DNA of 36,789 nt from Pseudomonadota bacterium. GTDB lineage: Bacteria; Pseudomonadota; Gammaproteobacteria; Xanthomonadales; Rhodanobacteraceae. Position numbers and translations under genes: made by a program. The stretch's first letter is position 1; each line of letters begins with the position of its first letter. Of this stretch, positions 1 through 36,789 are shown in pieces. The stretch lies in contig JAJXWU010000039.1 of NCBI GenBank assembly GCA_021781425.1, forward strand, positions 1 through 36,789, read 5' to 3'. The notes below the pieces were generated by a model. That model did not search any database. It was not told where the DNA came from and worked only from the letters and a program-made list of their open reading frames with translations.

Positions 1-2
1 TG

Positions 3-437
3 AGCCGGCATTTCGCCGCCAAGCTCGCCGGTAAGACCATCGCGGTGTGGGGCCTCGCGTTCAAGCCGAACACCGACGACATGCGCGAGGCGCCGAGCCT
101 GCGCCTGCTCGAACAGTTGTGGGCTGCGGGAGCGAAGGTGCGCGCCTACGATCCGGAGGCGCGCGAAGAAGCAGCGCGCCTTTACGGCAAGCGCGCTGAT
201 CTCACCTTGTGCGACGAGATGTACGCCGCACTGGAAACCGCTGACGCGCTCATCGTAATCACCGAATGGAAGGCGTTCTGGAGCCCGGATTTCGCTCGCA
301 TCAAATCGGCCTTGCGTGCGCCAGTCGTGATCGATGGCCGCAACATCTACGAACCGGCCGCCGTGGAGGCCGCCGGCATCGCCTACTACGGCATCGGCCG
401 TGGTCGCAGCGTGCGCCGTGCGGGCGGACACGCATGA
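3..437 (+). CDS. ugd: UDP-glucose/nucleotide-sugar 6-dehydrogenase, C-terminal part (5' truncated by window edge)
   Basis: Frame is open from the left edge; [41 protein letters not shown]...[18 protein letters not shown] is the typical UDPGDH C-terminal domain. The ORF track starts at an internal ATG (45). Confidence 0.92.
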
Positions 438-1720
438 GTTTTTCCCTGCAACTCGCGGATGCACGCATCGGCGTGGCGGGCCTGGGCTACGTCGGCCTGC
501 CGCTGGCTGTGGCGCTCGGCCGCGAATTTCCCACGCTGGGATACGATCGCAATCCGGCGCGCGTGTCCGAACTTCGGGCCGGACGCGATGCCACCGGCGA
601 AGTCGAGACGGCGGAACTGACGTCCGCAAAGCATCTGCGATTCAGCGCCGACACCGCGCTATTGAAGGATTGCAACGTTTACATCGTCGCCGTGCCGACG
701 CCGGTTACGCCGCACAAGATGCCGGATCTGTCGCCGCTCGTATCCGCGAGCGAAACCATCGGCACGGCACTCAAGCGCGGCGATGTGGTGATTTACGAAT
801 CCACCGTGTATCCGGGTGCGACGGAAGAAGTCTGCGTGCCGGTGCTCGAGCGCGTTTCCGGCCTGCGATTGAACACGGATTTCTTCGTCGGCTACAGCCC
901 GGAAAGGATCAATCCCGGCGACAAGCAGCGGCGCCTGGCCGACATCGTCAAGGTGACGTCTGGCTCCACGCCGGCAGCGGCGGAGTTCGTCGATGCGCTG
1001 TACCGGCGCATTGTGCGCGCGGGGACGCACCGCGCGCCGGGCATTCGCGTGGCCGAGGCGGCCAAGGCGATCGAGAACATCCAGCGCGACGTCAACATCG
1101 CCCTGGTCAATGAGCTGGCGCTGATCTTCGGCAAGCTCGGCATCGACACCGAAGCCGTGCTCGAAGCCGCCGGAACGAAGTGGAATTTCCTGAAATTTCG
1201 CCCTGGCCTGGTTGGCGGACATTGCATCGGTGTCGATCCGTATTACCTGATCCACAAGGCCAGCGAGGCGCGGCACTATCCGGAACTCATCAGCGCCGCG
1301 CGCCGCATCAACGAAAGCATCAGCGCGCACGTCGCCGCGCAAATCCTGCGCCTGATGGCGCTCAAGCGCATCGACGTTGTCGGCAGCCGCATCCTCGTGC
1401 TCGGCATCACCTTCAAGGAGGATTGCCCGGATTTGCGCAACACGCGCGTACGCGAAATCGTCGACGAACTGCGCGCCTGTCACGCCAACGTGGATGTCTT
1501 CGATCCGTGGGCGGACAAGAACGAATGCGAGCGCGAATGCGACATCCGCCCGATCGACGCGCCTGCGTACGCTGCCTACGATGCCATCGTGCTGACGGTG
1601 GCGCATCGCCAGTTCCGCGAACTCGGCGCCGCCGGGGTGCGCGCGTTCGCCAAGCCCAAAGCCGTGATCTACGACGTGAAATACCTGTTGCCCGCCGATG
1701 CCGTCGATGGGCGCCTGTGA
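434..1720 (+). CDS. Nucleotide sugar dehydrogenase, TviB/WbpA-like (UDP-N-acetylhexosamine 6-dehydrogenase type)
   Basis: ATG at 434 overlaps the upstream TGA (ATGA). [17 protein letters not shown] Rossmann motif, [22 protein letters not shown] active-site Cys motif, [16 protein letters not shown]. Confidence 0.92.
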
Positions 1721-1726
1721 TTTGCA

Positions 1727-1942
1727 ATGAGCATGAATTTCGAACAGCGTCTGACCGAATTGGAAACGCGCATCGCGTTTCTGGACCAGACCGTGCAGTC
1801 GCTGGACGCTACCGTTGCGACGCAGGATCGCATCCTGCGGGAATTGCAGCGCGAGATCGCGCAGTTTCGCGGCGAACTGGTGCAGGTCAACGCCGCACTC
1901 GCAGACGACGCCCGCGACGAACCTCCGCCTCCACATTACTGA
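1727..1942 (+). CDS. slyX: SlyX family protein
   Basis: 71 aa coiled coil: MNFEQRLTELETRIAFLDQTVQSLDATVATQDRILRELQREI...PPPHY, the typical SlyX length and ending. Confidence 0.88.
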   Translation: MSMNFEQRLTELETRIAFLDQTVQSLDATVATQDRILRELQREIAQFRGELVQVNAALADDARDEPPPPHY

Positions 1943-2004
1943 TGCTTAGAATGATTTTGCTCGTCATGCCGGCATGACGTGTTAATTCATGGAATTTTCA
2001 CGCC

Positions 2005-2532
2005 ATGTCCGACTCACTACGCGATCAATTGCTCAAGGCTGGGTTCGCCGCAAAGCCGAAGCCGCAACCGAAACCTGCTGCGCAAAAGCCGTCGCACCTT
2101 GCACACGCGGCCAAGACGAGACCGGCGGCGCCGGACGTCGATCTCGCGCGTGCCTATGCGCGGCGCGCGCAGGCCGAGCGCGCCGAGTCCGCGCAGGCGC
2201 AGCGCGAAGCCGAGCGCGTCGCGCGCGAGAAGAAGGAGCGCAAGCAAAAACTCGCGGCGCTGCTCGCCGGCAAGGCGCTCAATGACGGCGACGCCGACAC
2301 GCCGCGGCATTTTCCGCACGGCAACAAGATCCGCCGCATCTATTGCACGGCCGAGCAATTGACGCCACTCAACCGCGGCGAACTGGCCGTGGTGCAGCTT
2401 GCCGGGCGCTACCTGCTGGTGACGCGGGAAGTCGCTGTGCAGGCGCAGACGATCCAGCCCGAAGCGCTGGTGCTGCTGTGCGATCCGGACGCGCCGGCAG
2501 AGGACGATGTGCCAGCGGACTTGATGTGGTGA
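2005..2532 (+). CDS. DUF2058 family (YaiL-like) nucleoprotein
   Basis: MSDSLRDQLLKAGFAAKPKP... with long Ala/Arg/Lys/Glu-rich helix and C-terminal HFPHGNKIRRIYCTAEQLTPLNRGELAVVQLAGRYLLV, characteristic of DUF2058. Confidence 0.85.
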   Translation: MSDSLRDQLLKAGFAAKPKPQPKPAAQKPSHLAHAAKTRPAAPDVDLARAYARRAQAERAESAQAQREAERVAREKKERKQKLAALLAGKALNDGDADTPRHFPHGNKIRRIYCTAEQLTPLNRGELAVVQLAGRYLLVTREVAVQAQTIQPEALVLLCDPDAPAEDDVPADLMW

Positions 2533-2615
2533 TGCTCAAACTGTGATTTTCTGCACGGGAAGATAACGGCCGGCGGGATAGGGTTGCGCGCGTTGGGGAC
2601 CGGAGTGTTGCTCCC

Positions 2616-3749
2616 ATGCGTGCATTCGCCGCTTTCGTTGCTGTGTTCGCCAGCCTCGCCGCCACGGCTGCAAGCCTTCCGGAATTCCCGCCGAACGCGG
2701 TCTGGAACCGTGATGTCGGTCAGGCGCCACTGAACCCGAATTCAACTGCGATGTTGAACCATTTGCAGTCGCTCGGCGGATGGGGCACGGGAGCGACAAG
2801 CTTCCAGATCGATTTTTCGTTTTATGTGCTGCATGCCGCCAACGGCATTGCGACGACTCCGGTCACGCCGCTGGGCGGGGCGGACAGCTACTACTACCCG
2901 GATTGCGGCGATTTCCACGCGCCACTGCAGGCCCCGGAGCCGCTACCGATTCCGTTGCCCCCCGGCGGCGGCATCGAGGGCACGGGACCGCCGTACGTCG
3001 TATCACCGCCAAGCTATACCTGCGACAACAACCATAACGATTGCCACATGCTGATCGTGCAGGGCAACACATTGTACGAATCAGGTAATTCCAATGTCGT
3101 GAACGGACAGGTGCAGTCGGAGTGCGCATTGACCTGGGATCTGACCAAAGTGTATCCACCGCAGGGACGCGGCGAGCAGTGCACGAGTACCGACGGGGCC
3201 GGATTCCCCTTGGCTCCGTTGTTGTTCAACGCTGACGAAATATACGCGGCCGAACAGAAGCAGAATGGCGATCTTGGCCACGCCATTCGCTTCATTTTGC
3301 CGAATCCGAGAATGATGAAGGGTGCATATGTGCATCCGGCCAACCATGCCGGCGCTCCGAGCGATACCAATTCCAACGCGGTTCCCTACGGGTCGCGATT
3401 GCGGCTGAAGGCGAGCTTTCCGGTTTCGACCTTTGTTGCGGGCAACCATGCTGATGGCGGCAATGCTGCGGATGCTGCCGCACGCGTGCTGTTACGCACA
3501 TTACAGAAGTACGGGATGGTGCTGGCGGACGGCGGCAATGTGCCACTGACGGCGGAATCGGATTACTACACCACGCACAAATGGTCGGAGCTTGGCATGG
3601 ACCCGAGTACGCAAACGGGAGCCCAACTGCTGTTCGGCGTGCAGGTGACGGATTTCGAGATCGTGTATACCGGCGATCCGATCACGCTGACCTACAACTG
3701 CGTGCCGACACCAGCCGACTTCATCTTCATCGATGGATTCGATTACTAG
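2616..3749 (+). CDS. Uncharacterised secreted protein with C-terminal FIFIDGFDY motif
   Basis: N-terminal signal peptide (MRAFAAFVAVFASLAATAAS), Cys/Trp-containing extracytoplasmic-type sequence, ends ...PTPADFIFIDGFDY. Confidence 0.75.
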   Translation: MRAFAAFVAVFASLAATAASLPEFPPNAVWNRDVGQAPLNPNSTAMLNHLQSLGGWGTGATSFQIDFSFYVLHAANGIATTPVTPLGGADSYYYPDCGDFHAPLQAPEPLPIPLPPGGGIEGTGPPYVVSPPSYTCDNNHNDCHMLIVQGNTLYESGNSNVVNGQVQSECALTWDLTKVYPPQGRGEQCTSTDGAGFPLAPLLFNADEIYAAEQKQNGDLGHAIRFILPNPRMMKGAYVHPANHAGAPSDTNSNAVPYGSRLRLKASFPVSTFVAGNHADGGNAADAAARVLLRTLQKYGMVLADGGNVPLTAESDYYTTHKWSELGMDPSTQTGAQLLFGVQVTDFEIVYTGDPITLTYNCVPTPADFIFIDGFDY

Positions 3750-3780
3750 AAATCCATGCGCTTGCGCCGCCTCGACGCAA

Positions 3781-4527
3781 TCAAAAATCCATGAAGTAGC
3801 CGCCGTTCACCGGAATATTCGCGCCGGTGATGAAGCCGGATTCGTCGGCGCACAGGAAATCGACCACACGCGCGATCTCGGAGGGTTCGCCCAGGCGCCC
3901 GACGGGGATGGCCGCGATGATCTGGCTGCGCACGTTTTCCGGAATCGCCGCCACCATCGCGGTGCGGCAGTAGCCGGGCGAGACGCTGTTGACGGTGACG
4001 CCCTTGCGCGCAACCTCGCGCGCCAGCGCCATGCTGAAGCCATGCATGCCGGCCTTGGCGGCGGAGTAGTTAGTCTGGCCGAACTGGCCGGTCTGACCAT
4101 TCACCGACGAGATGTTGACGATGCGGCCGAAGCCGCGCTCGCTCATGCCTTCGACTACGGCGCGGCAGGTATTGAACACGCCACCGAGATTGATCGCCAG
4201 CACCTCGCTCCATTGCTGCGGACTCATCTTGCGCAGCGTGGTGTCGCGGGTGATGCCGGCGGCGTTGACCAGAATGTCGATCGCGCCGTGGCTGGCTTCG
4301 ATGGCCTTGATCGACTGCGTGCAGCCGTCGAAATCGCCGACATTGATCGGCTCGAAGCGGATCCGGTCGCCGAATTCGGCGACTTCCTTCTGGAACTCCG
4401 CCACGCGCTCGGCGCGGCTGGCGAGATCCGCCGCCACGACGCTGCGTCCGGAGCGGGCCAGGTACTTGCAGATTTCCGTGCCGAGACCGCCGATGCCGCC
4501 GGTAACGAGCGCCACACGCTTGCTCAT
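3781..4527 (-). CDS. phaB: Acetoacetyl-CoA reductase-like SDR (PhaB family)
   Basis: MSKRVALVTGGIGGLGTEICKYL, NAAGITRDTTLRKMSPQQW, ISSVNGQTGQFGQTNYSAAKAGMHGF; ATG at 4527 preceded by GAGGGAG RBS. Confidence 0.88.
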   Translation of the reverse strand: MSKRVALVTGGIGGLGTEICKYLARSGRSVVAADLASRAERVAEFQKEVAEFGDRIRFEPINVGDFDGCTQSIKAIEASHGAIDILVNAAGITRDTTLRKMSPQQWSEVLAINLGGVFNTCRAVVEGMSERGFGRIVNISSVNGQTGQFGQTNYSAAKAGMHGFSMALAREVARKGVTVNSVSPGYCRTAMVAAIPENVRSQIIAAIPVGRLGEPSEIARVVDFLCADESGFITGANIPVNGGYFMDF

Positions 4528-4630
4528 CGTGACTCCCTCAAGCAGAGTGATTTGCGCACCGCGGGGTGTTGTGCGGCGCAACAGGCGCGCGATGGTAGGC
4601 GCGGCAGGCGGCGCTGTCAAACGCGGCCGG

Positions 4631-5119
4631 TCAGGACTTGGATGACTTGCCTGCTGCGCTGTTGGCGTGGGCCTGCCCGGCGGCGGCGCTGAGGAAGCCT
4701 TCCTGCACCGATTTCCACAAGTCGAGATTGCGCTCGGTCATCTCGTTGAGCATCGACCAAGGCGTCTGGCCGAGAATGTTGTTGAGCTGACTGCGGAATT
4801 TTCCCTGCTGGTCGAGGAATATCTGCAGGCTTTTTTCCAGATACGAGCCCATGAAACCCTGCATCGAATCGCCGTAGAAACGGATGATCTGCGACAGCAG
4901 TTGCGTGGTGAACATCGGCTGCCCGGTTTCCTCGTGCTCGGCGATGATCTGCAGCAGCACCGAGCGGGTGAGGTCCTCGCCGGTCTTGGCGTCGCGCACC
5001 TCGAACTCCTCGCCGTCGATCACGAGCTGACGCACCTCTTCGAGCGTGATGTAGCTCGAAATCTCGGTGTCGTACAGCCGCCGGTTCGGATATTTCTTGA
5101 TGACGCGCACTTGTGCCAT
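4631..5119 (-). CDS. phaR: Polyhydroxyalkanoate synthesis regulator/repressor PhaR
   Basis: VRVIKKYPNRRLYDTEISSYITLEEVRQLVIDGEEFEVRDAKTGEDLTRSVLLQII is the diagnostic PHB accumulation regulatory domain. Confidence 0.95.
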   Translation of the reverse strand: MAQVRVIKKYPNRRLYDTEISSYITLEEVRQLVIDGEEFEVRDAKTGEDLTRSVLLQIIAEHEETGQPMFTTQLLSQIIRFYGDSMQGFMGSYLEKSLQIFLDQQGKFRSQLNNILGQTPWSMLNEMTERNLDLWKSVQEGFLSAAAGQAHANSAAGKSSKS

Positions 5120-5303
5120 GCGGCAAACTTAACAGATTTTGCCGCGGCGCGGTAGGGTTTTGCTGCGCAGCATTTTTCAGAATTTGAACGAACGCCTGAA
5201 GCGCCGACTTATCAATGGTCCCGGCATGTTCTTCGGTTTGCCTATGTTTCCAGCCTGCCAGGGGCTGGGGACATTCGCCCTTGTGCCGCATCCGGCGGTG
5301 CTG

Positions 5304-6455
5304 CTATGGGAATACGGAACCGACCCTTTTTTTGACCGTGCGCTCAGCGCTCGCATCCAACGCAATCATGTCGAGTACCGCCGCGGCGGTTTGCTCGGGC
5401 GTCAGATCCCGGGCCAGAACCGCTCGTTGACCCGCGCCGTACGGACCCCATTCGTGCGGGTCGGTGACAGTGAAGATGCCGGCGGTCGGAATTCCGCTGG
5501 CGGCAGCCAGGTGCATGACTCCGCAATCGGCGCTGATGAATAGCGTGAGGTTCGATAGCAGCGCCGCCAGTTTGCGCGCATCGTTCGAGTAGTAACCCGG
5601 ATAGCGATCGCCGAGATGGGAACGCGCGCTGGCGGGCAGGATTTCGATGATCCGGTAGCCGGAAATCCCGCCTTCGAGGGTTTGCAGAAAGCGATCCCAC
5701 CAAGTGCGCCCCAGCAGCTTGTCGCCCGTGGCATTGGCGAAGATGCCGATGCAGTCTTTCTCGGTCCGGCTGTCGCCTCGCTGTGCCAGCAGGCGCGACA
5801 GGACCATGCGTCCTTGCTCGCGCTCAAGGGCATTGAGACCGATATCCAGCGGTGGGTATTGCCGGGGGCTGAATTCGCCGCGCGCCGCGCGCAGCAAATA
5901 AACCTGCAGCTTGGCCCGATTGCGCAGCTCGGGCGGCGGCTCAACGCTGAATGTCATCGAACCCGCCTTGGCCGGTCCGGCATAGCCGAGCGAACGCTCC
6001 GCCCGCGACAGCAAGGCCAGCAGCCGACCGCTCTGCGATTGCGGATCCGCATCGATCACCAGATCGTATCGGATGCGCCGCATGGAGCGCAGGCAGCGCA
6101 GGGTGGCCCATGGATTCCGCATGACGCGCCGGGGCAAGACCAAAACACGGCTCACGCCCGGCAGCGATCCATAAATCAGGCGCGCAGCGGGACAACGACT
6201 GATCACATCGATCTCGGCGCCGGGGTAGACCTCCGAGAGCTCTCGCAACAACGGTGTCAGGGTCAGGGAATCGCCGAGCGTGTTCACGAAACGGCAGACC
6301 AGGATGCGATAGATGCCCGTTGACGGCAGCCTGGCGTCGCCCGCTGGTTTCGGTGGACGCAGGACCAGCCGCATGATGCTCCGGGCGACTGTCCGCCGCC
6401 GGTCCTGGATGACCTTGGATAGCGGCACGGCCGTTTGCGGAACGCGACTGGGCAT
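5304..6455 (-). CDS. Glycosyltransferase family 9 (ADP-heptose:LPS heptosyltransferase-like)
   Basis: ILVCRFVNTLGDSLTLTPLLRELSEVYPGAEIDVISRCP...LFISADCGVMHLAAASGIPTAGIFTVTDPHEWGPYG. Confidence 0.88.
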   Translation of the reverse strand: MPSRVPQTAVPLSKVIQDRRRTVARSIMRLVLRPPKPAGDARLPSTGIYRILVCRFVNTLGDSLTLTPLLRELSEVYPGAEIDVISRCPAARLIYGSLPGVSRVLVLPRRVMRNPWATLRCLRSMRRIRYDLVIDADPQSQSGRLLALLSRAERSLGYAGPAKAGSMTFSVEPPPELRNRAKLQVYLLRAARGEFSPRQYPPLDIGLNALEREQGRMVLSRLLAQRGDSRTEKDCIGIFANATGDKLLGRTWWDRFLQTLEGGISGYRIIEILPASARSHLGDRYPGYYSNDARKLAALLSNLTLFISADCGVMHLAAASGIPTAGIFTVTDPHEWGPYGAGQRAVLARDLTPEQTAAAVLDMIALDASAERTVKKRVGSVFP

Positions 6456-6470
6456 CGTCGTTTCGCGGCC

Positions 6471-7094
6471 TCAGAATTTCTTGTGGATGCCGACCATGAA
6501 ACCGCCCGGCAACATGGACAGGATCAAGGGATGTTCGCGGCGCGAGGCATACCATCCGAAACCGACGCCGAGACCCGCGCCGACCAGCACATCGCTCTGC
6601 CAGTGGCCGTGCACCTTGACCCGGGCGATCATGTCGTAGGCTGGCAGCAACGCGAGCGCGTACACGGCGGGATGATCCGGCCCGTAGGCGAACATGAAGG
6701 GCGTTACCGCGCCGGCGATTTCGGCGACCTCGCCGCTCGGAAAACTCTGGTTGCCGTGTCCGCTAAAGAATTGGTTCGGATCGGAAGTCTGCGACGGCCG
6801 TTCTCGGGAGAATGCGTATTTCATGACCTGCGCGGTGCCGGAGGCGAGCGCAACCGAGTCGAGCGACCGCCAGAACGTGTCGCCGAGCTTGCTGTCGTCG
6901 CCTTCCCAGAGCGCACCGCCGAGCACGACCAATGCCGTGCCCGCCGCGAGATCCTTCTGGTAGCTGCGCTTCCAGATACCGCTGTTGCCGTATGGGACGA
7001 GATGGTCGATGCCGAAGGGACCGCCGGCCGCGCGTGCGGCATGCATCAGCAGCGACAGCAGGCAGGCGCTCAGAAGTTGGCCGGGCAGGCGCAT
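6471..7094 (-). CDS. PAP2 superfamily phosphatase with signal peptide
   Basis: KYAFSRERPSQ ... FPSGEVAEIAG ... ARVKVHGHWQSDVLVGAGLGVGFG: PAP2 motifs in order; N-terminal hydrophobic leader. Confidence 0.85.
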   Translation of the reverse strand: MRLPGQLLSACLLSLLMHAARAAGGPFGIDHLVPYGNSGIWKRSYQKDLAAGTALVVLGGALWEGDDSKLGDTFWRSLDSVALASGTAQVMKYAFSRERPSQTSDPNQFFSGHGNQSFPSGEVAEIAGAVTPFMFAYGPDHPAVYALALLPAYDMIARVKVHGHWQSDVLVGAGLGVGFGWYASRREHPLILSMLPGGFMVGIHKKF

Positions 7095-7438
7095 GGCTCA
7101 ATTCCCGTGATCAAAGCGGACGCAGGATAATCCCTCGCACGTTAATAATACCTGTTTCGCGGCAATCGCGATTTCCGCTTGCAGTTCACGACCCGGCACG
7201 AGTGACGATGGCGGAGCGCCGCAGGCGGTGACCGCACTACACAAGCCATCCCTGGTGCGTTGCCGTTCCCTCACATCGCTGTCGCGATGTTCGACCTGCC
7301 TCACCAGGAACGAAGCGCACGCGATGCGCTTGGCCACGATGGGTAACCGTCCTTGGTGACCGATCCCGATCGACATCCCTGTCTCACCTGGCAAGTTCCG
7401 CGCGCGATGCCATTCAAGGCATCGCGCAAGCGCGGATC

Positions 7439-8179
7439 TTACCAACCCATGTACTGCCCGCCATTGATCGCGAGGTTGGCACCGGTGATCCAGCGCGCTT
7501 CGTCATTGACGAAGAATGCCACGGCGTAGGCGATCTCATCCGGTTCGCCCAGCCGCCCGATCGGAATCTGCGCGGCGATCTTGTTGCGCACGTCCTCGGG
7601 CACGGCCATCACCATCTCGGTGGCGACGTAGCCCGGCGAGACCGTATTCACGGTGATGCCGAACTTGGCGTTTTCCTGCGCCAGCGAGATGGTGAAACCA
7701 TGCATGCCGGCCTTGGACGCGGCGTAGTTGGCCTGTCCGTATTGCCCCTTCTGACCGTTGATCGAGCTGATCTGGATGATGCGGCCCCATTTGCGGTTGC
7801 GCATGCCTTCGATCACCGGGCGGGTAACGTTGAAGCAGGAGTTGAGATTCGTGTTGATCACTTCCTGCCACTGCAGTGCGCTCATCTTGTGAAACGTCGT
7901 GTCGCGCGTGATGCCGGCGTTGTTGATCAGGATATCGATCGCACCGAGTTGTTTTTCGACGCCGTGGACGAGTTTTTCCGCCGTTTCCGGCGAGGACACG
8001 TCTCCGGGAACGATGGCGGCGTCCACGCCCTGCGATTTCAGGTGCGCCTGCCAGGTCTTGGCCTTGGCTTCGTCGCGGTAATTGGTCGCGACCTTGTGGC
8101 CGAGCGCGGCCAGGCGCTTGACGATGGCGCTGCCGATGCCGCCGGTGCCGCCGGTGACCAATGCAATGCGTGCGGTCAT
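7439..8179 (-). CDS. phaB: Acetoacetyl-CoA reductase (PhaB)
   Basis: MTARIALVTGGTGGIGSAIVKRLA, NNAGITRDTTFHKMSALQW, GRIIQISSINGQKGQYGQANYAASKAGMHGFT. Confidence 0.93.
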   Translation of the reverse strand: MTARIALVTGGTGGIGSAIVKRLAALGHKVATNYRDEAKAKTWQAHLKSQGVDAAIVPGDVSSPETAEKLVHGVEKQLGAIDILINNAGITRDTTFHKMSALQWQEVINTNLNSCFNVTRPVIEGMRNRKWGRIIQISSINGQKGQYGQANYAASKAGMHGFTISLAQENAKFGITVNTVSPGYVATEMVMAVPEDVRNKIAAQIPIGRLGEPDEIAYAVAFFVNDEARWITGANLAINGGQYMGW

Positions 8180-8194
8180 GTGTTTCTCCTGTGG

Positions 8195-9076
8195 TTACGC
8201 GCAATCGGCTCGGATTGTACACGCGCGCGTTTGCGCCACCGCTTGCAGTGCAGCAAGGTCGAAATTCCGCGCCGCCGCCGACAATACTGCGGCCGGCGTC
8301 GATGCCGGCGGTATTCGCTGACCGAGAAACGCCAGCGCCGCGCGCAGCGCTGGCAGCGGATCGGCGCGATCCAGCGGACGTGCGCGATCCTGCTTGGACA
8401 GCTTCTTGCCATCGGCATCCAGCGCCAACGGCAGGTGCAGGTATTTCGGTGTGGGCAGACCGAGCAGATGTTGCAGATGAATCTGGCGTGGCGTGGAATC
8501 GAGCAGGTCCGCGCCGCGCACGATTTCCGTGATGCCTTGTTCGGCATCGTCCACGACTACGGCAAGCTGGTAGGCATGCCAGCCTTCGACGCGGCGAATC
8601 ACGAAATCGCCGACTGCTTTGCGCAAATTCTGCGCTTGCCGTCCGCAGCCGGCATCGTCGAATTCGATTGTCAGCCCGGGCACGCGCAGGCGCCACGCGG
8701 GGGCACGCGCAGGATCGGATGGCGCGATGCAGGCGCCACGGTGGATTGCACTGCCCGATTCCAGTTCCGCACGGCTGCACCAGCACGGAAACACGCAATC
8801 GAGCGCCTTCAGCCGGTCGAAGGCCGCCGCATAAGCGAACTCGCGACGACGTTGGAACATCACCGGCTCATCCGATTCCATGCCGAACGCGGCCAGGGTT
8901 TCGAGAATATCCGCTGCCGCGCCGGGAACCTCGCGCGGCGGATCGAGGTCTTCCATGCGCACGATCCAGACGCCGTTTTGCGAACGCGCGCGCAGCCAGC
9001 TTGCGACGGCCGCTAGCAGCGAACCGAAGTGCAGATTGCCAGTCGGCGAAGGCGCAAAGCGGCCGCGGTAAGTCAT
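8195..9076 (-). CDS. gluQ: Glutamyl-Q tRNA(Asp) synthetase
   Basis: YRGRFAPSPTGNLHFGSLLAAVASWLRAR (class I GluRS-like), VFPCWCSRAEL...HRGAC Zn-type cysteines, KLSKQDRARPL KMSKS-like loop; lacks the anticodon-binding domain (293 aa). Confidence 0.94.
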   Translation of the reverse strand: MTYRGRFAPSPTGNLHFGSLLAAVASWLRARSQNGVWIVRMEDLDPPREVPGAAADILETLAAFGMESDEPVMFQRRREFAYAAAFDRLKALDCVFPCWCSRAELESGSAIHRGACIAPSDPARAPAWRLRVPGLTIEFDDAGCGRQAQNLRKAVGDFVIRRVEGWHAYQLAVVVDDAEQGITEIVRGADLLDSTPRQIHLQHLLGLPTPKYLHLPLALDADGKKLSKQDRARPLDRADPLPALRAALAFLGQRIPPASTPAAVLSAAARNFDLAALQAVAQTRACTIRADCA

Positions 9077-9168
9077 GCTCTACACTGCTTGAATTTCGTC
9101 CAGTTTACCCAAAGCTATGGATTCATCAGCAAGCGACGAAGAACCGTTCTGAGATCGAAATGGAGTTC

Positions 9169-9260
9169 CGTTCGCCCTGAGCGTAACGCCGCAGGCGCGA
9201 AGTCGAAGGGAATCGACGTTTCGACTTCGCTCGCTTCGCGAGCTACGCTCAACGCGAACG
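9169..9260. repeat. Large imperfect inverted repeat (REP/dispersed palindrome-like) in gluQ-htpX spacer
   Basis: Left arm cgttcgccctgagcgtaacgccgcaggcgcgaagtcgaaggg (9169-9210); reverse complement of 9217-9260 is cgttcgcgttgagcgtagctcgcgaagcgagcgaagtcgaaacg. Confidence 0.8.
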
Positions 9261-9294
9261 AGTGAGTATTCGCTTCCATCTAACGAGGATATCC

Positions 9295-10176
9295 ATGCTG
9301 CGCATTCTCCTGTTCCTTGGCACCAACCTCGCCATCATGCTGGTGCTCGGCATCGTCTGCTCGATCTTCGGCATCGACCGCTGGGCCTATGGTCAGGCCG
9401 GCATCAATCTCACGGGCTTGCTGGTGATGTGCGGTGTGTTCGGCATGGGCGGCGCGTTCATTTCGCTGGCGATGTCCAAGACCATCGCGAAGTGGACGAC
9501 CCATGCGCAGGTGATCGAGCAACCGCGCGGTGCGAACGAGCAATGGCTGCTCGACACCGTCCGCCATCACGCGCAGCAGGCCGGCATCGGCATGCCGCAG
9601 GTCGCGCTCTACGACTCGCCGGACATGAACGCCTTCGCCACCGGCATGAGCCGCAACCACGCCCTGGTGGCGGTGAGCACGGGTCTGCTGCAGTCGATGA
9701 GCCGCGACGAGATCTCCGCTGTGCTCGGTCACGAAATCACGCACGTCGCGAACGGCGACATGGTCACGCTGACTTTGATCCAGGGTGTGCTCAACACCTT
9801 CGTCATGTTCCTCGCGCGCATCATCGGCAGCGTGGTCGACAGCGCCATCGGCGGCAATCGCGACGACAACCGCGGCGGCGGCATCGGCTATTTCCTGATT
9901 GTGATGCTGTTGCAGACCGTGCTCGGTTTTCTTGCCACCATCGTGGTCATGTGGTTCTCGCGCTGGCGCGAATTCCGCGCGGACGCGGGCGGCGCCAGGC
10001 TCGGCGGCCGCGCGGGAATGATCTCGGCGCTGCAAACGCTTTCCGGCAGCCACGAATCCGGACTACCCAAGGCCGTGCAGGCATTCGGCATTTCCGGCGA
10101 CAGCAGCGTGGCACGGCTGTTCATGAGCCATCCGCCGATCGCCGAGCGGATTGCGGCGCTGAAGGCGCAAGTGTAA
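9295..10176 (+). CDS. htpX: Membrane zinc metalloprotease HtpX
   Basis: MLRILLFLGTNLAIMLVLGIV, VLGHEITHVANGDMVTLTLIQGVLNTFVMFLARI, MSHPPIAERIAALK; ATG at 9295 with AACGAGGA RBS. Confidence 0.96.
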   Translation: MLRILLFLGTNLAIMLVLGIVCSIFGIDRWAYGQAGINLTGLLVMCGVFGMGGAFISLAMSKTIAKWTTHAQVIEQPRGANEQWLLDTVRHHAQQAGIGMPQVALYDSPDMNAFATGMSRNHALVAVSTGLLQSMSRDEISAVLGHEITHVANGDMVTLTLIQGVLNTFVMFLARIIGSVVDSAIGGNRDDNRGGGIGYFLIVMLLQTVLGFLATIVVMWFSRWREFRADAGGARLGGRAGMISALQTLSGSHESGLPKAVQAFGISGDSSVARLFMSHPPIAERIAALKAQV

Positions 10177-10182
10177 AAAAAA

Positions 10183-10208
10183 AGCCGCGATTCATCGCGG
10201 CTCTTTTT
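10183..10208. terminator. Bidirectional rho-independent terminator between convergent htpX and tsf
   Basis: 8-bp stem AGCCGCGA-TTCA-TCGCGGCT flanked by A-run on the left (aaaaaaaaa) and CTTTTT on the right; lies between two convergent stop codons. Confidence 0.9.
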
Positions 10209-10237
10209 GATCCTGCAATCAGGAATGATCGCAAAGA

Positions 10238-11113
10238 TTACACCTGCATCGCCTTCTTCACTTCGGCGACGTAGTCTTCCTGCACTTTCTCGATGCCTTC
10301 GCCCACTGCGATGCGATGGAACGCGAGCACCTCGGCGCCGTCCTTTTTCAGCACATCGCCGACCGTGATATTGGTGTCGAGCACGTAGGGCTGGCCGGTC
10401 AGCGACATTTCCGCAAGCGTCTTGCGGATCTTGCCGCCGATCATCTTCTCCTGAATTTCGGCCGGCTTGGCGCGATCCTTGTCGGTCATCTGCGCCAGCG
10501 CGATTTCCTTTTCCTTGGCGACGATGTCCGCCGGCACGTGATCCGGCGAGACGTAGGGCGGATTCATCGCCGCGACGTGCATGGCGACGCCACGCGCGAG
10601 TTCGTCAGAGCCGCCCTTCATTTCCACCAGCACGCCGATGCGGCCGCCGTGCACATAGGCGCCGATGCGGTTGGCCGCGCCCACGCGCACCAGGCGGCGC
10701 ACCTGCACGTTCTCGCCACACTTGGCGACGAGCCACTGGCGCGCTTCCTCCACCGTCGGGCCGTAGGAGGTCTTGCTCGCTTTCAGCGCTTCGACGTCCT
10801 TGGCGCCGCAAGCGAGCGCGGTCTTGGTTACCTCATCGGCGAACTTGAGGAAGTTCTCGTCCTTGGCGACGAAGTCGGTTTCCGAATTGATCTCGACCAT
10901 CACGGCCGAATTGGCGTTTTGCGCCAGCACGATGCGGCCTTCCGCGGCGACGCGGCTGGCCTTCTTGTCGGCCTTGGCCAAGCCTTGCTTGCGCAGCCAT
11001 TCGATGGCGGCGTCGATATTGCCGGCGTTCTCGGTGAGTGCCTTCTTGCATTCCATCATGCCGGCGCCGGAGCGTTCGCGCAGCTCCTTGACCATGCTTG
11101 CGGTGATTTCCAT
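10238..11113 (-). CDS. tsf: Elongation factor Ts
   Basis: [62 protein letters not shown] at 11113, after the ORF-track start. Confidence 0.98.
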
Positions 11114-11183
11114 GGGATTCCTCCGGGATAAATGCCCAAACGTATTTGCCTTCGGCTGCGGAGTCGCACATCCACAACCCCCA

Positions 11184-11210
11184 TCGAACCCTCGCTGCAC
11201 GAGGGTTCGA
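11184..11210 (-). promoter_or_regulatory. Perfect hairpin in rpsB-tsf spacer (candidate attenuator/processing element)
   Basis: 11-bp perfect stem TCGAACCCTCG / CGAGGGTTCGA with 5-nt loop; no U-tract after it on the operon strand. Confidence 0.6.
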
Positions 11211-11253
11211 TTGCCCCCTTGACGCATGGGGACCAAAAGTCGAAGCGCGGGGA

Positions 11254-12123
11254 TTACTCCGCGGCGGCTTCGCCTTCGGCCTTCTTCGGCGCGGGTTTGC
11301 GCGGAGCGGCTTTCTTGGCTGCCGGCTTGCGCGGCGCCGGCTTGCGGCGGTCGTCGCGTTCGCGTGCCGGCTTGGCCACCGGATTGCCGTCGGCGTCGAG
11401 TTCGACGAACTCATCCTTGGCCGTGGCGGCGGTGATCGGTGCGGCAGCCTTGCCCTCAAGCACGGAGTCGGCGATCGCGCGCGTGTACAGCTGCACCGCG
11501 CGGATGGCGTCGTCGTTGCCGGGAATGGCGTAATCGACCAGGCTCGGGTCGTAATTCGTATCGACCACGGCGACCACGGGAATGCCGAGCTTCTTGGCTT
11601 CCTTCACGGCGATGTCCTCGTGACCGATGTCGATCACGAACAGCGCATCCGGCAGCGCGGCCATTTCCTTGATGCCGCCGAGGGACTTGTCCAGTTTCTC
11701 CTTTTCGCGCAGCAGGCCCATGACTTCGTGCTTGACCAGCTTCTCGAAGCTGCCGTCGCCGGCCATCGCCTCGATTTCCTTCAGGCGCGAAACCGACTGC
11801 TTGACCGTGCGGAAATTGGTAAGCATGCCGCCGAGCCAGCGCTGGCTGACATAGGGCATGCCGCAGCGTACGGCCTCATCCTTGATCGCGTCGCGCGCCG
11901 AGCGCTTGGTACCGACGAACAGGACAGTGCCGCGTTTCTGCGCCAGGCCCGACACAAAGTTGGTCGCGTCGGTGAACAGCGGCAGGGTCTTTTCCAGATT
12001 GATGATGTGGATTTTGCCGCGAGCGCCGAAAATATACGGCGCCATGCGCGGATTCCAGTAACGCGTTTGATGGCCGAAATGCACGCCGGCTTCCAGCATC
12101 TGGCGCATGGTGACTTGGGGCAT
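11254..12123 (-). CDS. rpsB: 30S ribosomal protein S2 with extended K/A/P/R-rich C-terminal tail
   Basis: [49 protein letters not shown]...; tail ...[30 protein letters not shown]. Confidence 0.98.
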
Positions 12124-12298
12124 GGGTAAACTCCAATAAGGGCGAAGCCGCGATCCATGGTCGCGACGAGCCCGGGGTTAGAACCTCCACGTCCCCAACT
12201 TTGTCGACCTCGTGTCCAGGCGGCGTAGCGCCTGTGCGAAGCACCCCGGCAAAGGTATCGAGACGTGTGCGGATTGTTCCCGAAATGGGAACTGCGGA

Positions 12299-12328
12299 AT
12301 TGTAGCGGGTTTTGCCGGTGACGCGCAA
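12299..12328 (-). promoter_or_regulatory. Candidate sigma70 promoter for rpsB-tsf
   Basis: On minus strand TTGCGC-N18-TACAAT, placing the start roughly 170 nt upstream of the rpsB ATG. Confidence 0.45.
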
Positions 12329-12400
12329 TTTCGCCTTCGGCTGGCGGCGTCCCGCCCCCACCTTGGGTACACTATCGCGCTTTCCGCGAGCCATATCGCA

Positions 12401-13171
12401 ATGCCCGTCACCGTCAAGACCCCCGCCGAGATCGAGAAAATGCGCGTCGCCGGGCGCCTCGCCGCCGAGGTGCTGGAATTGCTGGTGCCGCACGTCAAGG
12501 CCGGCGTGACGACCGAGGAGCTCGACGCTATCGCCTATGACCACATCGTCGACGTGCAGAAGGCGGTTCCGGCCAATGTCGGTTACAAGGGCTTTCCGAA
12601 AACCGTGTGCACGTCGGTCAACAACGTCATCTGCCACGGCATTCCGAGTCCGGGGAAGATTCTGCGGGACGGCGATATCGTCAATATCGACGTCACCGTG
12701 ATCAAGGACGGTTGGCACGGCGACACCAGCCGCATGTATTTCGTCGGCGAGCCCTCGGTGCTGGCCAAGCGCCTGTGCACGGTCACGTTCGAGGCGATGA
12801 TGAAGGGCATCGAGCAGGTGCGCCCGGGCGCGACGCTCGGCGATATCGGCCACGCGATTCAGCAGTACGTCGAAAGCCATCGGTTTTCGGTCGTGCGCGA
12901 ATACTGCGGTCACGGCATCGGCCGCATCTATCACGAAGACCCGCAGGTGTTGCACTACGGTCATCGCGGAGTCGGTCTGCACCTGGAAAAGGGCATGACC
13001 TTCACGATCGAGCCCATGGTCAACGCCGGCAAGCCGGCCACGCGCCTGTTGCCGGATGGCTGGACCGTGGTCACGAAGGATCACTCGCTCTCGGCACAGT
13101 GGGAACACACCATTGCCGTTACCGACTCGGGTTTCGAAATATTGACGCCCTGGCCGAGGGACGCGCGCTAA
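12401..13171 (+). CDS. map: Type I methionine aminopeptidase
   Basis: MPVTVKTPAEIEKMRVAGRLAAEVLELL, TSVNNVICHGIPSPGKILRDGDIVNIDVTVIKDGWHGDTSRMY, CGHGIGRIYHEDPQVLHYG. ATG at 12401. Confidence 0.97.
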   Translation: MPVTVKTPAEIEKMRVAGRLAAEVLELLVPHVKAGVTTEELDAIAYDHIVDVQKAVPANVGYKGFPKTVCTSVNNVICHGIPSPGKILRDGDIVNIDVTVIKDGWHGDTSRMYFVGEPSVLAKRLCTVTFEAMMKGIEQVRPGATLGDIGHAIQQYVESHRFSVVREYCGHGIGRIYHEDPQVLHYGHRGVGLHLEKGMTFTIEPMVNAGKPATRLLPDGWTVVTKDHSLSAQWEHTIAVTDSGFEILTPWPRDAR

Positions 13172-13288
13172 CGCGCTGCGAAGCAACGCAGCCCGTGCGC
13201 GGCCCGATGGTGGGCCACAAATGGCGAGCGGAAACCGCGCCATGGATGGCTACTTCGTAGTGTCTTGCAGACTGGCCCGTGGAGTGCG

Positions 13289-15958
13289 ATGACCGAGGTT
13301 TTCAACCTTCCGCACCTGCCCGCCGCAGTACCGCGCAGCGGTGTCTCCGTCGAGGCGCGTCTGGCCCTGCGTCAATTGCTCGGCGATACCGACCGACAAC
13401 TTGCCGAAGCGTTTCGCAGCGGCGCCGACGTGGATGCGCTCACGCGCGCGCGTGCGGCGGCGGTGGAAAGGATCGTCGCCCACGTCTGGGACGCCTGTGT
13501 CGGCGACACCGATGCGGTCGCCCTGTTTGCGGTCGGTGGATTCGGCCGTGGCGAGTTGTTCCCGCATTCCGATGTCGACTTGCTTGCGCTGTGCGCGCAG
13601 CCGCCGGCACCCGCGCAGGCGCGCGCGCTGGAAGCATTCTTTGCGCGGCTGTGGGATGTGGGTCTGAAACCCGGGCACGCATTGCGCACGTTTGACGAGT
13701 GCCGCGAGTTGGCCGCGCGCGATGCGACGGTGTACACCAACTTGTTCGACGCGCGACGCATTGCAGGCACGGCTGCGTGCGACGCCGTGCTCGCTGCGTT
13801 GCTCGCGAACGCAGCGATCTGGCCGCCGCAGGAATATCTCGCGGCGAAGATCGTGGATCGCAACCGGCGCCATGCGCGCTACGACGATACCGCCTACAAC
13901 CTCGAGCCGAACCTGAAGGATGGCCCCGGCGGATTGCGTGCGATTCATTTGCTGCAATGGCTCGGGCGGCGCCTGTTTGGCGCGCCAACGCTCGCCGCGC
14001 TCGCTGCGAACGAAGTCGTTTCCGCTGCGGAAGCCGAAGCGGTCGAGCGTGCGCGCGTGTTGCTTTCACGCATCCGCTATGCCCTGCACCTTGCCGCCGG
14101 CCGCGCCGAAGAACGCCTGTTGTTCGATTACCAGCGCACCCTGGCGGCGCAATTCGGCTTTACCGACGAGCATGGGCAGAATCTTGCCGTGGAGCAATTC
14201 ATGCAGGGCTACTATCGTGCCGCGATCGGCGACGAACATTTGGTCGAACGATTCCTGCAACGCTGCGCGGAAACGCTGGATGCCGATTCGAGTTCGCGCA
14301 GCGAACGCCTGAGCCTGGATTTCGTCGCCATCGGCGGCCGCCTGGATTGCGAACCGCCCGATTTGCTGCTGCGTCGTCCCGCCGCATTGATCGATGTGTT
14401 CCGGATCTGGGTCGAACATCCGCAGCTCAAGGGCTTGCGCGCGGATTTTGCGCGGCGTATCGACGCTGCGCTGCTGCACCATGGCGACACGCTCGCGGAC
14501 GATGCCGGCGTCAACGCCGCCTTTCTGCGTTTGCTGCGACTCGGCATGCCGGCAGTGGAAGCCTTGGCGCGGATGAGCCGTTGCGGTGTGCTGGCGCACT
14601 TCCTGCCCGCGTTCGGACGCGTGGTCGGGCGCATGCAATACGACCTTTTCCACATGTATACGGTGGACGAACACACTCTGCGCGTGCTGCTGACGATCGA
14701 ACGCTTCGCCGACGCCGATGCCAGCCGCGAGTTCGCCCACGCGCACGAGCTGTGGACACGGTTGCCCAAACCCGAGCTGTTGCTGCTCGCCGCGCTGTTC
14801 CACGACATTGCCAAAGGCCGCGGCGGCGATCATTCCGAGCTCGGCGAAGTCGAGGCGCGCGAATTTTGCGCGCGCCTGCGCCTGCCCGAAGCCGATATGG
14901 ACCTGGTGGCGTGGCTGGTGCGCAGGCACTTGCTGATGAGCGTCACCGCGCAGCGTCAGGACATCGGCGACGCCGAGGTAGTGCGCCGTTTTGCCGCCGC
15001 GGTCGAGGATTGGGAGCGGCTCGATTACCTGTATCTGCTCACCGTGGCGGATATCACCGGCACCAGCACTAAGCTGTGGAATTCGTGGAAGGACAAGTTG
15101 CTGTCGGATCTGTACGTCGCCACGCGCTATCGCCTGCGCAGCGGCGACGAAGCGACGCCGCAAGCGGCCGAGCGTGCGCAGACTTGTCGCAAACGCGCGT
15201 GCGAACTGCTCGCCGAGCGCGGCGTGGATGAGGCGGCGACCAATCGCGTCTGGGCGGATTTTCCCGGCTCCAGCTTCCTGCGTTGCTCGCCGGCGCAGAT
15301 CGCAATGCAGACTGCCGGCATAGTCGCGATGACGGCGGGACAGCCGCTGGTACTGATCGATACCCACGCCACGCATGGCGCTACCGAGGTGTTCGTGCAT
15401 GCGCCGGATCGCGACGGCTTGTTCGCGACAATCACTGCCGTGCTGGATCGGCTGCGCCTGTCCGTGATGGACGCGCGCATTGCCACCTCGCACAGCGGCA
15501 TGAGCCTGGACAGTTTCATGGTGCTGGATGCGGAGGGGCGCACCTTGGCCGATCCGGCGCGCATCGAACGCCTGCGCGCGGCATTGCGCAAGGCGCTGTT
15601 GCATCCGGGGCATGGCGAGTCCGCGTCGCGGCCGCCACCGCGCACGCTGCGGCATTTCCCGATACCCGTGCGCATCGCATTCGAGGAGGCGGCTGGCGGC
15701 ACGCGCACGCAACTTGCCATCGTCTGTGCCGATCGGCCCGGCCTGCTCGCCGGCATCGCACGGGTCTTGCGCGATAGCGGGGCGCGCGTGCACGATGCGC
15801 GCATCGCCACGTTCGGCGAGCGCGCCGAGGATTTCTTCCTGATCGACGATGCCGCCGGTCGGCCGTTGCCGCAGGAACAGCGCGAACGATTGAATTCGGC
15901 GTTGCGGCAATGGCTTGAGCCGGCGCCAAATCCCAAGGAGCAGCATGTCTTCGCTTGA
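13289..15958 (+). CDS. glnD: Bifunctional [protein-PII] uridylyltransferase/uridylyl-removing enzyme
   Basis: [18 protein letters not shown] nucleotidyltransferase motif, [28 protein letters not shown] domain, two C-terminal ACT repeats ([35 protein letters not shown]). ATG at 13289. Confidence 0.97.
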
Positions 15959-16769
15959 AAGCACCATCGATTCGGCCTGGGAGCGGCGCAGCCAACTCGA
16001 TGCCGCGGGGTTGGCTGCGCTCAAACCCGTGTTGGACGAGGCGCTGGATGCGCTGGAAGCAGGTGCCAGGCGCGTGGCCGAGCCCGATGGCGCGGGCGGC
16101 TGGCGCGTGCAGCAGTGGTTGAAGAAAGCGGTGCTGCTGTACTTTCGTGCCAGCGACAACCGCATCGTGGCGGCTGAGCCCGCGCCGTATTTCGACAAGG
16201 TGCCGTTGCGTTTCGAGAGTTTCGACGCGGCGCGTTTCCGCGCACTCGGTGCGCGCATCGTGCCCGGAGCGATCGTGCGTCGCGGCGCGCATATCGGCCG
16301 TGACGCGGTGCTGATGCCGAGCTTCGTCAATATCGGCGCGCACGTCGGCGCGGGCACCATGGTGGATACCTGGGCCACGGTCGGCTCCTGCGCGCAGATC
16401 GGCAAGAACGTGCACCTGTCCGGCGGCGTCGGCATCGGTGGCGTGCTCGAACCCCTGCAGGCCAACCCGACCATCATCGAGGACGACTGCTTCATCGGTG
16501 CGCGCTCGGAAGTGGTCGAAGGCGTGATCGTCGAGCGCGGCAGCGTGATCGGCATGGGCGTGTTCCTCGGCCAGTCCACGCGCATCTACGATCGCGCCAC
16601 GCGGCAGGTTCATCGCGGCCGCGTGCCGGCCGGCAGCGTCGTGGTCGCCGGCAGTCTTCCGGCGGCCGATGGCAGCCACAGCCTGTATGCCGCCGTCATC
16701 GTCAAGTGCGTGGACGAGAAGACCCGCGCCAAGACGTCTGTCAACGAATTGTTGCGTGGAGACGTTTAG
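15945..16769 (+). CDS. dapD: 2,3,4,5-tetrahydropyridine-2,6-dicarboxylate N-succinyltransferase
   Basis: Left-handed beta-helix hexapeptides: [73 protein letters not shown] 15945 overlaps glnD 3' end by 14 nt. Confidence 0.97.
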
Positions 16770-16804
16770 GTGCCACAGCCTGTCGGATAACAGGGGGGTG
16801 GATC

Positions 16805-18037
16805 GTGGACAATCACATTGCTCGACCGATTTTCGTCGTGGGAGCCCCGCGCTCGGGCACCAGTATCCTGACCTGGGCGTTGGGCCAGCATCCCAATATC
16901 CTGCCCACCGAGGAAGCGCCCGGGCTTGGCCCGTTCGCGGTCGCCGTGGGTGGGTACTACATCATCGGCAGCGGGCGCGGCGCGCGTTCGCAACTTTCGG
17001 CGATGGGCGTCGGCCGTGACGAATTCTATACGGCGTTTGGTGATGCGATCGACCGTCTGACCCTCGGCCACCGGGCGGAATTGGAACGGCTCAGCGAGGC
17101 TGCTGCACGGGACCGGCCGGCACAAATCAACGAACGATTTGCCGTGTCGCGCGGCGCGCACGAGCCCAAGCGGCGCTGGGTCGACGGCACGCCGGAATCG
17201 TCGTTTTACATCGGCGGGTTGAACCGGCTTTTTCCGGAGGCGAAGTTCGTGCACATCCTGCGCGATGTACGTCAAGTCGCCGCATCGATGCTGGGATTTC
17301 GGCACGACGATGGCAGTTCGCTGGTACAAACCGCGGAGGAAGCCTGCGATTACTGGCTGCGGGCGACGCAAGCCTGTTTGCTGGCGCGGCGCGCGCTCGG
17401 TCCGGAAAAAGTATACCGATTGGATTACGCGAGTCTGGCCGCGAATCCGGAGTCCGCCCTGCGCGGTGTTTGCCGATTTCTTGGCGAGGAATTCGCGTCC
17501 GCGTGCGTCGAGCCGCTGGCGGAACGCATCAACAGCAGTCATCTCGAAAACGGGGATGCACTTGCCGCGGTCGCCAGGGCGCCGAACCTCGACGCCGCAC
17601 TGGCACTCGGCAAGCATCTGCGCGAGGTCGATGCGGCGGGTGCGGTCGAGCCGAGTGCCCGCGCCGAATTCGAGGCGCTGTTCGAGAATGCGATCGAGCA
17701 TGCTCGGCACGTCGATGCCTATCACGAAACGGCGACGGCGGTACTCAATGGTATTGGGGTCGTGCTGGACGAGTGCGGTGACGTTTCCCGGTTCCCGCAC
17801 GTGATTGCCGACAGGAACAGGGCTCTGGCGCATATGCGGCGCCTGGCGACTGTGTGCGCGGTCGCGCTCGCCGTACAATGGGCGGCGACGCTGGCCGTGT
17901 GGATTTCGACCCGGACCGCGGCAGCGGGCATCGCTCTGGGCGTCGCGACGGCCGCCCTCGCGATCTATCTGTGGTTGCGCCGTGCCGGTCTGCGCGTTGC
18001 ATGGCGGCGGTTCGTCGGCAAGAGTGCTTTTGCTTAA
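16805..18037 (+). CDS. Sulfotransferase family protein with C-terminal transmembrane segment(s)
   Basis: GTG start at 16805 proposed; PIFVVGAPRSGTSILTWALGQHPNI is the 5'-PSB loop; KFVHILRDVRQVAASML and YRLDYASLAANPESALRGVCRFLGEEF are 3'-PB/C-terminal motifs; hydrophobic C-terminus. Confidence 0.85.
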   Translation: MDNHIARPIFVVGAPRSGTSILTWALGQHPNILPTEEAPGLGPFAVAVGGYYIIGSGRGARSQLSAMGVGRDEFYTAFGDAIDRLTLGHRAELERLSEAAARDRPAQINERFAVSRGAHEPKRRWVDGTPESSFYIGGLNRLFPEAKFVHILRDVRQVAASMLGFRHDDGSSLVQTAEEACDYWLRATQACLLARRALGPEKVYRLDYASLAANPESALRGVCRFLGEEFASACVEPLAERINSSHLENGDALAAVARAPNLDAALALGKHLREVDAAGAVEPSARAEFEALFENAIEHARHVDAYHETATAVLNGIGVVLDECGDVSRFPHVIADRNRALAHMRRLATVCAVALAVQWAATLAVWISTRTAAAGIALGVATAALAIYLWLRRAGLRVAWRRFVGKSAFA

Positions 18038-18047
18038 AGGAACAGTA

Positions 18048-18401
18048 ATGATCACGCTGCACGGATTGGAAAAATGCAGCACCTGCCAGAAGGCGCGCAA
18101 CTGGCTCGAACGCAAGACGATCGCGCATGCGTTCGTTGATTACCGCGAGCAGCGCGTGGATGCGGCGACACTCAGGCAATGGGCGAAGGCCGTCGGCGGC
18201 TGGGAGACGCTTGTCAACCGTACCGGCATGACCTGGCGTAACCTGTTGCCCGCGCGCAAATCGCCCGGGTCTGATGCCGAGTGGCTTTTGCTGATCAAGG
18301 AATATCCCGCACTGGTGCGGCGTCCGGTCGCTGTGCTGAACGACGGCAGCGTGCATCTTGGTTTTACCGACAAACTCTATTCCCGGCTGTTCAGCGCATG
18401 A
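18048..18401 (+). CDS. ArsC/Spx-family (YffB-like) thioredoxin-fold reductase
   Basis: [37 protein letters not shown]...[31 protein letters not shown]. Commonly adjacent to dapE. Confidence 0.9.
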
Positions 18402-19528
18402 GCGAGGTGATCGATCTGACGTGCGAGCTGATCCGGCGCCGCTCATTGACGCCCGATGATGCCGGTTGTCAGGTGCTGATCGGCGAGCGCCTGCAACGTG
18501 CCGGATTCCGTGTCGAGCATTTGCGTTACGGCGATGTGTCCAACCTGTGGGCGACGCACGGCAGCGGTGATCCCGTGTTCGTGTTTCTCGGCCACACCGA
18601 TGTCGTGCCGAGCGGGCCGGAATCCGCATGGACCAGCCCACCGTTCCAGCCCACGATTCGCAATGGTTGTCTGTATGGGCGCGGCGCGGCGGACATGAAA
18701 TCCGGCGTGGCAGCGATGGTGCTGGCGTTGGAGCAGTTCATCGCCGCGCATCCGCAACATCCGGGAACCGTCGCGTTGCTGCTGACCAGCGACGAGGAGG
18801 GGCCGCTCAACCAGAACGGCGTCAAGCGCGTAGCGGAGGAATTCCGCCGCCGCGGCCAGCGCATCGACTGGTGCGTGGTCGGCGAACCCTCGTCGGCCCA
18901 GCGTCTGGGCGACATCCTGCGCGTCGGCCGGCGCGGTTCGCTGTCGGGAGCGCTGACCGTGCGCGGCGTGCAGGGCCATGTCGCCTATCCGGACAAGGTG
19001 CGCAATCCTGTCCATCTTGCCGCGCCGGCACTGGCGGAACTGGCTACCACGCGCTGGGACGAGGGCAATGCCGAATTCCCGCCGACGTCCTTCCAGATTT
19101 CCAACGTCCACGCCGGCACCGGCGCGCTCAACGTCGTACCGGGCGCATTGGCAGCGAAATTCAATTTTCGCTTCTGCACGGCGAGTACGGCGCAATCGCT
19201 GCGCGAGCGCAGCGAGGCGATCCTGCGCAAGCACGGACTCGATTTCGACCTGCACTGGGATTTGTCCGGCGAGCCCTTCGTGACTCAGGCCGGGCAATTG
19301 CGCGCCGCCGTGGAGAATGCAACAAAATACATTTGTGGAATAGTTCCAAAGGCCGACACCGGTGGCGGCACTTCGGACGCGCGTTTCATCGCGCCGCTCG
19401 GCGCCGAGGTCGTCGAGGTCGGGCCGGTCAACGCCAGCATCCACAAGATCGACGAGTGCGTGTCGCTCGGTGATCTGGGGCAGTTGCCGGCGTTGTACCG
19501 GCGGATCGTCGAATCACTGCTGGCCTGA
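18398..19528 (+). CDS. dapE: Succinyl-diaminopimelate desuccinylase
   Basis: [77 protein letters not shown] at 18398 overlaps the upstream stop (ATGA). Confidence 0.96.
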
Positions 19529-19530
19529 GC

Positions 19531-21939
19531 TTAGCGCCGGGGCTGTAATTCCAGCGTGTACTTCGTCGCGCCGGGCAGGAACGGCATCGCCTTGCCCGCC
19601 GCCCAGGCCGCGTCGCCGGCGCCGTAGAAGGGGCTCAGCGGGTTGTCGCTCTGGCCACCGGGCATGTGGAAATAGCCGTACTCCTCGTGACCCGGTTCCA
19701 CCGCGAAACGTTCCGAGGCGCCGAAGCTCGCCGCCTGCACACGCGGCATGTTGATGTCGCCGGGCAGTTCTCGGCGCGGCATGTCGAGCAGCCAGCCGAG
19801 TCTGGGCAGCGCAACGCTGAGCGGATGGCGGATGTTCGTCTTCGTGACCTCGCCCCAGTTGCGCTTGGCGATACCGCCAGGCATCGCCGCCAGACGCGTG
19901 CCGACGCGCTCGGCACAGCGTTGCAGCAGATCGTCCCAGTTCGTGTAGCCGGGCGGCAGCAGATTCGGCGGACGATGCAGCAGGATATCGTCGACCAATG
20001 TTTCGGCCTGACCCAGCTTGGGTAGTTTGAAATCCGGATACCGGGCGCGCACCGCTGCGGCGAAGCCGTCAAGCACGGTGTCGACGACTTCCTGCCGGAA
20101 ATCGTGCGCAAGCCGGTAACCGACCGAGGCCGGGTCGGCGCGATCGTTCCAGTCGTTTGTATATTTTTTCATGTCGGCGAACGCTGCGGTGTCGCCGGCC
20201 TTCGCCAGCACCTTGCCGAGCAGCGCGTGCCAGTTACGCATGAGCAGGGCGCGGTCGTCGAGCTGGATCGCGAGCATGTCGTCGGGCGTGAATTGTGTTT
20301 TCGCCCTGAGGTCGTCGCGGATCTGGCGCGCACGCGCGCCGAAGTCGTAGCCGCCGTCGCCAAGTTTGGCGTAGTCGGGACTTTCCCAGTCCAGCGTGCG
20401 CGCGTTCGCGGTCCAGAGGCGCTGCCAGGGCGGATTCGGCAGGCGCGGATAGTCGGCCGCTGCCAGCCAGCCATTCCAGCCGGTATCGGGCTGGCTCCAG
20501 TCGCAGGGCAACAGCGGATCGCAGGTGCCCTCGCGTTTCGGAATCTTCCCGGCGATGGTCCAGGCGATGTTGCCGGCGCGGTCGCCGACGACGAAATTCT
20601 GTGCCGGCATGCCGGCGGCATTGGCGATGTCCATTGCCTCATCCACGGTTTCGGCCGTGTCCATGCGTGCGAATTGCATGTTCACCCCGCCGGGCTCGAT
20701 CGCCGTCCAGGCCAACGCGAGTGGCGTGCCGTCGGTGTCCTTGGCCAGGGCGTCCTTGCCGAGAATCGGCCCCCACTGCGTATCGCGCAGCTCGAGCTTC
20801 AGGTCCGGCGCATTGTGGACTTTGATGATTTGTGTACTTTCCTGCAACGGTTTCCAGCCGTCGGCGGTCTGGTAGCGCGTCGGGTCCTCGGGATCGAGAT
20901 CGACACGCACCCAGTCCATCCAGTCGCCGTAGCTGTTGCTGAAACCCCAGGCGACGTGGCGGTTGCTGCCGGCGACGAGCGCGGGCAGGCCGGGCAGGGT
21001 GACGCCGATCAAATCGACGATTTGGCCGGCTCGGCGCGGATTCGGATATTCGATGCGCGCGCGGAACCAGATGTTGGGCACGCGCAGCGGCAGGTGCATG
21101 TCGTCGGCGACGAGCGCGGCGTGCGTGGCGGTGAGCGCGCCGTTGACGGCGAAGCCGTTGCTGCTGGCTGGCGCCGTGTTCTCCGCGCGCGGCGGCGGGT
21201 AATGCAGCAGTTTCGGATCGAGCTTGCGAAGATCGATATCCTCGGCGCCGGGCAAGTCCGGGTAGCCCATCGGCGGGCCCGTCAGCGGCGCATCCCACGG
21301 CCCGCCCGAGGCGGACAGGAATTTGTATACCTTTTCTCCAAGCGCGGCCTTGACCTGCATGAATGCGGTTTCGCGCGCATTGTCCGCGCCGTTGAGGTTG
21401 AAGAACATCGCGTCGATGGCGAGGATGCTGTCGGCGTCGCTCCACGGCGCGGGTTTCTCGCCGAGCAGCCAGTATTCCCAGGGGCGCGAGGACAGAGCGG
21501 CGAGTCCGGCATTGACGCCGTCGCGATACGCGTCGAGCGTCGCGCGTTCGTCCGGGGCAAGCGCGGCGAGAATGTGCTGCGCGCGCTCGCGCATGCGGAA
21601 CGGGCGGTGCAGCTTGTCCTGATCGATGGCGGCGCTGCCGACGAGTTCGGCGAGTTCGCCGGCAGCCATGCGCCGCATCAGATCCATCTCGAAGAAGCGT
21701 TCCTGCGCGTGCGCGAAGCCGAGTGCGAACATCGCGTCGTTGCGGCTTTGCGCATGGATCGTGACGACGCCGAGCGCGTCGCGTTCGATGGCGATATCCG
21801 CATGAATTTCCGAAAGGGTACGCGTGCCGTCGAGTTGCGCCAGACTGCCACGCAGCAGCAGCCAGGCCGCTACGAGGAGCGCGGCGACGAGAATGATCAA
21901 CGCGCCGGCGATGCGCCGAAGGCGTTTGCAACATTTCAT
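19531..21939 (-). CDS. Penicillin acylase family (Ntn-hydrolase) protein, membrane-anchored or secreted
   Basis: IERDALGVVTIHAQSRNDAMFALGFAHAQERFFEMDLMRRMAAGELAELVG; SSNGFAVNGALTATHAALVADDMHLPLRVPNIWF (catalytic Ser region); N-terminal hydrophobic segment. Confidence 0.92.
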   Translation of the reverse strand: MKCCKRLRRIAGALIILVAALLVAAWLLLRGSLAQLDGTRTLSEIHADIAIERDALGVVTIHAQSRNDAMFALGFAHAQERFFEMDLMRRMAAGELAELVGSAAIDQDKLHRPFRMRERAQHILAALAPDERATLDAYRDGVNAGLAALSSRPWEYWLLGEKPAPWSDADSILAIDAMFFNLNGADNARETAFMQVKAALGEKVYKFLSASGGPWDAPLTGPPMGYPDLPGAEDIDLRKLDPKLLHYPPPRAENTAPASSNGFAVNGALTATHAALVADDMHLPLRVPNIWFRARIEYPNPRRAGQIVDLIGVTLPGLPALVAGSNRHVAWGFSNSYGDWMDWVRVDLDPEDPTRYQTADGWKPLQESTQIIKVHNAPDLKLELRDTQWGPILGKDALAKDTDGTPLALAWTAIEPGGVNMQFARMDTAETVDEAMDIANAAGMPAQNFVVGDRAGNIAWTIAGKIPKREGTCDPLLPCDWSQPDTGWNGWLAAADYPRLPNPPWQRLWTANARTLDWESPDYAKLGDGGYDFGARARQIRDDLRAKTQFTPDDMLAIQLDDRALLMRNWHALLGKVLAKAGDTAAFADMKKYTNDWNDRADPASVGYRLAHDFRQEVVDTVLDGFAAAVRARYPDFKLPKLGQAETLVDDILLHRPPNLLPPGYTNWDDLLQRCAERVGTRLAAMPGGIAKRNWGEVTKTNIRHPLSVALPRLGWLLDMPRRELPGDINMPRVQAASFGASERFAVEPGHEEYGYFHMPGGQSDNPLSPFYGAGDAAWAAGKAMPFLPGATKYTLELQPRR

Positions 21940-21952
21940 TTTTGGCTGACCC

Positions 21953-24193
21953 TCAAGCCGTCGTTTCGATTCGGTCCACGTGCCGGAATCCGCGCGGCAG
22001 CTTGCCGCCGCGCTGGGCGCGGTTGCCGTTGTATTCGACCAGGTCCGCCCACGTGAGGATCAACTTGCGCGCACCCGCCCACAGCGTGACCTCGCCGCGG
22101 CTTTCCGCCACCACGGCGATGCCGACGGTACGTTCGCCTTCGACGAGCTTCGTCCGCGGAATTTCGATCAGTTTGTTGCCCTTGCCGCCATTGTCGAGTT
22201 CGGGAAGTTCGGCGACCGAGAACATCAGCAGGTGTCCGGCATTGGTGGCGACCACGAGGCGGTCGCGCGCCGGATCGTTCAGGTACGCGGGCGCGAGCAC
22301 GTGCGCGTTGTCGTCGACGTTGATGAGCTGTTTGCCGGCTTTCTTGTTGGCGAGCAGCGCCTCGAATGTGGTGACGAAGCCGTAGCCGAAGTCGGTGGCG
22401 AGCACGAGCTTGTTGGCCGGGTCTGCAATCGCCATGGCCTCGAAGTGTGCGCCTGGCGCGGGCGTGAAGCGGCCGGTCAGCGGCTCGCCATTGCCGCGCG
22501 CGGACGGCAAGGTGTGTGCCGGCGTGGAGTAGCTGCGTCCGGACGAATCGATAAACGCGACATTTTGTGTAGTTTTACCTTTTGCCGCATCACGGAAAGC
22601 GTCGCCATCGCGGTAGCCGAGCGCTGCGGCATCCACGTCGTGGCCCTTGGCCGCGCGCACCCAGCCTTTCTCCGACAGCACGACGGTGATCGGTTCGCTC
22701 GCGACCAATGCGGATTCGTCCAGCGCCTGCGCGACTTCGCGCTCGACGATCGGCGCGCGGCGCTTGTCGCCGTGCTTCTCGGCGTCGGCACTGAGTTCGT
22801 CCTTGATCAGCAGTTTCAATTTCGCCGGCGACTTGAGCATGACCGCGATGCGCGCGCGTTCCTCTTCGAGCATGTCGCGTTCGGCGTTGAGCTTCATTTC
22901 CTCCAGTCGCGCGAGCTGACGCAGGCGCGTTTCCAGGATGTAGTCGGCCTGATCTTCGCTTAGCTGGAAGCGCTTGATGAGCACGGGTTTCGGCTCATCT
23001 TCCGTGCGCACGATGCGGATCACCTCGTCCAGGTTCAGGAACGCGATGCGCAGGCCTTCGAGCAGGTGCAGGCGGCGTTCGACTTTCTCCAGCCGATGCT
23101 CCAGGCGCCGCGTTACCGTGTCGGTACGAAACGCGAGCCATTCAACAAGAATCTGTTTCAGGTTCTTTACCTGCGGCTTGCCGTCGAGACCGATCAGGTT
23201 GAGATTGACGCGGTAGCTGCGTTCGAGGTCCGTGGTCGCGTTGAGATGCTGCATCATCTCGTCCAGGTCCACGCGGTTGCTGCGCGGAATCAGCACCAGC
23301 CGCACCGGATTTTCGTGATCGGATTCGTCGCGCACGTCTTCGAGCATCGGCAACTTCTTCGCGCGCATCTGCTCGGCGATTTGCGCAATGATTTTCTCGC
23401 CAGACACCTGATACGGCAGCGCCGTGATGACGACGTTGCCGTTCTCGTGCTTGTACACCGCACGGCAGCGCACGGAACCGTTGCCGGTCGCGTACAGCGC
23501 GTGCAGGTCGCGCTTGGGCGTGATGATCTCGGCCCTGGTCGGAAAATCCGGGCCTTTCACGTGGCGGCACAGTTCGGCGACGCTGGCCTCAGGTTCGTCG
23601 AGCAGGTGGATGCAGGCGCTCGCCACTTCGCGCAGGTTGTGCGGCGGAATGTCGGTGGCCATGCCGACAGCAATACCCGTTGAGCCGTTGAGCAGCACGT
23701 GCGGCACGCGCGCCGGCAACCAGATCGGCTCCTTCAGCGTGCCGTCGAAATTCGGCGTGAAGTCGACCGTGCCCATGCCGAGTTCGTCGAGGAGCAGGCC
23801 CGCGATCGGGGTCAGCCGCGATTCGGTATAGCGCATCGCGGCGAAAGATTTGGGATCGTCCTGCGAGCCGAAATTGCCTTGTCCATCGATCAGCGTGTAG
23901 CGGTAAGAGAACGGCTGTGCCATCAGCACCATCGCCTCGTAGCAGGCCGAATCGCCGTGCGGATGGAACTTGCCGATCACGTCGCCGACCGTGCGCGCGG
24001 ATTTCTTTGGCTTGGCACCTGCATCAAGTCCCAATTCGCTCATCGAATACACGATGCGGCGCTGTACCGGTTTGAGCCCGTCGCCGATGAAGGGCAGGGC
24101 GCGGTCGAGCACGACGTACATCGAATAGTCGAGGTAGGCGCGCTCGGCGTACTCCTTGAGCGGGATCTGTTCGTAACTGGCTTGCAGGTTCAT
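21953..24193 (-). CDS. parC: DNA topoisomerase IV subunit A
   Basis: [87 protein letters not shown] (active site and QRDR follow). Confidence 0.97.
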
Positions 24194-24266
24194 CGGGCGG
24201 CTTGAAATCACGGCAACGAATCAAGCCGCTATTGTGCCGGAAAAGCCGCGGATGATGCACGGTGAT

Positions 24267-25385
24267 TCAGCGTGGTGCGTGGTAGCCGCCCGGTACGCCG
24301 CGCGGGCTGAGCACGAGTTGCCAGAGCTGGTTGCGGCGCGCGCGGAACACGGCGGCGGAGGCGGAAAGATAAAAGCGCCACATGCGGCGGAAACGTTCGT
24401 CGTAACGATCTTGCAAACGCGGCCACGCAGCATCGAAGTTCGTGCGCCAGGCCATCAGGGTGCGGTCGTAGTCGGCGCCGAAGTTGTGCCAGTCCTCGAT
24501 GACGAACAGGTGTTCGCCCGCGACGGCAATCTGTTCGGCCGAGGGCAACATGGAGTTGGGAAAAATATACTTCGCGATCCAGGGGTCGGTGCGGTTTGAG
24601 GACACGTTGCTGCCGATGCAGTGCAGCAGCGCCAGACCGTCGTCGGCAAGACAACGGTGCTTGACTTCGAAATAGGCGCGGTAGTTCTTCAGCCCGACAT
24701 GCTCGAACATGCCGATGGAAAAAATGCGATCGAATTTCTCGTCGAGCGCGCGGTAATCCTGCACGCGGATTTCGATGGGCAGGCCCTTGCACAGCGCACG
24801 CGCGAACTCGGCCTGTTCGTGCGATACGGTAACGCCCACTCCCGACACGCCGTAGCGCTCGGCGGCGAATTTCAGTGCCTCGCCCCAGCCACAGCCGATG
24901 TCGAGTACACGCATGCCCGGTTGCAGCATGAGCTTGCGGCAGACCAGGTCGAGCTTGGCTTCCTGTGCGGCGTCGAGGTCCGCGGCGTCTTTCCAGTAGC
25001 CGCAGGAATATACCAGGCGCTTGCCGAGCATGGCCTTGAACAGATCATTGCCGAGATCGTAATGGCGTTCGCCGATCACATACGCGCGGCGGCCGCGTTG
25101 CAGGTTGAGCAGGCTGGACTTGAACCACAACCAGACATCGTCGATGCCGTGAACTTGCTCATCCAGACGTGCGGCGAGCAGACGGAACAGGAAACCGTCT
25201 AGGTCGTCCGCATTCCACCAGCCGTCCATGTACGACTCGCCCAGGCCGAGCGAGCCATGCGCGATCACGCGATGGAAAAAATGCTCGTTGTGGATTTGCG
25301 GATCGCTGGCCTGCGGGCCGCCGATAGCCAGACCGGCTTGCGTGAGCAAACCTTCGATGCGGCGCTGAGCCGAGGAACCGCGCAT
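24267..25385 (-). CDS. cfa: Cyclopropane-fatty-acyl-phospholipid synthase
   Basis: ERHYDLGNDLFKAMLGKRLVYSCGYWKDAADLDAAQEAKLDLVCRKLMLQPGMRVLDIGCGWGEALKFAAERYGVSGVGVTVSHEQ. Confidence 0.96.
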   Translation of the reverse strand: MRGSSAQRRIEGLLTQAGLAIGGPQASDPQIHNEHFFHRVIAHGSLGLGESYMDGWWNADDLDGFLFRLLAARLDEQVHGIDDVWLWFKSSLLNLQRGRRAYVIGERHYDLGNDLFKAMLGKRLVYSCGYWKDAADLDAAQEAKLDLVCRKLMLQPGMRVLDIGCGWGEALKFAAERYGVSGVGVTVSHEQAEFARALCKGLPIEIRVQDYRALDEKFDRIFSIGMFEHVGLKNYRAYFEVKHRCLADDGLALLHCIGSNVSSNRTDPWIAKYIFPNSMLPSAEQIAVAGEHLFVIEDWHNFGADYDRTLMAWRTNFDAAWPRLQDRYDERFRRMWRFYLSASAAVFRARRNQLWQLVLSPRGVPGGYHAPR

Positions 25386-25418
25386 GACCGATCAGGCTAG
25401 CACGATGTGCGGCCGATC

Positions 25419-25745
25419 TCAGGTCTGCCCCGGTTCGATCTCGCCGAACTGCGCCGGCAGGCATGCGTAAAACAGGTGAACGTTCTGCGTATGCAGGGCG
25501 GCGATCAACGCGTCGGCTTCGGCCTCGCCGGCGATGAACTCGACCAGCACCGGCACGTCGCCGGCGAGTTCGAAGAAGTGCTGTTCGTGCAGACGCCCGT
25601 GACGGCCGAATCCGGCGATGGCGCGAAACGCCGAGCCGCCGTGGATGCCGCGAGCCTTGGCGAATTCCAGCAGCCATTCGTACATCAGCGTGCTGCCGTG
25701 CTTGCGGTTCTCGTAGGTGTAAAAACGCAGATGGATGCCTTGCAT
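25419..25745 (-). CDS. DUF190 family protein (fluoride-cassette partner)
   Basis: GIHLRFYTYENRKHGSTLMYEWLLEFAKARGIHGGSAFRAIAGFGRHGRLHEQHFFELAGDVPVLVEFIA is typical DUF190; directly downstream of crcB. Confidence 0.9.
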   Translation of the reverse strand: MQGIHLRFYTYENRKHGSTLMYEWLLEFAKARGIHGGSAFRAIAGFGRHGRLHEQHFFELAGDVPVLVEFIAGEAEADALIAALHTQNVHLFYACLPAQFGEIEPGQT

Positions 25746-25754
25746 GGGAGGCCC

Positions 25755-26141
25755 TCAGGCGCGGAAAAGGAAACGCATCAGAAAAATTCCCGCCAGCGTC
25801 ATCGCCAGCGAGCCGAACAGGTGCACGGAAATGGTCGCGACCGCCCAGGCATATTGCTGGCGCAGGAACAAGGTCACGGTTTCGGCGGAGAAAGTGGAGA
25901 ACGTGGTCAGACCGCCACAGAAGCCGGTGGTGACGAACAGGCGCAACTCCGGCGACAGGCTCTGGAATTGCCCGAAAATGCCGAGCGCGGCGCCGACGAT
26001 GAAGCCGCCGAGCAGATTGGCAGCGAGCGTGCCCAGCGGCAGAGTCGGCAGCAGCGGGTTGAACCAGATGCCGAACAGCCAGCGCAGCACCGCACCGGCG
26101 AAGGCGCCGATGCCGACGGAAAACACGGATATGAAGTTCAT
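25755..26141 (-). CDS. crcB: Fluoride-selective channel CrcB/FluC
   Basis: GAFAGAVLRWLFGIWFNP...LPLGTLAANLLGGFIVGAALGIFGQF...LRLFVTTGFCGGLTTFSTFSAETVTLF. Confidence 0.97.
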   Translation of the reverse strand: MNFISVFSVGIGAFAGAVLRWLFGIWFNPLLPTLPLGTLAANLLGGFIVGAALGIFGQFQSLSPELRLFVTTGFCGGLTTFSTFSAETVTLFLRQQYAWAVATISVHLFGSLAMTLAGIFLMRFLFRA

Positions 26142-26145
26142 AAAT

Positions 26146-26171
26146 CTCCCGGAGCGGATCGATTCCGGAAG
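26146..26171 (-). promoter_or_regulatory. Candidate SD-sequestering hairpin upstream of crcB
   Basis: Minus strand CUUCCGG (26171-26165) can pair with CCGGGAG (26152-26146, contains the SD) with one G-U; crcB ATG starts at 26141. Confidence 0.5.
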
Positions 26172-26248
26172 TTTGCGTTTGCGCGCGGAGAACGCCGCGA
26201 GAGTGGTTCGTGGCGACGCCTGCGGGCATCCGGTTTCCGGATACTCAA

Positions 26249-26295
26249 GCAGGCATCATCAGCCTTGCGGCGGTTAAAGGAGGAATGCCATCTCC
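26249..26295 (-). ncRNA. Fluoride riboswitch (crcB motif) aptamer
   Basis: Minus strand GGAGAUGGCAUUCCUCCUUUAACCGCCGCAAGGCUGAUGAUGCCUGC. P1 GGAG/CUCC, GCC-GCAA-GGC hairpin, pseudoknot GGCAU/AUGCC all present; conserved GAUGG and GGCUGAUG segments; located upstream of crcB. Confidence 0.93.
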
Positions 26296-26308
26296 CTGCG
26301 ACGGTGCC

Positions 26309-26339
26309 AGCATAGCGCGGCCGCCCGTGGTGATGTCAA
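26309..26339 (-). promoter_or_regulatory. Candidate sigma70 promoter driving the fluoride riboswitch
   Basis: Minus strand TTGACA (26339-26334) -N19- TATGCT (26314-26309), just upstream of the aptamer 5' end at 26295. Confidence 0.6.
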
Positions 26340-26344
26340 GCGCC

Positions 26345-26581
26345 TCAACCGGCACTGCCGGCGCCGAGCAGCGCCTTGAGCAGGGCCAGCACTTCTTCCT
26401 TGGTGCCCATCACCGAGATGTGATGTTCGCGCGGAATTCCAGCGCCGATGCTTACGGCGTAGCCCTGGCCGGCGTCGTTGCCGTCGTCGTCGAGGCGCGG
26501 ATAGGTTTCCACCTTGCCCACGTAGACGATGCTGTTGGCGTCGATGTAGCGCCCGTCGGGAAGTTTCAGCCAGCGTTGCAT
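26345..26581 (-). CDS. Small uncharacterised protein
   Basis: 78 aa, MQRWLKLPDGRYIDANSIVYVGKVETYPRLDDDGNDAGQGYAVSIGAGIPREHHISVMGTKEEVLALLKALLGAGSAG; sensible composition, same strand and close to upstream genes. Confidence 0.7.
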   Translation of the reverse strand: MQRWLKLPDGRYIDANSIVYVGKVETYPRLDDDGNDAGQGYAVSIGAGIPREHHISVMGTKEEVLALLKALLGAGSAG

Positions 26582-26608
26582 GGTTTTTCCCTCGCTTTGG
26601 CGCGCAGG

Positions 26609-27082
26609 CTATCCGCAGCAAGCCTCGCGTGCAAGCGGCAAAAGCTCGCGTCCGGCCAGCCAGGCGCGGGCGTCCTCCGCGTCGCGCTCGAACCAGGCGC
26701 GCGCCGAACCCAGGCGAAAGCTGTAACCCCAGGCATCCATGTCGGCCATCAGGCGCGCGCTGCCGACGCCGGGCAGTTCGGCGGCGAGCAGGATCTGCAG
26801 ATAACAGGCGGCGTCTTCCTCCGCCTGCGATTCGCTGGCGTCGGTATGGATCAATGTGCGCCGCTGCGTCGGCGCCACGATCAGGTGACAGGTTTCATGC
26901 AGCAGCGAATGCACCGGCGTATCGGCGCGAGCGTAAACGCTGCCGCCGATGATGCCGGCCTCGGGTTCGCCCCAGTAACTGCCGGGAATCGGCGCGCCAT
27001 CGGCGATGGGAACCAAGGTCAATCCGTAGCGTCGCAGCAGTCTTTCCGCCGCGCCGGGTGCGAGATCGGCGAGGTACAGCAC
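26609..27082 (-). CDS. Uncharacterised HExxH-containing protein (putative zincin-like fold)
   Basis: VHSLLHETCHLIVAPTQRR contains HETCH; downstream ESQAEEDAACYLQILLA offers acidic metal-ligand candidates. Confidence 0.75.
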   Translation of the reverse strand: MLYLADLAPGAAERLLRRYGLTLVPIADGAPIPGSYWGEPEAGIIGGSVYARADTPVHSLLHETCHLIVAPTQRRTLIHTDASESQAEEDAACYLQILLAAELPGVGSARLMADMDAWGYSFRLGSARAWFERDAEDARAWLAGRELLPLAREACCG

Positions 27083-27089
27083 GCGAGGG

Positions 27090-27692
27090 TCAGTACGTCG
27101 TGCCGGTGCGCGCAGCCGCGGCCTGCGGTACGGGTGTGCGTTCTATCAACCAAGGTTGTTTCGGCAAGCCTTTCGCGTAAGTGTCGCGGACAAAGGCGTG
27201 ACTGCACAATTCCTTGACCAGCAAGGACACGCGCTTGCCGACGCCGGGCATCACCTGTTGGCCGGCCTCCTGGAAGCCCCAGGTACCGTGGAACAGCACC
27301 GAGACGTCATCGCGCGGTTCGAGAAATACCTCGCAGGCGAGCAGGGGCGCGCGTACCTCTGCAAAACTGGTGACGTCGGCGTAGAAAATGCGTCCGAGAC
27401 CCAGGCCGCGGTAGGGGCGGGCGATGACGATGCGGTCGATGTAGAGGAATCCGGGATAGCGTTCGCGGAACCAGAGAAAATTCGGACTCGCGTAATCGGC
27501 GTCCTCGCGCAAGGCGATCAAGAATCCGGCGGCGTGTCCGTCGATTTCGGCGACGCGGAAATAGGCGGCATTGTGTTCCAGTACGCGCAATTGCGTCATA
27601 TCCAGCGGCAGTATCGTCGGACCCGCGGCGTTGTTGAGCGCAAGCACCGCATCCAGATCGTGCGCCTGCACGTCGCGGATCGTCAGCGTCAT
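27090..27692 (-). CDS. GNAT family N-acetyltransferase
   Basis: MTLTIRDVQAHDLDAVLALNNAAGPT...FLYIDRIVIARPYRGLGLGRIFYADVTSFAEVRA (motif A RGLGLGR). Confidence 0.87.
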   Translation of the reverse strand: MTLTIRDVQAHDLDAVLALNNAAGPTILPLDMTQLRVLEHNAAYFRVAEIDGHAAGFLIALREDADYASPNFLWFRERYPGFLYIDRIVIARPYRGLGLGRIFYADVTSFAEVRAPLLACEVFLEPRDDVSVLFHGTWGFQEAGQQVMPGVGKRVSLLVKELCSHAFVRDTYAKGLPKQPWLIERTPVPQAAAARTGTTY

Positions 27693-27861
27693 CGTTTGTC
27701 CCTCCGGCCCGGTATGGCGCGAATCGTCGTCCGCGCCTTCGTATGAGCGTCATTATCGCACGCGCTGCGCGGCAACGGCATGGCCTTTGCGTGGCATTCC
27801 GGTTAAGACTGCGTGACTTCCCGCAGGTTGCGCGAAGCACGGCGCGGCTTATGATGCGCGC

Positions 27862-29019
27862 ATGCGATTTTCCTCGTTCAACCATGTCCAGCTGCTGCGC
27901 TACGCGGGATTGTTCACCTGGGCCTGCGTCGGCATTCCGTTGCTGCGCCGCTACTGGCAAAGCGAGGACGGCTATACCCGCATCGAGCTGGCCGGCTGGT
28001 GGCTGAGCTATCTCGCCTTCGGCGTGAGTTACTGGCTCGTCACGCGCGACCTTGGCAAGCACTACCACTGGCTGCTGCAACTGCCGATGCTGCTGGTGCT
28101 CAATCTCGCCGCGTTCGGCATCGGTTTTTTCAGCCACAGCGGATTGTCCGGAATCCTGTTGCTGGTGATCGCCGGCGTGCTGCCGTGGCTGTTGCCATTC
28201 TGGGTCGGCGTGGTCTGGCTGATCCTGCAGACTTTTTCACTGGTGCCGGTGTTCATCTATCGCGTTGAGGGGTTCGACTGGCTGGACGCGCTGTTGCAAA
28301 GCGGCCTGTACATCGGCTTCTACGGTTTCACCTTCGTCACGTCGCTGGTCGCGCGCCAGCAGGCCGATTCGCGCGAGGAGCAGCGGCGCCTGAATTCCGA
28401 ACTGCGCGCCACGCGCACGTTGCTGACCGAATCCAGCCGCATCGGCGAACGCATGCGCATCTCGCGCGAACTGCACGATCTGGTCGGCCACCACCTGACC
28501 GCGCTGAGCCTGAATCTGGAAGTCGCCAGCCATCTGGTTTCCGGCAACGCGCAGGAGCATGTGCGTCAGGCACAGAGCGTGGCGAAACTGCTGCTCTCGG
28601 ACGTGCGCGAAGTCGTCAACCAGTTGCGCGAGGACGACGCCATCGACCTGACCGAGGCGCTGAAAACCCTGGTCGAAGGGGTGCCCGGCCTGACCATTCA
28701 CCTGAATTTGCCGCCGCGCTTCGCGGTGGACGATCCGCGCCGCGCGCAGGTATTGCTGCGCTGCGCCCAGGAAATCATCACCAATACCCTGCGTCACGCC
28801 AATGCGCGCAATCTATGGCTGCGTTTCGGGCGCGACGGCACTGAACTGGCCATCCACGCGCGCGACGACGGTCGCGGCGCTGGTGAATTGCGCCAGGGCA
28901 ACGGCCTGACCGGCATGCGCGAGCGCCTGGCCCAGATCGGTGGGCGTCTGAACATCACTACCGCCCGCGATTCCGGTTTCGTCCTGGATGCGAGGCTGCC
29001 ACTGGAGTCTGCGCGATGA
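27862..29019 (+). CDS. Membrane sensor histidine kinase, HisKA_3 (DesK/LiaS/NarX-like)
   Basis: Several N-terminal TM helices; RISRELHDLVGHHLTALSLNLEVASHLV phosphoacceptor; CAQEIITNTLRHANARNLWLRF N-box; GNGLTGMRERLAQIGGRLNI. Confidence 0.92.
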   Translation: MRFSSFNHVQLLRYAGLFTWACVGIPLLRRYWQSEDGYTRIELAGWWLSYLAFGVSYWLVTRDLGKHYHWLLQLPMLLVLNLAAFGIGFFSHSGLSGILLLVIAGVLPWLLPFWVGVVWLILQTFSLVPVFIYRVEGFDWLDALLQSGLYIGFYGFTFVTSLVARQQADSREEQRRLNSELRATRTLLTESSRIGERMRISRELHDLVGHHLTALSLNLEVASHLVSGNAQEHVRQAQSVAKLLLSDVREVVNQLREDDAIDLTEALKTLVEGVPGLTIHLNLPPRFAVDDPRRAQVLLRCAQEIITNTLRHANARNLWLRFGRDGTELAIHARDDGRGAGELRQGNGLTGMRERLAQIGGRLNITTARDSGFVLDARLPLESAR

Positions 29020-29660
29020 CCATATCGGTTTGCCTGGTGGACGACCAGACCCTGGTCCGGCAGGGCATCCGTTCGCTGCTGGAGCTGTCCGACGAGATCC
29101 GCGTCGCCGCAGAGGCCGTCGACGGGGTACAAGCTGTCGAGCTGATTCCGAAGATCAAGCCCGACGTGGTGCTGCTCGACATGCGCATGCCGGGCATGTC
29201 CGGGCTGGACGTGCTCAACGCGCTGGCGGAAAAGGACGCCTTGCCACCGACGATCATCCTGACCACCTTCGACGACGATCAGCTCGTGCTCGCCGGGCTC
29301 AAGGCCGGCGCGCGCGGTTATCTGCTCAAGGACGTTTCGCTGGAACAGCTCGTCGATGCGGTCAAGACCGTGGCCGGCGGCGGTTCGCTGGTCTCCCCGG
29401 TCGTCACCCAGCGCCTGCTGTCCGGACTGGAGCGCATGCACAACGATTTCACCAGCCTGGATCGTCCCGATCCGTTGACCGAGCGCGAAACCGAAATCCT
29501 GCGCCTGATGGCCGGCGGCTACAGCAACAAGGAGATCGCCAATTCGCTGGGCGTGGCCGAGGGCACGGTGAAGAACCACGTTTCCAACATCCTGTCAAAG
29601 CTCGGCGTACGCGACCGTACGCGGGCGGTGCTGAAAGCGTTCGAACTCGGCATCGTTTGA
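29016..29660 (+). CDS. NarL/FixJ-family response regulator with LuxR HTH
   Basis: VCLVDDQTLVRQGIRSLL, DVVLLDMRMPGMSGLDVL, LTERETEILRLMAGGYSNKEIANSLGVAEGTVKNHVSNILSKLGVRDRTRAV; 4-nt overlap with the kinase gene. Confidence 0.95.
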   Translation: MTISVCLVDDQTLVRQGIRSLLELSDEIRVAAEAVDGVQAVELIPKIKPDVVLLDMRMPGMSGLDVLNALAEKDALPPTIILTTFDDDQLVLAGLKAGARGYLLKDVSLEQLVDAVKTVAGGGSLVSPVVTQRLLSGLERMHNDFTSLDRPDPLTERETEILRLMAGGYSNKEIANSLGVAEGTVKNHVSNILSKLGVRDRTRAVLKAFELGIV

Positions 29661-29739
29661 GCCGGTCTGGCCGGACAGGATAGCCTTCCATTCGCGGAGC
29701 AAGTAACATGCGCGGTCTGCTACCCCGGAGACCCTCGGA

Positions 29740-30795
29740 ATGACCCGCCTGCTCGAAGTCATCGTCGCCCTGGCCATCGTTTTCGTGCTGGCCGTCGTGT
29801 TTGCCATCGCCCTGCCCAGCCAGGGCCATGTCGAGCGCTCGGTTACCGTCAGTTCGCCCGCGCGCCAGATATTCGACGTGCTTGACGGCTATCGCACCTA
29901 TCCGTCGTGGACGGCGTTGACCGGCTACGACTCGCGCGTGCAGATGACCTACGAGGGTCCGGCGCAGGGCAGCGGCGCCAAGGTGACCTGGCACAGCGCC
30001 AACGAAACCATCGGCGACGGCAGCCTGACGGTGGCCGCCGTTCCCGCGCCCGAGCAGGACAAGCAGGTGACCTGGGACCTCGACAACAACTGGCGCGGAA
30101 CGAACAAGCATTTCACTTTCAGCATCGACTCTTCCGAAAACGGCAAGACCTCCAAGGTGACAATGGGCTACGACGTGGATTTCGGCTGGAACCTGCTCGC
30201 GCGCGTTTCCGGGTTGTACCTGCAGGGCGATCCGGCCACGCTGATGCAGTTCCAGCTGACCCGCCTGCAGAACATGCTGGCCACGTTCCCGACCGTCGAC
30301 TACAAGAGTCAGGATATCCAGATCCAGGACGTGACCGCGCAGCCGGTCCTGTACGTTTCCACCACCGCCAAGCGCTCGCTGGACGATGTGGCCGACGCGA
30401 CGACCAAGGCGATGGACCAGCTGCAGGCGGCGATCAAGAAGGACAAGCTCACCGCAACCGGGCCGCGCCGCGTGATCACCACGAACTGGGGTGACGAGAA
30501 CTATGATTTCGACGTGGCCCTGCCGGTCGACCGCGCCGACGCGCCGGTCAGCGATCCGGTCAAGGCCGGCATGGGTTACGGCGGCAAGGCGCTGGTGACA
30601 TCCTTCACCGGCTCGGCCGCACAGTTGCCGTTGATGCGCCTGATGCTCAAGGCCTATGCCTACACGCATGGCTATCAGTTCGACGAGTCCTCCGAAGGCA
30701 ACGGCCGTTTCTTCGACGAGCTGACCACGACCGATCCGCACGCCGCGGACGATCAGCAGTCCTTCAGCGTCTACCTGCCGATCCAGGTGCAGTAA
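29740..30795 (+). CDS. SRPBCC (polyketide cyclase/START-like) family protein with N-terminal TM segment
   Basis: RLLEVIVALAIVFVLAVVFAIALP TM; HVERSVTVSSPARQIFDVLDGYRTYPSWTALTGYD SRPBCC start; further C-terminal domain. Confidence 0.82.
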   Translation: MTRLLEVIVALAIVFVLAVVFAIALPSQGHVERSVTVSSPARQIFDVLDGYRTYPSWTALTGYDSRVQMTYEGPAQGSGAKVTWHSANETIGDGSLTVAAVPAPEQDKQVTWDLDNNWRGTNKHFTFSIDSSENGKTSKVTMGYDVDFGWNLLARVSGLYLQGDPATLMQFQLTRLQNMLATFPTVDYKSQDIQIQDVTAQPVLYVSTTAKRSLDDVADATTKAMDQLQAAIKKDKLTATGPRRVITTNWGDENYDFDVALPVDRADAPVSDPVKAGMGYGGKALVTSFTGSAAQLPLMRLMLKAYAYTHGYQFDESSEGNGRFFDELTTTDPHAADDQQSFSVYLPIQVQ

Positions 30796-30815
30796 GCGCC
30801 CGTGCTTTTTCCGTG

Positions 30816-30846
30816 AACGGGCGGCGTGAGCCGCCCGTTTCGTTTT
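30816..30846 (+). terminator. Rho-independent terminator after the SRPBCC gene
   Basis: 10-bp perfect stem AACGGGCGGC-GTGA-GCCGCCCGTT followed by TCGTTTT. Confidence 0.8.
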
Positions 30847-30948
30847 GTGCGGGAACTTTTGCCTGACCATGCGGTATTTCTGCCGGCGTCCGCGATTTCG
30901 TGTGTGACGCCGCATCAGCGAACGCAGACAACAAGTGGTGAACTCACG

Positions 30949-31887
30949 ATGATCGAAACCCGCCAACTGGCCAAACATTACGGCGACCTCAAAGCCGTCG
31001 ACGGCATTAGCTTCAAGCTCGAGCCGGGCCGCGTACTCGGCTTCCTCGGCCCCAACGGTGCCGGCAAATCCACCACCATGAAGATGATCGCGGGCTTCCT
31101 TGCGCCGACCTCGGGTTCGGTCAGTGTCTGTGGTCACGACGTGATCGACGACGCCATCGCCGCCAAGCGCGTGCTCGGTTATCTGCCCGAAGGCGCACCG
31201 AGCTATGGCGAGATGACGCCGCGCCATTTCCTGGATTTCGTCGCCGATGTGCGCGGACTCTCCGGCGCCAGGCGCAGACAGCGTCTCGACGATGTCATCG
31301 AGCGTCTGCATCTGCACGGCGTGCTCGAACAGCCGATCGAAACCCTGTCCAAAGGCTTCAAGCGCCGCGTGGGCCTGGCGCAGGCGATCGTGCACGATCC
31401 CCAGGTGTTGATTCTCGATGAGCCGACTGATGGTCTCGACCCGAACCAGAAGCACGAGGTGCGCGCGTTGATCAACGCGATGGCGAAGGACAAGACCATC
31501 GTCGTGTCCACGCACATTCTCGAAGAGGTCCATGCCGTATGCAGCCGCGCGATCATCATCGCGCGCGGCAAGATCCTCGCCGATGCGACGCCGGCGGAAC
31601 TGGAAACGCGCTCGCGCTATTACCAGGCAGTTTCGCTGACCGCCGCAAATGTGCCGGCGGCGAAGGCGGCGCTCTCGGGCGTTGCCGACGTGGCCGCGGT
31701 GGAAATCGACCCGCAGGATCATCGCCTCACCGCCTTCCCGAAACCGGGCCGGCAGATTTTCGTTGCGGTCAATCAGGCGCTGCAGACGCAGGGCATCGCG
31801 GTCAGCGAACTGCAACTGGAAAGCGGACGCCTGGACGAGGTGTTCCGCACGATCACGCAGGCCGGCGAACAGGAGGCGCACGCATGA
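30949..31887 (+). CDS. ABC transporter ATP-binding protein (GldA/NatA-like)
   Basis: MIETRQLAKHYGDLKAVDGISFKLEPGRVLGFLGPNGAGKSTTMKMIAGFL (Walker A), LSKGFKRRVGLAQAIVHDPQVLILDEPTDGLDPNQ. ATG at 30949. Confidence 0.95.
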   Translation: MIETRQLAKHYGDLKAVDGISFKLEPGRVLGFLGPNGAGKSTTMKMIAGFLAPTSGSVSVCGHDVIDDAIAAKRVLGYLPEGAPSYGEMTPRHFLDFVADVRGLSGARRRQRLDDVIERLHLHGVLEQPIETLSKGFKRRVGLAQAIVHDPQVLILDEPTDGLDPNQKHEVRALINAMAKDKTIVVSTHILEEVHAVCSRAIIIARGKILADATPAELETRSRYYQAVSLTAANVPAAKAALSGVADVAAVEIDPQDHRLTAFPKPGRQIFVAVNQALQTQGIAVSELQLESGRLDEVFRTITQAGEQEAHA

Positions 31888-32633
31888 GCAACGTCCGCAC
31901 CCACAACATCAGCACCGTGTTCAGGCGCGAGCTGGCGAGTTATTTCGCGACGCCGGTCGCCTATGTCTTTATCGTGATCTTCCTGCTCCTCGCCGGCACG
32001 TTCACGTTTTACCTCGGTAACTTTTACGAGCGCGGTCAGGCCGATCTGCTGCCGTTCTTCAACTTTCATCCCTGGCTGTACCTGTTCCTCGTCCCCGCCG
32101 TCGGCATGCGCCTGTGGTCGGAGGAACGCAAGAGCGGCACGATCGAACTGCTGCTGACCATGCCGATCACGATGTGGCAGGCGGTGGTGGGCAAGTTCCT
32201 CGCCGCGTGGGCGTTCATCGGCATCGCGCTGTTGCTGACCTTTCCGATCTGGATCACGGTCAATTACCTCGGCGCGCCGGACAACGGCGTGATCGTCGCC
32301 AGCTACATCGGCAGTTTCCTCATGGCCGGCGCCTTTCTCGCCATTGCCTCGTGTCTGTCGGCGTGCACGCGCAATCAGGTCGTCGCGTTCATCCTTACCG
32401 TGGTGGTGTGTTTCCTGTTCCTGCTCGCCGGCTTCCCGCTGGTGCTGGATTTCTTCTCCGCGTGGGCGCCGCAGGGCGTGGTCGATGCGATATCGGGTCT
32501 GAGTTTTCTCGCCCATTTCACTTCCATCGGCAGGGGCGTGATCCAGTTGCGCGACGTGATCTATTTCGGGCTCACGATCGCGTTCTGGCTGTACGCCAGT
32601 GCGGTGGTGATCGATCTTAAAAAAGCCGATTGA
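31884..32633 (+). CDS. ABC transporter permease (GldF-like, ABC-2 type)
   Basis: ELASYFATPVAYVFIVIFLLLAGTFTFYLGNFYERGQADL...WSEERKSGTIELLLTMPITMWQAVVGKFLAAW; ATG 31884 overlaps the upstream stop. Confidence 0.93.
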   Translation: MSNVRTHNISTVFRRELASYFATPVAYVFIVIFLLLAGTFTFYLGNFYERGQADLLPFFNFHPWLYLFLVPAVGMRLWSEERKSGTIELLLTMPITMWQAVVGKFLAAWAFIGIALLLTFPIWITVNYLGAPDNGVIVASYIGSFLMAGAFLAIASCLSACTRNQVVAFILTVVVCFLFLLAGFPLVLDFFSAWAPQGVVDAISGLSFLAHFTSIGRGVIQLRDVIYFGLTIAFWLYASAVVIDLKKAD

Positions 32634-32709
32634 GAAGTGCGGTCAGGATGGCCGCTTCTTGATTCTCGCAATCACGGACGATTGCATAAACAGACGGGTG
32701 GTAGAAACA

Positions 32710-34569
32710 ATGACGTCGAACAAAAAACTCATGACCGGCGGCGCGCTCGCGGTGCTCGCCGTGCTGTTCGTGGCGGTAATCCTGATCTGCAACACGCTGT
32801 TCCGCGGCGCACAGGTCGATCTCACGCAGAACCACTTGTATACCCTGTCGCAGGGTACCAAGAACATCCTCGCCGACATCGATGAGCCGATCCATCTGTA
32901 TCTGTTCTGGTCGGACAAGGAAACCCACGGCGTGCCGCAACTGCGCATCTACGCGCAGCGCGTGCGCGAGATGCTCGAGGAAATGGCCGGGCGCGCGCAT
33001 GGCAAGATCAAGCTCGAAGTGATCGACCCGCAGCCGTTCTCCGAGGACGAGGACCGCGCCACCGGCTATGGCCTGCAGGCGGTACCCGCCGGCAACAACG
33101 GCGAGAAGATCTTCCTCGGCCTCGCCGGCACCAATTCGACCAACGGCAAACAGGTGATTCCGTTCCTGCAGCCGAACAAGGAAGCGTTTCTCGAATACGA
33201 CGTCGCCAAGCTCATTCACGAGCTGACCGTGGCGCACAAGCCGGTCGTGGGACTGATTTCCGGTTTGCAGATCGGCCAGGGCTTCGATCCGGCCACGCGC
33301 TCGTTGCGCGACCCGTGGGCGATCGACCAGCAGTTGACCCAGCAGTTCGACGTGCGTCAGCTCAACGCGGCCTCGATCAAGGCCGTCGACAAGGACATTG
33401 ATGTTCTTGTTCTGATCCAGCCGAAGAAACTGCCGCCGGACGCGCAGTACGCGATCGACCAGTTCGTGATGCGTGGCGGGCATTTGCTGGTATTTGTCGA
33501 TCCGGACGCCGAAACCGACACGGCCGGCACCGATCCGAACAATCCGCAGGCGGCGATGTTCGCGGACAAGTCTTCCGACCTGCCCGTGCTGTTCAAGGCA
33601 TGGGGCATCGATTACGACCCGCACAAGGTCGTGCTCGACCGCGCGCATGCCTTGCAGATCAGCACGCAGCCGGGCGCCGCGCCGGTGCCGGATCCGGCCA
33701 TCATCGGCTTCGGCAAGCGCGACTTGAATGCGTCGGACGTCGTCACCGCCAACCTCGACACCATCAACGTGTCCAGCGCCGGTTATTTCGCGCTCGCCAA
33801 AGGCTCCAAGTACACGCTTACCCCGCTGATCCAGACCAGCGACGACGCCATGCCGGTGGACAGCACGCGGGTGAAATTCCTGCCCGATCCCACGGTTCTG
33901 CTAAACGGCTATGCGCCGACGCACGAGCGCTACGTGATCGCCGGACGTCTGGAAGGAAAATTCACGAGCGCGTTCCCGGATCGCAAGGACCCGGGCCATC
34001 TGGCGCAAGCCAAGGACAAGGGCGAGATCATCCTGGTGGCCGACACCGACATGCTGGCCGACCGCCTGTGGGTGCAGGTGCAGCCGTTCTTCGGCCAGAA
34101 GATCATGAACGCGTTCGCCAATAACGGCGACTTTTTCATCAACGCCGTGGACAATCTCACCGGCTCATCCGACCTGATCTCGATTCGCGGACGCGCCACC
34201 TCGCAGCGGCCGTTCAGCGTGGTCGAGGACATGAAGCGCGCCGCGCAGCAGAATTTCCGCGGCAAGGAGCAGGAACTGCAGCAGCAGCTTTCCGACACCG
34301 AGCGCAAGCTGACCGAACTGCAGAGCGGCAAGGCCAAGGGCAGCGAGATGATCCTGTCGCCGGCGCAGCAGAATGAACTGCAGAGCTTCCTGCAGAAGAA
34401 GGTCGAGATCCGCAAGCAATTGCGCCAGGTGCAGCGCGGTCTGGACAAGGACATCGACGCGCTCGGCAGCCGCCTGAAGTTCATCAACATCGCGCTGATG
34501 CCGATTCTTATCACGATCGCGGCCCTGCTTTTCGCGGGCTGGAAACGCCGCCGCCGTACCGCCGTCTGA
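32710..34569 (+). CDS. GldG-like ABC-type uncharacterised transport system protein
   Basis: N-terminal TM; VDLTQNHLYTLSQGTKNILADIDEPIHLYLFWSDKE is the GldG-family start; coiled coil then C-terminal TM. ATG at 32710. Confidence 0.92.
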   Translation: MTSNKKLMTGGALAVLAVLFVAVILICNTLFRGAQVDLTQNHLYTLSQGTKNILADIDEPIHLYLFWSDKETHGVPQLRIYAQRVREMLEEMAGRAHGKIKLEVIDPQPFSEDEDRATGYGLQAVPAGNNGEKIFLGLAGTNSTNGKQVIPFLQPNKEAFLEYDVAKLIHELTVAHKPVVGLISGLQIGQGFDPATRSLRDPWAIDQQLTQQFDVRQLNAASIKAVDKDIDVLVLIQPKKLPPDAQYAIDQFVMRGGHLLVFVDPDAETDTAGTDPNNPQAAMFADKSSDLPVLFKAWGIDYDPHKVVLDRAHALQISTQPGAAPVPDPAIIGFGKRDLNASDVVTANLDTINVSSAGYFALAKGSKYTLTPLIQTSDDAMPVDSTRVKFLPDPTVLLNGYAPTHERYVIAGRLEGKFTSAFPDRKDPGHLAQAKDKGEIILVADTDMLADRLWVQVQPFFGQKIMNAFANNGDFFINAVDNLTGSSDLISIRGRATSQRPFSVVEDMKRAAQQNFRGKEQELQQQLSDTERKLTELQSGKAKGSEMILSPAQQNELQSFLQKKVEIRKQLRQVQRGLDKDIDALGSRLKFINIALMPILITIAALLFAGWKRRRRTAV

Positions 34570-34578
34570 GGAGTCCCG

Positions 34579-35838
34579 ATGAACGCCAAGAAGCTCTATG
34601 TGCTCATTGCCGTTGCCATCACCGCCCTGATCGCGGCGTGGTACATCAATTCGTCGAATGCTCCGCAAACCGGCGTGAGCGCGCGGGCCGCGCCCGTGCT
34701 GCCCGAATTGCACGGCCATATCAACGACGTGAATGCGATCACCCTGACCGGCGCCGGCAATAAGGTCCTCGCCACGCTCAAGCGCGGCGCCGATGGCTGG
34801 ACGCTTGCCGAGAAATCCGGCTATCCGGCGGATCTGGCCAAGATCCGCGAATTTCTGATCAAGCTCGATCAGGCGACGCTGACCGAGGCCAAGACGTCAA
34901 ATCCCCAACTCTATGCGGAATTGGGTGTGGACGAGGTCAAGGATGCCAAAGCGACCGGCGTACTGGTGACGCTGGGCGGCCTGGCCAGGCCGTTGGCTAT
35001 CATTGTCGGCAATTACAACGGCGCTGGCGGTGGCGGCACTTTCGTGCGCCGCGAGGGCGAGGCGCAATCCTGGCTGGCCGACGGCAATCTCACCGTGGCC
35101 AAGAACACGGCGGATTGGGAGCAGCGCACCCTGACCGACATTCCGTCCACGCGCCTGCGCGCGGTGACGCTGACGAATCCCGATGGCAACACGCTGAAGA
35201 TCTACAAGGACGCGCAGGGCGATGCGAATTTCAAGGTCGCCGACGTGCCGAAGGGCCGCGAGGCCGCCTCCGAATTCGTCGCCAACGAACTGGGGTCGGT
35301 GCTTTCCGGCCTGAGTGCAGACGACGTGTTTCCAGCCGGGGACGTGGCGCCGCCGGACAAGACCTGGAAGGACGAGTACGCGGCCTTCGACGGACTGATC
35401 GTCTCCACTACCGGCTGGGAGCAGGGCGGCAAGGATTACGCACAGTTTTCCGCGCGTCTCGACGAAGTGGCTGCCAATGCATGGATCGACGCAGAGCAGA
35501 CCAAGGCTAAGACCGAGTATGAGACCGCCGTCGAGGCCGCGAACAAGAAGGTGGCCGACGAGAAATCCACGATCGGCGCACAGGCCAAGGCCAACGCGCA
35601 GGCGGCATCGGAAGTCGCCAAGCCGCTGGCCGTGAGCGATCCGGCCAAGGACCGCAGCGATCGCCTTGCTGCGTTGACCAAGGAAGTGGCCAACCTGAAC
35701 AAGACGTTTTCCGGCTGGACGTTCGCACTGCCGGCGTACAAGTTCAGTGACATGACCAAGAGCATGGACGACATGCTCAAGCCGCTGCCGCAGAAAAAGG
35801 CTGCGGAGAAGAAATCTGCGGTGAAGCCGCGCAAGTAA
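34579..35838 (+). CDS. DUF4340 domain-containing protein
   Basis: KLYVLIAVAITALIAAWYI; VNAITLTGAGNKVLATLKRGADGWTLAEKSGYPADLAKIREFLIKLDQATLTEAKTSNPQLYAELGV; 9 nt after the gldG-like stop. Confidence 0.92.
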   Translation: MNAKKLYVLIAVAITALIAAWYINSSNAPQTGVSARAAPVLPELHGHINDVNAITLTGAGNKVLATLKRGADGWTLAEKSGYPADLAKIREFLIKLDQATLTEAKTSNPQLYAELGVDEVKDAKATGVLVTLGGLARPLAIIVGNYNGAGGGGTFVRREGEAQSWLADGNLTVAKNTADWEQRTLTDIPSTRLRAVTLTNPDGNTLKIYKDAQGDANFKVADVPKGREAASEFVANELGSVLSGLSADDVFPAGDVAPPDKTWKDEYAAFDGLIVSTTGWEQGGKDYAQFSARLDEVAANAWIDAEQTKAKTEYETAVEAANKKVADEKSTIGAQAKANAQAASEVAKPLAVSDPAKDRSDRLAALTKEVANLNKTFSGWTFALPAYKFSDMTKSMDDMLKPLPQKKAAEKKSAVKPRK

Positions 35839-35849
35839 GCGCAGGCCGT

Positions 35850-35880
35850 GCTTGCGGCGGCGTGCTGCGCCGCCGCAAGC
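35850..35880 (+). terminator. Perfect 13-bp hairpin after the DUF4340 gene (terminator-like, no U-tract)
   Basis: GCTTGCGGCGGCG-TGCTG-CGCCGCCGCAAGC, 11 nt after the stop codon. Confidence 0.5.
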
Positions 35881-35912
35881 GAAGTTCGACGCGACAGGCG
35901 CATAATCCTCCT

Positions 35913-35930
35913 CGAACGAGCGTTCGAACG
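35913..35930. promoter_or_regulatory. Palindromic operator-like site upstream of the second penicillin-acylase gene
   Basis: CGAACG-AG-CGTTCG overlapping CGTTCGAACG, 30 bp before the ATG and just after CATAAT (35901-35906). Confidence 0.45.
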
Positions 35931-35960
35931 ACGCCCGTATCGGACCATTCGGAGGGGATC

Positions 35961-36789
35961 ATGGCCACCACACGCACCGGCTGCCGCCGGGCCATTGCGG
36001 CTTTTGCCGCAGTTTCCATTAGTATACTTGCGCTGCCGCTGGCGGCGCAGACGCTCACGGCACCGGGATTGTCCGCGCCCGGCACGATCTACTACGACGC
36101 GCTCGGCACGCCGACGATCAAGGCGCAAACGAGCTACGACGCCGCCTTCCTGCAGGGTTATGCGCAGGCCAAGGCGCGCTTCTTCGAGATGGATTTCGAT
36201 CGCCGCGCAGCCAGCGGCACGCTCGCTGCGCTGGTCGGACATGCCGCTCTCGCGAACGACGTGCAGACGCGCACGCTGGGCCTTGACCGCGCCGCGTTCG
36301 CGACCTGGCAGGCGCTGGACGCCGACACCAAGGGCTGGCTGCAGGCGTTTTCCAATGGCGTGAATTTCTGGCTGGCCACGCAGCCGCTGCCGCCGGAATA
36401 CGGGGCGTTGCTGCTCACGCATGCCGCACCGTGGACGCCGCAGGATTCCATCGTCGTGGGCAAGGGGCTGGCATTCCAGCTTTCCTTCGATCTCGACATC
36501 CAGAACACAATCGACTTCGGTGCCTACTCGCAGGCCGCCGCAGCGGCCAAGGTCGATCCGAACGCGCTGTTCTTCGGCGACACGCATCGTTTCGCGCCGC
36601 CGGACAACCGTGTCACGGTGCCGGGTTTCACCCCTATGGATTCGCCGGGATCCTCGGTCTTGACGCAAGCCGCCGCGATAGCCACCGTGCAGTCGAATGC
36701 GCAGCAACTGGCCGCGCTGGGCAGTCTGCAGGTAGATCCGCGCGCACTGGCGCTGGCGCAGGCCTACCGTGACAAGATCGCGGACAATC
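35961..36789 (+). CDS. Penicillin acylase family protein (3' truncated by window edge)
   Basis: ATG 35961 with GGAGGGG RBS; signal peptide then SAPGTIYYDALGTPTIKAQTSYDAAFLQGYAQAKARFFEMDFDRRAASGTLAALVG. Frame open to the right edge, so missing from the supplied ORF track. Confidence 0.9.
   Translation, partial: MATTRTGCRRAIAAFAAVSISILALPLAAQTLTAPGLSAPGTIYYDALGTPTIKAQTSYDAAFLQGYAQAKARFFEMDFDRRAASGTLAALVGHAALANDVQTRTLGLDRAAFATWQALDADTKGWLQAFSNGVNFWLATQPLPPEYGALLLTHAAPWTPQDSIVVGKGLAFQLSFDLDIQNTIDFGAYSQAAAAAKVDPNALFFGDTHRFAPPDNRVTVPGFTPMDSPGSSVLTQAAAIATVQSNAQQLAALGSLQVDPRALALAQAYRDKIADN

Follow-up and report, generated by a model that had tools for sequence, protein, structure and literature searches.

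The closest described systems are the known fluoride riboswitches. Their aptamer, the crcB motif (Rfam RF01734; Weinberg 2010, PMC2864571), combines the stems P1 and P3, a pseudoknot and a conserved core, and lies in crcB leaders. In the transcriptional fluoride riboswitches of Bacillus cereus crcB and Thermotoga petrophila (PMC13273304, PMC11077080), the stem P4 competes with the 3' strand of the pseudoknot. Models of the complete riboswitch built on covariation describe such a stem, overlapping the pseudoknot, as the apo stem P4 of the class, and the poly-U in those models reduces to five pyrimidines once every variant is taken in (PMC13273304). Fluoride riboswitches of the translational type are known from Pseudomonas syringae and Burkholderia pseudomallei, as cited in PMC13273304; as far as that citation goes, they share with the leader described here a proteobacterial origin and the absence of an intrinsic terminator at P4. 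Furthermore, the fluoride-resistance operons reviewed in PMC11139923 have a CrcB/Fluc exporter under a fluoride riboswitch.

The window, by which we mean the whole stretch of 36,789 nucleotides that was analysed, carries a leader with these shared features on its minus strand. It is very probable that this leader is a crcB-class fluoride riboswitch (RF01734) that switches a crcB-DUF190-cfa operon on, an estimate that covers the class, the direction and the operon and not the output step. The riboswitch itself is of a known kind, one of many, and ordinary. The most notable part is the link to cfa, which lies outside the coordinates covered by the preliminary description of this DNA.

The aptamer, its promoter and the competing helix

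The features of the upstream part of the leader are as follows.

26309..26339, minus strand: promoter, read directly, with TTGACA (26339-26334), a 19-nt spacer and TATGCT (26314-26309)
26243..26304, minus strand: fluoride riboswitch aptamer (P1, P3, pseudoknot), Rfam RF01734
26295-26292 with 26282-26279, minus strand: P1, GGAG with CUCC, read directly
26252..26289, minus strand: pseudoknot, GGCAUU (26289-26284) with GAUGCC (26257-26252), read directly
26271-26269 with 26264-26262, minus strand: P3, GCC with GGC, read directly
26212..26260, minus strand: P4, the anti-aptamer helix, with 26257-26249 and 26223-26215 as its core and, in the consensus, 26260-26249 paired with 26223-26212
26228..26242, minus strand: inner hairpin AUCCGG-AAA-CCGGAU within P4; its cells are 94% paired, and two pairs are changed on both sides

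The preliminary description had placed a fluoride riboswitch upstream of crcB and had suggested a search with the Rfam covariance model. That search bore it out: RF01734 matched 26304-26243 on the minus strand over its full length (model 1-64 of 64) with 54.7 bits (E 1.2e-12), well above the gathering score of 34, and a CrcB/Fluc gene follows. The match is the best RNA match within the window and the only fluoride riboswitch match in the source genome. Promoter and aptamer occupy the minus strand between the stop of an upstream open reading frame, near 26345, and the crcB start codon at 26141, which lies about 100 nt beyond the aptamer match on the same strand, as befits the leader of a fluoride-resistance gene. 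A chance resemblance or a decayed remnant is extremely improbable, given the E value, the full-length match, the adjoining crcB and the retention of the aptamer in relatives; we found no point in favour of such a reading.

P1, P3 and the pseudoknot were read at the positions originally proposed. The pseudoknot, first drawn as GGCAU (26289-26285) with AUGCC (26256-26252), joins the P1 loop to the 3' strand in the manner of the class, and a sixth pair is added by the wobble U26284-G26257; in the B. cereus riboswitch, the wobble position at the top of the pseudoknot is reported to matter for switching (PMC11077080). Similarly, the proposed TTGACA-N19-TATGCT promoter lies just upstream, and the layout TTGAC(A/G)-N19-TA..(A/C)T lines up in the majority of the genus relatives. 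The promoter is missing from the output of the automatic promoter scan because that scan accepts only spacers of 16-18 nt, a range that excludes the 19 nt found here.

The aptamers of the relatives were located by Rfam matches, as a regular expression for the aptamer proved too strict and missed real copies. An extra variable hairpin sits between P1 and P3 in the genus relatives L008, L010, L011, L013, L016, L017, L031 and L059 (in L010, for example, CGCCC-TTT-GGGCG); the window aptamer has no such hairpin.

The competing helix was found as it had been drawn, with GAUGCCUGC (26257-26249) pairing with GCAGGCGUC (26223-26215) over 9 bp, one of them G-U, around the hairpin read at 26242-26228. 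All 10 genus leaders retain it, with 98.9% of cells paired, and RNAalifold recovers it unprompted, adding GGC/GCC, so that the 3' strand of P3 is included as well. In the family as a whole, the partner strand co-varies with the aptamer end (CCUGC/GCAGG; CCUAC/GUAGG in L045 and L052), and further versions, CCUGAC/GUCAGG in L088 and CCUGGCC/GGCCAGG in L089, are likewise compensatory. A helix of nine pairs to the pseudoknot strand was reached by 51 of 2000 shuffled leaders and is only mildly unusual, while its pairing energy was matched by 1 of 200 shuffles; the case for a genuine P4 rests on conservation.

Consistent with the proposal that pseudoknot and anti-aptamer helix are mutually exclusive, P4, which has a mean pair probability of 0.76 in the unconstrained consensus ensemble of the genus leaders, vanishes from that ensemble once the aptamer strands are reserved. 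Its conservation in the genus and its versions throughout the family are those of an apo-state stem that overlaps the 3' strand of the pseudoknot, as in the class. The folding model of the window, which omits pseudoknot and ligand energy, favours P4 by about 13 kcal/mol, and switching must therefore be kinetic or rest on the omitted energies.

The leader downstream of P4 and the output step

Between P4 and the crcB start codon, four further features bear on how the switch may be read out.

26182..26226, minus strand: candidate ON-state helix, freed strand 26226-26219 with 26189-26182, excludes P4
26193..26215, minus strand: hairpin, CGCCACGA (26215-26208) with UCGCGGCG (26200-26193), 91.4% of cells paired, three pairs changed on both sides
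26167..26216, minus strand: C-rich, G-poor leader segment, possible Rho-loading region, C/G 2.2, top 0.36% of 50-nt windows
26146..26171, minus strand: SD-sequestering helix, CUUCCGGA (26171-26164) with UCCGGGAG (26153-26146), paired in 87.5% of cells across the genus

The candidate ON-state helix is seen only when the ensemble keeps the pseudoknot strands for the aptamer (mean p 0.37; support 6/10), and 91% of its cells are paired in the genus leaders. This helix, the SD helix, the inner hairpin and the hairpin at 26215-26193 make up an alternative structure with six pairs changed on both sides, against 1.5 in shuffles (0/500); these are small counts from ten related sequences, so the covariation serves as support, not as proof. 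Two other pairings were considered and are not claimed. One, a long pairing between the 5' strand of P1 and 26206-26193, belongs to the minimum-energy fold of the window and, by eye, is kept in some relatives only; the other, between the freed C-rich strand and the SD, is short and variable.

How might such a leader work? The aptamer, the promoter, P4 and the genes can be read from the sequence and its comparison with relatives; fluoride binding and the direction of control we infer by analogy with the class, and the ON-state helix, the output step and a single transcript for crcB, DUF190 and cfa are inferred as well. Transcription would start just upstream of P1. Fluoride and Mg2+ would bind the nascent aptamer, the pseudoknot would hold 26257-26252 and block P4, and the freed strand 26226-26219 would then pair with 26189-26182. 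On the other hand, in the absence of fluoride, P4 (26260-26249 with 26223-26212) would displace the pseudoknot, and the operon would be off.

The output step is not the usual intrinsic terminator at P4. As the preliminary description had noted, no U-tract follows the stem: the tail GCCACGAACCAC has no T in its first 8 nt, the genus relatives have at most 2 T there, and a terminator scan found none in the leader. The missing U-tract makes an intrinsic terminator unlikely. Could P4 and its inner hairpin nevertheless halt RNA polymerase without a U-tract? The two are very stable together, and in related genera P4 is followed by T-runs (TTTTT in L019 of genus g2, TTTT within a six-T run in L014 of g4, and a further case in L044 of g40), so the stem can terminate; however, the T-poor tails of the window and the genus and the lack of a detected terminator make such an unconventional terminator very unlikely here. 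Because the same P4 stem carries a T-rich tail elsewhere in the family, the type of platform appears to vary, and terminator-type and terminator-less platforms seem to coexist within one family.

A translational platform had been preferred in the preliminary description, with CUUCCGG (26171-26165) and CCGGGAG (26152-26146) closing the crcB SD without fluoride and fluoride opening it. The two strands were indeed read at these positions, the helix is conserved in 9 of 10 genus leaders as aligned, and the absence of a U-tract and the translational fluoride riboswitches cited in PMC13273304 for P. syringae and B. pseudomallei also speak for this reading. The SD of the window is buried in the apo state, as expected of a translational switch, with an unpaired probability of 0.00 in the unconstrained ensemble. 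However, it is also 0.00 with the pseudoknot strands reserved, in a secondary-structure model without tertiary energy or kinetics. Similarly, SD accessibility in the genus relatives is nearly the same in both states by ensemble calculation, and the mean probability of the SD helix in the consensus ensemble goes from 0.58 to 0.49 when the aptamer is reserved. Release of the SD on reserving the pseudoknot strands was thus sought in the equilibrium ensembles of the window and the genus relatives and was not seen, which means that nothing ties the aptamer to the SD in the equilibrium model. Furthermore, the suggested covariation check, which returned compensatory versions of P4, gave a conserved SD helix in which, for the alignment used, no pair had compensatory changes on both sides. 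The earlier interpretation therefore stands for the class, the promoter, the exclusive helices and the missing U-tract, and it finds no support where it makes the SD helix the translational platform. Translational control could still operate, since co-transcriptional folding, ribosome competition and pseudoknot energies lie outside the ensemble model; we regard the SD-opening scheme as tenable but somewhat doubtful.

A different output would arise if Rho were involved. Without fluoride, P4 would form and the C-rich segment 26216-26167 would be freed for Rho; with fluoride, the helix 26226-26219/26189-26182 and the hairpin it encloses would cover the segment. Its C/G ratio is in the top 0.36% as ranked against 50-nt windows on both strands of the 36.8-kb window only, and the best 50-nt C/G of the genus leaders is 1.5-2.5 in all but one, with a C-rich segment in most. 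The alternative helix is conserved, and a Rho gene is present. On the other hand, C/G bias has weak predictive power, most other genera show less of it, and the hairpin at 26215-26193, which lies within the segment, is predicted in both states. We consider this form of attenuation possible, if rather unlikely; even so, the second switch helix, the C-rich, G-poor leader and the Rho gene together make Rho-linked control, as modelled, a serious rival.

Taken as a choice of outputs, translational control of crcB, whether or not Rho acts afterwards, has about even prospects, the larger part of them through the SD helix as first drawn; direct Rho-dependent attenuation in the leader is a tentative second candidate, and RNA decay or another output is improbable. 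The leader might act as a three-strand switch via Rho and not through an intrinsic terminator. The genus relatives separate an aptamer-coupled P4 from a conserved SD helix without visible coupling, a warning that a drawable SD hairpin is insufficient for calling a platform translational.

The probable crcB-DUF190-cfa operon and its distribution

Three genes follow the leader on the same strand.

25755..26141, minus strand: crcB, fluoride efflux channel CrcB/Fluc (Pfam PF02537, 98.1 bits; NCBIfam NF010792 and TIGR00494 above cut-off)
25419..25745, minus strand: DUF190 (COG1993) gene (Pfam PF02641, 73 bits), starting 9 nt after crcB
24267..25385, minus strand: cfa, cyclopropane-fatty-acyl-phospholipid synthase (NCBIfam equivalog NF008686, 591.8 bits, above its cut-off of 400), 33 nt after DUF190

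The crcB gene, directly after the riboswitch, is the only one found in the genome, and DUF190 genes also occur behind fluoride riboswitches in relatives. The genome has two paralogues of cfa, only 36% and 31% identical to it. Within about 1.5 kb downstream, cfa was found on the same strand in 28 of 48 sampled riboswitch-crcB loci, representing 14 of 16 sampled genera; genus g40 mostly lacks it in the downstream stretch examined. Furthermore, at three loci in two further genera, cfa stands away from crcB and is preceded, at 150-215 nt, by a fluoride riboswitch of its own (L138, 4981-6314, 46.8 bits; L107, 15165-13804, 49.1 bits; L140, 11745-13072, 34.3 bits and at the cut-off). No cfa was found within about 1.5 kb of a fluoride riboswitch in other families of the bacterial class, so the link looks family-specific. 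Our literature search, which did not extend to the original gene-association list (Baker 2012), found no earlier report tying cfa to fluoride riboswitches, and a 2024 review of fluoride resistance contains neither the word cyclopropane nor DUF190 (PMC11139923).

We lean slightly towards cfa being a true member of the fluoride regulon in Rhodanobacteraceae, a judgement that applies to the cfa part only. If this is true, fluoride would induce both export through CrcB and cyclopropanation of membrane lipids, perhaps against the entry of HF and acid. Both the operon and the loci where cfa has a riboswitch of its own suggest membrane cyclopropanation as a response to fluoride.

Riboswitch matches were present in 164 of 234 genomes of the family Rhodanobacteraceae, compared with 27 of 369 genomes drawn from the class. 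Some family genomes have 8-14 fluoride riboswitches, most of them gathered on one or two contigs over a span of tens of kilobases (L099-L108 in G108, G133, G022, G023 and G211), with the copies often in divergent pairs. Judged by reading the protein sequences and by BLAST to the window proteins, the genes downstream look like CLC antiporters, DUF190, hydrogenase/NuoH-like subunits, UspA, PilT-like ATPases and an MFS transporter. These clusters are candidate fluoride-resistance islands.

Elsewhere in the window, a t44 RNA (RF00127, 48.4 bits) lies at 12177-12289 on the minus strand, just upstream of the open reading frame 11254-12123 on the same strand, which reads as ribosomal protein S2 (rpsB). 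The usual place of t44 RNA is upstream of rpsB.

Comparison with known systems

Set against the RF01734 motif, to which it matches at full length (PMC2864571), the aptamer shows no difference; the linker from P1 to the AACC core is short (UUU) in the window, at the place where several congeners have the extra hairpin. Unlike the B. cereus and T. petrophila riboswitches (PMC13273304, PMC11077080), the window has no poly-U after P4, which is followed by a long C-rich leader, a second switch helix and the SD helix. Compared with the translational riboswitches of P. syringae and B. pseudomallei, as cited in PMC13273304 and likened here without base-by-base comparison, its equilibrium model has no link between aptamer and SD. 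Finally, in relation to the fluoride-resistance operons of PMC11139923, the operon of the window adds DUF190 and a cyclopropane-fatty-acid synthase.
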